From the NCBI GenBank assembly GCA_025352685.1, contig JANXSN010000084.1, positions 1-64,000 of the forward strand: DNA of 64,000 nt, read 5' to 3'. Made by a program: the position numbers and the translations under genes. The notes beneath the pieces are model-generated. The model worked only from the letters and a program-made list of their open reading frames with translations, made no database searches and had not been told where the DNA came from. Positions 1-64,000 of the stretch are shown here, piece after piece (position 1 is the first letter of the stretch; the number at the start of each line of letters is the position of its first letter). The DNA comes from Sphingomonadales bacterium. Its GTDB lineage: Bacteria > Pseudomonadota > Alphaproteobacteria > Sphingomonadales > Sphingomonadaceae.

Positions 1-36
1 GACGTCAAGGCCCACATATATCATCGACTGTCTCAT
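1..36 (-). CDS. IS110-family transposase, N-terminal 12 codons only (cut by window edge)
   Basis: The minus strand reads ATG at 36 and stays open to base 1, giving MRQSMIYVGLDV. The YVGLDV string is typical of the start of IS110/IS1111-family DEDD (RuvC-like) transposases, where the Asp is the first catalytic acid. A strong ribosome-binding site (GGAGG) lies 5 bases upstream of the ATG on the minus strand, which supports a real start. Only 12 residues are visible, so the family call rests on this short motif plus the long non-coding leader behind it. It could be another protein with a chance match, but the motif, ribosome site and leader together make IS110 the best reading. Confidence 0.55.
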   Translation of the reverse strand, partial: MRQSMIYVGLDV

Positions 37-59
37 TGTCGCCTCCATGCAGGAGGACG

Positions 60-300
60 CGCCAGATCAGCCCGACACGGCCTCGGATCCTGCATATTAC
101 GAGACGAGAGCGCCCAGTCTCAGGCAAACATGTGGTCTAGCTTACCCGAAACCGGCCCTCCATTCATCGTGCCACCGCCCGGTCACTGCGATGTCGCTGG
201 GGGCGAGCTCGCGTGGTTTAGTACGGGTATGCCCGACCGCACAAACCGTGTTGCTGAGCGAGCAAGATGGCGAGCGGCAGCTAACGACCTGCATTTTCTA
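60..300 (-). ncRNA. candidate bridge-RNA region in the IS110 leader
   Basis: IS110-group elements encode a structured guide (bridge) RNA in the non-coding stretch before the transposase. Here the minus strand between about 300 and 60 carries no credible gene. It has several potential stems: ACCGG pairing with CCGGT across the block at about 150-190, and a GGG-CATA-CCC hairpin near 230. I infer the RNA from position and family knowledge. I could not fold the region or define its target- and donor-binding loops, so the limits are approximate. Confidence 0.25.
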
Positions 301-352
301 GCCACGATTCAAAATCGTTAGGGTGCATCGCTCCTGTCAAACAAAACTTCCC

Positions 353-381
353 GCAAAACGTCTATTATCCGGGAGTTTTGC
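353..381 (-). terminator. possible terminator hairpin at the end of the protease/TPR gene
   Basis: GCAAAAC (353-359) and GTTTTGC (375-381) form a 7-bp inverted repeat with a 15-base loop spanning the stop codon of the minus-strand gene. On that strand it is followed by a moderately T-rich stretch. It could end transcription of the broken gene or insulate it from the insertion sequence. No longer stem is visible. Confidence 0.3.
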
Positions 382-2197
382 CAAGGTACTCAGGCAGATA
401 GTGCCGTACACGCACGATTATTGCGGGGTCGCTTGCTACGGCCGCGTCTCTTTCCGCGCTACCTGGTCCAATCTCGCCGAGTTTTATCCGCGTCCAGCCA
501 CGCATATAATGCGACCAAGGCTGGTTGTCAGAGTGTGCCAGAAATGCGTCATAGTCGGCACGGGCATCGGTGAAATTCTTCAGTCGGAACTCAACTAGCG
601 CCCGGCTATCCAGAATAGCGCCGTTTTTAGGGTTGAGTTTCAGTGCTCGATTGCAGTCAGCAAGCGCCAGATCGAGCTCGACATTCGCAAGTGCCCTGCT
701 CCAGCAGCGTCCGTTTAGCAGTTGGCCTAGGCGAGCGTCGTCTTTGTGGTTCGCGATGACCGCATTGTAGGTCGACAAGGCATCTTGCACCTGCCCTAGT
801 TCGACGTAGAGCGATGTGATCGCAAGCGCATCGAGCGATCCTTCCGGCGTATATTGCCGTGCGACCGCGAGATCGGCAAGTGCGCCCGCATCATCGCCTT
901 CGCCATGGCGCACCTACGCGCGGGCGCGAAGCAGCTCCGGGTCCCGCGGCGCGAGCGCCACCGCCTTGTCGAAGTCTGCCCGCGCAGCCTTGGCGTTATT
1001 CGATTTGGCGTAGGCTTCTGAGCGCCGACGATAAGCGAGGGTAAGCGTTGGCTCCAGTCGGATGGCTTCGCCGAAATCGGCGATCGCGCCCGAAAAGTCA
1101 TTTTGCGCTAATTTAGCTGAGCCGCGGCGCGAAAACTCGCTGGCAGTTGCGGGCGCCGCTGCGTGGTCCACACCTGCGACCACTTGGGACCCGACCGGTA
1201 TCTCGGTTTTGTTGGCCAAGCGCGGGATAAGCGCGTCCTCTGGCCGCTTTTGAAATGCTGCCCCACCGGTGTATGTGATGTAAATCCTGCCCTGCGCGCG
1301 CGAGACATAGACGTGATGTGCCAGCAGATAGTCGATACCCAGTAACATATCGGGCGCGTTATCTCCGGATGCGATCGGGCCGTCGATCACGGTCAGAGGA
1401 ACATTCAAGATCGTCTCATCGCCAATTGCAACACTGACAAACCGGACGCGCCAACCGCGCGAAATCTTGCGGCCTAAACCGCTAATCCCATCTGTCGGCT
1501 TTGCGCCCGGACCATTCAGGTCGATTCCAGCCCGTTCGGCAGCAGCGCGGCTGATCAGGGTCAACGCGCCCGAATCTATGTCGGCGCGTACGGTTGCGCC
1601 GTTGAGCGAAATCGGAGTGGTGAACGAGTGAATCGATCTGGAATCCCGATCGGGCGATAATTTGGCGATGAAATATGGTTTGCCGGGCGCCCAATAGCTC
1701 ATGACACTTTTCTCGCAGTGCTGGGCCTTGACCAGTTTGACGGCCCCGTGCGCGAGGTCGAACTCGGTATCCGCGTTTGCCAGTATGTTGCGCCCCAGGA
1801 AAGCGTTGCCCGCGTCCGATCCCCCGACGATGAAATCGACGTTGTGCAGCATCGCCCCGTTCACGGCGAAGTCTTTGATGCGAGCAACCTGCGGCGTAAA
1901 CGAACCGCCGATCCCAGCCATCATTAACCCCTCTGGCGCGGATTCCGGACGCAGGCCGAGTTCGTTCGACTTCGCTTGCGACATGAAAGAAAACCAAGCG
2001 CCCGTGTCGAGCCAAAAGCGTTCGGTCTTGCCATTCACTTCGATTGGAACCGAAGCGCGAGACCCCTCCATGGTGACTGGCATGTTAAACGAAGCGATCA
2101 GGCAATTAGCGGCTGACGCCGGCATCGGCAGTGTCAAAATCACTGCCAATAGCGCACGGGCATCAACGACCATGACTGCCTTGCGCCTCATCCCCAT
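365..2197 (-). pseudogene. retropepsin-like aspartyl protease with C-terminal TPRs, interrupted by an in-frame TAG
   Basis: The frame starts with a signal peptide (about residues 1-30) and has two retropepsin-like domains, each with an aspartyl motif: DTG at 64-66 and DSG at 208-210. A tetratricopeptide region begins near residue 355. After 427 codons a TAG at 916-914 stops the frame. Coding resumes in the same frame, directly from the next codon (GTG), for 182 more residues of TPR-like sequence to a TAA at 367-365. Both halves keep protein-like composition and join without a frameshift, so this is a roughly 610-residue secreted or periplasmic protein broken by one point change, plausibly CAG to TAG. 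The first half alone could still yield a two-domain protease with truncated TPRs, and GTG at 913 could restart the tail. Confidence 0.75.
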
Positions 2198-2416
2198 CTC
2201 AGCTCTCGCCTAATTCAGATCAAACTGACTTTAATTTGCTAATCATTCAATTGGGAACTGGTGAATAGTCGTCTCACGCGTATTAGGTGTAGCATGTCAA
2301 TAACATGGAACGACTGCAATCCCCCGTCAGCTGCCGGTGGCTGTTGCGGCTCGAATGCCGAAAAATAGATGTAGGACTGGAACCGGCCGGACAGCAAACG
2401 CCGACAGAGTAGACAT

Positions 2417-2743
2417 TCAGCTTGCCAGGCCTGTGCCTTGAAGCAGCCCTCCGTTCATCAACAAAGGACGCGGCAAGATTGGCGTGGACTGCCGACCGGC
2501 CGGTTTCCGGAAGGGCGGGCTGGAAAGCAGACCGGGCGTGTCTTCATGACGCTGCCCTTGAATGCGGATCACGAAGGGTTGGCCCGGCTTGTCCATGTCG
2601 TCCACGACCTTCTCGATCCACTGGCCGGGTGGGATCTCGTGCAGTGGCGTGACGCCACGCTGGGCAACCTGTGCATTCGCATCGGATATAGGCACGACAA
2701 GCCCGAAGGAGAGCGCGATCAAGATGGCTTTGAACGAATTCAA
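2417..2743 (-). CDS. small secreted protein of unknown function
   Basis: I do not recognise a family. The best start is a TTG at 2743, because GGGAGG lies just upstream on the minus strand and the product then begins directly with a signal peptide: a hydrophobic stretch ending near DANA, cleavage before QV. An ATG-type start at 2806 would add 21 residues ahead of the signal and is less likely. The mature part is about 84 residues, Pro/Arg-rich, with no cysteine pairs or metal motif. It stands alone between the broken protease gene and the broken regulator. Its signal peptide and ribosome site suggest it is, or recently was, expressed. Confidence 0.5.
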   Translation of the reverse strand: MNSFKAILIALSFGLVVPISDANAQVAQRGVTPLHEIPPGQWIEKVVDDMDKPGQPFVIRIQGQRHEDTPGLLSSPPFRKPAGRQSTPILPRPLLMNGGLLQGTGLAS

Positions 2744-2980
2744 GGTTGCCTCCCTTTGTCGGTGCTCGTCCGTCATACACAACCGAACTGGCGCGGCCAG
2801 CACCACCGCGCCGCAATTACGCTCTGCGGTGGTTGCTCTGGCTTAATTTCGTGCTCTGGCGGGCCGCCAGCAAAACTGCGTCACCTTGCTGACGGGCTTG
2901 TATCGTTCTGGTGACGTTCCACTGTCGGGCTCGCTGCCGCTATGGTACGCGCATTTTGTAGGAGCGACGAACGAAGCACG

Positions 2981-3481
2981 ATGCGAAACGCCTGCGCCAA
3001 GTGCGAGATGGGGATGACGCAGGAGAAATTAGCGATTCTCGCGAGTGTATCCGAGCACACCGTTTAGCGCGCGGAAGCCTGGCATACGATGAGTTTGGAG
3101 ACGCTCAACGATTTTGCGACAGTACTTGAGATGCCGTTGAGTGAATTGGTCATCGATCCTGATGAGATCAATTCAGACGAGCCGTTAAGACTCCGCCGCG
3201 TTCAGTCCCCGCGACTTATTATCGAAGACTTGGCGAAGGACCTCTCGACAGACCACTCCGTTTGCTGCGGCTTGGCTAACCGCCAGGCAAATCACAATGT
3301 GCTTGCGAATGTGCTGTTCGATGTGCGAACTCTCACAGCAATGCTGGATTGGGCGCCAGAATCTCTGGATTTTCGGCGTTTTCTATGGGTGGAGCGAAAT
3401 CGGAGCGCACACGTCGGGGATCCTCTTTCCCCGACCGGCGCGCCAATTTGCGCCGCGGCGTCGAGCGGCAATCGTCGTTAA
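2981..3481 (+). pseudogene. XRE-family helix-turn-helix regulator, broken by an in-frame TAG and degraded at the C-terminus
   Basis: From ATG 3014 (or 2981 in the same frame) the sequence reads MTQEKLAILASVSEHTV, then TAG at 3065-3067, then RAEAWHTMSLETLNDFA and a following MPLSELV. Together these match a full XRE/Cro-type helix-turn-helix, in which the position of the stop is commonly Gln in the motif T(I/V)QR.E. The downstream 130 codons after ATG 3089 lose recognisable structure and end in low-complexity residues at 3481, suggesting further decay. A short product from ATG 3089 would lack the DNA-recognition helix. The lost gene would have been a DNA-binding regulator of unknown target. Confidence 0.7.
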
Positions 3482-3564
3482 TGCAGAGCTAGTATGAGTT
3501 GGCGTCGGCGGCGGAACCGTCGATCACAGTTTGGACAAAAACGTAGGTGAAATGGGGTTAGGTA

Positions 3565-5184
3565 ATGCGAACGGCTGGACTTTTGCTGGCGATGGCTTTG
3601 GCTGCGACAGCGGCAAGGGCCGCAGCGCCAATCTCGCCCGAGCGCATGTCCAGCGACGTTAAGATCCTCGCCTCCGACGCATTTGAAGGTCGCGCGCCGG
3701 GTACAGTGGGAGAGCAGAGAACGGTCGAATGGTTGATTGCCAAGCTCAAGGATCTCGGGTTGCAGCCCGGTGGTGCTCGCGGCGGATGGACGCAAGCGGT
3801 CCCTCTGGTCCGCACCCAAGTGACCGGCGGAACGATGCAGGCAGGCGGGATGTCGTTAGCTCAGTCGCGCGAGATTTACGTCAGCACCGTGCGCCCCGTC
3901 GACCGGATCAAAATCGAAGCCGCGCCGATGGTCTTCGTCGGCTATGGTGTGGCCGCTCCCGAGCGAAAATGGGATGATTTCAAGGGCGTCGACCTGAAGG
4001 GCAAGGTCGCGGTGTTTTTGGTCAACGATCCCGATTTCGAAGCCGCCCCTTCCGAACCTGTGGCCGGTGTCTTTGGGGGACGGCGCATGACATTTTACGG
4101 ACGCTGGGTATACAAGTTCGAGGAAGCAGCCCGCCGAGGCGCCGTCGCTGCCCTGATCGTTCATGACACGCCTGGCGCAGGGTATGGCTGGAGCACGGTG
4201 ACCGCGCCCGGTGGCGAGAATTACGATATCGTGCGACGCAATCCCAACGAGCGCGTCTTGCTGCAGGGCTGGATTGAAGGTGAAGCGGCCCGTTCGCTGT
4301 TCGAACGTGCAGGCCTTGATCTGTCGGCGTTGCGCGTTCTGTCGCGGCGGGCCGATTTCAAGCCGGTTACCCTGACCGGCACGTCATTTTCGGCTGACTT
4401 GAGCGTCAAACAAGACCGTGTCGAAAGTGCAAATGTGCTGGGTAAACTGCCTGGCACGACGCGGCCCGACGAGGTAGTCATGGTAGGTGCACATTGGGAC
4501 GCTTACGGGAAAGGTGTGCCCGATGCAGCCGGGGCCGTCATTCGTCCCGGGGCCAATGACGATGCGATGGGCATGGCGGGATTGTTCGAGATCGCCCGCG
4601 CGTTGAAGGCTGGACCCGCGGCACGCACGAGCGTCTTCGCCTTCTGGACAGCCGAGGAGCGCGGGCTGCTCGGATCCGAATTTTATGCGGTCAACCCGAT
4701 TTATCCGGCCAGCAAAACAGTGGCCAACATTACCCTCGACATTTTGCAGACGGGCGGCCCGGCGCACGACGTGATGCTGGTAGGCAACGGACAGAATAGC
4801 CTCGAACAGGATCTGGCCAAGGCAGCCGCCGCGCAGGGGCGTGTCGTGACACCCGAGACCTTGCCGGAACGAGGCCTTTATTACCGCGCCGACCATTTCT
4901 CGCTGGCGCGGCGTGGCGTCCCCAGCCTGCTCTTCATGGCGATCAGCGGTGCGCCCGATCTGGTCGACGGCGGGCGCACGGCAGGGGCGCGATGGCTCAA
5001 ATCGTACATGGCTTGCTACCATCAGACGTGCGACCGATGGGACCCGAGCACCGATATGCGTGGCGCAGCGCAAGATGTCGAGCTCGCGCTTTCCGTAGCC
5101 CATGGTCTTGCCGATTCGGATCGCTGGCCGGAGTGGAACCCGGGTTCTGAATTTGATGCAGTCCGCAATGCGAGCCGTCGCTAG
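3565..5184 (+). CDS. secreted M28-family zinc peptidase (aminopeptidase-like) with PA domain
   Basis: This is a 539-residue exported metallopeptidase. An N-terminal signal peptide (about residues 1-20, ending ARA-A) precedes a region with a PA-type insert around 115-260, then the M28 di-zinc catalytic domain. Visible metal or catalytic residues are His310 and Asp312 in GAHWD, Asp332/333 in GANDD, the Glu pair 364-365 in TAEERG, Asp392 and His444 in RADHF. All the usual ligands are present. It probably removes N-terminal residues from peptides in the periplasm. It stands alone, 60 bases before the dehydrogenase gene, and its base composition matches the core genome, marking the right border of the decaying strip. 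Confidence 0.88.
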   Translation: MRTAGLLLAMALAATAARAAAPISPERMSSDVKILASDAFEGRAPGTVGEQRTVEWLIAKLKDLGLQPGGARGGWTQAVPLVRTQVTGGTMQAGGMSLAQSREIYVSTVRPVDRIKIEAAPMVFVGYGVAAPERKWDDFKGVDLKGKVAVFLVNDPDFEAAPSEPVAGVFGGRRMTFYGRWVYKFEEAARRGAVAALIVHDTPGAGYGWSTVTAPGGENYDIVRRNPNERVLLQGWIEGEAARSLFERAGLDLSALRVLSRRADFKPVTLTGTSFSADLSVKQDRVESANVLGKLPGTTRPDEVVMVGAHWDAYGKGVPDAAGAVIRPGANDDAMGMAGLFEIARALKAGPAARTSVFAFWTAEERGLLGSEFYAVNPIYPASKTVANITLDILQTGGPAHDVMLVGNGQNSLEQDLAKAAAAQGRVVTPETLPERGLYYRADHFSLARRGVPSLLFMAISGAPDLVDGGRTAGARWLKSYMACYHQTCDRWDPSTDMRGAAQDVELALSVAHGLADSDRWPEWNPGSEFDAVRNASRR

Positions 5185-5244
5185 CGGTTCTTCCCGCGCA
5201 GGCCCAATCACGTTAGGGGACTCACGAACCCAACGGAGCGACGC

Positions 5245-6177
5245 ATGAAGGATCAAGTGGTCACGGTTTTTGGCGGCAGCGGCTTTCTTGGCCGCTATGT
5301 GGTGCCTGCGTTGTTGGCTCAGGGCGCTCGGGTGCGTGTCGCGGCGCGCAGTCGCGGCGACGGATGGTTCTTGAAGACGCAGAGCAATCTTGGACAGATC
5401 CAGTTTGTCATCGCAGATGTGCGCAAAGCTGACAGCGTCGCACGCGCGCTGGTCGGCGCGACGGCTGCGGTCAATCTTGTCGGCATCTTGAATGGCGATT
5501 TTGACGCCGTTCATGTCGACGGTGCGCGCAATGTCGCGCATGCGGCCGCCAAAGCGGGCTGTAGCGCGCTTGTCCAGGTCTCTGCAATCGGGGCCGATCC
5601 GTCGAGCGCGTCGCGCTACGGCCGGTCGAAGGGAGAGGGCGAAGCCGCCGTGTTGGCCGCTTTTGCCTCGGCAACGATCCTGCGCCCCTCAATCGTGTTC
5701 GGCCGCGAAGACGGCTTTGTGAACCGGTTTGCCAGCCTGATTGCGATGTTGCCTGTCGTGCCGATTATCCGCGGGGCAGCCAGATTCCAGCCTGTCTTTG
5801 TCGGCGACGTGGCAGCTGCTGTCGTGGCAGCCTTGGCAGACACGGCGGTATATGGTGGCAACAAATATGAGCTCGGCGGGCCTGAAATCCTGTCGATGTC
5901 CGCGCTGAACCGCTGGATCGCAGCGGCCACGGGCCGCACCAGGGCGTTTGTGGCCGTTCCCGACGCCATTGCAGGCGCGATGGCCTCGCTGGGCGGCTGG
6001 CTTCCCGGCGCACCGATGACACGCGACCAGTGGTTGATGCTGCAGTCGGACAATGTCGTCACCGGCATCGATGGGCTGATGGAGCTGGGTGTGGCAGCAA
6101 CGCCAATCGAGGCCGTCGCCGAAGGCTGGCTCGTACGTTATCGTCGTCATGGTCGCTTTGCCGAAGCTAAAGGATAA
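5245..6177 (+). CDS. NDUFA9-like atypical short-chain dehydrogenase (NAD(P)-binding)
   Basis: The 310-residue product has a Rossmann fold with the nucleotide-binding motif GGSGFLG at residues 10-16 and the typical downstream pieces LVGIL, VSAIGAD, a Tyr/Lys-like [10 protein letters not shown] and ILRPSIVFG. This is the pattern of the complex I NDUFA9-like branch of extended SDR proteins, which bind NAD(P)H; in bacteria the role is uncertain and may involve quinone-linked redox or complex I. Start ATG 5245 follows GGAGCG. It is separated by 5 bases from uppP and probably cotranscribed with it. Confidence 0.8.
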
Positions 6178-6182
6178 GTTTC

Positions 6183-6980
6183 TTGGATATTCTGACAGCT
6201 GCTCTCCTCGGCATTGTCGAGGGTATCACTGAATTCATTCCGGTATCGTCGACCGGACATCTGATCCTCGCAGGCGAGCTGCTTGGTTTTCACGGCGCGC
6301 AATCGACAACGTTCGATATTGTCATCCAGCTGGGCGCAATTCTCGCCGTGGTCGTGCTCTATTGGCGACGGTTCACGGACGTCGGACTCGGCCTCTTGCG
6401 GGGGGATGCGCGCGCGGTGGCGTTCACGCGCAACGTCGCACTCGGTTTTCTGCCGGCACTTGTCATCGGGGCGCTAGCATACAAGGCGATCAAGGCGATG
6501 CTTGAATTTCCGGTGCTGGTAGCCGTTGCCCTGATTGTCGGCGGCGTTGCGATTCTCATCATTGAGCGGCTCGTGAAGCCAGCCCCGCAAGGCACGATCG
6601 AGGGCATACCATGGCGAACGGCGCTCGGCGTGGGGTTCGCCCAGTGCCTCGCGATGATTCCTGGAGTCAGCCGTTCGGGTGCAACGATCATGGGCGCGCT
6701 ATCCTTGGGCATCGACCGGAAAACGGCGGCGGAGTATAGTTTTTTCCTTGCGATCCCCGTCATGGTTGCGGCCAGCGCGAAGGAATTGTGGGAAGCCCGC
6801 AAAGCGGTCGAGGTGATCCAATGGAGCGCCATCGGCATTGGTTTTGTCGTCTCGTTTGTCGTCGCGCTGGCTGTAGTCAAAGCGTTTATCGGCATTGTCA
6901 GTCAGTTCGGATTTGCTCCGTTCGCGTGGTACCGGATCATCGTGGGCACGGCGGCTTTGGTGTGGTTACTGAACAAATAG
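6183..6980 (+). CDS. uppP: undecaprenyl-diphosphatase (BacA/UppP)
   Basis: This integral membrane enzyme dephosphorylates undecaprenyl pyrophosphate, recycling the lipid carrier for peptidoglycan and other envelope polymers. The 265-residue product has the two family signatures: [14 protein letters not shown] near residues 13-26, and PGVSRSGAT at 160-168 with the catalytic Arg/Ser. About eight hydrophobic segments surround them. The start is a TTG at 6183, with AAGGA about 8 bases upstream and immediately after the stop of the preceding gene; no ATG lies near the first conserved residues. Confidence 0.93.
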
Positions 6981-7053
6981 TACCGATACGGAACTAGCTG
7001 CTCGATATTTTTCTATTGTCTTGAGCTTCTCCGAAAAGAATCCCTGTTTATCT

Positions 7054-7068
7054 GTCAGTACCACTGAC
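7054..7068. promoter_or_regulatory. perfect 6-3-6 dyad upstream of the glutamate synthase operon
   Basis: GTCAGT (7054-7059), spacer ACC, ACTGAC (7063-7068) form a perfect inverted repeat 54 bases before the gltD start, inside the only long gap (about 140 bases) before the operon. The region is AT-richer than its surroundings and is the expected promoter location. The dyad may be an operator for a dimeric regulator; I cannot name one. A short RNA hairpin is the alternative. Confidence 0.3.
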
Positions 7069-7122
7069 CTATATTCTTGACTCAGTCGCGGATCGGCTTA
7101 CCCACACCGGGCGGAGGGCATG

Positions 7123-8565
7123 ATGGCTGATAACCCGATGCTGAAATTCGTCGACCGCGATCAGGCTTATCCGCGCAAGCGTTCGGCGCTCGCACGCGCC
7201 GATGACTTTCGCGAAATTGCCGATCGCTACGCAGTCCAGAATGCCGAGGACCAGTCGGCGCGCTGTTCCCAATGCGGGGTCCCCTATTGCTCGGTGCATT
7301 GCCCGCTTCACAATCACATCCCCGACTGGCTGAGGTTGACAGCTGAAGGGCGACTTCGTGAAGCTTACGAGCTTTCGAACGCGACATCGACGATGCCCGA
7401 AATTTGCGGCCGTATCTGCCCTCAGGACCGGCTATGCGAAGGCAATTGCGTCATCGAGTTCTCCGGACACGGCGCCGTCACGATCGGATCGGTCGAAAAA
7501 TTCATAACCGACACGGCGTGGGAAAAAGGCTGGGTCGAGCCCGTCGTGCCGGGTCCAGACAGGGGTCAATCGGTCGGCGTGATCGGCGCGGGGCCAGCGG
7601 GGTTAACCACCGCTGAACTCCTGCGCGTGCGCGGCTATGACGTCCATATTTATGACCGACACGATCGTGCAGGTGGGTTGCTGACCTACGGCATTCCCGG
7701 TTTCAAGCTCGAAAAGCCTATCGTCATGCGCCGTGTCGAGCGACTGCGCGAAGGGGGCATTATCTTCCATCACAACTTCGAAGTCGGCCGCGATGCGTCG
7801 CTCGACGAACTGCGTCAGCGTCACGACGCAATCCTCGTCGCGACCGGCGTCTATAAAGCGCGCGCGATCAGGATGCCCGGTGTCAGCACTCGTGGTGTGG
7901 TCGAGGCGCTCGATTATCTGACGGCGTCGAACCGAAAGGGCTTCGGCGATGCGGTGCCTGCGTTCGATGAGGGTGATCTGAACGCCCAGGGCAAAACCGT
8001 CGTTGTCATCGGGGGTGGTGACACTGCAATGGATTGCGTCCGCACAGCAGTCCGGCAGGGCGCAACGTCTGTAAAGTGCCTCTACCGACGCGACCGCTCC
8101 AACATGCCCGGTTCACAGCGTGAAGTCGGCAATGCAGAGGAAGAAGGCGTTGAATTCGTCTGGCTGTCAGCACCCGAGGCTATCGACGGCAAGAACAAGG
8201 TCGCAAGCGTCAGAGCAATCAAGATGCGCCTCGGACGCCCTGACGCCAGTGGTCGCCGCGCGCCCGAACCCGATCCCGGAAGCGAATTCGGTCTCGAGGC
8301 CGATTTGGTCATCAAGGCGCTCGGCTTCGATGCCGAAGATTTGCCCAAGATGTTTGGCAGCGCGGATCTCGGGGTGACCCGCTGGGGAACGCTTCGGATC
8401 GATCACAAGAGTATGATGACGTCGCTCGACGGTGTGTTCGCGGCTGGCGATATTGTGCGCGGTGCAAGCCTTGTCGTCTGGGCGGTTCGCGATGGACGTG
8501 ACGTGACCGACCACATGCACGCATATTTAAAGGCAAACGCAGCAAGCGAGAGAAAAGTGGCATGA
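7123..8565 (+). CDS. gltD: glutamate synthase (NADPH) small subunit
   Basis: This is the small subunit of glutamate synthase, carrying FAD and NADPH and passing electrons to GltB for glutamate synthesis from glutamine and 2-oxoglutarate. Near the N-terminus are the cysteine sets CSQCGVPYCSVHC and CGRICPQDRLCEGNC for 4Fe-4S clusters. A dinucleotide fold follows (GVIGAGPAGLTTAE) and then a second (VVIGGGDTAMD). Two adjacent ATGs occur at 7120 and 7123; GGAGG at 7113-7117 is 2 bases from the first and 5 from the second, so the second is preferred. The 3' end overlaps the DUF2059 gene by ATGA. Confidence 0.95.
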   Translation: MADNPMLKFVDRDQAYPRKRSALARADDFREIADRYAVQNAEDQSARCSQCGVPYCSVHCPLHNHIPDWLRLTAEGRLREAYELSNATSTMPEICGRICPQDRLCEGNCVIEFSGHGAVTIGSVEKFITDTAWEKGWVEPVVPGPDRGQSVGVIGAGPAGLTTAELLRVRGYDVHIYDRHDRAGGLLTYGIPGFKLEKPIVMRRVERLREGGIIFHHNFEVGRDASLDELRQRHDAILVATGVYKARAIRMPGVSTRGVVEALDYLTASNRKGFGDAVPAFDEGDLNAQGKTVVVIGGGDTAMDCVRTAVRQGATSVKCLYRRDRSNMPGSQREVGNAEEEGVEFVWLSAPEAIDGKNKVASVRAIKMRLGRPDASGRRAPEPDPGSEFGLEADLVIKALGFDAEDLPKMFGSADLGVTRWGTLRIDHKSMMTSLDGVFAAGDIVRGASLVVWAVRDGRDVTDHMHAYLKANAASERKVA

Positions 8566-9314
8566 ACGTAAACATTGCGCTGTTTGCACTGACCGTCGCC
8601 GCGCCCTTGTCGGCGCAGACGGTTGTCGCGACTTCCGCGCCACCGGTTGCCCCGTCGCCCGTCTCAGCGGCGCCCATCTCAGCATCACTTGGGGCAGCGT
8701 CGCCTGGGGCAGCGGTTATCGCAGCCAAGCTCTTTCCTGACGGCACCTATCGCAAAATCCTTGGCGAAACGTTTTCCAAGATGATGTCAGGCATGATCGA
8801 TCAGCTGGGCGACGTGCCGCTCGACGATTTCATCAAGGCCTATGGTGTCGATGCGACCGCCGCTCCCAAACTCGACAAGCCGACGATGAACAAGATCGCC
8901 GCAATTGTAGATCCTGCGTTCAAGGATCGGACGCGGCTGATGATGAACGCCATACTCAGGGGCATGATCCCTCTTTTCGAGACGATGGAGCCGGAGTTGC
9001 GGGCCGGCCTTGCAGAATCGCTGGCACGCCGCTTCACGCCCGCTGAACTGCGCGAGCTCACGACTTTCTTTGACACCCCCACCGGCAGCAGGTTTGCCTC
9101 GCAACAAATGCTGCTGTTCATGGACCCAGCGGTCATGGGGCGGATGCAAACCCAGATTCCAAAGATTACCCAGGCACTGCCAGCGCTTGCCGGCGATGCG
9201 ATCAAAGCGACCGCCGGACTGCCAAAGGCGAAGAAATACGCTGATTTGACCCCGGCCGAACGCAGAGAGCTCGCAACGCTGCTCGGCATCAGCCCGAAAA
9301 AGGCGAAACGATGA
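8562..9314 (+). CDS. secreted DUF2059-domain protein inside the glutamate synthase operon
   Basis: The 250-residue product has an N-terminal signal peptide (cleavage near LSAQ) and an Ala/Pro-rich linker. A DUF2059-type helical domain covers about residues 120-200; its hallmark segment is RRFTPAELRELTTFFDTPTG. The function of DUF2059 is not known. Its start overlaps the gltD stop and its stop overlaps the gltB start (both ATGA), so it is translationally coupled between the two enzyme subunits although its product is exported. It is not known to be part of the enzyme and may be a passenger using the operon's expression. Confidence 0.75.
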   Translation: MNVNIALFALTVAAPLSAQTVVATSAPPVAPSPVSAAPISASLGAASPGAAVIAAKLFPDGTYRKILGETFSKMMSGMIDQLGDVPLDDFIKAYGVDATAAPKLDKPTMNKIAAIVDPAFKDRTRLMMNAILRGMIPLFETMEPELRAGLAESLARRFTPAELRELTTFFDTPTGSRFASQQMLLFMDPAVMGRMQTQIPKITQALPALAGDAIKATAGLPKAKKYADLTPAERRELATLLGISPKKAKR

Positions 9315-12300
9315 TCGACCAACGCGCCCGCTTGGCCGCCGAAGGCATGTACCGACCCGATATGGAATCCGATGCCTGCGGCGTCGGCCTGATCGCGGCG
9401 ACTGACGGACGGGCATCGCGCCGCGTCGTGGCGTCCGCCATCGAGGCCCTCAAGGCGGTGTGGCATCGCGGCGCCGTCGACGCCGATGGCAAGACCGGCG
9501 ATGGCGCTGGCATTCATATCGATTTGCCGCTCGCTTTCTTCGATGACGCCATCATTGGCAGCGGGCACAAACCGGCACCGAACCGTCAGTTGGCCGTCGG
9601 GATGATCTTCCTGCCGCGCACAGATCTCGGCGCACAGGAATCATGTCGAACAATCGTCGAAAGCGAGATCATCGACGCGGGCTACGCGATCTATGGATGG
9701 CGGCAGGTTCCGGTCGATATTTCGGTGATCGGCCGCAAGGCACAGTCACTGCGCCCCGAGATCGAGCAGATCATGATCGCTGGCCCGGCCGCCGATGCAA
9801 CGAGCGTCGAAGAATTCGAAAAAAACCTCTATCTGGTCCGCCGACGCATCGAACGCCGCATCATTGCTGCGCAGATCCAGGGGTTTTACGTCTGTTCACT
9901 GTCGTGTCGGTCGATTGTCTACAAGGGGCTTTTCCTCGCCGAGAGTTTGTCGGTATTCTACGCCGACCTGACCGACGAGCGGTTTATATCGCGAGTGGCG
10001 ATTTTCCATCAGCGCTATTCCACCAACACGTTCCCGCAATGGTGGCTGGCACAGCCCTTCCGTTCGCTTGCCCACAATGGCGAGATCAATACGATACGCG
10101 GCAACAAGAACTGGATGCGGGCGCACGAAATCCGGATGGCGAGCCTGGCTTTCGGCGACGCCTCCGACGACATCAAGCCGGTCATCCCGGCGGGCGCGAG
10201 CGATACAGCCGCGCTCGATGCCGTGTTCGAAGTCATCTGCCGGTCAGGGCGCAACGCTGCGACCGCAAAGACCATGCTTGTCCCCGAGGCCTGGCAGGCC
10301 AAGGGCGACATGCCGCAGGCACACAAGGACATGTACGCTTATTTGGCGAGCGTCATGGAGCCTTGGGATGGTCCCGCTGCGCTCGCGATGACCGATGGCC
10401 GTTGGGCCGTCGCTGGCATGGATCGCAACGCCCTGCGTCCGCTGCGTTATACCCTCACCAATGACGATCTGCTGATCGTCGGCTCCGAGACGGGCATGGT
10501 CGTTGTCCCCGAAGCCACGATCATTGCAAAAGGCAGACTTGGCCCGGGCCAAATGATCGCCGTCGATTTGCAGGAAGGAAAACTGTTCCACGACTCCGAG
10601 CTGAAGGACAGGCTCGCTGCCGAAGCACCGTATGGCGAAATGGTCGGCGACTTCCTGTCGCTGAACGACCTGGTGCGCGTCGAAGATTTCCCTGTGCTGG
10701 TGACCCGCGCCGAACTGACGCGGCGGCAAGTGGCCGCGGGAATGACGCTCGAGGATATGGAACTGATCCTGTCGCCGATGGTCGAAGACGCAAAGGAAGC
10801 CGTCGGCAGCATGGGTGACGACACCCCCCTTGCCGTTATCTCGGACAACCCACGCCTGATCCATCAGTTTTTCCGCCAGAATTTTTCTCAGGTCACCAAC
10901 CCGCCGATTGACAGCCTGCGCGAGCGCCAGGTTATGTCGCTCAAGACTCGCTTTGGAAATCTTGCCAACATCCTTGATCAGGACTCGGGGCGCGACCGCG
11001 TCCTCGTACTCGACACGCCGGTTCTGTCGAACGCCGACTGGGTGCGGCTAAAAGGTCATTTCAAACCGGTTGCTGCCGAAATCGACTGCACGTTCGAGGC
11101 CGGTTCTGGCGCCGACGGCTTGCGGGCAGCGATCGCCCGCGTGCGCAGCGAAGCCGAGCAAGCAATCCGCGAAGGGCGGAGCGAATTGTTCCTTACCGAC
11201 GAAAGTGTCTCCGAACGTCGTGTCGGCATTCAGATGGTGCTTGCCGCGGCGGCGGTTCATACCCACCTCGTGCGAAAGGGATTGCGCTCCTACGCCAGCA
11301 TCAACGTGCGCTCGGCGGAATGCCTCGATACACATTATTTCGCGGTGCTGATCGGGGTCGGTGCAACGACAGTGAACGCCCATCTGGCTGAATTGTCGAT
11401 CGCCGACCGCCATACCCGCGGCCTGTTCGGCGACCTGACCCTCAAAAAGGCCGTCGATCGCTATGGTCACGCCATCGGCGAAGGCCTGCTCAAGATCATG
11501 TCGAAAATGGGGATCGCGGTAATCTCGAGCTATCGCGGCGGTTATAATTTCGAGGCAGTCGGACTGAGCCGCGCGCTCGTCGACGATTTATTCCCGGGAA
11601 TGCCTGCCAAAATTTCGGGCGAGGGCTATGCCTCACTCTACATAAACGCTGCCGAACGACACGAGGCGGCATTCGACATGGGTGTGGCAACGCTGCCCAT
11701 CGGCGGCTTTTATCGCCAGCGCGCCGGGGGCGAGGCCCATGCCTATTCCGCGCAATTGATGCACCTGTTGCAGACAGCGGTCGCCACGGACAGCTATTCG
11801 ACCTACTTGCAGTTTGCCCGCGGCGTCCGCGACCTCCCGCCCGTCTATCTTCGCGATCTCCTCGAATTCAACTACGCCAAGGAGCCCGTGACAATCGACC
11901 AGGTCGAGGCGATCACCGAAATACGCAAACGATTTGTCACGCCGGGGATGTCGCTGGGCGCACTCAGCCCCGAGGCGCACGAGACGCTGGCGATTGCGAT
12001 GAACCGTATTGGCGCAAAGGCGGTGTCGGGCGAAGGCGGCGAGGACCCTGCGCGCTTCAAACCCTGTCCCAACGGCGACAATGCCAATTCGTCGATCAAG
12101 CAGATTGCGAGCGGACGCTTCGGCGTCACGGCAGAATATCTGGGATCCGCTGAGGAAATCGAAATCAAGGTCGCGCAGGGTGCCAAGCCTGGTGAGGGCG
12201 GGCAACTGCCCGGCTTCAAGGTTACTGAACTCATTGCAAAACTGCGACACTCGACGCCGGGAGTGACACTGATTTCGCCCCCGCCGCATCACGATATCTA

Positions 12301-13822
12301 TTCGATCGAGGATCTGGCGCAGCTGATCTACGACTTGAAACAGATCAACCCGCGCGCGCGGGTTTGCGTGAAGCTGGTTTCTTCAGCGGGCATTGGCACC
12401 GTCGCTGCAGGTGTCGCCAAGGCACATGCGGACTGCATCTTGATCGCGGGCCATGTCGGAGGCACCGGTGCATCGCCCCAAACCAGCATCAAATATGCCG
12501 GAACACCGTGGGAAATGGGCCTTTCCGAGGTCAATCAGGTCCTCACGCTCAATGGGCTGCGTCACCGCGTCAAACTACGGACCGACGGCGGGTTGAAGAC
12601 AGGCCGTGACATCGTAATCGCGGCGATCCTGGGCGCAGAGGAGTTCGGCATCGGGACGTTGAGTCTGGTGGCCATGGGCTGCATCATGGTGCGGCAGTGC
12701 CATTCGAACACGTGCCCGGTTGGCATCTGCGTGCAGGACGAGCGCCTGCGCAAGAAATTCACCGGGACGCCCGAGAAAGTCATCAACCTGATGACCTTCA
12801 TCGCCGAAGAAGTCCGCGAAATCCTCGCGCGACTGGGCGTAAAATCACTCGATGAGGTAATCGGGAGAACCGAGCTGTTGCGGCAGGTTAGCCGAGGTGC
12901 CGAACATCTCGACGACCTCGACCTCAACCCGATCCTCGCCAAGGTTGACGCCGACGACGACCAGCGCCGGTTTAACGTACCGGGTGGCCGCAATCCGGTT
13001 CCCGACAGCCTCGACGCCCAGATCCTGCACGATGCAAAGCCAGTGTTTGAACGTCGTGAAAAGATGCAGCTGACCTACACCGTGCGCAACACGCACCGCG
13101 CGGTCGGGACGCGCCTGTCAGCAGAGATCACGGCGCTGTACGGCATGTCATCGCTCAACGATCATCATGTCCAGGTCCGCCTGCGCGGCTCGGCAGGGCA
13201 GTCGCTTGGCGCATTCCTGTGCAAGGGCGTGACACTCGAGGTATTCGGCGACGCCAACGACTATGTGGGCAAGGGGCTGTCAGGGGGGATCATTACCTTG
13301 CGCCCGATGGTGTCGTCGCCGCTGGAAACACAACTGAACACGATCATCGGCAATACCGTGCTGTACGGCGCGACAAGCGGTAAGCTGTTTGCGGCGGGAC
13401 AGGCGGGCGAGCGCTTTGCGGTGCGCAACTCGGGCGCCGAGGTCGTGGTCGAGGGCTGCGGCGCCAACGGCTGCGAATACATGACGGGCGGAACCGCCGT
13501 GATTTTAGGCGAAGTTGGAGAAAATTTCGGCGCCGGCATGTCCGGGGGGATGGCGTTCGTGCTCGACAGCGAAGGCAATTTTGCCGCGCGCGCGAACGAC
13601 GAGACGATCACGTGGAACCGCTTGTCGTCGCTGCACTGGGAAACCAAATGCCGCGCGCTGATCGCAGAACATGCGCTGGCGACCGACAGCAAATGGTCAA
13701 ATGCAATCCTGGACGATTGGGACCGGTGGCGCGGCCATTTCTGGCAAGTGGTGCCCAAAGAGATGCTGACCCGCCTGCCTTGGCCGCTCGACGACGTAGC
13801 ACAACTGGTGGCGGCGGAGTAA
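9311..13822 (+). CDS. gltB: glutamate synthase (NADPH) large subunit
   Basis: The 1503-residue alpha subunit releases ammonia from glutamine and condenses it with 2-oxoglutarate. The class-II amidotransferase nucleophile is Cys23 in SDACGVGL, so the mature enzyme is expected to lose the first 22 residues. The FMN-binding synthase barrel (for example GGEDPARF and GHVGGTGASP) follows. The 3Fe-4S cysteines lie around residue 1130 in QCHSNTCPVGIC. A C-terminal glycine-rich beta-helix domain (about 1250-1480) completes the usual length. It is coupled by ATGA to the DUF2059 gene. No frameshift or missing catalytic residue was seen. Confidence 0.96.
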   Translation: MIDQRARLAAEGMYRPDMESDACGVGLIAATDGRASRRVVASAIEALKAVWHRGAVDADGKTGDGAGIHIDLPLAFFDDAIIGSGHKPAPNRQLAVGMIFLPRTDLGAQESCRTIVESEIIDAGYAIYGWRQVPVDISVIGRKAQSLRPEIEQIMIAGPAADATSVEEFEKNLYLVRRRIERRIIAAQIQGFYVCSLSCRSIVYKGLFLAESLSVFYADLTDERFISRVAIFHQRYSTNTFPQWWLAQPFRSLAHNGEINTIRGNKNWMRAHEIRMASLAFGDASDDIKPVIPAGASDTAALDAVFEVICRSGRNAATAKTMLVPEAWQAKGDMPQAHKDMYAYLASVMEPWDGPAALAMTDGRWAVAGMDRNALRPLRYTLTNDDLLIVGSETGMVVVPEATIIAKGRLGPGQMIAVDLQEGKLFHDSELKDRLAAEAPYGEMVGDFLSLNDLVRVEDFPVLVTRAELTRRQVAAGMTLEDMELILSPMVEDAKEAVGSMGDDTPLAVISDNPRLIHQFFRQNFSQVTNPPIDSLRERQVMSLKTRFGNLANILDQDSGRDRVLVLDTPVLSNADWVRLKGHFKPVAAEIDCTFEAGSGADGLRAAIARVRSEAEQAIREGRSELFLTDESVSERRVGIQMVLAAAAVHTHLVRKGLRSYASINVRSAECLDTHYFAVLIGVGATTVNAHLAELSIADRHTRGLFGDLTLKKAVDRYGHAIGEGLLKIMSKMGIAVISSYRGGYNFEAVGLSRALVDDLFPGMPAKISGEGYASLYINAAERHEAAFDMGVATLPIGGFYRQRAGGEAHAYSAQLMHLLQTAVATDSYSTYLQFARGVRDLPPVYLRDLLEFNYAKEPVTIDQVEAITEIRKRFVTPGMSLGALSPEAHETLAIAMNRIGAKAVSGEGGEDPARFKPCPNGDNANSSIKQIASGRFGVTAEYLGSAEEIEIKVAQGAKPGEGGQLPGFKVTELIAKLRHSTPGVTLISPPPHHDIYSIEDLAQLIYDLKQINPRARVCVKLVSSAGIGTVAAGVAKAHADCILIAGHVGGTGASPQTSIKYAGTPWEMGLSEVNQVLTLNGLRHRVKLRTDGGLKTGRDIVIAAILGAEEFGIGTLSLVAMGCIMVRQCHSNTCPVGICVQDERLRKKFTGTPEKVINLMTFIAEEVREILARLGVKSLDEVIGRTELLRQVSRGAEHLDDLDLNPILAKVDADDDQRRFNVPGGRNPVPDSLDAQILHDAKPVFERREKMQLTYTVRNTHRAVGTRLSAEITALYGMSSLNDHHVQVRLRGSAGQSLGAFLCKGVTLEVFGDANDYVGKGLSGGIITLRPMVSSPLETQLNTIIGNTVLYGATSGKLFAAGQAGERFAVRNSGAEVVVEGCGANGCEYMTGGTAVILGEVGENFGAGMSGGMAFVLDSEGNFAARANDETITWNRLSSLHWETKCRALIAEHALATDSKWSNAILDDWDRWRGHFWQVVPKEMLTRLPWPLDDVAQLVAAE

Positions 13823-14246
13823 AACTGCGACGCGACGACCGCCGAACCAACAGGTCGATGCCATTCTACGGCTCGGACCCCAATGAAGACCCATAGGCTC
13901 GATGCTGTGCCGTTTTACGCCAACGGTTGGCGGCGACCGGCTGGTGCGCCCGTTGCAGGGCGAAGATGGATTCATCCAGAGGCCTTTGAGGCGCGCGTCG
14001 AACCATGGCCGCAGCCTTTTTCTGGGGCGAGTATGGCATCAGGCTAAGCGATATCAACGACGAAGAGGACGCCGGTCTGATCAATGTTCGGTAGGCAACG
14101 TGCAAGAACCCCAGCGCAATGCTCTGCACAAGCGCAGGGCCAGACGGCGGAGCGGCACGCCTCGATGAGCGGGAATCATTCGATCCCCCATTCGAACCGC
14201 ATCCACCGATGGACTCACGCGCACGTCACGCTAAAGCTTGCCCCGC
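13823..14246. other. 424-bp gap between gltB and the GST gene; nothing recognised
   Basis: Short open frames exist on both strands (for example 13902-14168 plus and 13866-14129 minus), but none shows a convincing ribosome site, signal peptide or known motif. I found no tRNA-like fold or strong hairpin. It may be a degraded gene or a long intergenic region holding the GST promoter. Confidence 0.5.
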
Positions 14247-14918
14247 ATGTGGCTCATCCACCAATTCCCGCTCTGTCCATTTTCCCGCAAAGTCCGGCTC
14301 TTGCTGGGCGAAAAGGGCGTGGGCTATGAACTCGTTCTTGAAAAGCCATGGGAAAGACGTGACGAGTTCATCGACCTGAACCCCGCCGGGCAGACGCCGG
14401 TGATGGTCGAGCAGGAGCGCGGCACCAAACTGATCCATTCTGTCGCAATCTGCGAATATTTCGAGGAAACGGTCGAAAAATCCAGGATGATTTCAGGGAC
14501 CGCGACCGACCGTGCCGAGATTCGCCGGCTGACTGCCTGGTTCGACGAACAATTCCATGGCGCGGTCACGGGTCCGTTGCTCGGCGAGCGCATGTACAAG
14601 CGCATCGTCCATCGGATGTCGCCCGATACCACAGCGCTACGCGAGGCGATGAAAGCGGCAAACGAGATGCTCGACTACGTCGACTGGCTGATCGATCACC
14701 GCAACTGGCTTGCGGGGTCGGCGCTCAGCCTGGCCGATCTGGCTGCTGCTGCGCATATTTCGGTCGCCGACTACCTCGGTGGCATCGACTGGCGTGCCCA
14801 CGAGCAGACGCGAAACTGGTACATGGGTCTCAAATCGCGGCCAAGTTTTCGCCCGTTGCTGGCGGAGCGGATGGCAGGGGTCGCGCCGCCGGCCGATTAT
14901 GACAAGGTCGACTTTTAA
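14247..14918 (+). CDS. glutathione S-transferase family protein
   Basis: The N-terminal thioredoxin-like domain starts directly with WLIHQFPLCPFSRKVR, where CPFS is the glutathione-binding region. NPAGQTPV with its cis-Pro and the HSVAICEY glutathione-site motif follow. The all-helical C-terminal domain covers about residues 90-223 and contains the ALSLADLAAAAH capping-box region. It likely conjugates or reduces electrophiles or acts as a glutathione-dependent peroxidase; the substrate is unknown. ATG 14247 is used; a TTG at 14238 would add three residues. It ends convergently with ubiG, overlapping by 4 bases. Confidence 0.87.
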   Translation: MWLIHQFPLCPFSRKVRLLLGEKGVGYELVLEKPWERRDEFIDLNPAGQTPVMVEQERGTKLIHSVAICEYFEETVEKSRMISGTATDRAEIRRLTAWFDEQFHGAVTGPLLGERMYKRIVHRMSPDTTALREAMKAANEMLDYVDWLIDHRNWLAGSALSLADLAAAAHISVADYLGGIDWRAHEQTRNWYMGLKSRPSFRPLLAERMAGVAPPADYDKVDF

Positions 14919-15637
14919 GCAGCGACCGCCGTCACGAAATAGTCGAGCGACAAGCTTGCGGTCAGCCGCGCCCCGCGTAGGGGATCATAGGCAAACCCTG
15001 TCGTGTCGATCACCTTCAATCCCGCCCCGCCTAACAGCGCCGTCAGTTCCTCGGGCGAAATGAACCGATCCCAGTCGTGCGTGCCCCGCGGGATCTGACC
15101 GAGGCCTTCTCCGAGCGTGATCAGGGTAAGGCGCGAGCGCCGCGTGCGATTGGGCGTCGACAGCACCATGAGCCCGCCATCGGCCAGTGCGCGGGCCAGC
15201 CCGGCGACAAAGGCGACGGGATCACTGACGTGCTCGATGACTTCGAGCGATGTGACGAGATCAAACTGTTCCCCTGCGACTGCGCCGGTATCGCCGGCAC
15301 GATAGTCGATCGACAGCCCTACGCTCGCAGCGTGGGTGCGGGCTGCGGCGATGTTTTCGGGTGCTGCATCGACGCCCGTAACCACGGCCCCCATCCTGGC
15401 GAGAGGTTCGCAGAGTAGTCCCGCACCGCAGCCCATGTCGAGCGCACGCTTGCCCGTCAGCGGGTGTCGCATTGTTTGATTGCGACCGAAGTGCCGGTCA
15501 ATCTGACTGCGCAGATAGCCGAGCCGCACCGGATTCAGTCGGTGAAGCATGGCCGAACTACCGTTCGGATTCCACCAGTCGGCGGCCAGATTGCCAAAAT
15601 GGGTGGCTTCCGCCGGGACGATAGTTGCGTTGGGCAT
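14915..15637 (-). CDS. ubiG: ubiquinone biosynthesis O-methyltransferase UbiG
   Basis: This SAM-dependent class I methyltransferase of 240 residues performs both O-methylations in ubiquinone synthesis. The family start HFGNLAADWWNPNGSS is present (residues 11-26). The SAM motif is ALDMGCGAGLLCEPLARMGA (about 65-84), and VTSLEVIEHV is motif II/post-I. Length and motifs match UbiG closely. It is divergent from lysC with about 70 bases between the starts, a small shared promoter region. Confidence 0.94.
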   Translation of the reverse strand: MPNATIVPAEATHFGNLAADWWNPNGSSAMLHRLNPVRLGYLRSQIDRHFGRNQTMRHPLTGKRALDMGCGAGLLCEPLARMGAVVTGVDAAPENIAAARTHAASVGLSIDYRAGDTGAVAGEQFDLVTSLEVIEHVSDPVAFVAGLARALADGGLMVLSTPNRTRRSRLTLITLGEGLGQIPRGTHDWDRFISPEELTALLGGAGLKVIDTTGFAYDPLRGARLTASLSLDYFVTAVAA

Positions 15638-15705
15638 GCCCCCTTTCTATCAGGACTGCCGCCAGAAACAAAAGATGCAAGATGAAGGGGGAACTCGCCA
15701 GGATC

Positions 15706-16986
15706 ATGGCGCGGATTGTAATGAAGTTCGGCGGGACGTCGATGGCGGGCACCGAGCGCATCCGCAGCGTCGCGCAGCGCGTCAAGCGCGAGGTCGAAGC
15801 CGGAAACGAAGTGGCCGTCGTCGTCTCCGCCATGGCGGGCGAGACGGACCGTCTGGTAAATTTTTGCCGCGAGGCCTCGCCGTTGCACGACCCGCGCGAA
15901 TACGACGTCGTCGTTGCAGCCGGTGAGCAAATCACGTCCGGCTTGCTGGCGATTGCGTTGCAAGCACTTGGCGTGCCGGCACGCAGCTGGCTCGGCTGGC
16001 AGATGCCGATTCGCACCGACGACGCGCATGCCAAGGCCCGGATCGAAGATATCGATACAGCAGCTCTCGGCGTCGCCATGGCCAGCGGCGAGGTAGCGGT
16101 CATCCCAGGCTTTCAGGGAATGGGACCCGGCGACCGCATTTCGACGTTGGGACGTGGGGGCTCGGATACATCGGCTGTCGCGGTAGCCGCCGCGGTAAAA
16201 GCGGACCGCTGCGACATCTACACCGACGTTGACGGCGTCTACACTACTGATCCCCGGATCGTGCCGCGCGCGCGCAAATTGAAGCGTGTGACGTACGAAG
16301 AAATGCTCGAACTCGCGAGCGTTGGGGCAAAAGTTCTGCAAACCCGATCGGTCGGCCTTGCGATGAAGGAAGGGGTTCGGGTGCAAGTGCTGTCGTCGTT
16401 CGATAACCCCGCCGACGCACCGTCCGCAGATACTTTACCCGGCACGATGATCGTCGGAGATGAGGAATTAGGAGACGATATGGAACGCCAACTCATCACG
16501 GGCATCGCCCACGACAAGAATGAGGCAAAAATCACTTTGACCAGTGTCCCCGACAAGCCCGGTGCGGTCGCCAATATCTTTGGCCCGCTTGCCGAGGGGT
16601 CGATCAACGTCGACATGATTATCCAGAATATTTCGCACGGCACCGGCTCGACGGACGTGACGTTTACCGTGCCCTCGTCGGACTTTGTGCGATCGCTCGA
16701 TCTGCTGGCAAAGACAAAAGCCGATATCGGTTACGACGAGCTGGTCCACGACACGCGCGTCGCCAAGATTTCGGTGGTGGGCGTCGGTATGCGCAGCCAC
16801 GCGGGTGTAGCCTCAACGATGTTCAAGGCGCTCGCTGCGCGCGGCATCAATATTCAGGCAATCACGACGTCCGAGATCAAAGTCAGTGTCCTGATACATG
16901 AGGACGAAACCGAACTCGCGGTACGCGTGCTGCACACTGCTTACGGGCTGGACGCGCCCGACCCCCTCGAAGAGCGGGCGTCTTGA
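15706..16986 (+). CDS. lysC: aspartate kinase
   Basis: This cytoplasmic kinase phosphorylates aspartate, the first step to lysine, threonine, methionine and diaminopimelate. The kinase signature KFGGTSMAG begins at Lys7. Two ACT domains occupy about residues 265-426 and are the probable sites of feedback inhibition. ATG 15706 gives the expected MARIVMKFGG start; upstream in-frame codons only add unrelated sequence that runs into the divergent ubiG promoter. An internal ribosome site (see 16470) could make a separate regulatory subunit. The last codon overlaps the following flavoprotein gene by TTGA. Confidence 0.94.
   Translation: MARIVMKFGGTSMAGTERIRSVAQRVKREVEAGNEVAVVVSAMAGETDRLVNFCREASPLHDPREYDVVVAAGEQITSGLLAIALQALGVPARSWLGWQMPIRTDDAHAKARIEDIDTAALGVAMASGEVAVIPGFQGMGPGDRISTLGRGGSDTSAVAVAAAVKADRCDIYTDVDGVYTTDPRIVPRARKLKRVTYEEMLELASVGAKVLQTRSVGLAMKEGVRVQVLSSFDNPADAPSADTLPGTMIVGDEELGDDMERQLITGIAHDKNEAKITLTSVPDKPGAVANIFGPLAEGSINVDMIIQNISHGTGSTDVTFTVPSSDFVRSLDLLAKTKADIGYDELVHDTRVAKISVVGVGMRSHAGVASTMFKALAARGINIQAITTSEIKVSVLIHEDETELAVRVLHTAYGLDAPDPLEERAS
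16470..16482 (+). promoter_or_regulatory. internal ribosome-binding site and ATG in lysC (possible beta-subunit start)
   Basis: Inside lysC, AGGAG at 16470-16474 precedes an in-frame ATG at 16480 by 5 bases. Translation from here would give about 168 residues, consisting essentially of the two ACT domains (MERQLITGIA onward). This is the arrangement of alpha2beta2 aspartokinases, such as those of Bacillus and Corynebacterium, where the beta subunit starts inside the gene. Use of the site here is inferred from sequence only. Confidence 0.5.
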
Positions 16987-17987
16987 GCGCTGCGCTCGCC
17001 GCGCTGATGCGGCGCGGCACCGAGTTTTTGGGCTGTGAAACAGCAATCATGTGCGGCGCGATGTCGTGGGTCAGCGAACGCCATCTGGTGTCCGCGGTTT
17101 CAAACGCCGGCGGGTTCGGCTTGATTGCGTGCGGCGCGATGACCGCCGACCTGCTCGACACCGAAATCACCGAAACACAAAAGCGCACGGACAAGCCCTT
17201 TGGCGTCAACCTTATCACCATGCATCCCCATCTGATGGAGCTGATTGCGCTTTGCGGGACGCACGGGATCAGCCATATCGTGCTGGCGGGAGGGCTGCCG
17301 CCGCTGGGCGCGCTCGATGCAATCAAGGCGACCGGAGCCAAGGTCATTGCGTTTGCTCCCGCACTCGTCATGGCCAAGAAACTGATCCGTTCAGGCGTCG
17401 ATGCGCTGGTCATCGAGGGTCATGAGGCGGGCGGTCATATCGGTCCTGTTACAACTTCGGTACTCGCGCAGGAAATCTTGCCCGAGGTCGCGAGCCAACT
17501 CCCCGTCTTCGTTGCAGGCGGCATCGGGCGCGGTGAAGCGATCGCCGGCTATCTCGAAATGGGGGCCGCCGGCGTCCAGCTCGGCACACGCTTTGCCTGC
17601 GCGGTAGAGAGCATTGCGCACCCCGCGTTCAAAAAGGCGTTTTTCCGCGCCAATGCGCGCGATGCGATGCCCAGCGTACAGATTGATCCGCGGCTGCCGG
17701 TGATTCCCGTGCGCGCACTGAAAAACGCTGGCACCGAGGCCTTCGCCGCCAAGCAACGCGAAGTTGCCCAAGCGTTGAACGAAGGCCGCGTCGATATGCA
17801 CGAGGCGCAGTTGCAAATCGAATATTTCTGGGCAGGCGCCCTGCGCCGGGCCGTGATCGACGGCGATGTTCAAGGCGGCTCGCTTATGGCGGGCCAGTCG
17901 GTCGGCATGGTGACGAGGGAGGAACCCGTCTCGCAGATCATCACCGAGCTGGTCGCACAGGCCGAAAGTGCATTGCGGATGCGGTAG
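16983..17987 (+). CDS. nitronate monooxygenase-like FMN flavoprotein
   Basis: The 334-residue TIM-barrel product resembles NAD(P)H-dependent flavin oxidoreductases of the nitronate monooxygenase/FabK-like group. The start has IMCGAMSWVSE and AVSNAGGFGLI. The FMN-phosphate loops VIEGHEAGGHIG and VFVAGGIGRGEAI follow, then MGAAGVQLGTRF. It probably oxidises nitronates or acts as an enoyl-type reductase; the substrate cannot be told from sequence. A TTG start at 16983 overlaps the lysC stop (TTGA), so expression is coupled to lysC. Confidence 0.82.
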   Translation: MSAALAALMRRGTEFLGCETAIMCGAMSWVSERHLVSAVSNAGGFGLIACGAMTADLLDTEITETQKRTDKPFGVNLITMHPHLMELIALCGTHGISHIVLAGGLPPLGALDAIKATGAKVIAFAPALVMAKKLIRSGVDALVIEGHEAGGHIGPVTTSVLAQEILPEVASQLPVFVAGGIGRGEAIAGYLEMGAAGVQLGTRFACAVESIAHPAFKKAFFRANARDAMPSVQIDPRLPVIPVRALKNAGTEAFAAKQREVAQALNEGRVDMHEAQLQIEYFWAGALRRAVIDGDVQGGSLMAGQSVGMVTREEPVSQIITELVAQAESALRMR

Positions 17988-18029
17988 CAGTTGTTGGACA
18001 GCGGGGACGCTTCTGCTAGCCGTCGCGTC

Positions 18030-20300
18030 ATGCCAACCGCTGTCGCCTCTGCCCGCGAAATCCTGACCCGCCTGCATGAGGTTATGGCGGCCCGGTCGAA
18101 CGCGCAGGCCAAGCTCAATCAGGTCGTCGGCATCATCGGCGAAGCCATGGGGAGCGAAGTCTGTTCGATCTATCTGCTGCGTGACGGATTGCTCGAGTTA
18201 TTCGCAACCCGCGGGTTGAAACAGGAAGCGGTTCACGTGACGCGGATGGCGCTTGGCGAGGGGCTAGTCGGCACGATCGCTCGGGACGTCGCCACACTCA
18301 ACCTTGACGAGGCCACCAGCCACCCCGATTTTGCCTACAAGCCCGAAACCGGCGAAGAGTTGTTTCATTCGTTCGCCGGCGTGCCCATCGTGCGGCGCGA
18401 AGATGCCGTGGGCGTTCTGTGCGTCCAGCATACCGATCCGCGCCGTTATGACGAGGTCGAGATCGAAGCCCTTCAGACTGTGGCGATGGTGCTGTCCGAG
18501 CTGATTGCCAATGCCGGCCTGGTCGACGATACGCGCAACAGCGCCACTCGCGCACCCCAAGCCCAGGGCCAGCGGCTGTCGGGGCTGAAGCTGGTCGACG
18601 GTATGGGGCGTGGCCACGCTGTTTATCATCAACCACGGATCGTCATCGAACACACCGTTGCCGAGGATACCGAAGCCGAGCGCGCCCGGGTCTATTCCGC
18701 GTTCGCCAAGATGCGTAGCCAAATCGACAAGATGGCGAGCCAGGCTGATTTTGGCGGCGACGGCGAACACCGCGAGGTGCTCGATACCTATCGGATGTTT
18801 GCCTATGACGAGGGCTGGGGTCGGCGTATCAACGAGGCGATTGACAGCGGCTTGACCGCCGAGGCTGCCATCGAGCGTGTCCAGCAACGCACGCGGATGC
18901 GGATGCGCCAGATCGACGATCCCTTGCTCGCCGACCGGATGCACGATCTGGAGGATCTCGCGAATCGGTTACTGCGCATCGTATCGGGACAGCTCGGCAC
19001 TGCCGCGCAAGCGGGGTTGCGGCAGGATACGATACTGATTGCGCGCAATCTTGGTCCAGCCGAATTGCTCGAATACGACCGACGGCGTCTAAAGGGCGTG
19101 TTGCTTGAGGAAGGATCGCTGACCGCGCATGTCACGATCGTCGCACGCGCGATGGGGGTGCCTGTCCTTGGCCGCGTCAAGGACATTCGCCAGAGTGTTG
19201 TCGACGGTGATTTGCTACTGCTCGACGTCGAGCAGGCCAGCGTTATCGTGCGCCCGACGCCTGCGATCGAAAAAGCGTTCGAGGCGCGGCTGGCAGTGGG
19301 GCAAAAGCGGCGGGCAGCATTTGCCGCGCTCCGCGACATTCCGCCGGTTTCCAAAGACGGCCACCGGATTACCCTGATGATGAATGCAGGGCTACGCGAC
19401 GATGTTGCCGCGCTCGAGCCAACAGGGGCGGATGGAATCGGTCTGTTTCGCACTGAATTTCAGTTTCTTGTCTCCGCCACCCTGCCCCAGCGCGAGCGTC
19501 AGCAGCGGCTGTACAAGGACGTTCTTGACGTGGCAGGCGACAAGCCCGTTATTTTCCGCACCGTCGACATCGGCGGCGACAAGGCGCTGCCGTATCTTCG
19601 CAACGAAACCGAAGAGGAGGAAAATCCGGCCATGGGCTGGCGCGCGCTGCGCGTGGCACTCGAGCGCGACACGTTGATGAAAGCCCAGGCACGTGCCCTG
19701 CTCGAGGCGGCGGCGGGCAGGACGCTCAATGTCATGTTCCCCATGGTCAGCGAACCGTGGGAGTTCGACGCGGCCCACGCGATTTTTGAAGCGCAACGAG
19801 CATGGCTGGCGGGGCGCAACAGACGACTGCCGACGATGGTGCGCTATGGCGCGATGCTCGAAGTGCCCGCGCTTGCTGAAGTGCTCGATATTTTGCTGCC
19901 CAAGCTCGACTTTCTGTCGATCGGTACCAACGATCTGACCCAATTCATGTTTGCTGCCGACCGCGCCAATCCCAAACTTGCCGAACGCTACGACTGGTTG
20001 AGTCCCGCCATCCTGCGCTTTCTCGCTCGCATTTCGCGCGAATGCGACGCTTACGGGGTACAAGTGGGCGTATGCGGCGAGATGGGTGGGCGGACGCTCG
20101 AAGCGATGGCGTTGATTGGTCTCGGGATAGACCGACTGTCGATTACGCCCGCCGCGATCGGCCCGGTCAAGGCAATGATCCGATCGCTTGACATCGCGGC
20201 GCTGCGCCGCACTCTACCCGCCTTGCTAGCGGCACCGCCTGCCGACATGCGGCTGGCGCTGACAGACTGGGCGCGCGAAGCGGGTGTAGAGCTGGTTTAG
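18030..20300 (+). CDS. ptsP: PTS-Ntr enzyme I (PtsP) with N-terminal GAF domain
   Basis: This soluble phosphotransferase of about 756 residues takes phosphate from PEP and passes it to NPr and EIIA-Ntr, a regulatory rather than transport chain. A GAF domain covers about residues 10-155 and in related proteins senses glutamine. The phosphohistidine domain carries His367 in SLTAHVTIVARAMGVPV, and the C-terminal PEP-binding barrel has DGIGLFRTEF and the LSIGTNDLTQ motif. I use ATG 18030 (MPTAVASAREIL); the upstream TTG at 17991 adds 13 poorly fitting residues. It follows the flavoprotein gene by about 40 bases. Confidence 0.93.
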   Translation: MPTAVASAREILTRLHEVMAARSNAQAKLNQVVGIIGEAMGSEVCSIYLLRDGLLELFATRGLKQEAVHVTRMALGEGLVGTIARDVATLNLDEATSHPDFAYKPETGEELFHSFAGVPIVRREDAVGVLCVQHTDPRRYDEVEIEALQTVAMVLSELIANAGLVDDTRNSATRAPQAQGQRLSGLKLVDGMGRGHAVYHQPRIVIEHTVAEDTEAERARVYSAFAKMRSQIDKMASQADFGGDGEHREVLDTYRMFAYDEGWGRRINEAIDSGLTAEAAIERVQQRTRMRMRQIDDPLLADRMHDLEDLANRLLRIVSGQLGTAAQAGLRQDTILIARNLGPAELLEYDRRRLKGVLLEEGSLTAHVTIVARAMGVPVLGRVKDIRQSVVDGDLLLLDVEQASVIVRPTPAIEKAFEARLAVGQKRRAAFAALRDIPPVSKDGHRITLMMNAGLRDDVAALEPTGADGIGLFRTEFQFLVSATLPQRERQQRLYKDVLDVAGDKPVIFRTVDIGGDKALPYLRNETEEEENPAMGWRALRVALERDTLMKAQARALLEAAAGRTLNVMFPMVSEPWEFDAAHAIFEAQRAWLAGRNRRLPTMVRYGAMLEVPALAEVLDILLPKLDFLSIGTNDLTQFMFAADRANPKLAERYDWLSPAILRFLARISRECDAYGVQVGVCGEMGGRTLEAMALIGLGIDRLSITPAAIGPVKAMIRSLDIAALRRTLPALLAAPPADMRLALTDWAREAGVELV

Positions 20301-20420
20301 GCAGCGTGGTGCAAATGAGTGCACTCCCCCTGCCGCTGGTTGACACGGGCGGTACAGACAGTGACACAAGGGGTGGGATGGTTGCCAAAGTCGCAGGCAA
20401 CGACCCGGAGAAGCGCGATC

Positions 20421-21347
20421 ATGGTCGACGAGGACGTGGCAACCGGCAACGACGAAGGCGGACTGTTCCCCCAAAGAGTCGGTGAGCGGTTGCGCGCGAC
20501 CCGAAAGGCTGCCGGGCTCGATCTCAATGATATTGCCGGCAAGACTCGCGTGCCGATGCGCCATCTCGAAGCGATCGAGCGCAGCGACTATGGCGCGCTG
20601 CCCTCAATTACTTATGCCATCGGCTTTGCCCGATCCTTCGCACGCGCCATCGGAGCCGATGAAATAGCGACGGCACGAGATCTTCGCGCTGAACTCGGGC
20701 GGACACCGACTGAGGAAACCGGGTACACACCCTACGAACCGGTGGATCCGGCGCGCGTTCCTTCGCGGCTGCTCGCCTGGACGGCGGCCGTAATCGCGGT
20801 GGTGCTGCTGGTCGGCTATCTCGTCTGGCGGTCAGACTGGTTCAGCGGCGACTTACAAACCGCCTTACCGGCCCCGGTTACCGCTCCCGCACCCGCACCG
20901 TCGGCACCTCAGGCAACGCCAACGACGCCGTTATCCACCGGGCAAGTCGTGTTGACTGCAATCAGCCCCGTTTGGCTGCGCATTTACGACAAGGCAGACA
21001 AGGTGCTGCTTCAAAAGGAAATGGCTGCCAACGAGACATTTAATGTTCCGCTCGATGCCGATACGCCGATGATCCGTACCGGGCGTCCGGATGCGTTGAA
21101 GGTGACCATCGACGGCAAGGATGTCGCTCCCCTCGGAGCGCCTGAAACGACGATCCGCGATGTGCCGATCAACGCCAAGGCGCTGCTTGCCCGCATCGCA
21201 TCGGTCGCAACGCTGGCCCAGACACCCGAAGTAAAACTCAAGCCAACAACATTCTTTCCGCTGCGGAGCGAAAGGGCGGCCCCGAACGAGACGCTCCCCG
21301 ACCCGGTTGCGACGCCGGCAAAGAGCGGCAATAGTGCCGGTCAATAA
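20421..21347 (+). CDS. RodZ-like helix-turn-helix membrane protein (DUF4115)
   Basis: This 308-residue bitopic protein has an N-terminal XRE-like fold (about residues 17-95, including GERLRATRKAAGLDLNDIA). One membrane span follows (about 117-135), then a Pro/Ala/Thr-rich linker and a C-terminal periplasmic DUF4115 domain (about 170-270). The architecture matches RodZ, which links MreB to the envelope and helps keep rod shape; in roundish sphingomonads the role may differ. ATG 20421 follows GGAG. It is followed at 19 bases by cpoB, so both envelope genes are probably cotranscribed. Confidence 0.8.
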   Translation: MVDEDVATGNDEGGLFPQRVGERLRATRKAAGLDLNDIAGKTRVPMRHLEAIERSDYGALPSITYAIGFARSFARAIGADEIATARDLRAELGRTPTEETGYTPYEPVDPARVPSRLLAWTAAVIAVVLLVGYLVWRSDWFSGDLQTALPAPVTAPAPAPSAPQATPTTPLSTGQVVLTAISPVWLRIYDKADKVLLQKEMAANETFNVPLDADTPMIRTGRPDALKVTIDGKDVAPLGAPETTIRDVPINAKALLARIASVATLAQTPEVKLKPTTFFPLRSERAAPNETLPDPVATPAKSGNSAGQ

Positions 21348-21366
21348 CGGGGTGGGGCAATAAAAA

Positions 21367-22353
21367 ATGATGCGTGTTCGATTGATGATCTTGCCATGGT
21401 TGTCGCTAGCTCTGGTGGTTGCGGCCACGCCCGCCATCGCCCAAACGTCGTCCAGTCCACTCGACCTGCGCGTTGGTAAATTGGAAAAGGAAATGAAGGC
21501 GGTGCAACGCACCGTTTTTCCGCAAGGGACACCTGTCCAGCCCGACCTATCGGCGACGCCTACAGCCATAACGCCTGCTGGAACCCCGGCGAGTGCACCG
21601 CTGTCCGACCTCGCAACGCGGGTCGATGCCCTCGAAAAGTCACTGGCGGCCGTGACCGGCAGCGGCGAGCAAAATAGCTACCGCATCAAGCAGCTCGAAG
21701 AGGCGCTGACCAAGGTCCAGAGCCACCTCGCCGCGCTCGAGGGCAGCCCGCCGCCCACGACCGCACCAGTCTCGACCACGGATGCCGCACCGCTGCCGGC
21801 AACGACCGGGTCGTCGGCGGCGATGCTTCCTTCGAAGCGCAAGCCCGCCGCGGCGCTGGCGCCAAAGCCTGCACCGACTGCGCCGAAATCCGTCGCCACA
21901 AACGCCGACTCGGGGCGCAAGGCCGCGGTCGCAGCTGTCGAAATGCCCGCCACCGGTGATGCCATCGAGAACGATTACACCTATGGGTTTCGGCTCTACG
22001 TTGCCAAATTCTATCCCGAGGCTCAGGCCAAGCTAAAGGAATTTACAACCAAATATCCACCCGCGAATAAGCGGTGGAGCTATGCCCAGAACCTGCTCGG
22101 CCGGGCCTATTTCGACGAAGGCAAGCCCGCGCTTGCAAGCGTGGCGTTCTACGACAATTATCAAAAGGCACCGCGCGGCGAGCGGGCGGCGGATAGTCTG
22201 ACGTGGCTCGGTCAATCGCTGATCAAGCTCAAAAAGAATTCCGATGCGTGCAAGGTCTTCGACGAACTCAATGACGTCTATGCGGCAAACATCACTCCCG
22301 ATCAGAAGTCGCGCGCTGCCAAGGGTCGCGCCGACGCCAAATGCGCTGGTTGA
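21367..22353 (+). CDS. cpoB: CpoB/YbgF-type periplasmic TPR protein
   Basis: The 328-residue exported protein has a signal peptide (cleavage near AIAQ), an N-terminal coiled-coil trimerisation region (LRVGKLEKEMKAVQRTV), a Pro/Ala-rich linker, and a C-terminal TPR block (about 195-328) starting NDYTYGFRLYVAKFYPEAQ. This is the layout of CpoB/YbgF, which coordinates peptidoglycan synthesis with outer-membrane constriction alongside Tol-Pal. Unusually, no tol or pal genes are beside it; it sits between the RodZ-like gene and tilS. Its 3' end overlaps the likely start of tilS. Confidence 0.85.
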   Translation: MMRVRLMILPWLSLALVVAATPAIAQTSSSPLDLRVGKLEKEMKAVQRTVFPQGTPVQPDLSATPTAITPAGTPASAPLSDLATRVDALEKSLAAVTGSGEQNSYRIKQLEEALTKVQSHLAALEGSPPPTTAPVSTTDAAPLPATTGSSAAMLPSKRKPAAALAPKPAPTAPKSVATNADSGRKAAVAAVEMPATGDAIENDYTYGFRLYVAKFYPEAQAKLKEFTTKYPPANKRWSYAQNLLGRAYFDEGKPALASVAFYDNYQKAPRGERAADSLTWLGQSLIKLKKNSDACKVFDELNDVYAANITPDQKSRAAKGRADAKCAG

Positions 22354-23263
22354 AGCGTTACCAAGCGAATCGGTCGATCGTTTTCGTACCGACCTGACGG
22401 CACTGACGGGCACCGCCGTCGGCAAAATCGGCCTGGCGGTCTCGGGCGGGGCCGACAGCGTCGCCATGCTGCTTCTCGCCGCCGCAGCCTTTCCTGCAAC
22501 GATCGAAGCGGCAACAGTAGATCATCAGCTGCGCGCCGCGTCGATCGACGAGGCGCGCTTCGTTGGCGCGCTGTGTGCCACTCTCAATGTCCCGCATGAA
22601 ATTCTGACGATTGGCATTTTGGCCGGGCAAAATGTGCCAGACGCTGCGCGCCGTGCGCGTTATACCGTGCTGGAGGGCTGGCAGACGCGCAAACGCCTAG
22701 ACTGGATCGCGACGGCACATCACGCCGACGACCAACTGGAAACCGTGATCATGCGGCTGAACAGGGCCTCCGGCGTCGGCGGCCTGTCGGGAATTCGTCG
22801 CCGCTACGGCACGATTGTCCGCCCGTTGCTCGGCTGGCGACGCGCCGAGCTCGTTGCGCTGGTGGAAAGTGCGGGGATCGAGCCCGTCGATGACCCGTCG
22901 AACCATGACAGCCGCTATGACCGGGCTCGCCTGCGCAAGGCACTCGGAGGCGCCGACTGGCTCGACCCGCTCGCGGCGACCCGCAGCGCCGCATGGCTGG
23001 CCGATGCCGACACCGCGCTCGATTGGGCAGCCGCCGATGTTGACCCAACGGCGCGGGTGATGGCCGACATACCGGATGAACTCGCCCGTAGAATCCTGCG
23101 CCGATGCCTCGTCGAGATTGCACCGAATATCGATCCGCGCGGTGACGTTTTGATGCGGGCGCTTGCCGCCTTGCGGGCGGGTAACAAAGTCATGATCGGC
23201 GATATTGTATGTACGCCTGGCAATCGATGGACCTTCAAGCCGGCACCGCCGCGAAGACCCTGA
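22280..23263 (+). CDS. tilS: tRNA(Ile)-lysidine synthase
   Basis: TilS is an ATP pyrophosphatase that puts lysidine on C34 of tRNA-Ile(CAU), converting its identity from Met to Ile. The PP-loop motif LAVSGGADSVAMLL is clear, followed by ATVDHQLRA and the TAHHADDQLETVIMRL segment. The product is about 325 residues, a short TilS lacking a large C-terminal domain, as in many alphaproteobacteria. The start is uncertain: coding similarity begins near EALPSESVDRF, which overlaps cpoB, and ATGs at 22271 and 22280 lie inside cpoB in the other frame. I chose 22280. Confidence 0.88.
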   Translation: MRQTSLPIRSRALPRVAPTPNALVEALPSESVDRFRTDLTALTGTAVGKIGLAVSGGADSVAMLLLAAAAFPATIEAATVDHQLRAASIDEARFVGALCATLNVPHEILTIGILAGQNVPDAARRARYTVLEGWQTRKRLDWIATAHHADDQLETVIMRLNRASGVGGLSGIRRRYGTIVRPLLGWRRAELVALVESAGIEPVDDPSNHDSRYDRARLRKALGGADWLDPLAATRSAAWLADADTALDWAAADVDPTARVMADIPDELARRILRRCLVEIAPNIDPRGDVLMRALAALRAGNKVMIGDIVCTPGNRWTFKPAPPRRP

Positions 23264-23291
23264 TGCGCTGTTCCATTGCGATTAACTTGTG

Positions 23292-23320
23292 AATGCCTAT
23301 CTTGCGTTCTGAAAGGCATT
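23292..23320 (+). promoter_or_regulatory. hairpin covering the ftsH ribosome-binding site
   Basis: AATGCCT (23292-23298) pairs perfectly with AGGCATT (23314-23320) over a 15-base loop. The 3' arm and adjacent loop contain the Shine-Dalgarno-like GAAAGG (23311-23316), with the ftsH ATG at 23328. Pairing would partly hide the ribosome site, so melting could raise translation. This resembles simple RNA thermometers but is an inference from a 7-bp stem. Confidence 0.35.
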
Positions 23321-23327
23321 ATCGATT

Positions 23328-25271
23328 ATGAATGACGACAAGCAGCCGACTGGCAACCCCTGGATGAAAAGCATCGCGATCTGGGCAGGCATTCTCATCG
23401 CGCTGGCAGCGTTCGTCATGGTATTCGACGGGCGCACGCGTGCGACTCCCTCAACCGGAATCGCTTATTCAGAGTTTATCGCCAAGGTCGCGGAAGGGTC
23501 TGTAAAAGAGGTCAAGATTTCGCCCGATGTCATTTCGGGCACCTTGTCGAACGGTGATGCGTTCAAAACTTATGCGGTCCCCGATCCGACGCTGACCGCG
23601 CGGCTTTCAAAAGCCAATGTTCGGTTCCAGGGGCAGCCCGAGGAAAGCGCGTCGATATGGTTGATCTTGCTGTATCAGGCTCTGCCCTTTGTACTGATGA
23701 TCGGTCTCGCGGTGTTCGTGATGCGCCAGATGCAGAAGAATTCGGGTGGGGGCGCCATGGGCTTTGGCAAAAGCCGTGCCCGCATGCTGACCGCACGCGA
23801 GGGCCAGGTTACGTTTGCGGACGTTGCGGGTATCGACGAAGCACGCGAAGAACTTCAAGAGATTGTCGATTTCTTGAAGGATCCAACCAAGTTTGCACGT
23901 CTCGGCGGCAAAATTCCCAAGGGAGCGCTGCTTGTCGGATCCCCGGGTACTGGCAAGACGTTGCTCGCTCGTGCCATTGCTGGCGAGGCCGGCGTCCCCT
24001 TCTTCACCATTTCGGGCTCGGATTTCGTTGAAATGTTCGTCGGTGTCGGTGCGAGCCGCGTGCGCGACATGTTTGCCGAGGCGAAAAAGAGCGCTCCCTG
24101 CATCGTCTTCATCGACGAAATCGATGCGGTGGGTCGCCACCGTGGCGCAGGGCTTGGTAACGGCAACGACGAGCGCGAGCAGACACTCAACCAGCTTCTC
24201 GTCGAAATGGACGGCTTCGAGGCAAACGAGGGCATTATTATCGTCGCTGCGACGAACCGCCCGGACGTGCTTGACCCCGCCCTGCTGCGTCCCGGCCGGT
24301 TTGACCGTCAGGTGACCGTGCCGCTACCCGACATCGAGGGGCGTGAGAAGATTTTGGGGGTGCACGTTAAAAAGCTGCCGCTCGCCCCCGACGTGGATAT
24401 CCGTCGCATCGCGCGTGGCACGCCCGGTTTTTCGGGTGCCGATCTTGCCAACCTAGCCAACGAGGCCGCCCTGCTTGCAGCGCGCCTTGGCAAGCGTCTG
24501 GTCGCCATGGCGCAGTTCGAATCTGCCAAGGACAAGGTCATGATGGGTACCGAGTGGAAATCACTCGTGATGACTGACGACGAGAAAAAAATGACTGCCT
24601 ACCACGAATCGGGCCATGCCCTCGTTGCCTTCCACGAGGCGGCGTCAGACCCGATCCATAAGGCAACAATCATTCCGCGCGGCCGTGCGCTCGGTATGGT
24701 CGTGCGTCTGCCCGAACGGGATAGCTATTCGTATCACCGCGACAAAATGTACGCCAATTTGTCGATCGCAATGGGTGGTCGCGTCGCCGAGGAAATCATC
24801 TTCGGTTATGACAAGGTGTCGTCAGGCGCTTCGAGCGACATTCAACAGGCGACTAAGCTTGCGCGGTCAATGGTCACGCAATGGGGAATGTCGGATGCAC
24901 TCGGCCCGCTCCAATACGAGGAGCAACAAGGTGAAACGTTCCTCGGCTATTCGCAGACTCAGCGGCACAACATCTCGAATGAGACGGCGCTTCTGATCGA
25001 TAACGAGATCAAGCGGCTCGTCGACGAAGGCAACGAGCGCGCAAAATCGATTCTGACTGATCATGCCGAGCAACTGCACGCGCTGGCGGGCGCGCTCCTT
25101 GAATATGAAACATTGACCGGTGAAGAAATCGCGGCGCTTTTGAACAACGGCACGCCGCCCGACCGCAGCGGACAGGATCAAGCCAAACCCAAGCCGATTT
25201 CGGGCGGATCCTCGGTACCCAGCTCAAAACGACCGGGCAGCATTGGGGGCCCAGCGATTCAGGGAGTTTGA
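23328..25271 (+). CDS. ftsH: ATP-dependent zinc metalloprotease FtsH
   Basis: This membrane-anchored AAA+ protease of 647 residues degrades misfolded membrane proteins and regulatory substrates. It has transmembrane segments at about 13-32 and 110-132 flanking a periplasmic domain. Walker A is GSPGTGKT at 204-211 (most homologues have GPPGTGKT), Walker B ends in FIDEID near 266, and the second region of homology includes RPGRFDR. The zinc site is HESGH at 426-430. The tail after about residue 610 is low-complexity. It follows tilS by about 64 bases and ends before a strong hairpin. Confidence 0.97.
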
Positions 25272-25293
25272 TGCTTCTCGCAGCGATTGAATA

Positions 25294-25328
25294 GGGTGCT
25301 GCCGGCGTGCAACGGCACGGCAGCACCC
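25294..25328. terminator. strong bidirectional hairpin between ftsH and the DUF3667 gene
   Basis: GGGTGCTGCCG (25294-25304) and CGGCAGCACCC (25318-25328) form an 11-bp perfect GC-rich stem with a 13-base loop, midway between two convergent stop codons. There is no long T tract on either side, but position and stability make it the likely transcription end for both genes. Confidence 0.7.
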
Positions 25329-25351
25329 ATTACCTGGCACCCGGCAATCGA

Positions 25352-26446
25352 TCAGCCCAGCAGCCCAAGTGCAACCAGCGCGACGGCGAACAGGCTCAAC
25401 GAAATGAACGCGACAATCAACAACGTCGCTGTCCGCCACAACGCACCGAACCAGCCCAGGCGATACGCCTGTCTCAGCTGCCGAAACATGTGAACCGGCA
25501 CGAGCCACAATGCCCATCCCGTCGGTGCGCCCAGTGATGCAATCACTGCCATAGCGACCAGAAGCACCATGACGAACGAGAGCGAATACGTAACGAAAAT
25601 GGCATGGTCGTAGAGTTTATAGTTGCGTCGCCCAGCAAAGATCAGCCACATGAACGGCAGCGACAACGGGATGAGCGCCCATGCGAATTTATACGCGGAC
25701 GACTGTAGCTTATACATCAGCAGCTTGGGATTTTTGAGCGCGGCTTTTATCTTCTCGTCGAAGCCGGCGACGCCAGTGTGGACATTTATACTGTCGGGCA
25801 GTGACAGGCCATCAGTGGACAGGCCATCTGTGGACAGGCCGTTCATCATCGCATCGGCAGCCGTCATAGCTTGAACGTCGCCGCGCGAGCTTGCGATGCT
25901 GCTGTCGATGTCGGTCGTCGAGATGGTACCCTTCTCGATCCTGCCCCGGTCAGCCTCGAGTCCAGCGAGCCTGGCCTTTTCCTTGGCAAGGTCAGCTTTC
26001 ATGGCGGGCGCGTGAACTTTCACGCCATTGGTCATCGTTGCTCGATCGAGGTCCAGTCGGATCGGTCCACCGACGCTTTCGAACGTCGCAAACATCAAGA
26101 ATACCGAGAAAAGGAACAACGCGAGCGGCGAAACGAACCTGGCGCGCGCGCCGTGAATGTATTCCCGCACCAGATCGCCCGGCCTCCACGCGAGCAAGGG
26201 CAGGGTACGCCAGACCTTACCCTCGAAATGGAAAACCCCGTGCGCAATATCGTGCCAGAGACCGATGAGCGAGCGGTGCAGGTGCGCCATCTGGCCGCAC
26301 GCTGCGCAAAAGGGGCCGGTAAGGACCGCACTGCAGTTGAGGCAGGCAGCCGCGTGCCCACCGTGTTCACCATGTGCGGGTTCGACTGCCCGGGCTACCG
26401 CCGCGCCCGTCATGACATCACCCGCGTCTTTGATACCCCCCGTCAT
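25352..26446 (-). CDS. DUF3667 membrane protein with N-terminal zinc ribbon
   Basis: The 364-residue protein has a zinc-ribbon-like CLNC ... CAAC near residues 36-50, then the family segment GLWHDIAHGVFHFEGK and about five membrane spans, four of them in the C-terminal half. These are the features of DUF3667 proteins, whose function is unknown. A soluble loop of roughly 110 residues between the first and second spans contains a short tandem repeat (GLSTD units). It is divergent from proA and converges on ftsH. Confidence 0.82.
   Translation of the reverse strand: MTGGIKDAGDVMTGAAVARAVEPAHGEHGGHAAACLNCSAVLTGPFCAACGQMAHLHRSLIGLWHDIAHGVFHFEGKVWRTLPLLAWRPGDLVREYIHGARARFVSPLALFLFSVFLMFATFESVGGPIRLDLDRATMTNGVKVHAPAMKADLAKEKARLAGLEADRGRIEKGTISTTDIDSSIASSRGDVQAMTAADAMMNGLSTDGLSTDGLSLPDSINVHTGVAGFDEKIKAALKNPKLLMYKLQSSAYKFAWALIPLSLPFMWLIFAGRRNYKLYDHAIFVTYSLSFVMVLLVAMAVIASLGAPTGWALWLVPVHMFRQLRQAYRLGWFGALWRTATLLIVAFISLSLFAVALVALGLLG
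25803..25840 (-). repeat. 15-bp tandem repeat (2.5 units) in the DUF3667 gene
   Basis: On the coding strand GGCCTGTCCACAGAT (25840-25826) is followed by GGCCTGTCCACTGAT (25825-25811) and a partial third copy GGCCTGTC. The repeat keeps the reading frame and encodes GLSTD GLSTD GLS in an extramembrane loop. Near-identity at synonymous positions suggests recent slippage. Confidence 0.85.
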
Positions 26447-26544
26447 GGCGATGTGCTATCGTGGACCGGCGTCGATGCAAGCGCAGTCCCCATTTATTGG
26501 GACGCGGTTTTCGGCCACACGCAAGCTGTGCTAGGCGCGCCAGC

Positions 26545-27807
26545 ATGGCCGATGCCCAACCGATGCCAGACCTGATCCCCGCCATGGCAAGCCGCGCCCG
26601 TCGGGCGGCGCGTGTGCTTGCCCGCACGTCCGCAGTCCAAAAGGCTGCAGCTTTACACGCCGCAGCAGCAGCGGTGCGCCGTCATGCCGGCGCGATTCTC
26701 GCAGCCAACGCCAGCGACGTCGCAACGGCGCGGGCAAACGGCATGTCAACCGCAATGCTCGATCGGCTGGCTCTCGATTCGACGCGGCTGGAGGAGACAG
26801 CGGCGGGCATCGCGGCGGTTGCCGATCTGGAGGACCCGGTTGGGGTGGTCATCGACGAGAGCATTCGCCCCAACGGGTTGAAACTGACCCGCATCCGCGT
26901 GCCATTGGGGGTTGTCGGGGTTATTTTCGAGAGCCGACCCAATGTGACCGCCGACGCTGGTGCGCTCTGCGTGAAATCGGGAAATGCGGCGATCCTTCGC
27001 GGGGGTTCGGAGGCTATCCGCACAAGCATTGCCCTCCATGCGGCGATGATCGAAGGGATTGTCGAAGGGGGCCTGCCCGCCGACGTAATCCAGCTGGTCC
27101 GCACCACCGACCGCGCTGCTGTCGGTGCGATGCTCGCGGCGCATGGCCTGATCGACATCATCATCCCGCGTGGTGGCAAGGCACTCGTCGCCCGCGTCCA
27201 AGCCGACGCGCGTGTGCCGGTTTTGGCCCATCTGGACGGGTTGAACCACAGCTATATCGACGGCGCCGCCGATCCGGCCAAGGCCCGCGATATCGCCGTC
27301 AATGCCAAAATGCGCCGCCCCGGCGTCTGCGGTTCTACCGAAACGATCCTCATCGACCGCGGGTTTGTCGATTCCCGGTCCGTCGTGCGCGCACTCCTAG
27401 ATGCAGGGTGCGAAGTGCGTGGCACGCCCGACATTACGGTGCTCGACTCACGCGTCGTTCCGGCGTCCAGCGAGGATTGGGATACTGAATATCTCGACCG
27501 AATTGTTTCGGTCATGCTGGTCGATGGGGTCGAGGGGGCTATCGCTCATATCGAACGCCACGGGTCCGATCACACCGACGCGATCATCACCGAAGACGCG
27601 ACAGTCGCCGAGCATTTCCTGAGCACCGTCGACAGCGCTATCGTGTTGTGGAACGCGTCGACGCAGTTCGCTGACGGCAGCGAGTTCGGTCTCGGTGCGG
27701 AGATCGGGATCGCAACGGGTCGGCTGCACGCGCGCGGCCCTGTCGCGCTCGAAGGGCTAACGACCTACAAATGGCAGGTACGCGGGACCGGCCAGACTCG
27801 TCCTTGA
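26545..27807 (+). CDS. proA: gamma-glutamyl phosphate reductase
   Basis: ProA reduces glutamyl-5-phosphate with NADPH, the second step of proline synthesis. The 420-residue product has the aldehyde-dehydrogenase-like fold with GVVGVIFESRPNVT, GGSEA and the catalytic Cys in RRPGVCGSTET. ATG 26545 (MADAQPMPD) is used; an upstream GTG at 26461 only adds unrelated Arg-rich sequence. proB is not in this window. Its 3' end overlaps nadD. Confidence 0.95.
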   Translation: MADAQPMPDLIPAMASRARRAARVLARTSAVQKAAALHAAAAAVRRHAGAILAANASDVATARANGMSTAMLDRLALDSTRLEETAAGIAAVADLEDPVGVVIDESIRPNGLKLTRIRVPLGVVGVIFESRPNVTADAGALCVKSGNAAILRGGSEAIRTSIALHAAMIEGIVEGGLPADVIQLVRTTDRAAVGAMLAAHGLIDIIIPRGGKALVARVQADARVPVLAHLDGLNHSYIDGAADPAKARDIAVNAKMRRPGVCGSTETILIDRGFVDSRSVVRALLDAGCEVRGTPDITVLDSRVVPASSEDWDTEYLDRIVSVMLVDGVEGAIAHIERHGSDHTDAIITEDATVAEHFLSTVDSAIVLWNASTQFADGSEFGLGAEIGIATGRLHARGPVALEGLTTYKWQVRGTGQTRP

Positions 27808-28433
27808 CCCTCACGGGCCTCCTTGGCGGATCATTCAATCCGGCCCATCGCGGGCATCGACGACTCAGCCTCGCGGCGATCGATCAACTCGGCCTCGACG
27901 AGGTCTGGTGGCTGGTTTCGCCGGGTAATCCGCTGAAGCCCGCCGATGGCATGGCCCCGCTCGCTGCCCGTCTGGGCGCGGCGAAAGCCATGGCAAGGCG
28001 CAGCCGCATCCGCCCCACGGGAATCGAGGCGCAACTCAGGACGCGTTACACCGTGGACACCGTCCGCGCGCTCACCCGACGCTTCCCCAACAGGCAGTTT
28101 ATCTGGATCATGGGAGCCGACATAATCGGTGAATTCCACCGCTGGCGCGACTGGCGGAAGTTGGCTAGCCTCGTGCCGATTGCGATCGTGGTCCGTCCGG
28201 GCTATAGTGGACTTGTCGGCGCAAGTCCTGCGTCGGCGTGGCTCAGGCGTTTCGTCCGGCACCTGGGCGAGCCGAATGACTGGACGAGGTGGAGACCGCC
28301 GGCGCTCGTGCTGCTGCATGTTCGTCCCGATCCGACGTCCGCCACGGCGCTGCGCCGGGCCTCGCCCGAATGGTATCGCCAATTCTCTAGCCACTTCGCC
28401 ACCCGCGCCGCATTGAAACGGCGCCTGCCTTGA
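27771..28433 (+). CDS. nadD: nicotinate-nucleotide adenylyltransferase
   Basis: NadD adenylates nicotinate mononucleotide in NAD synthesis. The nucleotidyl-transferase motif GGSFNPAHRGH is at about residues 19-29 and IWIMGADIIGEFHRW is the second conserved block. The start may be ATG 27771 (37-base overlap with proA) or TTG 27804 (TTGA overlap with the proA stop, a pattern seen repeatedly here); both keep the domain intact. The gene continues into rsfS after 10 bases. Confidence 0.93.
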   Translation: MAGTRDRPDSSLTLTGLLGGSFNPAHRGHRRLSLAAIDQLGLDEVWWLVSPGNPLKPADGMAPLAARLGAAKAMARRSRIRPTGIEAQLRTRYTVDTVRALTRRFPNRQFIWIMGADIIGEFHRWRDWRKLASLVPIAIVVRPGYSGLVGASPASAWLRRFVRHLGEPNDWTRWRPPALVLLHVRPDPTSATALRRASPEWYRQFSSHFATRAALKRRLP

Positions 28434-28443
28434 AGGATGTTCC

Positions 28444-28830
28444 TTGCCCGCGACTGCGCTCCGCCCCTTAGAAAAACGCGATAATGTCGATGCGATGCAC
28501 GAGATGATCCTCGCGCAACTTGATGCTGACCAGGCGGTCGAGACAATCTCGATTCCGCTGGCGGGTAAATCTTCGATTGCCGATCACATGGTCATCGCCA
28601 GCGGGCGATCGACCCGTCAGGTTGCGTCGATGGCAGCCAAGATCGCCGAGCGGATCAAGACAGAGTTTGGGCGTCAGGCGCGGATTGAGGGACTTCCGAC
28701 TGCAGACTGGGTGCTGATCGATGCCGGTGACATTATCATCCACCTGTTCCGCCCCGAAGTACGCAGCTTCTACAACTTGGAACGCATGTGGGCGTTCGGC
28801 GACGCGCCGATCCCGCCGATGACGCACTAG
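28444..28830 (+). CDS. rsfS: ribosome silencing factor RsfS
   Basis: RsfS (Iojap/RsfA family) binds ribosomal protein L14 and blocks subunit joining during starvation. Conserved elements are the start AMHEMILAQLDADQA, KSSIADHMVIASGRSTRQV and the GLPTADWVLIDAGDIIIHLF block. TTG 28444 is chosen because AAGGA sits 6 bases upstream, right after the nadD stop; the first ATG at 28495 lacks such a site. The order nadD-rsfS-rlmH is widely conserved. Confidence 0.94.
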   Translation: MPATALRPLEKRDNVDAMHEMILAQLDADQAVETISIPLAGKSSIADHMVIASGRSTRQVASMAAKIAERIKTEFGRQARIEGLPTADWVLIDAGDIIIHLFRPEVRSFYNLERMWAFGDAPIPPMTH

Positions 28831-28839
28831 TTACAGGCA

Positions 28840-29262
28840 TTGAAGCTGCACATCGTCGCACGAGGCCGCATCGGGCGCGGTCCTGAGGCGGATCTTGTGG
28901 CGCGCTATCAAAAGCGAATCGCCTGGCCGCTTGCGATCACCGAGCTGCCCGAAACCGGCGGCCGGGTCGCCGATCCGCTGGCCCCGATGAAAATCATCGC
29001 CTTCGACGAGAGTGGTGAAGCACTGACCTCGGTCGCCTTTGCAAAGCTGCTCGAGCGGTGGCGCGACGGCGGCGTGCGTGAGGCGCGGTTCTTGATCGGC
29101 GCCGCCGACGGCCTGTCCCAGGCCGAGCGCGCCAGCGCCGACAGGCTCCTCAGTTTTGGCACCGCGACCTGGCCGCACCTCATGGTCCGTGCCATGCTCG
29201 CCGAACAACTTTACCGCTCGACGACCATCATCGCCGGGCACCCCTACCACCGCGAAGGCTAA
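28840..29262 (+). CDS. rlmH: 23S rRNA (pseudouridine1915-N3)-methyltransferase RlmH
   Basis: RlmH is a SPOUT methyltransferase that methylates pseudouridine 1915 in helix 69 of 23S rRNA. The 140-residue product has the family's late knot region FLIGAADGLS and the end motif LAEQLYRSTTIIAGHPYHR. TTG 28840 starts the protein at the normal MKLHIVARGR; the previous stop is 9 bases upstream. It forms one unit with rsfS and nadD. Confidence 0.95.
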   Translation: MKLHIVARGRIGRGPEADLVARYQKRIAWPLAITELPETGGRVADPLAPMKIIAFDESGEALTSVAFAKLLERWRDGGVREARFLIGAADGLSQAERASADRLLSFGTATWPHLMVRAMLAEQLYRSTTIIAGHPYHREG

Positions 29263-29264
29263 AC

Positions 29265-30527
29265 ATGCGCACCGACGCCAACCTCACGACTGAACGCCCG
29301 ACTTTCGTCACACACCTCGAATGTTCGCAAACCAGCGAGCGGTACGAGGCCGACATCGTTCATGGCCTGTCGCGCGTCGGTAGGCCTCTCCTTGTTCGCT
29401 ACGATCTGCAGGGGGTGGCGGGTGCGTTGACCAAGGCGACGCTTGCCGAACGCCCACGCGATATGTGGCGCTGGCGCGAGCTGCTGCCCGTGCGCAAAAT
29501 CGCGGACATCGTGTCGCTGGGAGAATGCGAAACGCCATTGGTCAACCTGCCTCGCCTTGGCAAGCGCCATGGCGCACGCGCGCCGATCGTCAAGGACGAA
29601 GGCCGTCTGCCGACGGGATCCTTCAAGGCCCGTGGGCTCGTGATGGCAGTTTCGATGGCCAAGGCATTCGGAACCCAGCGGATTGCGATGCCTACCAACG
29701 GTAACGCCGGGGCGGCGATGGCTGCCTATTGCGCGCAGGCCGGGATCGAGGCCTTCGTGTTTGCACCCGACGACACCCCGGAAATCAATCTTCGAGAGGT
29801 GGCATTACAAGGCGCCAAGGTGTGGCGCGTCAACGGCTTGATCGGCGATTGCGGTGCGATCGTGGGCGCCGGCAAGTTGCCGATGGGCTGGTTCGACCTC
29901 TCGACGCTCAAGGAACCTTACCGCATCGAAGGCAAGAAAACGATGGGACTCGAGCTGGTGGAACAGTTGGATTGGCATGTGCCCGATGTGATTTTTTACC
30001 CGACAGGCGGCGGCACCGGACTGATCGGCATGTGGAAAGCTTTTGCCGAGCTTGAAGCGATCGGACTTATCGGCCCGGAGCGGCCTCGCATGGTTGCTGT
30101 CCAGGCATCGGGCTGCGCGCCCATCGTTCGTGCATTCGAGGCGGGCGAACGCCACGCCACGAAATGGGAAGACGCGTCGACGGTGGCGGCGGGAATTCGC
30201 GTGCCAGCGGCGATCGGCGATTTTCTGATCCTCGACGCCGTCCGCGAGTCGGGCGGCTTTGCAATCGCTGTCGGGGATCCCGCGATTATGGCTGCGCGCG
30301 ACCGCATCGCGCGCGAAGACGGCTTGCTTCTTTGCCCCGAAGGCGCGGCCACGGCGGCAGCATGGGAAACTGCCGTCGACACCGGTCTTGTCGACGAGAC
30401 CGACCGTTGCGTGCTTTTCAACTGCGCAACGGGGTTGAAGTACGACATGCCGAGAGCTGATGCATTTGTGGATCGGCATGCACCGATGGACTGGGAGTCG
30501 CTTGGTCGCGGCGGCGCGGTCGATTGA
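29265..30527 (+). CDS. thrC: threonine synthase-like PLP enzyme
   Basis: This fold-type II PLP enzyme of 420 residues has the Schiff-base lysine at Lys121 in GSFKARG, the phosphate loop region PTGGGTGLIG and an N-terminal HLECS segment typical of the long threonine synthases, which convert O-phosphohomoserine to threonine. The start is 2 bases after rlmH, so it is probably in the same transcript. A role in threonine formation is likely, but related PLP enzymes acting on other phospho-amino acids cannot be excluded. Confidence 0.78.
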   Translation: MRTDANLTTERPTFVTHLECSQTSERYEADIVHGLSRVGRPLLVRYDLQGVAGALTKATLAERPRDMWRWRELLPVRKIADIVSLGECETPLVNLPRLGKRHGARAPIVKDEGRLPTGSFKARGLVMAVSMAKAFGTQRIAMPTNGNAGAAMAAYCAQAGIEAFVFAPDDTPEINLREVALQGAKVWRVNGLIGDCGAIVGAGKLPMGWFDLSTLKEPYRIEGKKTMGLELVEQLDWHVPDVIFYPTGGGTGLIGMWKAFAELEAIGLIGPERPRMVAVQASGCAPIVRAFEAGERHATKWEDASTVAAGIRVPAAIGDFLILDAVRESGGFAIAVGDPAIMAARDRIAREDGLLLCPEGAATAAAWETAVDTGLVDETDRCVLFNCATGLKYDMPRADAFVDRHAPMDWESLGRGGAVD

Positions 30528-30540
30528 CCGGAAGAGCGGC

Positions 30541-31938
30541 CTATTTAGTCGGACTCGCGGGTTGCAGCGCGTCGACTTCGGTCTGCGCCGGGTTGCGGAC
30601 GCCGGGATTGAGACGGGCAAGACTGCACAGTCCGGCGATCACCGCCAAGCCAGCGGCGACCAGGGGCGGCACAGGACCGCTGCCAAGCCCGAACGCGAGT
30701 AGCGCAGCAGCGAGTGTCGCGCCTAGAGTTTGGCCGGTCATGCGCGTCGTGGAGATAAGCCCTCCAGCCGATGCAGCGCGTTCCAGCGGGGCTGACCCGA
30801 CGATCAGTCGCGCGTTGGGCGACAGGAACAGGCCGAAGCCCGCGCCGCACAGAGCCATGCGCCAACCAACATCCAACGATCCGGCACCGGGCTGAAGGCA
30901 GGCGAGCAACGCCAATGCCACAGTCGCAATCACCATGCCGATGCCCCCGAGCGCGCCTGCTGGATAATGGTCGGACAACGCGCCCGCCAGCGGCGCCACG
31001 ATCATCGTCGTCAACGGCCACGGCGCCAGCACGATTCCGACCTCGCCCGGCGAAAACCCAAAGGTACGTTCGAGCCGAAACGGCATCGCGATCAACAACG
31101 TCATCGAGGCCATGAATGCCGTGAGCGCGCCGACGGTTGACAGCGCCAGCACTGGGCGGGCGAGAAGGTCGACCGGCAGAATCGGGCGCTCTTCGGCAAT
31201 CTCATGACGGACGAACACAATGGCGGTACCGATACCTGCTGCAATAATGGCGGACGCCACAACCGGCGAATCGCCATGAACGAGCGTTTCGAGCCCCGCG
31301 ATAATCAAGCCAAAGCTTGCCGCGCACAGAACAGCGCCCAAAATATCATAGGGCCCCAAACGGGGCACAGATGGGGGCAATGAGCGCCCGAGCAGCAGCG
31401 AGATGATGGCAAAGGGTACGGCGCTGGCGAAGACCCAAGGCCAGGGGCCGACCGACAGCACAAGGCCACCAAGCGTCGGTGCCAGCGCAACTGATGTCGA
31501 AACCACGACGCTGTTGATCCCCAGACCGCGACCAAGGTGCCTGGCCGGATAGACGGACCGCAAAAGCGCTGATGACACGCTGAGCGTCGCTGCAGCGCCG
31601 AGCGCCTGAATGGCACGCACGATCAGCAAAAAGAGCAGACTACGCGCAAAGAAGCAGAGAGCAGTCGCGATCACGAAGACGATCTGGCCATAGTGATACA
31701 TCCGCCGGAGGCCGACACGATCCCCCAGCGCGGAAAACGGTAAAAGCGTCATGACGAGGACAAGCTGATAGATCGTCACGACAAGCACAGCCGCCGAGCC
31801 GTCCACCTTCAGGTCGCGCGCGATTGTCGGCAGCGCGACGGTGGCGATGGCCCCATCGATCACGACGAGGGCCGTGCCGAACGAGATTGCAAGAATGGCG
31901 AGGTAGCGCTTGGGCGTGGGCAGGCCATCGTCGATCAT
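30541..31938 (-). CDS. MFS drug/proton antiporter, DHA2-type
   Basis: The 465-residue inner-membrane protein has about 14 hydrophobic segments. Motif A is GDRVGLRRMYHYGQ, and ALAPTLGGLV matches the motif C region of drug-efflux antiporters. These point to the 14-helix DHA2 (EmrB/QacA-like) family. No regulator gene or membrane-fusion partner is adjacent, so the substrate is unknown. It ends 13 bases from the converging threonine synthase gene. Confidence 0.85.
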   Translation of the reverse strand: MIDDGLPTPKRYLAILAISFGTALVVIDGAIATVALPTIARDLKVDGSAAVLVVTIYQLVLVMTLLPFSALGDRVGLRRMYHYGQIVFVIATALCFFARSLLFLLIVRAIQALGAAATLSVSSALLRSVYPARHLGRGLGINSVVVSTSVALAPTLGGLVLSVGPWPWVFASAVPFAIISLLLGRSLPPSVPRLGPYDILGAVLCAASFGLIIAGLETLVHGDSPVVASAIIAAGIGTAIVFVRHEIAEERPILPVDLLARPVLALSTVGALTAFMASMTLLIAMPFRLERTFGFSPGEVGIVLAPWPLTTMIVAPLAGALSDHYPAGALGGIGMVIATVALALLACLQPGAGSLDVGWRMALCGAGFGLFLSPNARLIVGSAPLERAASAGGLISTTRMTGQTLGATLAAALLAFGLGSGPVPPLVAAGLAVIAGLCSLARLNPGVRNPAQTEVDALQPASPTK

Positions 31939-32026
31939 GAAAGTGAATCGTCTCTCATTTGGGACCCATAGACGAATGGCATCGCGGCGCGCGGACGCCG
32001 ACAGACAACCCGGCAGCGGGCGTTTC

Positions 32027-34114
32027 TTAAACCCGTTCCGCTGAACTCACCACATCGGCAGCGCGCAAGGCAGCCAGGATCCGCGTCAGATGGTGAAGGT
32101 CGCCGACCTCCAATGCCACCCGGAAGCCGTGAAAGCCTTCATCGCGGTTTTCGAGTTTCAGATTTAGAATGTTTGCCTGGTGCGAGCCGAAAATCCCCGC
32201 CATCACGCCCAACGCTCCGGGTTCGTTCTTGAGGATGACAACCAGCTCAGCCACTGCGCCCTCGCTGCCGTCGCCCCAGGCCAGGTCAACCCAATCGGCG
32301 TCAATGCCCGAGGCCAACACCGGGCAGTCGATCGCGTGCACTGCGATCGGCTCGTCGGCACGGCGCAGGCCAACGATGCGGTCGCCAGGCACCGGATGGC
32401 AACAGGGCGATAGGACAAACGCGACGCCAGGCGTCAGGCCTTTGATCGAGATTGCCTCGCGCTGTGCAGGCGCGACAGCGACGTCGCCGCCAGCCGAGCC
32501 CGGCATCAAGGCCTCCATCACCTGTGCATCGGTGACTGTGCGTCGCGCGATGGCTTCCATCAGCGCCCCTTCGTCGGCAAGCTTGAGCCGCTTGAGCGCG
32601 GCCGCCTGGGCCTCCTTGCCCAGTTGGGCAGGAAGACGGGCAACCAGTTCGTCGTAGATCTTGCGACCGAGCGCGACACTCTCGCCACGCTCCTTGTTAC
32701 GGACGTAGCGTCGGATCGCGGAACGCGCCTTGCCGGTAACGACAAAATTGAGCCATGCGGGTTGCGGCTCCTGCGCCTTCGACTTCAAGATCGCGACCTG
32801 ATCGCCATTTTCTATGGGTGTCCGCAGCGGCACGACACGGCCGTTGATCTTGGCCCCGACCGCCTCGTTGCCGAGCTTGGTATGCACCGCATAGGCAAAA
32901 TCGACCGGTGTCGCGCCCTTGGGCAGCTGGAACAGCTCTCCCTTCGGCGTGAACGCGAAGATCCGATCCTGATACATCGCCATGCGCGTGTGCTCGAGGA
33001 GCTCCTCAGGCGTTTCAGCGTTATCGAGGATTTCGACAAGGTCACTAATCCAGCGGCCGGGGACATCGGGGCGCTTCTGCCCCTGCTTGTACGTCCAGTG
33101 CGCCGCATAGCCGTATTCGGCCTTCGCATGCATTTCCGAAGATCGGATCTGGATTTCGATCCGCATCTTTTCCGAATGGATGACAGCAGTATGGAGCGAA
33201 CGGTAGCCGTTGCGCTTAGGCGTCGATACGTAATCCTTGAACCGCCCCGGAACCATAGGCCAGCGACGATGGATCACGCCGAGGGCGCGGTAGCAAGCAT
33301 CTTCGTCCGGCACGATCGCGCGGAACGCCATCACGTCGGAAAGTTGCTCGAAGCTGATGTGGCGTTCGCCCATCTTCTTCCAGATCGAATAGGGGTGCTT
33401 CTCGCGCCCCGAGACGTCGGCCTCAATGCCAGCCCGGCTAAGAAGCAATTTAAGTCCAGACCCGATGCGCGCAATCTGGTCGCCGCCGCCTGCGTGAAGC
33501 TGTTCGAGGCGTTTTGAGATCGACGTATAGGCATCGGGTTCGAGTTCACGAAACGCCAGTCCCTGCATCTCGTTCATGAACTCATACATGCCGATCCGCT
33601 CGGCGAGCGGGGCATAGATATCCATCGTTTCCTTGGCGATGCGTCGGCGCTTCGCCTCGTCTTTGATGAAATGGAGCGTCCGCATGTTGTGCAGACGGTC
33701 GGCGAGCTTGACCAACAACACGCGGATGTCGTCGGACATGGCGAGAAGGAATTTACGAAGATTCTCGGCCGCACGCTCGTTTTCCGACTGCGCCTCGATC
33801 TTCGACAGCTTGGTGACGCCGTCGACCATCCGCGCAATGGCGGCGCCAAATTTGCGTTCGATGTCCTCATGCGTCGCGACCGTATCCTCGATCGTGTCGT
33901 GAAGGATCGCCGTAACGATCGTCTCATCGTCGAGATGCAGATCAGTCAAGATCCCGGCCACTTCGATGGGGTGCGAATAATACGGATCGCCCGACGCGCG
34001 TTTTTGCGAGCCGTGCGCGGCCATCGAAAACACATAGGCGCGGTTGATCAGCGCCTCGTCGGCGTCGGGGTCATAGGATTTGACCCGTTCCACAAGTTCA
34101 TATTGGCGCAGCAT
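32027..34114 (-). CDS. bifunctional (p)ppGpp synthetase/hydrolase (Rsh, SpoT-type)
   Basis: This is the single long RelA/SpoT homologue expected in alphaproteobacteria; it makes and degrades (p)ppGpp. The HD hydrolase domain has HDTIED with His72/Asp73. The synthetase domain (about 230-350) has REKHPYSIWKKM, followed by a TGS domain and a conserved Cys segment SPCCHPVPGDR. A C-terminal ACT domain ends the protein. The start is placed at ATG 34114 (MLRQYELVERV), 13 codons inside the longest open frame, because all homologues begin here. Intact active-site motifs in both catalytic domains indicate a truly bifunctional enzyme. Confidence 0.95.
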   Translation of the reverse strand: MLRQYELVERVKSYDPDADEALINRAYVFSMAAHGSQKRASGDPYYSHPIEVAGILTDLHLDDETIVTAILHDTIEDTVATHEDIERKFGAAIARMVDGVTKLSKIEAQSENERAAENLRKFLLAMSDDIRVLLVKLADRLHNMRTLHFIKDEAKRRRIAKETMDIYAPLAERIGMYEFMNEMQGLAFRELEPDAYTSISKRLEQLHAGGGDQIARIGSGLKLLLSRAGIEADVSGREKHPYSIWKKMGERHISFEQLSDVMAFRAIVPDEDACYRALGVIHRRWPMVPGRFKDYVSTPKRNGYRSLHTAVIHSEKMRIEIQIRSSEMHAKAEYGYAAHWTYKQGQKRPDVPGRWISDLVEILDNAETPEELLEHTRMAMYQDRIFAFTPKGELFQLPKGATPVDFAYAVHTKLGNEAVGAKINGRVVPLRTPIENGDQVAILKSKAQEPQPAWLNFVVTGKARSAIRRYVRNKERGESVALGRKIYDELVARLPAQLGKEAQAAALKRLKLADEGALMEAIARRTVTDAQVMEALMPGSAGGDVAVAPAQREAISIKGLTPGVAFVLSPCCHPVPGDRIVGLRRADEPIAVHAIDCPVLASGIDADWVDLAWGDGSEGAVAELVVILKNEPGALGVMAGIFGSHQANILNLKLENRDEGFHGFRVALEVGDLHHLTRILAALRAADVVSSAERV

Positions 34115-34316
34115 CGTAACCCTATGATGGGGGCGACAAAGCAACATTGGCAACCGCTATCGTCTCGGCACTCAGGAAATGCCGTTCAGAAGTCGGCCGC
34201 AACCCGACTCCGGCAACAGCCCGGTGGGGACATTTCCCGAACTCGGCGTGACGGCACACCGGCGTATCCGGCTCACGTCAACGAAATATCGTGACCGGTG
34301 TGCGAAGACCAATGTC

Positions 34317-37300
34317 TTACGACGAGGCGGCAACGCGCCCCGATCGCTCGAGCTTGCCCCACCCCACACTAGGTCCGCGCAGTGCCGCACCGACAGCCTT
34401 CAGCACGACCCAGTACATAAGCTGTCGATAGACGAATCGTTGCGCGACAAGCAGGTGGGCAGGGTAGCGACGCTCTCGGGGATCAAGCCAATAGGCAACG
34501 GCACCGCAGGCGATGTCAATCAGCGTGAAGGCCATCCAGTAAATGCCCATCGTCAGCACGTCGGACTGGGTTTGCGCCCAGCCATGCTGGCGCACTCGGA
34601 TCGTGGTTTCGATGAGGCTCACGACCAATGCGAAGTCGATGATCGGCGAGACCACGGCAAAAGCGATCTGGAACAACCAGGCTTGCGGCAATCCCACGAG
34701 CGCCAGCCCCAAAGGCTTTCGAGTCCGAAAGACGCCGCCGTGCTTCCAAAGGCATTGCAAGGTGCCGTACGACCACCGGAAGCGTTGCTTGGCGAGCGAA
34801 CGGAAGCTTTCGGGAGCCTCGGTCCAGGCAACCGCTTCGACGTCGTAGCCGATTCGCCAGCCAACGCGCTGGATGGCGATTGTCAGGTCCTGATCCTCGG
34901 CGAGCGTGTCGGTCGGATAGCCGCCGACCGCATCGAGCGCGACCCGCCGCCAGGCGCCCACCGCGCCAGGCACGACCGTAATGGCATCGAACTGTGTCAG
35001 CGCGCGGCGTTCGAGGTTTTGAGATGTTACATATTCGACGGACTGCCAGCGCGTTACGAGGTTGAACCGGTTGCCGACCTTTGCGTTGCCCGCGACGGCG
35101 CCGATTTCGGGGTCGTCAAACCAGCGCGCGAGCAGGGCAACGGTATCTTTTTGGAAGCGGGTGTCGGCGTCGAGCGCAATGATGACGTCGCCTCTAACAA
35201 GAGCGAGACCCTGGTTGAGGGCGCGCGCCTTGCCGCCGTTTTCGAGTGTCAGCAGACGGACGCGCGGCTCATCGCCAAAAGCTTCTCGGACAACGGCGCT
35301 TGTTGCATCCGTCGAGCCGTCGTCAATAACGAGAACTTCCAGTTCGACTTGCTCGCTCGCGAGCACGCGGCGGATCGAATCGGCGATGACGCGCTCCTCG
35401 TTAAATGCCGGGATAAGCACCGAGACAAAGCGCGTCGGATCGATGGCAGGCGGGACCGCCCGACCGCGCCCGAACCGATCGCGAAGCGCCAAGCCCGCCA
35501 TCAGCACGGCGCGCGCGATACCGAGGGTAATCGCCACGAAGAACAGCCACTTAATCGTCCAAAAGACGCCTGCAATCAAAAGAAAGACACCAATGTCGGC
35601 TTGAACGGCGCGCAGATCCCATCCCGTGACAGGCGGCATAACCACGGCGCGCGACGTGCCCGCCAGCTCCGAGATCGTCACCAGCGTTAAGCCCTTGGCA
35701 CGCAGGCCATCAATGATCGCGGGCAAGGCGGCCAACGTCTGTGACCGGTCGCCGCCTCCGTCGTGGAGGAGCACGATCTTGGTCGGCTCTTCGGCGGTAC
35801 CAGCTTCGACCTTGGCCAAGGTCGCATCAACAATCTTTTTCACACCCGGGCGCTGCCAATCGTCGGGATCGACATGCAGTCCGACGTTCAAATAGCCGCG
35901 CTGTTGAGCAATGAAGGCGGGTTGGAGTTCGTCAGTCGTGGTCGGTTCAGCGTCGCCAAAATAGGGCGCGCGAAACAGCCGGACTGATCGCCCGGTATAG
36001 GCTTCGATCAAGCGCCGGGTGGTATTAAGTTCGAGCCTGATGCCGGTATCGGAGACCTGCGCCATGTTCGGGTGGGTATAGCTATGGTTGCCGATTTCAC
36101 TGCCCCCCGCAATGATCCGGTTGAGAAGTCCGGGCATCGACAAAGCATTTTCGCCAATCACAAAAAACGTGGCTGCCGCGTGCTTGGCCTCGAGCACGTC
36201 CAGAATCTTGGGTGTCCAGTTCGCATCCGGGCCGTCGTCGAACGTCAGGGCGACCATACCCGCACGATTGCCCCCGCGGCGAACAACGAACGGCGTTGGC
36301 AGCTGGGTAAATTGTTGATTGCGGATCAACCCGGCATGGTCGAAATCGATCTGTCTGATGCCGTCCCGCGGCGTCGATTCAATCCGGAGCAACTCGCCTG
36401 CGCCCTGAACATCGACATTACCGACCGGCGTGAAGCGCGCCAGGTCGGGCGTGCGACCAGTCGGCAGTGCTTTTGCCGCTGCCCAATAGCCTACGTCCTC
36501 GCTCCCTAGTCGCCACAGCGCAAAACCGGCGACGTTCTCGGCCCTTGTCGCGCGCAGTTGGTTCCAGGCGCTCGCCGCATCGAGCATCCAGATCTCGTGC
36601 CGGGTGCCGTTTTCCTCGTACGCAAAATGGCTGTTGCCGCTCACCGGATCGAACTTCGGCATCGCTTCGCTATCATTGGCCGCAAGCCAGGCTTCTTCAT
36701 CGGTCATGTTGTCGGCGCTGCCGTCGTGCCAGTCATAGGCATAGCTGCCGATCGCAACGATCGCCTTGGACGGCGGCACTTCTTGCAACACGCGCCTCAG
36801 ATTGGCAACGAACCACGATTGTGAAGCAATCGGGCCGGCACCCTCTCTAGGCGAATGCTCGTCGTAATTCATGAGAAACAGGTGATCGGCAACGGCGGCA
36901 AACGCTCGAACGTCCCAGCCCGGGTTGTCGAGAGGCACAGCAAGGGTCACTTCCCAGTGCTTGGGTGCAAACCGCGCATGCGCCTCTTTTAGGAACGCGA
37001 GATATCCCGGGAGCGCTGCATCAGGCAGCTCTTCGAGATCGAAGACGACGCCGCTGCCGTTTTGCAGGACAACGACCCGGTCGGTCCATGCCAGAAAGGC
37101 TGCGCGGCGGGTTGGGCTGCTCAGAATTTCGCCCATGCCGACGCCGTCCCATTTGTCGCCCGCGGCATTTTGCACCATCGGCAGGATCCGAGGCGGATCG
37201 GCGTTGCGGCGGACCACAGCTTGGAACTGTGGATCGGGAATGTAGGTTCGCGTCCGTCCGGCATCGGTCACTGAGGCGATCGCGGGGACCACCCAGTCGA

Positions 37301-37631
37301 TGTCGTCGATGTGCCTAATCAACGATGCCCGGCTATCCGGGTCCCAGGGCACATAGAACGCGACCGAAACCGGTTTTACGCGCGCAACACCCGCCCGTGA
37401 GGGCGGCAACCATATGCCGGCGCTGCGCCGCAAGCGAGACACCTGGTCCACGAGAGGACGGGCCTGACTCCGTTCGCCGACGGGATGAAGCGCCCGGCCA
37501 GCAGGGACCGCGGCGATCGTCCATGCAAAGCCGACGGCAGCAAGGGCAATCAGCCCAAGCAGTGCTGCAACAACACGTTTGGACCACAGGCTGCGTTTGC
37601 CGCTTGCGTCGAAGAAAATTGGTCGGTCCAT
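34317..37631 (-). CDS. GH18-like / polysaccharide deacetylase / GT2 glycosyltransferase fusion protein
   Basis: This 1104-residue membrane protein joins three enzyme types. After an N-terminal span (about 20-42) comes a GH18-like domain (about 85-390) with FDLEEL at 197-202 as its DxE-type catalytic strand. A CE4 NodB deacetylase domain follows (about 455-660) with TFDDGPD at 463-469 and HSYTHP at 516-521. After further spans a processive GT2 domain starts (about 735) with DDG at 770-772, DAD at 821-823, AEDQD at 911-915 and QRFRW at 949-953; more spans lie at the C-terminus. It probably polymerises an N-acetylhexosamine chain and deacetylates or trims it on the outer face. ATG 37631 is used; the upstream extension is unlikely. 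Confidence 0.85.
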   Translation of the reverse strand: MDRPIFFDASGKRSLWSKRVVAALLGLIALAAVGFAWTIAAVPAGRALHPVGERSQARPLVDQVSRLRRSAGIWLPPSRAGVARVKPVSVAFYVPWDPDSRASLIRHIDDIDWVVPAIASVTDAGRTRTYIPDPQFQAVVRRNADPPRILPMVQNAAGDKWDGVGMGEILSSPTRRAAFLAWTDRVVVLQNGSGVVFDLEELPDAALPGYLAFLKEAHARFAPKHWEVTLAVPLDNPGWDVRAFAAVADHLFLMNYDEHSPREGAGPIASQSWFVANLRRVLQEVPPSKAIVAIGSYAYDWHDGSADNMTDEEAWLAANDSEAMPKFDPVSGNSHFAYEENGTRHEIWMLDAASAWNQLRATRAENVAGFALWRLGSEDVGYWAAAKALPTGRTPDLARFTPVGNVDVQGAGELLRIESTPRDGIRQIDFDHAGLIRNQQFTQLPTPFVVRRGGNRAGMVALTFDDGPDANWTPKILDVLEAKHAAATFFVIGENALSMPGLLNRIIAGGSEIGNHSYTHPNMAQVSDTGIRLELNTTRRLIEAYTGRSVRLFRAPYFGDAEPTTTDELQPAFIAQQRGYLNVGLHVDPDDWQRPGVKKIVDATLAKVEAGTAEEPTKIVLLHDGGGDRSQTLAALPAIIDGLRAKGLTLVTISELAGTSRAVVMPPVTGWDLRAVQADIGVFLLIAGVFWTIKWLFFVAITLGIARAVLMAGLALRDRFGRGRAVPPAIDPTRFVSVLIPAFNEERVIADSIRRVLASEQVELEVLVIDDGSTDATSAVVREAFGDEPRVRLLTLENGGKARALNQGLALVRGDVIIALDADTRFQKDTVALLARWFDDPEIGAVAGNAKVGNRFNLVTRWQSVEYVTSQNLERRALTQFDAITVVPGAVGAWRRVALDAVGGYPTDTLAEDQDLTIAIQRVGWRIGYDVEAVAWTEAPESFRSLAKQRFRWSYGTLQCLWKHGGVFRTRKPLGLALVGLPQAWLFQIAFAVVSPIIDFALVVSLIETTIRVRQHGWAQTQSDVLTMGIYWMAFTLIDIACGAVAYWLDPRERRYPAHLLVAQRFVYRQLMYWVVLKAVGAALRGPSVGWGKLERSGRVAASS

Positions 37632-37688
37632 CTCCGAGCGCCTAGGAGCTTGTGTCGATTTACGGAAGGTCAAAGTGGCAGTCGCGCC

Positions 37689-40101
<2,413 letters not shown>

Positions 40102-40199
40102 GACAACACGCTATGCCCTGACCCAAACACCTCGCCAAGTCTCGCGTCGATCAGTTGGATTGCTGTCTTGCATTGACCGCGCCGCTCGGTCAGAGCCTC

Positions 40200-40217
40200 G
40201 TCACAATAATGTAACAG
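40200..40217 (-). promoter_or_regulatory. candidate Pho box upstream of the NUDIX-DUF47-pit genes
   Basis: Read on the minus strand, CTGTTAC-ATTA-TTGTGAC is a pair of 7-mers resembling the PhoB half-site CTGTCAY, spaced 11 bases apart as in Pho boxes. It lies about 82 bases before the ATG of the operon that ends in the phosphate transporter. In Sinorhizobium the orfA(DUF47)-pit operon is under negative PhoB control, which makes the match meaningful. Four to six of 18 positions deviate from the consensus. Confidence 0.35.
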
Positions 40218-40298
40218 AACCGGGACGTCGCCATTCGCCAGATTGCTGCCCTTCCCTATCGCACCGAAGGCAACTTCCTAGACGCGCCGGTCGGCATC

Positions 40299-41345
40299 AT
40301 GCTGGTCACATCGCGCGATACCAAACGCTGGGTGCTGCCGAAGGGGAATTTGATCCCCGGCTTGTCGCCGCATGCCGCCGCTGCGCACGAAGCCGAAGAA
40401 GAAGCCGGTGTGCGCGGCCTTGCCTGTCCGACACCGCTGGGAGCCTACCGCTATCGCAAGACTCGCAAGTCGGGCGCGTCACTGATGGTCGATGTCGATG
40501 TATTTCCAATACTGGTGACACGCGAGATGGACGAATGGGAAGAGCAGGCGCTGCGCGAGCGGCGCTGGTTCTCCCTGGCAGAAGCAGCGCAGGTCGTTGC
40601 AGAACCAGATCTCCAACTGCTAATCCGTCAGTTCCGAGCCAGTGAAGCTAATAGCGCTGTGCGGCGGGGCGCGCGACCAAGAACCAAGGGAATGAGCGCG
40701 ATGTTCGGATGGTTTCAGCGGTTGTTGCCGCAACAGAGCAATTTTTTCGACCTGTTCGAAGCGCACGCGCTGACGCTGGTTGCCGGCGCTGATGCGTTGT
40801 CGCGCCTACTGCAGGGCGGACCCAATATGGCCGAGCACATCAAGGAGATCCAGGAGCGCGAGCACGACGCCGACGAGATCATTCGCGACGTGCTTCAAAC
40901 TGTCCGTCGCACTTTCCTGACCCCGTTTGACCGGGGGGCGATTACCGGCCTGATCAGCGCGATGGACGATGCCATCGATCAGATGAACAAAACCGCGGGT
41001 GCGATCTCGCTTTACGGTGTCACCGAGTTTGACCAGGAAATGAAAGATGTCGCGGCGATCATCGTCGATGCCGCGCGCATCCTGGCCGAAGCGCTGCCGC
41101 TGCTCCGCAGCATCACCAGCAACGCCGCACGCCTGCACGAACTGACCGGGCGGCTGGTGCAGATGGAAGGGCAGGCGGACGCGATCCACGAAACCGGCTT
41201 GCGGGCGCTCTTCAAGGAATACGGCGAGACCAACACCGTGCGCTTCATCGTGTTTCGTGAGCTCTACAGCAATCTCGAACGCGTGGTGGACCGGTTCGAG
41301 GACGTCGCCAACGAAATCGACGGCCTCGTCATCGATCATAGCTGA
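40299..41345 (+). CDS. NUDIX hydrolase fused in frame to DUF47 (PhoU-like Pit accessory protein)
   Basis: One open frame of 348 residues covers two proteins that are normally separate. Residues 1-115 are a NUDIX domain (LPKGNLIPGLSPHAAAA, then HEAEEEAG) of the kind acting on nucleoside or inositol polyphosphates. After a basic linker, residues 135-348 are a complete DUF47 PhoU-like helical protein beginning MFGWFQRLLPQQ, the usual partner of PiT transporters. No stop separates them. NUDIX similarity extends upstream to about 40233 (AALPYRTEG) without any ATG, GTG or TTG, so either ATG 40299 makes a slightly truncated domain or a rare ATT start is used. DUF47 could also be made alone from 40701. 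Confidence 0.8.
   Translation: MLVTSRDTKRWVLPKGNLIPGLSPHAAAAHEAEEEAGVRGLACPTPLGAYRYRKTRKSGASLMVDVDVFPILVTREMDEWEEQALRERRWFSLAEAAQVVAEPDLQLLIRQFRASEANSAVRRGARPRTKGMSAMFGWFQRLLPQQSNFFDLFEAHALTLVAGADALSRLLQGGPNMAEHIKEIQEREHDADEIIRDVLQTVRRTFLTPFDRGAITGLISAMDDAIDQMNKTAGAISLYGVTEFDQEMKDVAAIIVDAARILAEALPLLRSITSNAARLHELTGRLVQMEGQADAIHETGLRALFKEYGETNTVRFIVFRELYSNLERVVDRFEDVANEIDGLVIDHS
40686..40703 (+). promoter_or_regulatory. internal ribosome-binding site before the DUF47 part
   Basis: AAGGGA at 40686-40691 precedes ATG 40701 by 9 bases; that ATG begins MFGWFQRLLPQQ, the normal N-terminus of DUF47 proteins. A second ATG at 40692 is too close to the site. The arrangement suggests the DUF47 protein can be translated independently of the upstream NUDIX part. 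Confidence 0.5.
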
Positions 41346-41354
41346 GCCACAGAT

Positions 41355-42371
41355 ATGGTCCACGCCCTCGCACTGCCGCTGCTTGTCGGATTGATTGTGC
41401 TCGCGCTGGCGTTCGATTTTCTGAACGGGTTGCATGACGCGGCGAACTCGATCGCAACCGTGGTATCGACCCGGCTGCTCTCACCGGTGAATGCCGTTAT
41501 CTTTGCTGCGTTCTTCAACTTTGCCGCTTATTTTTTATCGGTCGCCTACCCCGGGCTTCAGAAGGTCGCCGAGACGATCGGCAAGGGCATTATCGACAAG
41601 GATGTCGTGACGCCTTCGGTGGTGTTTGGTGCACTCGTCGGGGCGATGTTCTGGAACGTCGTTACGTGGCTCAAAGGTATTCCGTCTTCATCAAGCCACG
41701 CACTTGTCGGCGGACTCGTCGGAGCGGGCGTCGCCCATGCGGGTCTGGAGGGAATCGTCTGGAGCGGACTGAACAAGACCGTCATCGCAATCTTCCTTTC
41801 GCCGATGATCGGCATGATCCTGTCGATGCTGATCATGCTGGTCACGTCATGGACGACGCGGAATTCCGCCGCGCGCCCTGCCGAGCGCAGCTTCAAGGCG
41901 CTTCACCTGCTTTCATCGGCAACGTATTCCGTCGGTCACGGGCTGAATGACGCACAAAAGACGATGGGAATCATCACTGTCCTTCTCTATTCCACCGGCC
42001 ATCTGAACGGCGAGTTCCATATCCCGCATTGGGTCGCGATCAGCTGCTACATCGCGATCAGCCTGGGGACGCTGTCAGGCGGATGGAGGATCATCCAGAC
42101 GATGGGAACCCGCATCACCAAATTATCACACCACCAGGGATTCGCGGCATCATTCGGCGGATCGATCATGCTTTTTGCCGCTTCGTCGCTCGGAATTCCG
42201 GTTTCGACCACGCACACGATCGCCGGCTGCGTGATCGGTGTGGGCGCTGCCAGACGCGCATCCTCGGTGCGCTGGGGTATCGCGGGCAATCTCATGGTTG
42301 CGTGGGTGCTGACAGTACCGGCATCGGCGCTGGTCGGTGCCGCATTCTACATGCTGACCCGGCTCTTCTAG
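41355..42371 (+). CDS. pit: low-affinity inorganic phosphate transporter (PiT family)
   Basis: The 338-residue membrane protein has about ten spans and the two inverted PiT signatures: FDFLNGLHDAANSIATVVS near the N-terminus and GHGLNDAQKTMGI in the second half. It imports metal-phosphate with protons. It follows the DUF47 frame by 9 bases, the standard accessory-transporter pair, and converges on the CorC-type gene with a 4-base overlap. Expression may be set by phosphate through the site at 40200. Confidence 0.92.
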   Translation: MVHALALPLLVGLIVLALAFDFLNGLHDAANSIATVVSTRLLSPVNAVIFAAFFNFAAYFLSVAYPGLQKVAETIGKGIIDKDVVTPSVVFGALVGAMFWNVVTWLKGIPSSSSHALVGGLVGAGVAHAGLEGIVWSGLNKTVIAIFLSPMIGMILSMLIMLVTSWTTRNSAARPAERSFKALHLLSSATYSVGHGLNDAQKTMGIITVLLYSTGHLNGEFHIPHWVAISCYIAISLGTLSGGWRIIQTMGTRITKLSHHQGFAASFGGSIMLFAASSLGIPVSTTHTIAGCVIGVGAARRASSVRWGIAGNLMVAWVLTVPASALVGAAFYMLTRLF

Positions 42372-43678
42372 TCGTTCACCGCGACCAGTAGTTTGTCGAT
42401 CTTGCGCCCGTCCATGTCGACGATTTCGAACCGGTAGCCCCCGAAGTCGAAGTAGTCGCCCGTCGAAGGTAGGCGTTTCAGTTTGGCGAGGGCGAGCCCG
42501 GCAACCGTGGCATAATCGCGATCTTCCGACAGCGTCAGCCCGATCCGTTCAGCAAGCAGATCAGCCGCCCACCACCCCGACACAAGCAAACTGCCGTCCT
42601 CACGTTCAACGACAGGGGGGTCATCCCCTTCATCCTGGTCCGACACGAAATCGCCGGCGATCGACGACAGCAGATCGGCGGGCGTGACGATTCCTTCCAG
42701 ATGGCCGTATTCATCATGGACCAGCGCCATCGGCACGTCGGCCCGGCGCAGCGCCGCCAACGTGTCCATGGCATCGACCTGGTCGGGAACGATGGGGGCC
42801 TGGCGCATCAGCGCGCGAAGATCAATGTCGTGTCCGGCGATCAACGCACGGACGATGTCTCGGGCCTGGACGATACCGATGACCTTGTCGACCGAACCCT
42901 CAGCGACCGGCAGACGGCTGTGCGGGAGTTCGGCGAGCATCGCACGCAGCGCGTCGTGATCTGCGTCCGCGTCGATCCAGTCGATCTCGGTACGCGGCGT
43001 CATGACTTCACGCACCGGCCGGTCCGCGAGGCGAACGACGCCAGAAATGATCGCGCGCTCGCTTTCCTCGATCACGCCCGATTTGGAGGCCTCGGCAACG
43101 ATCAGATGCAGTTCTTCCGCAGTGACATGACCGTCGGACTCGCGGTTGAGACCGAGCACGCTGAAGACGAGCGCACTGGTCGAATCGAGCAGCCAGACCA
43201 AAGGTGCGGTCGCCTTCGACAGCCAGAGCATGGGCCGTGCGACAAATGCCGCGATCGGTTCGGGCGAGCGCAATGCGAGCTGCTTGGGCACGAGTTCGCC
43301 AATGATCAGCGAGACAAAAGTGGTGACGGCGATCACAAGGCCAAAGCCCAGATCACCAGCGGTGTCATGCGACACGCCCAGGTGCTCAAGCCGCTCGCCC
43401 GTCGGCCCTCCCAGACTCGAACCCGAATAGGCACCCGCAAGAATACCGATCAAGGTTATCCCGATCTGGGCGGTCGAGAGCAGCTTGCCCGGATCGGTGG
43501 AAAGATCGAGCGCGACACGCGCGCCGCCGACTCCTTTGCGTGCCATCGCCTCAAGCCGCGGTTTGCGGGAGGAAACAATCGCGAGCTCTGACATTGCAAA
43601 TACACCGTTGAGCGCAATCAGCGCGACGATGATGGCGACATCGATCCAGGGAAAGGGTAAGAGCGCGGGCGCTGGCAT
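42368..43678 (-). CDS. CNNM/CorC-type transporter with CBS pair (hemolysin family)
   Basis: The 436-residue protein has an N-terminal DUF21/CNNM membrane domain (about residues 1-190, four spans, with ALNGVFAMSELAIVSSRK and the GE of IIGELVPKQLAL). Two CBS domains follow (about 205-330) and a C-terminal CorC/HlyC domain. Such proteins are linked to Mg2+/Co2+ efflux or resistance. ATG 43678 is chosen because the hydrophobic domain starts there; upstream in-frame sequence overlaps tadA and is not protein-like. Confidence 0.87.
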   Translation of the reverse strand: MPAPALLPFPWIDVAIIVALIALNGVFAMSELAIVSSRKPRLEAMARKGVGGARVALDLSTDPGKLLSTAQIGITLIGILAGAYSGSSLGGPTGERLEHLGVSHDTAGDLGFGLVIAVTTFVSLIIGELVPKQLALRSPEPIAAFVARPMLWLSKATAPLVWLLDSTSALVFSVLGLNRESDGHVTAEELHLIVAEASKSGVIEESERAIISGVVRLADRPVREVMTPRTEIDWIDADADHDALRAMLAELPHSRLPVAEGSVDKVIGIVQARDIVRALIAGHDIDLRALMRQAPIVPDQVDAMDTLAALRRADVPMALVHDEYGHLEGIVTPADLLSSIAGDFVSDQDEGDDPPVVEREDGSLLVSGWWAADLLAERIGLTLSEDRDYATVAGLALAKLKRLPSTGDYFDFGGYRFEIVDMDGRKIDKLLVAVND

Positions 43679-43740
43679 GGTGACCGCCAGCAATGCCGCC
43701 TTTGCGAGCGCCGAGCAACCGTGAGGTTGCAACCAGGCAG

Positions 43741-44193
43741 CTAACGGCGCCGCACGAAGAAGTCCTTGAGCATGGTCGCCGCGGCCGACTCGCCAATTCC
43801 GCCCATTACCTCGGGGCGGTGATGACATGTTGGGTGAGCAAAGACACGAGCACCATGATCGACGCCACCACCCTTGGGATCAGGCGCACCATAGACAACG
43901 CGTGCAATGCGGGCGTGGGCGATGGCTCCGGCACACATTGCGCACGGCTCAAGAGTTACCCATAGCTCGCAGTCGGTCAGCCGATCGCTCCCGAGTGCCG
44001 CACAAGCGGCGCGAATCGCAACGATTTCGGCATGCGCAGTCGCATCCAGATCACGCCGGGTGCGGTTTGCGCCCTCGGCGATAATTTTTCCCTCGCGGAC
44101 AATGACTGCCCCGACCGGCACCTCGCCGGCGTGGGCGGCCTCCATGGCCAGAGCAAGGGCGCGACGCATCAGGTCGGAAAGCGGGAAGCTCAT
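43741..44193 (-). CDS. tadA: tRNA-specific adenosine deaminase TadA
   Basis: TadA converts A34 to inosine in tRNA-Arg(ACG), an essential step for decoding. The zinc deaminase motifs are HAE at 54-56 and PCAMC at 83-87. The 150-residue length and ANRTRRDLDATAHAE context match TadA rather than nucleoside deaminases. It is divergent from rpmB with a 96-base shared control region. Confidence 0.94.
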   Translation of the reverse strand: MSFPLSDLMRRALALAMEAAHAGEVPVGAVIVREGKIIAEGANRTRRDLDATAHAEIVAIRAACAALGSDRLTDCELWVTLEPCAMCAGAIAHARIARVVYGAPDPKGGGVDHGARVFAHPTCHHRPEVMGGIGESAAATMLKDFFVRRR

Positions 44194-44217
44194 ATCGAAC
44201 GTCTAGGAGCTGTGCGG

Positions 44218-44246
44218 TTGACGCGGCAACCCTTTGCCGATACCTG
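44218..44246 (+). promoter_or_regulatory. possible promoter for rpmB
   Basis: TTGACG at 44218-44223 and TACCTG at 44241-44246 are 17 bases apart in the divergent tadA-rpmB gap, about 45 bases before the rpmB ATG. The -35 match is good and the -10 match poor, so the call is tentative. Confidence 0.3.
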
Positions 44247-44289
44247 CGCCGTCTTTCCAACCAATAATGAATTCTAGGATTTACAAGCG

Positions 44290-44583
44290 ATGGCACGCGT
44301 TTGCGAACTGACCGGCAAGGGTCGTCAGGTGGGACACAATGTGAGCCACGCCAACAACAAGACCAAGCGGACTTTTCTGCCCAATTTGCAGAATGTGACG
44401 TTGCTGTCCGATACACTGGGCGAAGGCATAAAGTTGCGCGTTTCAACACACGGCCTGCGCACTGTCGAGCATGTCGGCGGTCTCGACAACTGGTTGGCAA
44501 AGTCGAGCGATGAGCAGCTGAGCCTCAAGGTTCAGCGGTTGAAGCGCAAGATCGCTAAGCTGAAGAGCGCAACAGCAGCTTGA
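44290..44583 (+). CDS. rpmB: 50S ribosomal protein L28
   Basis: L28 is a small protein of the large ribosomal subunit. The 97-residue product begins [20 protein letters not shown] and has [15 protein letters not shown], the normal L28 core, with the alphaproteobacterial C-terminal extension ending in a basic helix. AGGA lies 11 bases before the ATG. It is a single gene, followed by a small hairpin. Confidence 0.97.
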
Positions 44584-44594
44584 GCGAGCGCGTC

Positions 44595-44609
44595 GGAGCG
44601 CTTTGCTCC
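44595..44609 (+). terminator. possible rpmB terminator hairpin
   Basis: GGAGC (44595-44599) pairs with GCTCC (44605-44609) over a 5-base loop, 12 bases after the rpmB stop, followed by a run of C rather than T. It is weak but well placed. Confidence 0.35.
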
Positions 44610-44781
44610 CCCCTGACCCGGGCGGCGTTGAGCCGCTAGGCTCCAGGCCAGCGACCGTGACGGTGTCACGTCGACCACCGAGTGAGCGTAAGTCTAGCCT
44701 GAGCCGGCTATGTCGGCCGAGCTGGTCATTTCGGTAGTCCGTTTCACTCTAAGCAGGTGCGCCGTCAGGCATGATCTCGCA

Positions 44782-44955
44782 CTACTCGTCGGCAGTCTCA
44801 TAACCAACCCATCGCCCGTCGACTGTGGTTGCAAGCGAGGCTCGGGCGTGGGCGCCTTTGTCGTCGAGGACGTGTCGGCGCCAAGCGGCGATCTGCGCGT
44901 CGGTGGGCCGCCCCAGTCGTGAGTTGCCGCAGTGGGCGCGGTCCACAATCGCCAA
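44782..44955 (-). CDS. possible small or remnant gene, unknown function
   Basis: A minus-strand frame of 57 codons from a TTG at 44955 reads MAIVDRAHCGNSRLGRPTDA, continues with IAAWRRHVLDDKGAHARA and ends GRWVGYETADE. Codon third positions are mostly G or C as in neighbouring genes, and the composition is protein-like, but I recognise no family. An in-frame stop lies four codons upstream of the TTG, with GGGAG about 30 bases upstream. It may be a small protein or the C-terminal remnant of a larger one. Confidence 0.3.
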   Translation of the reverse strand: MAIVDRAHCGNSRLGRPTDAQIAAWRRHVLDDKGAHARASLATTVDGRWVGYETADE

Positions 44956-45002
44956 CGGCAGTCACGCTGTCTCTGCCGATCTCCCGTTGAGCCGCTTCTG
45001 AA

Positions 45003-45031
45003 TTGACCTGCCCAGCGAGTAAACTTTTATC
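45003..45031 (+). promoter_or_regulatory. promoter-like element without an assigned gene
   Basis: TTGACC (45003-45008), a 17-base spacer and TTTATC (45026-45031) form a good sigma-70-type spacing and sequence match in an AT-rich patch. The next convincing gene starts more than 300 bases downstream, so it would give a long leader for the glycine-zipper gene or a separate small transcript. Confidence 0.35.
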
Positions 45032-45353
45032 TAGCGAATACGATACGGTGATCCGCGTGTGTCCGTTGCCCGTCGTTGGCTTGGATCCGCACGAGAATCG
45101 AGGCAAGGCGCTCAGACAGGATAGACGCAAGGGTCGAACAGCAAGGCCCCGTCACGGTGAGCAGCACGGCCATGAAAGGATGCGGGCGCGTCGTCTCCTT
45201 TGAGCGCACAAGACGAACGGCATCGACGAACGGCATGGCTGCTGGCGACGGCGTGATAATCCTTCGCGAAGCTGAACAACGGCTAACATGCGCGTTCAGC
45301 AATGCTCCACAGAGAATCGACTAAATTCAATGCACAGTTAAAGGAGACCGACG

Positions 45354-45779
45354 ATGAAAAAGATGATCCGCACCGCCGTGTTGGCGAGCGTTGCCGCCGT
45401 CGGTTTTGCGGCGACCCCTGCGCTGGCGCATGACGACTATTATGGCGGGCGTCCCGACACGTATCGCCAAAGCGAGTATGATGCCCGCAACAGCTACGAT
45501 AATCGCGGCTATGATAATCGCGGCTATGACAATCGCGGCTATGACAATCGCGGCCGTTATGCCGACCGGCATTACAACCGAAACTACCAGCAATGTCGCC
45601 GCAATTCGGGCACAACCGGTACGATTCTCGGTGCGATTGCGGGCGGCTTGCTTGGCCGTGAGATCGGCCGTGGCGGCTATCGCAATCAGCCGAGCACGAC
45701 CGGTCTGATCGTTGGCGCTGGGGCCGGGGCGTTGGCAGGCCGTGCAATCGACAAGAGCGGTAGCTGCGATCGCCGCTAG
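45354..45779 (+). CDS. exported glycine-zipper (2TM) protein with YDNRG repeats
   Basis: The 141-residue protein has a signal peptide (cleavage after ALA, before HDDYYGG), a Tyr/Arg/Asn-rich segment with four YDNRG repeats, and a glycine-zipper region (GTILGAIAGGLLGREIGRGG and GLIVGAGAGALAGRAI). Such proteins are usually outer-membrane or periplasmic lipoprotein-like factors of unknown role. A very good ribosome site (AAAGGAG) lies 9 bases upstream of the ATG, suggesting strong expression. It is monocistronic and faces cobT. Confidence 0.8.
   Translation: MKKMIRTAVLASVAAVGFAATPALAHDDYYGGRPDTYRQSEYDARNSYDNRGYDNRGYDNRGYDNRGRYADRHYNRNYQQCRRNSGTTGTILGAIAGGLLGREIGRGGYRNQPSTTGLIVGAGAGALAGRAIDKSGSCDRR
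45495..45554 (+). repeat. four tandem 15-bp units encoding YDNRG
   Basis: Units start at 45495, 45510, 45525 and 45540, each of the form TA(C/T)GA(T/C)AATCGCGGC. They differ only at synonymous wobble bases, so the copy number can change by slippage without breaking the frame. The repeat lies between the signal peptide and the glycine zipper. Confidence 0.93.
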
Positions 45780-45785
45780 CTTTGC

Positions 45786-45840
45786 CTACCCTCTGATTGG
45801 GTAGATGAGGGTCGGGGCCGGTGCAAAAACGCGTCGGCCC
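45786..45840. terminator. two hairpins between the glycine-zipper gene and cobT
   Basis: CTACCC (45786-45791) with GGGTAG (45799-45804) gives a 6-bp stem just after the stop. GGGCCG (45815-45820) with CGGCCC (45835-45840) gives a second GC stem with an A-rich loop. They lie between converging genes and probably end transcription from one or both sides. No U tract is evident. Confidence 0.4.
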
Positions 45841-45971
45841 TGCGTGTGTGAATCCGAACGAGGTTACGCCGAAAAACGGCGATCTCTCCCCCGTCGCCCG
45901 TGTAAAAACGGATTTCAGTACCATATCCGTGCGCACGGGAAGCCCGACCCCGCCTCGCTTCGATCTTATCG

Positions 45972-47798
45972 CTAACGCTCGAGATCGAACAACCCCGCCA
46001 GCTGCTCGACCATCGTGCCACCAAGCTGGTCGGCATCCATAATTGTGACAGCACGCGCATAGTAGCGGGTCACGTCGTGGCCGATACCAATGGCGACCAG
46101 TTGCACCGGCGATTTCCCTTCGATCCAGCCAATCACTTGCCGCAGGTGCTTTTCCAGATAGCTCCCTGAATTCACGCTGAGCGTCGAATCATCGACGGGT
46201 GCGCCATCGGAGATCACCATCAGGATCTTGCGGTCCTCGGGCCGTGCGATTAGGCGGCTGTGCGCCCACAGCAGCGCCTCTCCATCGATGTTTTCCTTGA
46301 GCAGCCCTTCGCGCATCATGAGGCCAAGTGAAGTCCGCGCGCGGCGCCAGGGCGCGTCAGCGGACTTGTAGACAATGTGACGGAGATCGTTGAGGCGACC
46401 GGGAAGCGCAGGGCGGGCGGCCTGTAACCAGTTTTCGCGTGCCTGTCCGCCTTTCCAGGCGCGCGTAGTAAAGCCGAGAATCTCGGTTTTCACCCCGCAA
46501 CGTTCCAAGGTGCGCGCCATGATGTCGGCGCTTATCGCCGCGATGCTGATCGGTCGCCCGCGCATCGATCCCGAATTATCGATAAGCAGGCTGACCACGG
46601 TGTCCTTGAACTCGGTTTCGCGCTCGATTTTGTAGCTTAGCGAATGCGCCGGCGATACGACGACCCGGGCAAGGCGCGCGGCATCGAGCATCCCTTCCTC
46701 TTGGTCGAAGTCCCAGCTCCGCGACTGCTGCGCCATGAGTCGGCGCTGAAGCCGATTCGCCAGCTTCGTCACGGCACCCTGCAGCGTCATCAATTGCTGG
46801 TCGAGGTAGGCGCGCAGGCGCACCAGCTCGTCCGGGTCACACAATTCGTCGGCTGCGACCACTTCGTCAAAATCAGTGGTCCACGCCTTGTAGTCGAATC
46901 CGGGTGTCAGATCTGCAGGTGGGCGGTTGGGCCGCACCGGAAGCATGCCTTCCCTCTCGCCGTCGCCGCCATCGGCCTGATCATCATCGGCCGTTTCCTC
47001 GCCTTCGGCCTCACCTTCACCGTCATCGTCGTCGTCGCCTTCGGATTGCGCTCCGCGTTGATCGACCTGTCCCTCGCCGCCATCGTCCTCATCGGTTTCG
47101 GCATCGTCACCGGCGGAATCGTCCTCGCCGTCGTTCTCGCCGTCCTCGGGCTCGTCGGCTGCGCTTGCATCACCCTCGATGAGAGCCAAGTCCTCGAGCA
47201 GCTTTGTCGCGAGCGTTGCAAATGCTTTCTGGTCATCAAGGACGAGTCCAAGCGCATCCATGTCGGCCCCACCCGCTTCCTCGATCCAATCGCGGACAAG
47301 GTCGATCCCCGCCTTGGTCACCGCGGGAGGGGCTTGGCCTGTCAGCCGCTCGCGCAGGAGCAACGCAACCGCCGTCGAAACCGGCACTTCGTCTTTCGCC
47401 TTGGCGCGTGAGATCGGGTCAGAGCGCATGCGCATGTCAAGCGCATGGGCGAGATTATCGCACATCCCAGCCATACCGCGCGAGCCGAGAGCTTCGACCC
47501 GCACAGTCTCCACCGCGTCGAACACCGCGCGGGCTACCACCGGGCCAGGGGCGTTGCGATTATGCAGAGCGGCATTGTGGTAACGCAAGCGGAGCGCAAA
47601 CCCGTCAGCAAAACCACGGGCCTGCGCAACTTGCTCGGAAGGAAGCGCGCGACCCGGCATCGGCACTTTTAGATTCTTGCCGGCCTGAGTCGGGGCGTCA
47701 GCGGTGTAGGCAAGCTCGACATCGGGCTCGTGCGCAATAGCGCGCGCGGTACCAGTCAGCACCGCACGAAACGCTTCGAGACGGGTTTGTTCGGTCAT
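45972..47798 (-). CDS. cobT: cobaltochelatase subunit CobT
   Basis: CobT, with CobS, forms the AAA+ module that drives cobalt insertion into hydrogenobyrinate diamide by CobN in aerobic B12 synthesis. The 608-residue product has an N-terminal helical domain, a long acidic Asp/Glu-rich spacer (about 205-280), and a C-terminal von Willebrand A domain with the metal-ion site DNSGSM and [10 protein letters not shown]. cobS and the rest of the pathway are not in this window. It is coupled by a 4-base overlap to the NUDIX gene upstream. Confidence 0.92.
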
Positions 47799-48529
47799 CC
47801 GCGTAGAGCCCGTTCTAGGATTTCAGACGTTATCGGATAGCCAAGTCCTTGCGGAATGCACAACCGCTGCGTCCCATCGCGCACCTCGATCCACGGCGTG
47901 ATCATTTTGACCGGATGCGCTGCCGCATGGCTGCGGGCTTCGGCAAAGCCGTCCAGCGTCGCCAGACGTTCGAGGTTGCGTCGAGTGGGAAAGATGATCT
48001 TGACCTCACCAGCATCGGCTCGCGCCAGCACGTCGGCGGCCGTAGCCCAGAACAGGTGCGTGTTCTCGGTTGCGTCGACGCGAGCCTCGGCATGGTCTGC
48101 GTCGACCCTTGCGAGATAGAAATGCGTGTCGAAAGTTCGGCTTTCTTTGAAGTTGGGACACCAGCGCGCGAACGGCACCAGCGCGTCGAGATCAAGTGCC
48201 AGGCCGTAGCGATCGAGCAGCGGACCTAGCGCAGTGCCGTCGGATAATGCCGTACGCAAGACTTCGACGTCGGCGTCGATACCGACGGCGATCCCCGCTT
48301 CCTCGATCGTCTCGCGCACGGCCGCAATCCGGGCCGCTGCGTCTTCGGCGCCGAGATGGGGGAAGCGCGCAGCCAGATCGTAATCGCCCGGATCGACCCG
48401 GCCGCCGGGAAACACAACCGCACCGCCCGCAAACACCATCGCAGTCGACCTTTCGACGAACAGATGCTCGGGCCCATGGGGACCATCGCGGAACAAGACG
48501 AGCGTAGCGGCGGGAATAGGACTGGACAC
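47795..48529 (-). CDS. NUDIX hydrolase family protein
   Basis: The 244-residue protein has a NUDIX fold: it begins [12 protein letters not shown] and has [17 protein letters not shown], then after an insertion [10 protein letters not shown], which completes the catalytic box. The long form with a C-terminal helical part resembles RppH-unrelated NUDIX proteins annotated as CoA or ADP-ribose pyrophosphatase-like; the substrate is unknown. GTG 48529 is chosen because upstream frame sequence is Arg/Pro-rich and overlaps the divergent DUF4126 gene. It probably shares a transcript with cobT. Confidence 0.8.
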
Positions 48530-48585
48530 AAGCTTCGCGTAGCGCGCCCGTTGCGCGACGCAAGCCCGCGTGCGACCTTCATTCG

Positions 48586-49164
48586 ATGGGATTAGTCGAA
48601 CTTTTGGGGGTGGCGTCGAGCGTGAGCTTGCTGGCCGGGTGGCGCCTGTACCTGTGCGTGTTTGCGGTCGGCTTCGCAATGCGATGTCACTGGCTGCCAA
48701 TGCCGACACATTCGAGTGACCTCGATGTGCTGGCCAACCCCTGGGTACTGGGCGCAGCTGGTTTCGGGTTGGTCGCCGAATTCTTCGCCGACAAGGTGAT
48801 GTGGTTCGATACGCTTTGGGACGCGGTTCACACAGCGGTCCGTCCAATCGGCGGAGCATTACTTGCGCTGGCCATCATCGACCCCGCTGATCCCACGTGG
48901 CAGATAATAGCACTCTTGCTCGGCGGGAGCGCGGCGTTAGCGACGCACGGCGCCAAGGCGGGGACGAGGGCGATGGTCAATGCCAGCCCCGAACCTGTCA
49001 GCAATGCGGTTGTCTCGGCTGGCGAGGATCTGGCAACCACCGGACTGCTCGCCCTCACACTCGCTAATCCCGCAGCAGCAATCTTCGTCGCGATTGCGGT
49101 CGCAAGCGGCTCGCTCTACGCGCTTGTCAAAGTGCGCGGGCTTCTCCGCCACTTGCTTGCCTAG
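48586..49164 (+). CDS. DUF4126 membrane protein
   Basis: The 192-residue protein has about five hydrophobic segments. Conserved bits are the start LLGVASSVSLLAGWRLYL, the region FFADKVMWFDTLWDAVHT and the Gly/Ala-rich HGAKAGTRAMVNASPEPVSN. This is the DUF4126 family, whose function is unknown. It is divergent from the NUDIX gene and is followed by the deacylase gene after 9 bases. Confidence 0.82.
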   Translation: MGLVELLGVASSVSLLAGWRLYLCVFAVGFAMRCHWLPMPTHSSDLDVLANPWVLGAAGFGLVAEFFADKVMWFDTLWDAVHTAVRPIGGALLALAIIDPADPTWQIIALLLGGSAALATHGAKAGTRAMVNASPEPVSNAVVSAGEDLATTGLLALTLANPAAAIFVAIAVASGSLYALVKVRGLLRHLLA

Positions 49165-49173
49165 GGGGTCTCG

Positions 49174-50256
49174 ATGCGCCGGATTGCCCTGCTGTTCCTG
49201 ATGCTCCTCACGGCGCTGCCGGCCGCCACCTTTGCTGCGACCGAGCGCACCGGTGATGTCGTCGACGCAATCCCTGTAATTGACCGGCTCGATACGCAGG
49301 ATTTGGCGCCCGGGCAGCTTCACCGCTTCTGGTTCCGTGTTTCCGACACCAGCATCGGGCAGGGATGGTATGTACCGGTAATCGTCGTGAAGGGCGTCAA
49401 GAGCGGACCGCGACTGCTGATCACGGCAGGTATCCACGGCGACGAGTTCAACGGCATTTCGGTTATTCACCGCCTGGGCGCACGGGTCGACCCGGCGACA
49501 CTATCCGGGACGCTCGTAATGATACCCGGTCTCAACACACCTGGCCTGCTGCATCACACGCGAGAATTCACGCCGAGTGTGGGCACGGCCGACAATCTGA
49601 ACCGCCTGATGCCTGGTGCCGTCGATTCTACCAGCGATGGCCAGCGCTACGCGGGACGGCTATGGTCCCGACTGATGCGGCCCAATGCCGACACTGCGAT
49701 CGACCTGCATACCCAGTCGCGCGGCACTGCGTACCCAATGTACGCCTTTGCCGAGACGCACCGCGCGCGCGATATCGCGATGCTCGTGGCGCCCGATATC
49801 TTGAAAATCGATCCCGGCGAAAAGGGCACGATCGAAAATGAGCTGAATCACGACGGCGTGCCGTCGATCACCCTCGAACTGGGGCGGCCCGAGATGTTCG
49901 ACACGGTGATGATCATGCGCGCTGTCGAGGGCATTGAACGGGTGATGGTCGACCTTAAAATGGTCGCCGTCGCGCCTGCAGCGACCGTCACGCCCTTTGT
50001 CGCCAACCAGATCGTGCCTGTCCGCACAACACGGGGCGGCTACACCAGCCTGGTAGTTAGCCTAGGGCAGGACGTTGAAAAGGATCAGCTGATCGCGACG
50101 GTCTCCGATCCGTTCGGGCGGGTCATCGAGGCGATACACGCGCCGGTTGCGGGCAAGATCAATACGCTGGCCACTGACCCGACCCGCGAGCCGGGCGACA
50201 TGGTGGTGCGAATCATATGGTGGTCGAAAGACCCCAAGTGTAAGGACGGCTGCTGA
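49174..50256 (+). CDS. exported succinylglutamate desuccinylase/aspartoacylase-family hydrolase
   Basis: This M14-like zinc carboxypeptidase-fold hydrolase of 360 residues has a signal peptide (about 1-21). Zinc ligands are His88 and Glu91 in GIHGDEFNG and His179 in DLHTQ; Glu235 in LELGRPE is the likely catalytic acid. The C-terminal domain is beta-rich. The family removes acyl groups from amino acids or related amides; export suggests an external substrate. Its stop shares one base with the mtnB start (TGATG), so it is translated together with methionine-salvage genes, which is unusual. Confidence 0.83.
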   Translation: MRRIALLFLMLLTALPAATFAATERTGDVVDAIPVIDRLDTQDLAPGQLHRFWFRVSDTSIGQGWYVPVIVVKGVKSGPRLLITAGIHGDEFNGISVIHRLGARVDPATLSGTLVMIPGLNTPGLLHHTREFTPSVGTADNLNRLMPGAVDSTSDGQRYAGRLWSRLMRPNADTAIDLHTQSRGTAYPMYAFAETHRARDIAMLVAPDILKIDPGEKGTIENELNHDGVPSITLELGRPEMFDTVMIMRAVEGIERVMVDLKMVAVAPAATVTPFVANQIVPVRTTRGGYTSLVVSLGQDVEKDQLIATVSDPFGRVIEAIHAPVAGKINTLATDPTREPGDMVVRIIWWSKDPKCKDGC

Positions 50257-50873
50257 TGTCGGTCACGCTCGCACAAGCCCAATCGAGTATCGTTGCCATC
50301 GGACGCTGGATGGATGGCAAGGGCTGGGCTCCGGCGACGGCAGGCAATTATTCGATGCGGCTCGACGACGGGTCGTTCGCAGTGACGGTGTCTGGCAGAC
50401 ACAAGGGGCGGCTGACGGCAGCCGACGTCATGCGCGTCGATGCCGCCGGCAGGTCGCTCGACGGCCAGACGCCGTCGGCAGAAACGGCGCTGCATCTGGA
50501 TCTTTACGCGCGGTTTACAGATTGTGGCGCGGTCTTGCACAGTCACTCGCCCGAGGCCGTTGGCCTGAGTCGGGCCTTTCCCTATGCGCATGCCTACGAC
50601 CTGCGAGGCCATGAGATGTTAAAGGTGCTGCCGGGCATCACGACGCACGACACATCGGTCGCACTGCACATCGTGGATAACAGTCAGGATATGACGAATA
50701 TCGTTGCTGCCCTCGTCCCCGTACTTCTCGAACCGGGAGCCATCCCCGCCTACCTAATCAGGGGTCACGGCGTGTACGGCTGGGGCCGCACCATGGCGGA
50801 GGCCGAGCGCGTGATCGAAGGGATCGAGTGGATGATCGCCGCCGAGTTGGCCGAACGGAGTTTTAAAGCGTGA
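50256..50873 (+). CDS. mtnB: methylthioribulose-1-phosphate dehydratase
   Basis: MtnB is a zinc class II aldolase-fold enzyme that dehydrates methylthioribulose-1-phosphate to 2,3-diketo-5-methylthiopentyl-1-phosphate. Zinc ligands are His95 and His97 in LHSHSPEA and His171 in IRGHGVYGWG, with ATAGNYSMRL near the start. The 205-residue length is normal. It leads the run mtnB-mtnD-mtnC-mtnA and overlaps mtnD by 4 bases. Confidence 0.93.
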   Translation: MSVTLAQAQSSIVAIGRWMDGKGWAPATAGNYSMRLDDGSFAVTVSGRHKGRLTAADVMRVDAAGRSLDGQTPSAETALHLDLYARFTDCGAVLHSHSPEAVGLSRAFPYAHAYDLRGHEMLKVLPGITTHDTSVALHIVDNSQDMTNIVAALVPVLLEPGAIPAYLIRGHGVYGWGRTMAEAERVIEGIEWMIAAELAERSFKA

Positions 50874-51409
50874 GCAAGCTCGAGGTTTTTGCCGAGACCG
50901 GCCTGAAGCTGTACGTGCTGACCGATGGCGACGCGATCGCAACGGCGCTGGGCGAGATCGGCGTGACTTTCGAACGTTGGCCGACGCGAAAACTCGCGCC
51001 CGATGCCGACAGCGACACGATCCTGGCCACCTATGCTCCCGAGATCGAACGGCTCCAGAAAAAAGGCGGCTATCGCAGCATCGACGCCGTCTCAGTGGTA
51101 CCCGACCACCCCGACCGCGCGACCATGCGGACGAACTTTTTATCCGAACACACCCATGCCGAGGACGAGGTGCGGTTTTTCGTGCGTGGCGAAGGGTTGT
51201 TCACGCTGCACGCAGCCGATCGGGTGTGGAATGTTCTCTGTTGCGAAGGCGATTTGATGTCAGTGCCTGCTGGCATGACTCACTGGTTTGACATGGGCGC
51301 CACACCAAATTTCGCCGCAATCAGGATGTTTGTGAATCCTGACGGCTGGATCGCGGCGTTTACGGGCAGCGACATCGCCGAGCGGTTTCCGCGCTACGAA
51401 GCTGCCTGA
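50870..51409 (+). CDS. mtnD: acireductone dioxygenase
   Basis: MtnD is a cupin-fold Fe/Ni dioxygenase oxidising acireductone to the 2-keto acid 4-methylthio-2-oxobutanoate and formate. Metal ligands are His94, His96 and Glu100 in EHTHAEDEVRFF and His138 in PAGMTHWFDMG, exactly the family set. A GTG start at 50870 overlaps the mtnB stop (GTGA). The 179-residue length is typical. Confidence 0.95.
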   Translation: MSKLEVFAETGLKLYVLTDGDAIATALGEIGVTFERWPTRKLAPDADSDTILATYAPEIERLQKKGGYRSIDAVSVVPDHPDRATMRTNFLSEHTHAEDEVRFFVRGEGLFTLHAADRVWNVLCCEGDLMSVPAGMTHWFDMGATPNFAAIRMFVNPDGWIAAFTGSDIAERFPRYEAA

Positions 51410-51410
51410 C

Positions 51411-51998
51411 GTGGTCAAAGCCATACTGACCGACATTGAAGGAACGACCTCAAGCCTGGCGTTCGTCAGTGAAACGCTGTTTCCCTACGCACGCGCTCGC
51501 CTGCCCGCCTACGTCGCCGAAAACGGGGGCGACTTGGCGCAACTCCTCGCCTGGATGGACGCCGACGCCAAGATAACCGAGCTCAAGGCGATTCAGGGCG
51601 ACATCTGGAGCCACGGCTATGCGGCCGGCGAATTACGCGGTCATGTCTATCCTGACGCCGCCGCCGCGCTGCGCCGCTGGCACGCCAAGTCCCTGACGCT
51701 GGCTGTGTTCTCGTCCGGGTCGGTCGCTGCACAGAAACAGATCTTCCGGCATAGCGACCAGGGCGATCTGACGCCGTTGTTTTCTGGATGGTTCGACACG
51801 ACGACGGGCCCCAAACGCGAGGCGATGTCTTATGTCCTGATTGCAGATTCCCTCGGTATTTCGCCGGCCAGCACTTTGTTTCTGTCGGACATCGTTGCCG
51901 AAACGGATGCCGCCAAGGCAGCAGGAATGAAGGCACTGGTGATCGACCGCGAACAGGGACGAGGCGACATCGCCAGCTTTGCAGACATTGAGCTGTGA
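51411..51998 (+). CDS. mtnC: enolase-phosphatase E1 (short form)
   Basis: MtnC is a HAD-family enzyme that enolises and then dephosphorylates the diketo sugar phosphate to acireductone. The HAD nucleophile motif is ILTDIEGTTSS (Asp8). VFSSGSVAAQ carries the Ser of motif II and FLSDIVAETDAAKAAG is motif IV. The product has 195 residues, about 30 fewer than usual: the part of the cap domain between LPAYVAE and LLAWMDAD is shortened. Catalytic residues remain, so it is probably active. GTG start; its stop overlaps mtnA by GTGA. Confidence 0.92.
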   Translation: MVKAILTDIEGTTSSLAFVSETLFPYARARLPAYVAENGGDLAQLLAWMDADAKITELKAIQGDIWSHGYAAGELRGHVYPDAAAALRRWHAKSLTLAVFSSGSVAAQKQIFRHSDQGDLTPLFSGWFDTTTGPKREAMSYVLIADSLGISPASTLFLSDIVAETDAAKAAGMKALVIDREQGRGDIASFADIEL

Positions 51999-53026
51999 AG
52001 CTGAATGGTCAGCCGACGCGGTCGATCATGCGGACCGCTGATGCCAGGGGCGCGCGGATTCTCGATCAACGGCGACTGCCTTGGGAGGTTGTCTGGGTTG
52101 AGCTGCGCGATGCCCCAACCGTGGCACGGGCGATTCGCGAAATGTGGACACGCGGGGCGCCGCTCCTCGCGATGACAGGGGCGTATGGCCTCGCAATGGC
52201 GCTGGCTGACGATCCGTCAGATGCCAACCTGATAGCCAGCCGCGCCATGCTCAACGCGACCCGACCGACAGCAGTCAACCTGTGTTGGGCACTCGACGAG
52301 ATTGCGGCCGCTGTCCGCCCGCTCCCCGTCGAACAGCGCGCCGAAGCCGCATTCGCGCGTGCCGATGCCATCGTCGAGGAAGATGTGTGCTTGTCGCGTG
52401 CCATCGGTGAACATGGCCTGTCGCTACTGCGCGCACTCCATGTCAACCATCCCGATCGACCGCTCAACATCTTGACGCACTGCAACGCGGGATGGCTCGC
52501 GACCGCCGATTACGGCACCGCGACCGCGCCAATGTATATGGCGCACGACGCCGGGTTGCCGCTGCACATCTGGGTCGACGAAACACGGCCACGCAACCAG
52601 GGCGCACTGCTGACGGCGTTCGAGCTGAGCGAGCACGGCATCGCGCATACCGTAATCACCGACAATGCCGGCGGCCATCTGATCCAGCGTGGCCAGGTCG
52701 ACGCCGTCATCGTCGGCGCTGACCGTGTCACCGCGAACGGTGATGTCTGCAACAAGATCGGTACCTATTTGAAAGCGTTGGCCGCACACGATAATGGCGT
52801 GCCGTTCTACGTGGCACTTCCGCACACCACGTTCGACGCAGCGACCGCTTCGGGCGACCTCATCCCCATCGAGGAGCGCAGTGGCGACGAGGTAACGTGG
52901 GTCGAGGGTGAGGGCGGGCGCGTCCGCATCACCAGGTCATCCGCCGCCAATCCGGCCTTCGACGTAACGCCCGCGCGGCTGGTAACCGGGTACATCACCG
53001 AACGCGGCGTTCTCGCCAGACCTTAA
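51995..53026 (+). CDS. mtnA: methylthioribose-1-phosphate isomerase
   Basis: MtnA isomerises methylthioribose-1-phosphate to methylthioribulose-1-phosphate and resembles eIF2B. The catalytic Cys163 lies in THCNAGWLAT and Asp243 in VGADRVTANGD, both in expected context. The GTG start at 51995 overlaps the mtnC stop. The operon thus contains the isomerase, dehydratase, enolase-phosphatase and dioxygenase steps. It ends convergently with the aminotransferase gene, overlapping by 4 bases. Confidence 0.95.
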   Translation: MKLNGQPTRSIMRTADARGARILDQRRLPWEVVWVELRDAPTVARAIREMWTRGAPLLAMTGAYGLAMALADDPSDANLIASRAMLNATRPTAVNLCWALDEIAAAVRPLPVEQRAEAAFARADAIVEEDVCLSRAIGEHGLSLLRALHVNHPDRPLNILTHCNAGWLATADYGTATAPMYMAHDAGLPLHIWVDETRPRNQGALLTAFELSEHGIAHTVITDNAGGHLIQRGQVDAVIVGADRVTANGDVCNKIGTYLKALAAHDNGVPFYVALPHTTFDAATASGDLIPIEERSGDEVTWVEGEGGRVRITRSSAANPAFDVTPARLVTGYITERGVLARP

Positions 53027-54165
53027 GGGCGCTTGGCGAGTCGCTCCAACGCGGCATCGAGCGTTGCATCGGTTTTGGCATGGCACAGCCGCACCACGTT
53101 CGTCACGGCATCGACTTCATAGAATGCCGACACCGGAATGCCGGCAACGCCTATGTTTTCAATTGCCCATTCGCACCATTGGGCGTCCAACATCGCGATG
53201 CCCGATGCAGTCAGATCGATCGTCACGAACCATGTCGCCGGGCAGGGAAGCACGGCATAGCCACACCCCTTCAGCCCCGCCATGAGCCGGTCACGCGAGC
53301 GTTGGTTGCGCACGCGCATGTCGTCGAAATAGCCACGATCCTTGCCCAGGCCGAAGGCAACGCCTGCCTGCAGATTGGGCGGTGTCGTGAAGGTCAGAAA
53401 CTGGTGCGCCTTGCCCAGCACATCGGCAATCGGCGGCGCGGCACACATCCAGCCAACTTTCCACCCCGTCAGCGCGAAGATCTTGCCCGCCGAGCCGATC
53501 TTGATCGTGCGATCGCGCATGCCGGACTCAGTCATCAGCGGGACATGGAGAGCACCGTCGAAAACAAGATGCTCCCAAACCTCGTCACAGATCGCGATGG
53601 CATCGTGGGCGACACAAAAATCTGCAAGCAACCGACGTTCACCGGCGCTCAGCATTGCGCCCGAGGGATTGAGCGGTGTGTTGACGATCACGACGCGCGT
53701 TCGAGCACTACCCACAGCCCCGAGGGCTTCGGCAGTTATCCGCCAGTGCGGAGGTTCGAGTCTAACCAGCCGTGCAACGCCGCCTGCACGCTCGACCAAC
53801 GGTTTGTAGGCGTCATAGAGTGGTTGGAACATGACGACTTCGTCGCTGGGCGACACCGTGGCGAGGATCGCAGCCGCCAACGCCTCGGTCGCTCCTGAGG
53901 TTACAATGACCTCATCAGCCAGCAGATCGAGTTTTTGATGATCGGCATAATGGGATGCGATGGCGGTACGCAGTTCTGGAATGCCGAGCATCGGCGGATA
54001 TTGGTTCGAACCGTTGGTCAGCGCCGCTGCCGCCACCGCAATGACATCCTCCGGCGCGCCATCGTCCGGAAAACCCTGACCCAGGTTGATTGCACCGGTC
54101 GCCTTCGCACGCGCCGACATGGTCGCGAAAATAGTTGGTTTGAGCGCAGTATAGAGTGGGTTCAT
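53023..54165 (-). CDS. class I/II PLP aminotransferase, candidate methionine aminotransferase of the salvage pathway
   Basis: The 380-residue fold-type I enzyme has the KAT/methionine-aminotransferase-like start NLGQGFPDD, NTPLNPSGAMLS, and the Schiff-base Lys228 in SAGKIFALTGWKVGW. Related enzymes (YbdL, KAT) accept methionine and 4-methylthio-2-oxobutanoate, the product of MtnD, so this is a plausible last step making methionine. The start is placed at ATG 54165 (MNPLYTALKP); the longer frame adds a 59-residue unlikely extension. It faces mtnA tail to tail. Confidence 0.85.
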   Translation of the reverse strand: MNPLYTALKPTIFATMSARAKATGAINLGQGFPDDGAPEDVIAVAAAALTNGSNQYPPMLGIPELRTAIASHYADHQKLDLLADEVIVTSGATEALAAAILATVSPSDEVVMFQPLYDAYKPLVERAGGVARLVRLEPPHWRITAEALGAVGSARTRVVIVNTPLNPSGAMLSAGERRLLADFCVAHDAIAICDEVWEHLVFDGALHVPLMTESGMRDRTIKIGSAGKIFALTGWKVGWMCAAPPIADVLGKAHQFLTFTTPPNLQAGVAFGLGKDRGYFDDMRVRNQRSRDRLMAGLKGCGYAVLPCPATWFVTIDLTASGIAMLDAQWCEWAIENIGVAGIPVSAFYEVDAVTNVVRLCHAKTDATLDAALERLAKRP

Positions 54166-54269
54166 GATTCGCCGACTATGAGCGCCAGCGTGCAGGAGCA
54201 AGCTGGGCTTGCGAACCATTTCCTGCTGGGGCAACGAATTCGCAACGCGGGCTTGTAAAGAGGACCGAC

Positions 54270-54464
54270 ATGACTGAGCCGACTGAAACTCCCGCCGAGA
54301 ATGGCGACGACGAAAAACTGGCCGACAAGCCAAAGTTGCCAAAGCGTGGGTTCTCCCCCGGAATCGTCACGGCAGCAGCGACCGGCATCGGTTCGGCGGC
54401 GCTTCTCGCGGCGCTTCTCTATGCCAATCGTAGCCGAAAACCGAAAAAGCCGGGGACCGAATGA
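54270..54464 (+). CDS. small single-span protein upstream of galU
   Basis: A 64-residue protein with an acidic N-terminus (MTEPTETPAENGDDEK), a Lys-rich patch, one Gly/Ala-rich hydrophobic span (about 33-52) and a basic tail NRSRKPKKPG. I recognise no family; it looks like a small inner-membrane protein of the DUF6481/unnamed sphingomonad type, but that is only a resemblance. AGGA precedes the ATG, and its stop overlaps the galU start by ATGA, which argues that it is real. Confidence 0.6.
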   Translation: MTEPTETPAENGDDEKLADKPKLPKRGFSPGIVTAAATGIGSAALLAALLYANRSRKPKKPGTE

Positions 54465-55324
54465 CTCAAAAGCGCATCCGTAAGGCGGTCTTTCCTGTCG
54501 GCGGCCTTGGCACCCGTTTCCTGCCCGCTACCAAAGCAATGCCAAAGGAGATGCTGCCGGTCGTCGACAAGCCGTTGATCCAGTATGCAGTCGATGAGGC
54601 ACGCGAAGCGGGCATCGAGCAGATGATTTTTGTAACCGGCCGCGGCAAGTCTGCGATCGAGGACCATTTCGACATCAGTTATGAACTCGAGTCGACGCTG
54701 ACGGAGCGCGGCAAGTCGCTCGAAGCTATTGCCTCCACCCGATTCGCGCCGGGAGCCGTCGTCTATGTGCGGCAACAAGAGGCGATCGGCCTTGGTCACG
54801 CCGTCTGGTGCGCGCGGCACATCATCGGCGACGAACCTTTCGCAATCTTCCTTCCCGATGAACTGATGGTGGGGACGCCGGGTTGCATGAAGGCGATGGT
54901 CGATGCGTATGACCGGGTGGGTGGCAACATCGTGTGTGGCTACGAGGTTCCGGCCGACCAGACCGACAAATACGGCATCATCACTCCCGGCAAGGCGGAC
55001 GGCCGGCTTATCGAAGTCACCGCCCTCGTCGAAAAGCCCAAGCTAGGCACAGCACCATCGAACTTGATGATCCCGGGGCGCTATATCTTGCAGCCCGAAG
55101 TCATGCGGACCCTCGAAGGACAGGCCCGAGGTGCGGGCAACGAAATCCAGCTGACCGATGCGATGGCGCAGATGATCGGAACCCAACCGTTCCATGCATA
55201 CAAGTTTGACGGACAGCGCTTCGATTGCGGTGACAAGGCGGGGTTCATTACAGCAAACATCTCGCTCGCACTTGAGCGCGAGGACATCGGCCCCACCGTT
55301 CGGGCGTTCATCGAGACACTTTGA
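54461..55324 (+). CDS. galU: UTP-glucose-1-phosphate uridylyltransferase
   Basis: GalU makes UDP-glucose from UTP and glucose-1-phosphate for glycan and lipid synthesis. The nucleotide-binding start is AVFPVGGLGTRFLPATKAMP, followed by LPVVDKPLIQYAVDEA and the sugar site near VEKPKLGTAPSNL. The 287-residue length is standard. A T-rich run (GGGCTTTTTTTGGG) just after the stop may help terminate transcription. Confidence 0.96.
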   Translation: MTQKRIRKAVFPVGGLGTRFLPATKAMPKEMLPVVDKPLIQYAVDEAREAGIEQMIFVTGRGKSAIEDHFDISYELESTLTERGKSLEAIASTRFAPGAVVYVRQQEAIGLGHAVWCARHIIGDEPFAIFLPDELMVGTPGCMKAMVDAYDRVGGNIVCGYEVPADQTDKYGIITPGKADGRLIEVTALVEKPKLGTAPSNLMIPGRYILQPEVMRTLEGQARGAGNEIQLTDAMAQMIGTQPFHAYKFDGQRFDCGDKAGFITANISLALEREDIGPTVRAFIETL

Positions 55325-55398
55325 CTGGGCTTTTTTTGGGAACTTAGCGAGCGAGACAATCGTTACGCAAGCTTCATCATCAATTTGGAGCTGGAATC

Positions 55399-56049
55399 AT
55401 GTCACGGTTTCTCCTGACAATATCGTGCGCTGCCCTTTCGACCGCAGTGCTGACCGCGTCACCTGTTCTTGCTGCGGGAAAGGCCGATCGTGCGCGCGCC
55501 GCGATCGCCGAAGCAAAGGGTAAGGTGGATGCCGCTGAACAGGTCGGTGCCGGCGGCGAGGCACCGCGTCTCAAAGCTCAGGCGGCTGCCATGTTGCGAC
55601 AGGCGCAGCAGGACCTTGCCAGCGGACACAAGGAACAAGCGTTCGACGACGCCAATCGCGCGTCGCAGCTCGCCGATACCGCGATTGGCGCCGCACAGCG
55701 TGCCAAAGTCGAAGCCGAGCGGGCACAACGCGCCACTGTCGAGGCCACGGCCGCTAACGCGCAACAAGATGCGGCGGCCGCCAATGCCCGCGCAGATGCC
55801 GCCCAGCGTTCTGCTGCTTCTGCGGCCGCCGACGCGGCTGCAGCACGCGCGGCCCCGCCCGTCATCATCGCCGCGCCTGCCGCAGCACCGACAAGCACAA
55901 CGGTAACCACTGCCGAGACGGTGAGCACGCCCGTGACCGTTAAAAAGGCAACAACGCGTCGCGTCGTGCGTCGCACAGCGCATCGTAAGAGAGCAGTTGT
56001 CGCGCGCAAGACGCGCACGACCACTGTCACCACCAACGCCAATCAATAG
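55399..56049 (+). CDS. Ala-rich exported coiled-coil protein
   Basis: The 216-residue protein has a signal peptide (cleavage near VLAAG) and a long Ala/Gln/Arg/Glu heptad-rich helix from about 30 to 150 (for example RARAAIAEAKGKVDAAEQ). The first part resembles DUF4398-type helical repeats. A Pro/Val stretch and a very basic C-terminus (RRTAHRKRAVVARKTRT) follow, which could bind polyanions such as LPS or nucleic acid. No catalytic motif. Function unknown. It is monocistronic between galU and nusB. Confidence 0.65.
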   Translation: MSRFLLTISCAALSTAVLTASPVLAAGKADRARAAIAEAKGKVDAAEQVGAGGEAPRLKAQAAAMLRQAQQDLASGHKEQAFDDANRASQLADTAIGAAQRAKVEAERAQRATVEATAANAQQDAAAANARADAAQRSAASAAADAAAARAAPPVIIAAPAAAPTSTTVTTAETVSTPVTVKKATTRRVVRRTAHRKRAVVARKTRTTTVTTNANQ

Positions 56050-56052
56050 CTC

Positions 56053-56091
56053 GCAAAGGACGTGTGGACCTTACCGCCGCACGTCCTTTGC
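56053..56091. terminator. strong hairpin between the Ala-rich gene and nusB
   Basis: GCAAAGGACGTG (56053-56064) and CACGTCCTTTGC (56080-56091) make a 12-bp perfect stem with a 15-base loop, starting 3 bases after the plus-strand stop and covering the last codons of nusB. It is a likely shared terminator for converging transcripts. Confidence 0.65.
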
Positions 56092-56514
56092 CACGGCATC
56101 GAGCAATCCGTTCACAAAGCCCTTTTCGCGGGTGTCGTAGAAAGCGTCCGCAACGTTGATATACTCGTTGATTACCGTTTTCACTGGTACGTCGGCACGT
56201 GCGAGCAGTTCGTAAGTGGCAACGCGCAGCAATGCGCGCATGGGCTTGTCGAGACGCTCAAGCGTCCAGCCCGTCGACAGGCGCGCGGAAATGGCGGTGT
56301 CGAGTTCGGCCTGTCGCGCCACGCTGCCCCTGACGAGGTCGTCGAAGAACGCGACGTCGGCTTCGTTATATTCGATGTCCTCGATCGTTGCGCCCAACCG
56401 GTGCTGGTGAAATTCGTGGAGCAATTGCGTCACAGGCGTCGATTCCATTGAGCACTGGTAGCTGGCCTGGACGGCGGCAAGCCGCGCAGCGGAACGGGAT
56501 TTGGCACGGCTCAT
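56071..56514 (-). CDS. nusB: transcription antitermination factor NusB
   Basis: NusB, with NusE (S10), binds boxA RNA and supports antitermination of rRNA transcription. The 147-residue all-helical product has SRSAARLAAVQASYQ at the start and MRALLRVATYELLAR and VINEYINVADAFYD as conserved helices. It is translated as part of hisG-hisD-nusB (4-base overlap with hisD), an arrangement common in sphingomonads. Confidence 0.94.
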   Translation of the reverse strand: MSRAKSRSAARLAAVQASYQCSMESTPVTQLLHEFHQHRLGATIEDIEYNEADVAFFDDLVRGSVARQAELDTAISARLSTGWTLERLDKPMRALLRVATYELLARADVPVKTVINEYINVADAFYDTREKGFVNGLLDAVAKDVRR

Positions 56515-57797
56515 AGCAGCCGCGCCCTGACCGATGCAGCGTGTGCGGGCAACCCCTCTGCATCGGCCAAGGTCGCTGCTGCCGGGCCAAGGGCCGCCAT
56601 CGACTCAGGTGTCACGGCCAGAAAACTTGTACGTTTCATGAAATCAGTCACGGACAATCCGCTGGCAAAGCGAGCGCGGCGGCCCGTCGGCAACACATGG
56701 TTTGGTCCACCGAGATAGTCGCCGATCGCCTCGGGCGTGTAGCGGCCGAGAAATACCGAACCGGCATGACGAACACGCGCGAACAGAGCATCAGGATCGG
56801 CCACTGCCAGCTCGAGATGCTCAGGCGCGAGACGGTCGATCAGCGGCGGGGCGTCCGAAAGGCTCTTGAGCAGGATGATCGCCCCATGACGATTCCAGCT
56901 CTCCCGGGCGGAACATTGGGTCGAGAGCCTGGGGAGCAAGGCCTCGATCGCGGCGACCACCGCGTCGGCGAAGGCTGCGTTGTCGGTGATGAGAATCGAC
57001 TGGCTCGTCGGGTCGTGCTCGGCCTGGCTCAGCAGGTCGGCCGCGATCCACGCCGGCTCGTTGTCAGAATCGGCGACGACGAGAATTTCGGACGGACCAG
57101 CGACCATGTCGATACCGACACGACCGTAAAGTTGGCGTTTTGCCTCGGCGACCCAGGCATTGCCGGGACCAACGATCACGTCGACCGGGGCGATACGCGC
57201 CGTCCCATAGGCCAGAGCCCCGACCGCCTGCGCGCCACCGACACGCCAGATTTCGTCAACCCCGGCGATATGCGCGGCTGCGAGTACGGCCTGGTTGATC
57301 GCGCCGTTGGGCGTGGGTGTCACCATTGCCAATCGCTCGACGCCAGCAACTTTGGCAGGCAGCGCGTTCATGAGAACGGACGATGGGTAGGCAGCCCGCC
57401 CACCAGGTACGTAAAGCCCAGCGGCCTCGACCGCAGTCCAGCGCGCGCCCATGCGAGTGCCGCCTGCGTCGGTCCAGTCGCTGTCGATGGGGCGCTGCTT
57501 GGCGTGATAGGTGCGGATACGATCGGCGGCGAGATCAAGTGCGGCGCGCAGATCCGGCATGAGACCGGCATAGGCGACCGCGCACGCGTCACGCGAAATC
57601 TCCCAACCTTGCGCATCGAGGTCAAACCGATCGAACTGTAGGGTCAGGTCCGTCAGCGCTGCATCGCCTTCTGCGCGCACGCGACTGAGGATGCCGGCGA
57701 CGTCGGACGCGACATCGGCGTCAGCCTCGCGCCGCGCATCGACCAGATGGGCGAAGACCGCCTCGAAGCCCGCGTCGGCGGCGTTGAGCCTAGTCAA
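56511..57797 (-). CDS. hisD: histidinol dehydrogenase
   Basis: HisD oxidises histidinol to histidine in two NAD-linked steps. The 428-residue product contains [19 protein letters not shown], the zinc-site and active-site regions [11 protein letters not shown] and APEHLEL, and GPNHVLPT. The start is TTG 57797, overlapping the hisG stop as TTGA; there is no closer ATG and the frame upstream would run into hisG. It is followed by nusB with a 4-base overlap. Confidence 0.94.
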
Positions 57798-58441
57798 GCG
57801 ACTGCCTGCCGGAACGCTTCGACCCACGGGGTCACATCGTCGCGGGTCTTCATCGCTGCACGGTTGACGATGACGCGCGCGGACACTTCGGCAATCACTT
57901 CAACTTCGGCTAGCCCATTATCCCGCAACGTGCGCCCCGACGACACCAGATCGACGATCCGGCTCGACAGACCAAGCGTCGGCGCCAGTTCCATTGCCCC
58001 GTTGAGCTTGACGATTTCGGCCTGCACGCTGCGCCGGGCGAAGTGCTTGCGAGTCAGATTTGGGTATTTGGTGGCGACGCGAACATGACTCCAGCGTCGC
58101 GGATCGTCGTCTATGGCCATGCTCGAAGGCTCGGCAACCGAAATTCGACAGCGGCCGATTCCCAGATCTACCGGCGCGTAGAGCTCGGCATAATCGAACT
58201 CGTCAATCACGTCGGAACCCACAACACCCATCTGTGCTGCGCCATGCGCCACAAACGTTGCGACGTCGAAGGCGCGCACGCGGATGAGCTCGACATCGGG
58301 GCAGTTGGTCGCAAAACGGAGGCGGCGGTCATCCTGGTCGCCAAAACCCGACTCAGGCACCAGCCCCGCGCGCGCCATGACCGGCAACACCTCGACCAGA
58401 ATTCGCCCCTTGGGTACGGCAATCGTCAACTTGTTCGACAT
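57794..58441 (-). CDS. hisG: ATP phosphoribosyltransferase, short form
   Basis: HisG catalyses the first, committed step of histidine synthesis. The 215-residue product starts with [17 protein letters not shown] and includes [10 protein letters not shown] and the phosphate loop [10 protein letters not shown]. At this length it is the short form (HisG-S), which lacks the C-terminal regulatory domain and needs the HisZ regulatory subunit, not found in this window. ATG 58441 is used; the longer frame to 58477 adds 12 residues. Confidence 0.94.
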
Positions 58442-58451
58442 GGTCGCGCCC

Positions 58452-59705
58452 TTATCCGGCAGCGTCGCCCGGGGCAATGTCGGGATGGGCTGCCTGGTTC
58501 AGTGCAAGCCACGGCGTCAAGCGCTGCCAGCTACCCTTGAGCGAGAGCCATTCCCAGACAGCGGCCGTGATGAGCGCGCCCGTCGCCCCCGTGCCAACAA
58601 TTAACGGCGCCTGGTACATGACCTGTCCCGCAACGCCGACCGCGAGCAGGAGTACGACGCCGACCAAGTGCGAAAGCGGCGGCCATTTCCGGCCCGCTGT
58701 AATCCATTTAAACGCAAGATTGCCGAGCAGGAACAAGAGCGGTCCGCCACACGCCACAAGAACAAAGGCGAGGCCGGCGTGATTGCCAACCGGATGTGCG
58801 AGCATTTGCGCGTCGGCAACGGCCGTCACCACGATCCCGGCGACGATCGGCATGTGCAGATAGGTGTAGGCATCGCGTGCAAGCCGCCCCGGTTCGGCAC
58901 CCTGTTCGATTGCATCGCCGCCGCGCCGAGCGCCCGAATCGAAATAGATCCACCACATCGTGGCGCTGCCAACAAAGCCGCAGGCGAAGGCCGCAACGGT
59001 CGGCGCGTCGGGCACAAGCGTGGCAAATGTCGCGCCCGTCACCAGAATTGCCTCGCCCAACGCAATGATGATGAACAGCGAGCAGCGCTCAGCCATGTGG
59101 CTGCCGGAAATATCCCAGTCGTCGATACCCGAGTGCCCGAGAAACGGCGTTCGGAAGAGTAGAAACGGCCCGGCATATTCGACAGTGAGTGCCATCGCCC
59201 ACAGCAGCAAACGCAGGTTGTGTTCGACCAACGCACCCGCCATCCATAGCGGCATCGACAGGACGAAGTAGAAGGTGATCCGGATAAAATTGCGCGCACG
59301 GGTCGGATTATGACCCCACGACCACCACATGATCAGGAGCGTGCGAACAAGTTGCATGGCGACATAGGCCGCAGCAAAAACGCCCCCGCGCTCCCCAAAC
59401 GCTTCCGGCAGAGCGCCCGAAAGGGCGAGTGCGCCCATCATCATCGCAAGCAGCAGGACGCGGATCGTATTGCGCTCGGGATCGAGCCAATTGGTGGCCC
59501 AGCACGTGTAAATCCAAAGCCACCAGATCGCGAGGAACAGGACGAGCGTCTCGACAGCGCCAGTCGGCGTGAGATTTAGCAAGAGCCTGTGCGAGAGTTG
59601 GGTAATGGCGAAGACGAACACAAGATCGAAGAAAAGCTCGATGTTTGTTACTGCCGCACCTTTCTCGCGGACACGGAACAGGCGACTGCGGCTTTCGGTC
59701 GTCAT
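58452..59705 (-). CDS. low-temperature-requirement A (LtrA)-family membrane protein
   Basis: The 417-residue protein has about ten to twelve spans. It shows the LtrA signature start [21 protein letters not shown], the conserved Trp-rich [19 protein letters not shown], and [22 protein letters not shown] in the middle. The family's biochemical function is unknown. It lies 10 bases upstream of hisG and in the same direction, so it may be the first gene of that transcript. Confidence 0.83.
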
Positions 59706-59756
59706 CGGGCTGTTCTAGGGAAAGTGGCGACGCCGAGGCAAGCGCGGAGACAGGCG

Positions 59757-60779
59757 GTGAATTTCGACGAGGCCATGGAGTTTCAGGCAGTGTTTTGTGA
59801 CGGTGCGGGGGCGCCGATAACGGCGCGGGCGTGTCGTGCGCTGGCAACCGGGCTGGACAGGACGACGGTTACGGGTCGTCGTGTGTTGGATTGGCCAGGC
59901 GATTATATTGCCGACGCGCTCCCCTTGAGATTGGTGGCGCCTTATCATGCGTTGTTTCGAAGAGGGAGCGTGCCTGCACTCAATGCGCTGTTCGCAAACG
60001 AAGTCGCCGACGACAGCGCAGTCGTTCGCGCCGCAACGATCGTGTACGACGCGTGGATTTCAGACTGGCTTGACGGCCCACCGCAAACCAACGAGCCGGC
60101 GCGATCAGCGACGTTCATGGCGGCACTGCTGGTGCTGGCGGACAAATATGCCCTGCCGTTCGAGTTGCTCGAAATCGGATCGAGTGCGGGGCTGAACCTG
60201 CTTATCGACCGCTACCGGTATGATCTGGGCGGGGCTACGTCCGGTCCTGCCACTTCACCGGTCCTGATCAAGCCCGAATGGCGCGGGCCGCCGCCGCCGG
60301 TAGCACCTGTGCGGATCGACAGCGTGCGCGGCGTCGACGTCGCGCCCATCGACGTGACCGATTCGGAGGCAGCGACGCGGTTAATGGCCTATATCTGGGC
60401 CGACGCCCCCGAACGCACCCAGCGCGTCGAGACCGCGATCCGCATGATCGTATCGCAACCGCATAATTTGGATCAGGGTGATGCCGCCGACTGGATCGAA
60501 GCGCGATTTGCCGAACCCCAGGCAGCGGGCACCGTGCGTGTCCTGATGCACAGCATCGTCTGGCAGTATTTGCCGGCAGAAACGCAATCGCGCGTTACCG
60601 ACGCCATGACGGCTGCGGGTGCGCTGGCCACACCCGACCTGCCGCTGGCATGGATCCGGATGGAGCCCGATGCCACGCGCTTGGCCATCGACGTTCATCT
60701 CAGGGCGTGGCCCGATGGCGATACCACGCGCCTGGCGGGCGCCCATCCTCACGGCGCCTGGATCGAGTGGACCGCATGA
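59757..60779 (+). CDS. DUF2332 family protein
   Basis: The 340-residue protein has the conserved pieces of DUF2332: QAVFCDGAGAP at the start, VLDWPGDYIADALPLRL, ELLEIGSSAGLNL (a SAM-methyltransferase-like glycine turn), PEWRGPPPP and HSIVWQYLPAE. The fold is likely methyltransferase-like, but no activity is established. GTG 59757 is chosen; sequence before it does not fit the family and overlaps the divergent ltrA start. Its stop overlaps the thioesterase start (ATGA). Confidence 0.82.
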   Translation: MNFDEAMEFQAVFCDGAGAPITARACRALATGLDRTTVTGRRVLDWPGDYIADALPLRLVAPYHALFRRGSVPALNALFANEVADDSAVVRAATIVYDAWISDWLDGPPQTNEPARSATFMAALLVLADKYALPFELLEIGSSAGLNLLIDRYRYDLGGATSGPATSPVLIKPEWRGPPPPVAPVRIDSVRGVDVAPIDVTDSEAATRLMAYIWADAPERTQRVETAIRMIVSQPHNLDQGDAADWIEARFAEPQAAGTVRVLMHSIVWQYLPAETQSRVTDAMTAAGALATPDLPLAWIRMEPDATRLAIDVHLRAWPDGDTTRLAGAHPHGAWIEWTA

Positions 60780-61168
60780 GCTTTGCCCGCACCTTCACGG
60801 CAGCGCCTGCCCACATTGACGAGCTCGGTCACGTCAACAATGCGGTTTGGGTAAGCTGGATCCAAGACATGGCCACTGCGCACTGGACTGCGCATGCGAC
60901 CGCTGAACATGTTGCGGCCTACATCTGGGTCGTGGTGCGACACGAAATCGATTATCGCGGCAATCTGAAGCTTGGCGAGAGTATCGAGGGACAAACGTGG
61001 ATCGACGGACCGCCAACGGGTGCCAAGTTCGACCGCCATGTCGCGTTCGTTAAGGACGGCAAGACGCTCGTTCGAGCAAAAACGACCTGGGCGATCGTTG
61101 ACAAGGCGACGCGCAAAATCCTGCGTGTGCCAAAGGATGTTACGGCACGGTTTTTACCCGGGGTTTAA
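60776..61168 (+). CDS. acyl-CoA thioesterase (hotdog, 4HBT/YbgC-like)
   Basis: The 130-residue single-hotdog protein has the family start DELGHVNNAVWVSWIQD, where DxxGHVNN carries the catalytic Asp region, and VRHEIDYRGNLKLGESI in the second half. It probably hydrolyses acyl-CoA or acyl-ACP thioesters; chain preference is unknown. Coupled to the DUF2332 gene by ATGA. Its 3' end overlaps the converging cytochrome gene by 29 bases. Confidence 0.87.
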   Translation: MSFARTFTAAPAHIDELGHVNNAVWVSWIQDMATAHWTAHATAEHVAAYIWVVVRHEIDYRGNLKLGESIEGQTWIDGPPTGAKFDRHVAFVKDGKTLVRAKTTWAIVDKATRKILRVPKDVTARFLPGV

Positions 61169-61478
61169 TCCGCTCGCTCGTCGTCAGCAGATAGTCCATA
61201 ATGTAGGGTACGGCGTCCGCGTCGATCGGGGCCTTGTAGACCTTCGCCATCTTGGCGACTTCGCTCTCCCATTCCTTGCGCGTCAGACGCGGCTGGGTGA
61301 GAATCATCGCAGACGAATGGCAAGCAAGGCAGTTGGTCGCGACTTCGTCCATGCCAGGACCCTGCGGCAGGGTCATCGGGTCCTGGGGCAGAGTGACGCT
61401 GGTACTGCGAAACGCAACGCCGCTCGACAGCGCGCATGCAGTAAGGAGCAACGGCAGCATGAATGCGACAACCCTCAT
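61140..61478 (-). CDS. SorB-like monohaem cytochrome c lipoprotein of a sulfite dehydrogenase
   Basis: The 112-residue product begins with a short signal ending in the lipobox LLTAC (Cys15), so it is probably a periplasm-facing lipoprotein. A single haem motif CLACH sits at 50-54, and MILTQPRLTRKEWESEV is typical of SorB-like cytochromes. It would accept electrons from the molybdenum subunit encoded just upstream (4-base overlap) and pass them to the respiratory chain. ATG 61478 is used because the longer frame lacks a signal. Confidence 0.8.
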   Translation of the reverse strand: MRVVAFMLPLLLTACALSSGVAFRSTSVTLPQDPMTLPQGPGMDEVATNCLACHSSAMILTQPRLTRKEWESEVAKMAKVYKAPIDADAVPYIMDYLLTTSERIKPRVKTVP

Positions 61479-62668
61479 GCGACTCTCAGCGCGATGTATT
61501 CGACCACATTTCGCGCATAGCCGCTGGGGTTCCAGGGTTGGACGTCTGGCTGCGTGACGCCGCTGGTATTGGTGCACCGTGTGCCCAGGCTGATGATGCT
61601 TTCGCGTCCTGCGAAAACAGTTGCCGACCACCGACGAAAGCTGAAGCTTCCCTCGTCTTTTTCGAGGAGCGCGAGGACGGATCTGTCACGCCCCACGATC
61701 TCGACCTTGGCTACCCCTGCATCGCCGCCCATGGCGATGCCCCTGATCGTCAGCCGTTCGCCCGATTTGACCGTGGTTCCATCGACATGACTGGTGATGA
61801 AGCTTCGGGGTAGCATTGTCGTGATCGGCACAGTCGGGAAACCCTTGTCACCCGGTTTTACAGCGACCGTCGGCATCCGGTATGCTGTCGCCATCCAGAA
61901 ATTATCGTCCGGCACCGTCAGCACTTCGATGTCGGACAGCATCTTGACCCAGTAGGTCGAGAACCACCCCGGGATGATGAGGCGGAGGGGAAAACCGTTG
62001 AGCAGCGGCATCGCCTGCCCATTCATCGCAAACGCCACGATCGTCTTGTCGCGGCGGGCGACATCGATGGGGATTGATTTGGCAAAATGGGGCGAATCGC
62101 CGACGAGCGCATTATCGAGTCCTTTGACCCGCACAAACTTGGCGCCGGCGCCCACACCCGCCTTGTCGAGCAGGTCACGCAAGCGGACGCCGCGCCATTT
62201 CGCGTTCGACATCGCGCCATTGGCCCATTGCGCTCCCGCGACCCGCGGTTCGAACAGGCCGCGCCCGTTGCCTGCACATTGGTTGACTGCAGCGCATTCG
62301 ACGTGATCCCCCGCTTTCAGTACTTCACCCAGCGAGAGCGATTGCGGTGCCTTGACGGCACCATGAATCGCGACCCGGTAACCTGCGACGTCGATGCTGG
62401 TTGGAATGTCGCTGTAGTGCCAGCGGACGAAATGTCGGTCGTTGGGAGTGAACACGCCGTTATCGAACACCTCGAATGGCGTTTCCAGGAGCGGCGGCCG
62501 CAGCCGCTGGACGATCATGTCGCCTTTTTGCGGGAAGCGCGGGTCCAGCGACCTGGTATTCGGACCGCCAGGAAGCCCGAGGTCGACGGTGCGCTTGGCA
62601 GCGGCAAGGGCTCGGCCGGCAATGCCCAACCCGGCCCCGGCAACCAGCGTGCGTCGGTTGAAGTCCAT
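61475..62668 (-). CDS. sulfite oxidase-family molybdopterin oxidoreductase (SorA-like)
   Basis: The 397-residue protein has a twin-arginine signal (NRRTLVAGAGLGIAG) for export with cofactor bound, the molybdopterin-binding sulfite-oxidase fold with the molybdenum ligand Cys131 in VNQCAGNGRGLF, and a C-terminal Ig-like dimerisation domain (about 290-395). With the adjacent haem protein it is a likely SorAB sulfite dehydrogenase; YedY-type sulfoxide reductase is less likely because of the paired cytochrome and Ig-like domain. ATG 62668 is used rather than GTG 62674. Confidence 0.86.
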   Translation of the reverse strand: MDFNRRTLVAGAGLGIAGRALAAAKRTVDLGLPGGPNTRSLDPRFPQKGDMIVQRLRPPLLETPFEVFDNGVFTPNDRHFVRWHYSDIPTSIDVAGYRVAIHGAVKAPQSLSLGEVLKAGDHVECAAVNQCAGNGRGLFEPRVAGAQWANGAMSNAKWRGVRLRDLLDKAGVGAGAKFVRVKGLDNALVGDSPHFAKSIPIDVARRDKTIVAFAMNGQAMPLLNGFPLRLIIPGWFSTYWVKMLSDIEVLTVPDDNFWMATAYRMPTVAVKPGDKGFPTVPITTMLPRSFITSHVDGTTVKSGERLTIRGIAMGGDAGVAKVEIVGRDRSVLALLEKDEGSFSFRRWSATVFAGRESIISLGTRCTNTSGVTQPDVQPWNPSGYARNVVEYIALRVA

Positions 62669-62725
62669 TGCCACAGTTTATGCGCCAGACATGACAAGGC
62701 CGCAATCAAGACTATATCGCACGTA

Positions 62726-63448
62726 ATGAAGCGCCTTTTTGCCTCCATCCATGACGTGTCGCCGCGCTTCGAACGCCAGGTCGATGCGCTCTACCACCGC
62801 CTCGCGGGCCTGCTTGGTTCGCCACGCATGGCAATGTTGGTAGTGCCCGACTTCGAAGACGATGCGCCCCTGAGCCGCAATCCCGTCTATGCTGCCAAAC
62901 TGCGGGACTGGGCAAATGCGGGGGTCGAGATATTCCTTCACGGCTGGTGCCACCGCGACGATGCCAAGGTGCGCGGGTTCATGCAAAAGCACATGACGGC
63001 GGGCGCCGGCGAATTTGCGCAGTTGACGCGCGATGAGGCGAATCGCCGACTGACCGCCGGGCGCAAGGTGGTCGAGGACGCGATCGGCCAACCGGTCGCC
63101 GGGTTTATCGCGCCGGCCTGGCTGTATTCGCAAGCCGCCAAGCATGCGCTGACGGATCAGCGATTTGCGCTCGCTGAAGACCATCTGCGCGTTTGGTCGC
63201 CCGTATCGGGCAAGATCCTTGCACGAAGTCCCGTCATCACCTGGGCAAGCCGCAGCACGCCACGGGTTGTGAGTTCGCTGTTTGTGGCCGCCGCCGCGCG
63301 CGCGGCCCCATGGGCGCTCAAGGATGCGCGCATCGCCGTCCATCCCGGCGACACGACGGTTCCCGCGCTCCTCGCCAGCATCGACGCAACTTATACTACA
63401 TTTGTACGCACGCACACACCGTCGCGTTACGCCGACCTGCTTGCCTGA
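62726..63448 (+). CDS. DUF2334 polysaccharide deacetylase-like protein
   Basis: The 240-residue protein resembles DUF2334/NodB-like deacetylases: FASIHDVSPRF (the His-Asp of motif 1), MLVVPDFEDDAPL, EIFLHGWCHRD (metal His pair) and FIAPAWLYS. It probably acts on a cell-surface glycan. ATG 62726 is used; the frame extends far upstream but that part is antisense to the molybdenum enzyme gene. It is divergent from that gene and 6 bases before a glycosyltransferase, suggesting joint work on a surface polysaccharide. Confidence 0.82.
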   Translation: MKRLFASIHDVSPRFERQVDALYHRLAGLLGSPRMAMLVVPDFEDDAPLSRNPVYAAKLRDWANAGVEIFLHGWCHRDDAKVRGFMQKHMTAGAGEFAQLTRDEANRRLTAGRKVVEDAIGQPVAGFIAPAWLYSQAAKHALTDQRFALAEDHLRVWSPVSGKILARSPVITWASRSTPRVVSSLFVAAAARAAPWALKDARIAVHPGDTTVPALLASIDATYTTFVRTHTPSRYADLLA

Positions 63449-63454
63449 AGCCGT

Positions 63455-64000
63455 TTGCGGGTTCTGACTTATCTCCACAGTTTCGAGCCTGGCGGACTCG
63501 AACGTGATGTCTTGCAGTTCAATGGTGCGTGGGCCGCCATGGGGATTGATGCGCGGATCGTGTTAGGGCGCGACGAAGGAGCGTTGGCAGGCGACGCACC
63601 CGATGTGCCCTTTTATCTGCTTCAAACCGGCAAGATTTCGACGGCATCGTTCGAAACACTGTGGATGATCTGGCACCTGCCTCGATGGGTGCGACAGCTA
63701 CGCCCCGACGTGATTTTCTGCGCGGGCAACAGCTACACGATCGTTGCCGTCGCATTGCGCTTGATCCTTGGGCGCGAATGCCCACCGATTGTGTTCCGGG
63801 TCAGCAACGATCTGACGCGCCGCGACATGATGCAACCGATCCGCGCGATCTACCATATGTGGCTGCGGTTTCAGGCTCCCTATTTTGCGCGGATTATCGG
63901 CATGGCTGAACCGGTGCGCGCTGAAATCGTCACCCAGATGCGAGCCGACCCCGCGCAGGTGGCAGTGATTGACAACGCCTCGTTGACGATGGCCGAGATT
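63455..64000 (+). CDS. glycosyltransferase, N-terminal 182 codons (cut by window edge)
   Basis: A TTG at 63455 opens a frame that runs to the end of the window. It reads VLTYLHSFEPGGLERDVL, the start of a GT-B (family 4) glycosyltransferase with the donor-independent loop PGGLER. RPDVIFCAGNSY and PIVFRVSNDLTRRD follow, and DNASL, near the edge, usually precedes the sugar-nucleotide half. It is 6 bases after the deacetylase stop and certainly cotranscribed with it. A surface glycan or LPS-type role is likely; the acceptor is unknown. Confidence 0.75.
   Translation, partial: MRVLTYLHSFEPGGLERDVLQFNGAWAAMGIDARIVLGRDEGALAGDAPDVPFYLLQTGKISTASFETLWMIWHLPRWVRQLRPDVIFCAGNSYTIVAVALRLILGRECPPIVFRVSNDLTRRDMMQPIRAIYHMWLRFQAPYFARIIGMAEPVRAEIVTQMRADPAQVAVIDNASLTMAEI

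Follow-up and report, generated by a model that had tools for sequence, protein, structure and literature searches.

A membrane protein of Sphingomonadales that joins GH18, CE4 deacetylase, and GT2 domains in one chain

The closest described protein to the one reported here is Streptomyces MatB, which carries CE4 and GT2 domains and is required for PNAG, according to the accessible text of PMC5972031; here the pair is preceded by a GH18 domain. Fusions of a deacetylase to a glycosyltransferase are also described in Gram-negative pgaB clades, within operons that have no detectable pgaA and pgaD (accessible text of PMC7112194). A figure legend of that paper refers to putative C-terminal hydrolase fusions, and its main text does not name GH18. 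In a survey of cellulases, xylanases, and chitinases, GT2 and polysaccharide deacetylase appear among the domains that accompany such hydrolases, and the accessible portion leaves the present chain undescribed (PMC4928363). The accessible portions of PMC6337780, PMC7482071, and PMC6307706 hold nothing bearing on a three-domain chain. A literature search, with most subscription journals outside its reach, returned no description of the architecture. We examined one such gene in the window, meaning the whole 64,000-nucleotide stretch of contig JANXSN010000084.1 that was analyzed, together with its homologs.

Three enzyme folds in one membrane polypeptide

The initial annotation proposed that three enzymes are fused in one membrane polypeptide, and this is supported by Pfam, AlphaFold2, and PDB fold matches, which are concordant for all three assignments (Table 1). 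By computation, the chain comprises three folds in a fixed order, with intact active-site residues that are conserved among homologs. From N to C terminus, the order is a membrane helix, the GH18 barrel, a small beta domain, the CE4 deacetylase, a membrane helix, a processive-type GT2, and further membrane helices. The AlphaFold2 model has a pTM of 0.59, at which the relative placement of the domains is uncertain. The ORF begins with the ATG at 37631 on the minus strand, and its stop codon lies within 34317-37631. An in-frame TTG is present upstream of this ATG, at 37673.

Table 1. Features of the tri-domain gene and protein (positions in the window)
Feature	Residues	Coordinates	Strand	Evidence
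Whole gene, GH18-CE4-GT2 membrane protein	1104 aa + stop	34317..37631	-	ORF, Pfam, homologs
N-terminal membrane helix	21-39	37515..37571	-	Hydropathy and flanking charge; helix 12-40 in model
GH18 (beta/alpha)8 domain	86-393	36453..37376	-	Pfam; PDB 5jh8 Z 34.5, rmsd 2.1, 301 residues
GH18 catalytic D198-L-E200, end of strand 194-198	198-200	37032..37040	-	Model and motif alignment
Small beta domain between GH18 and CE4	398-455	36267..36440	-	Strands in model; own HMM
CE4 polysaccharide deacetylase domain	456-662	35646..36266	-	Pfam; PDB 7fbw TMt 0.92; motifs
Long helix with hydrophobic stretch (predicted return of chain to cytoplasm)	670-720	35472..35624	-	Model, hydropathy
GT2 domain with DDGS, DxD, ED, QRFRW motifs	730-966	34734..35444	-	Pfam; PcManGT 6yv7 Z 31.8; motifs
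C-terminal membrane helices	974-1049	34485..34712	-	Model, hydropathy

The GH18 signature consists of DxxDxDxE, with the catalytic Glu, plus the Tyr of MxYD. The first domain scores 51.6 bits against PF00704 (cut-off 29.6; residues 165-376) and contains D198-x-E200 and M254-x-Y256-D257. Its best structural relatives in PDB fold searches are chitinases and spore cortex-lytic enzymes. Structure prediction had been named beforehand as the test on which this assignment could fall, and the GH18 reading survived it (AlphaFold2 model, PDB fold searches). The domain, initially called GH18-like, can now be described more firmly as a true GH18 fold with the catalytic Glu, though with the first two Asp of DxxDxDxE substituted. 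A PgaB-like hydrolase identity is ruled out, as fold and profile are those of GH18 rather than GH153; PF14883 (GH153) gave no match to the protein at E values up to 1.

The key motifs of the other two enzymes, reported as intact from the outset, are indeed present at every listed catalytic residue. CE4 deacetylases are recognized by the positions of their metal and catalytic motifs, all occupied here (D465, D466, H516, H520, R554, W592, and H623), and the domain lies above the PF01522 cut-off with 107.8 bits (residues 456-557). Its best scores are to the PdaB, NodB, and PgdA models and, in the PDB, to chitin and peptidoglycan deacetylases. Processive GT2 synthases are marked by DD, DxD, ED, and QxxRW motifs together with flanking membrane helices. 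The third domain matches PF00535 with 107.8 bits (residues 737-900), retains D771, D821, D823, E912, D913, Q949, R950, R952, and W953, and is flanked by such helices. As the N-terminal helix is more positively charged on its N side, GH18 and CE4 are predicted to be periplasmic.

Distribution, conservation, and gene neighborhood

Judged by sequence, the protein belongs to a widespread family: a long match is present in 25 of 149 sampled genomes of the organism's own taxonomic family, and named carriers span six phyla. The GT2 active-site residues are retained in 75/75 rows, across several phyla, as are those of CE4, with W592 replaced by Tyr in five. All six GH18 positions (D198, E200, M254, Y256, D257, and W373) are retained in 56/75 rows; at least one is changed in 17 rows from four clades, 15 of which have lost the catalytic Glu. 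An HMM of the small beta domain matches most tri-domain homologs, the exceptions being those of Verrucomicrobiota and the Rhizobium-Methylobacterium clade. In a GT2 tree, tri-domain proteins cluster with 29 actinobacterial CE4-GT2 proteins to the exclusion of PgaC, at weak support (SH-aLRT 69). Within this cluster, 28 of the 29 CE4-GT2 rows are nested among tri-domain rows, at an SH-aLRT of 77, so that either gain or loss of GH18 is possible.

The locus had been described as free of flanking exopolysaccharide genes, and neither these nor an export gene occur among the 10 Pfam-scanned proteins between 29265 and 47798. The nearest neighbors encode RelA/SpoT-type, M19 dipeptidase, DHFR, and ThyA proteins, and the sole Poly_export match in the genome sits on another contig. 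A conserved operon was sought and not found around the window gene; the sister genome G090 has different neighbors on the single side covered by its contig. Six genomes of the Rhizobium-Methylobacterium clade have a Poly_export gene and a stand-alone GH18 after the tri-domain gene, in the same orientation, and this arrangement links their part of the family to an exported polysaccharide; the stand-alone GH18 of Rhizobium albus is at L085:10711-11937. An MprF-type gene lies near the tri-domain gene in four species, three of which also have VirJ nearby. General MprF/VirJ linkage was rejected as a core feature, since a full-length MprF match occurs at 5 of 78 compared sequences (these four species), besides a weak partial match in L155, and LPG synthase has no match in the window's genome.

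Altered GH18 domains and their neighbors

GH18 domains were classed as altered if any of the six positions was changed. A conserved extra gene (stand-alone GH18, GH26, or DUF3131) adjoins 14/16 altered loci versus 0/51 unaltered loci, in flanks of unequal length, the shortest covering ~0.8 kb after the gene. Counting loss of E200 alone, the extra gene is found at 12/14 versus 2/53 loci; counting neighbors from proven glycoside hydrolase families alone, the figures are 9/16 and 0/51. L083 and L089, two of the three Verrucomicrobiota rows in the count, keep D198 and E200 and have lost Tyr256. The tblastn search for the extra genes covered all 78 sequences, and a further search of the loci for a GH18 signature covered all but the last. 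Excluded from the count were L080 (543 bases follow the gene, with no GH26 start seen there), L087 (GH18 region uncovered, ~1 kb following without DUF3131), L005 (protein identical to that of the window), L024, L079, L081, L067, and L010 (short, cut, or duplicate), and L029, L117, and L149 (masked, cut, or broken).

A downstream ORF is listed for 45 unaltered loci and was scanned with Pfam for 30, the second ORF being used in two cases. None of these 30 ORFs, which were called naively and may in part be in wrong frames, matched a glycoside hydrolase family, and nine matched no family. Phylogenetic pairing yielded two pairs on supported branches, one of which shows the association, far from significance. 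Because the gene classes were picked after the altered loci had been inspected and only two supported independent comparisons are available, we regard the association as suggestive. A strict rule is contradicted by two altered Acidobacteriaceae loci that have no candidate replacement gene. A GH92 gene adjoins one of the two, on the opposite strand.

Among five Rhodobacterales DUF3131 genes, two are divergent rather than co-directional with the tri-domain gene. A sequence comparison of DUF3131 with the PDB gave nothing of note (best E 0.55), a literature search matched the term in three papers, the structure model has a pLDDT of 33.9 and was built from only two sequences, and a hydrolase role is a guess. 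It is conceivable, if doubtful, that chain cutting during synthesis is obligatory and that a dead GH18 has been made good at least three times, from different sources, by a hydrolase gene gained next to it: a stand-alone GH18 in the Rhizobium-Methylobacterium clade, GH26 in Verrucomicrobiota, and DUF3131 in Rhodobacterales. If cutting is obligatory and a hydrolase was recruited, DUF3131 would represent a novel family of glycoside hydrolases, and in the Rhizobium-Methylobacterium clade three genes (tri-domain protein, outer-membrane exporter, and GH18) would make up a minimal exopolysaccharide system. Altered and unaltered GH18 domains form a natural series, with candidate replacement genes next to the altered ones, that provides an independent test of the need for cutting.

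Predicted function and comparison with known systems

The protein probably acts as a self-sufficient machine of the inner membrane that makes a poly-GlcNAc-type polymer with part of its N-acetyl groups removed. We infer its topology, the formation of a polymer, and the order of steps. The cytosolic GT2 would polymerize a UDP-amino sugar and thread the chain through its own membrane helices, CE4 on the outer face of the inner membrane would strip acetyl groups, and GH18, tethered beside CE4, would cut the emerging chain, thereby setting its length or freeing it. Besides the folds, the predicted topology, the conserved GT2 and CE4 residues, the MatB precedent, and the Poly_export partner, the best NCBIfam model for the protein, PgaC/IcaA (TIGR03937), counts in favor, although the protein matches it below cut-off (184.9 of 422.3 bits). 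This missed cut-off, the uncertain domain placement in the model, the GH18 changes in 17/75 rows, the lack of a PgaA or PgaB above its cut-off anywhere in the genome, and the lack of an adjoining exporter count against it. The single chain holds synthase, deacetylase, and hydrolase at a fixed one-to-one ratio, and a single substitution in this polypeptide can therefore switch off any one activity.

The same observations can be read in other ways. That neighboring genes were fused by misassembly or misreading is extremely improbable: nothing speaks for it, and identical domain order in a single open frame recurs in many genomes of several phyla. Misassembly and a chance ORF are ruled out by long homologs (50-68% identity) in a further 24 genomes of the organism's taxonomic family. 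The annotation of one Sulfitobacter copy splits it into two genes, with the break falling inside CE4. A different reading is that GH18 mainly serves as a polymer-binding guide, with hydrolysis not its essential job. Its persistence in altered form in four clades, mostly without the catalytic Glu, fits this proposal, as do the two Acidobacteriaceae loci lacking candidate replacements, but the majority of rows with all six residues intact and the extra gene that usually adjoins altered copies make it rather unlikely.

Two further proposals concern the product. A short glycan, or a modification of envelope lipid or peptidoglycan akin to NodBC chito-oligosaccharides, would suit the family CE4 model's far higher score for NodB than for PgaB, the lack of an exporter beside the window gene, a GH18 that would hold chains short, and the MprF-type and VirJ genes, both of which act on lysyl-phosphatidylglycerol. 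However, a QRFRW motif and a multi-helix membrane part are typical of polymer-extruding GT2 enzymes, and the window protein has both. The Poly_export partner in the Rhizobium-Methylobacterium clade, the missed NodB and NodC equivalog cut-offs, and the missing LPG synthase match also weigh against a short product, which we consider unlikely. There is a real chance, albeit below even, that the polymer is beta-1,4-linked and chitin/chitosan-like rather than PNAG. The GH18 relatives and the NodB-like CE4, with its chitin and peptidoglycan deacetylase matches, favor this linkage, but GT2 scores higher with PgaC/IcaA than with NodC (103.6 bits). Moreover, the MatB CE4 is likewise nearest PgdA, chitin deacetylase, and NodB, and its product is nonetheless PNAG-like (accessible text of PMC5972031); this precedent would slightly favor a beta-1,6 linkage. 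As the best reading, we infer that a poly-N-acetylhexosamine is synthesized, deacetylated, and trimmed in a coupled manner.

SleL, YdhD, and CvChi47 (PDB 5jh8) share the GH18 fold and active-site region, but the solved chains (317-436 residues) have no fused deacetylase or glycosyltransferase. NodB and NodC are related CE4 and GT2 types that act in sequence, and the family GT2 model scores NodC at 127.1 bits; however, they are separate genes, accompanied by NodA, with no GH18, and the window protein misses the Nod cut-offs (137.8 of 240 bits for TIGR04243 and 103.6 of 550 for TIGR04242). Unlike the window protein, the pgaB-clade fusions are described as having an N-terminal glycosyltransferase and no canonical hydrolase domain (accessible text of PMC7112194).

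The initial suggestion that the chain is PgaB and PgaC fused holds as an analogy only. PNAG synthesis in E. coli has a deacetylase, a hydrolase, and a GT2 working on a single polymer (accessible text of PMC5933820), as is predicted here, but PgaB is a separate periplasmic protein with CE4 followed by GH153, whereas the window protein has GH18 followed by CE4, tethered to the synthase. With the family CE4 model, NodB reaches 140.9 bits and PgaB 9.8; in the window's genome, the best PgaA (TIGR03939) score is 22.9 bits of a 366.65 cut-off, and PgaB (TIGR03938) has no match at E 0.001. MatB is the nearer precedent. A MatA-like gene was not recognized among the scanned neighbors of the window gene. 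By its description, to which our comparison refers rather than to its own sequence, MatB has an extracytoplasmic CE4, a membrane helix, and a cytosolic GT2 in one chain (accessible text of PMC5972031). The window protein likewise joins CE4 and GT2 through a membrane helix, with the same topology predicted, and adds a GH18 domain in front.

Domain architecture and active sites of the tri-domain protein

The initial annotation placed a GH18-like, a CE4 and a GT2 domain in one membrane protein, an assignment borne out by Pfam, an AlphaFold2 model, and structural matches. GH18 (PF00704), CE4 (PF01522), and GT2 (PF00535) follow one another in that order, all exceeding the curated Pfam cut-offs. The AlphaFold2 model, built from a 30-sequence alignment, has a mean pLDDT of 85.2 but a pTM of 0.59; the domain folds are therefore reliable, whereas their mutual arrangement is not. 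By Foldseek and VIA-align, residues 86-393 match GH18 enzymes (CvChi47, 5jh8, Z 34.5; SleL, 4s3j, Z 33.7), the CE4 domain matches CE4 enzymes (7fbw, TMt 0.92), and the GT2 domain matches PcManGT, hyaluronan synthases, and cellulose synthases. Hydropathy and flanking charge suggest that GH18 and CE4 are extracytoplasmic and GT2 cytoplasmic.

Features of the tri-domain gene and protein
Feature	Position	Strand	Remarks
Tri-domain ORF	34317-37631	minus	encodes 1104 residues
First membrane helix	residues 21-39		hydropathy; N side richer in positive charge
Hydrophobic stretches	residues 673-714		hydropathy
C-terminal hydrophobic stretches	residues 976-1007 and 1025-1046		hydropathy

Within the GH18 barrel, D198-x-E200 closes strand 194-198 and M254-x-Y256-D257 sits at the end of strand 250-254; in GH18 enzymes these are the acid and intermediate-holding residues. 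Conservation was examined in an alignment of 75 non-independent rows (L005 duplicates the window protein, and some others are near-copies). GT2 active-site residues are retained in every row, as are those of CE4 except for W592, replaced by Tyr in five rows from the Rhizobium-Methylobacterium clade. Six GH18 positions (D198, E200, M254, Y256, D257, and W373) are all retained in 56 rows, altered at one or more sites in 17, and uncovered in 2. The catalytic Glu is lost in 15 of the 17 altered rows; homologues L083 and L089 retain it and have lost Tyr256.

Distribution of the family

In a sample of 149 genomes from the window's taxonomic family, 25 have long matches (100% to 50% identity, at least 911 residues); in a sample of 398 from its phylum, 9 have matches covering 77% or more of the protein. 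The window's genome is included in both counts. With the Rhizobium albus copy as query, 9/385 genomes of the class sample match at E up to 1e-70. Named carriers, taken from the best 80 of 485 relatives, include Sphingomonas, Novosphingobium, Phenylobacterium, Bryocella, Granulicella, Flavobacterium, Segatella, Rhizobium, Methylobacterium, Defluviimonas, Limimaricola, and metagenome-assembled genomes of Verrucomicrobiota and Gemmatimonadota. Plasmid-borne copies are found in Sphingobium, Sphingomonas, Deinococcus, Prevotella, and Sulfitobacter. Where such copies are annotated, most bear the name glycosyltransferase or that of glycosyl transferase family 2. No description of the three-domain GH18-CE4-GT2 family was found in the papers searched. 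The 29 actinobacterial relatives are CE4-GT2 proteins with no match to our GH18 model. Beside one CE4-GT2 gene, on a Kocuria rosea plasmid (L151), lies a convergent annotated chitinase with a weak, below-cut-off GH18 match (22.9 bits).

An in-frame TAG truncates one copy (L010, G025:C251) by ~55 residues, just past the last predicted membrane helix. The Sulfitobacter OXR-159 copy (L149:5341-8850) is annotated as two genes and looks like a frameshift, since the break falls inside CE4. The gene from a genome labeled 'Arthrobacter sp. TPD3018' (L065, QDFQ01000004.1) adjoins Sphingomonas faeni in the tree; that label is probably wrong. Two proteins, from two genomes of the R. albus family (L206 and L207, in G1128 and G908), carry a GT2 that scores near those of the tri-domain proteins (357 and 342 bits), with neither CE4 nor GH18 encoded in frame with it.

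GH18 alteration and neighboring genes

What has become of the GH18 domain in different phyla may surprise a specialist. Among 67 rows with usable flanks, a stand-alone GH18, GH26, or DUF3131 gene neighbors 14/16 loci with an altered GH18 versus 0/51 unaltered loci; counting proven glycoside hydrolase families alone, the figures are 9/16 and 0/51. When alteration was redefined as loss of E200 alone, a recount gave 12/14 versus 2/53.

Three clades show this pattern, each with a different neighbor. Six genomes forming one clade encode, on the same strand and in this order, the tri-domain protein, a Poly_export protein, and a stand-alone GH18 bearing the DGxDxDxE signature, and in all six the built-in GH18 is altered. 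These are R. albus (L085 and L202, a single genome), Methylobacterium segetis (L088), L203, L204, and L205 from the R. albus family, and L191 from another family; in L203 and L204 both neighbors were recognized solely from their resemblance to the R. albus counterparts. Five of the six stand-alone GH18 genes resemble one another; that of Methylobacterium is divergent (PF00704, 33.8 bits). In Verrucomicrobiota, the GH18 residues are altered in 4/4 loci, three of which have an open frame directly downstream for a GH26-like protein (matching the PDB GH26 protein 'Endoglucanase H', E 4.9e-27); no such gene was seen in the 543 bases following the fourth (L080). In a Rhodobacterales clade (Sulfitobacter, Limimaricola, Defluviimonas, and two further genomes), a DUF3131 gene adjoins the synthase in 5/5 counted loci, three downstream and two divergent. 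The broken OXR-159 locus retains a DUF3131 remnant, and none was found on the short L087 contig. Two altered Acidobacteriaceae loci do not fit.

On the CE4-GT2 tree, GH18 alteration requires three changes, and supported branches make at least two of these unavoidable. The association with neighbors is not statistically established, because only two supported independent phylogenetic pairs exist and one shows it.

Around the window gene, the initial annotation had seen no other exopolysaccharide genes; Pfam likewise found none among ten scanned neighbors, all housekeeping or transport proteins. Elsewhere in the genome, a second CE4/GT2 locus (L212, G000:C88:68950-79376) encodes a PAS-rich hybrid histidine kinase, a 608-aa CE4, TPR and HEAT-repeat proteins, and a 546-aa GT2.

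Other neighbors recur in the family. An MprF-type lysyl-phosphatidylglycerol synthase gene lies near the tri-domain gene in L148:8001-14699, L147, L067, L064, and L072, with VirJ/AcvB also nearby in the Sphingomonadaceae among them; in Sphingobium TomMM7A the three genes are consecutive, the first two overlapping, and a two-component system follows. Both the tri-domain and MprF-type systems would make the envelope more positively charged. Histidine kinase/response regulator genes are close by in L147, L148, L161, and L165 (annotation, Pfam) and in L154, L166, and L180 (similarity clusters), a proximity that may be chance, such genes being common. In three Sphingomonadaceae, a ~450-residue membrane-like protein overlaps the tri-domain 3' end (L169:6608-8008(-), L170:11329-12648, L171:11338-12744); the sole copy scanned, from L171, had no Pfam match. 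Four Acidobacteria (L073, L074, L077, and L078) share a protein cluster divergently upstream, whose sole scanned copy (L073) matches PMT_2 below cut-off.

Proposed mechanism and relation to known systems

Most likely, a poly-amino-sugar chain extruded by GT2 passes CE4, which would de-acetylate it, and GH18, which would cut it. GH18 enzymes work on N-acetylated residues, owing to their substrate-assisted mechanism; this domain would tend to cut where CE4 has yet to act, and we propose that acetylation pattern and chain length are thereby coupled through a built-in link.

The initial annotation likened the protein to PgaB and PgaC fused into one chain, which is roughly right in general idea. 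The best NCBIfam model is PgaC_IcaA, with a score far under cut-off, and NodB scores far higher than PgaB against a model built on the CE4 domain of this family; PDB relatives of this domain include peptidoglycan and chitin deacetylases. In a GT2 tree, tri-domain and actinobacterial CE4-GT2 proteins form one group separate from NodC and from E. coli PgaC, with weak support. The PgaB hydrolase, as PMC5933820 describes it, defines GH153 and is without the GH18 catalytic motif, whereas the hydrolase domain here is a GH18; if the pathway is the same, it therefore fills that position in it by other means. A closer counterpart is Streptomyces MatB: according to PMC5972031, its CE4 lies outside the cell and its GT2 inside, a membrane helix links the two, and the protein is needed for PNAG. 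The tri-domain protein is a MatB-like synthase-deacetylase with a GH18 built in.
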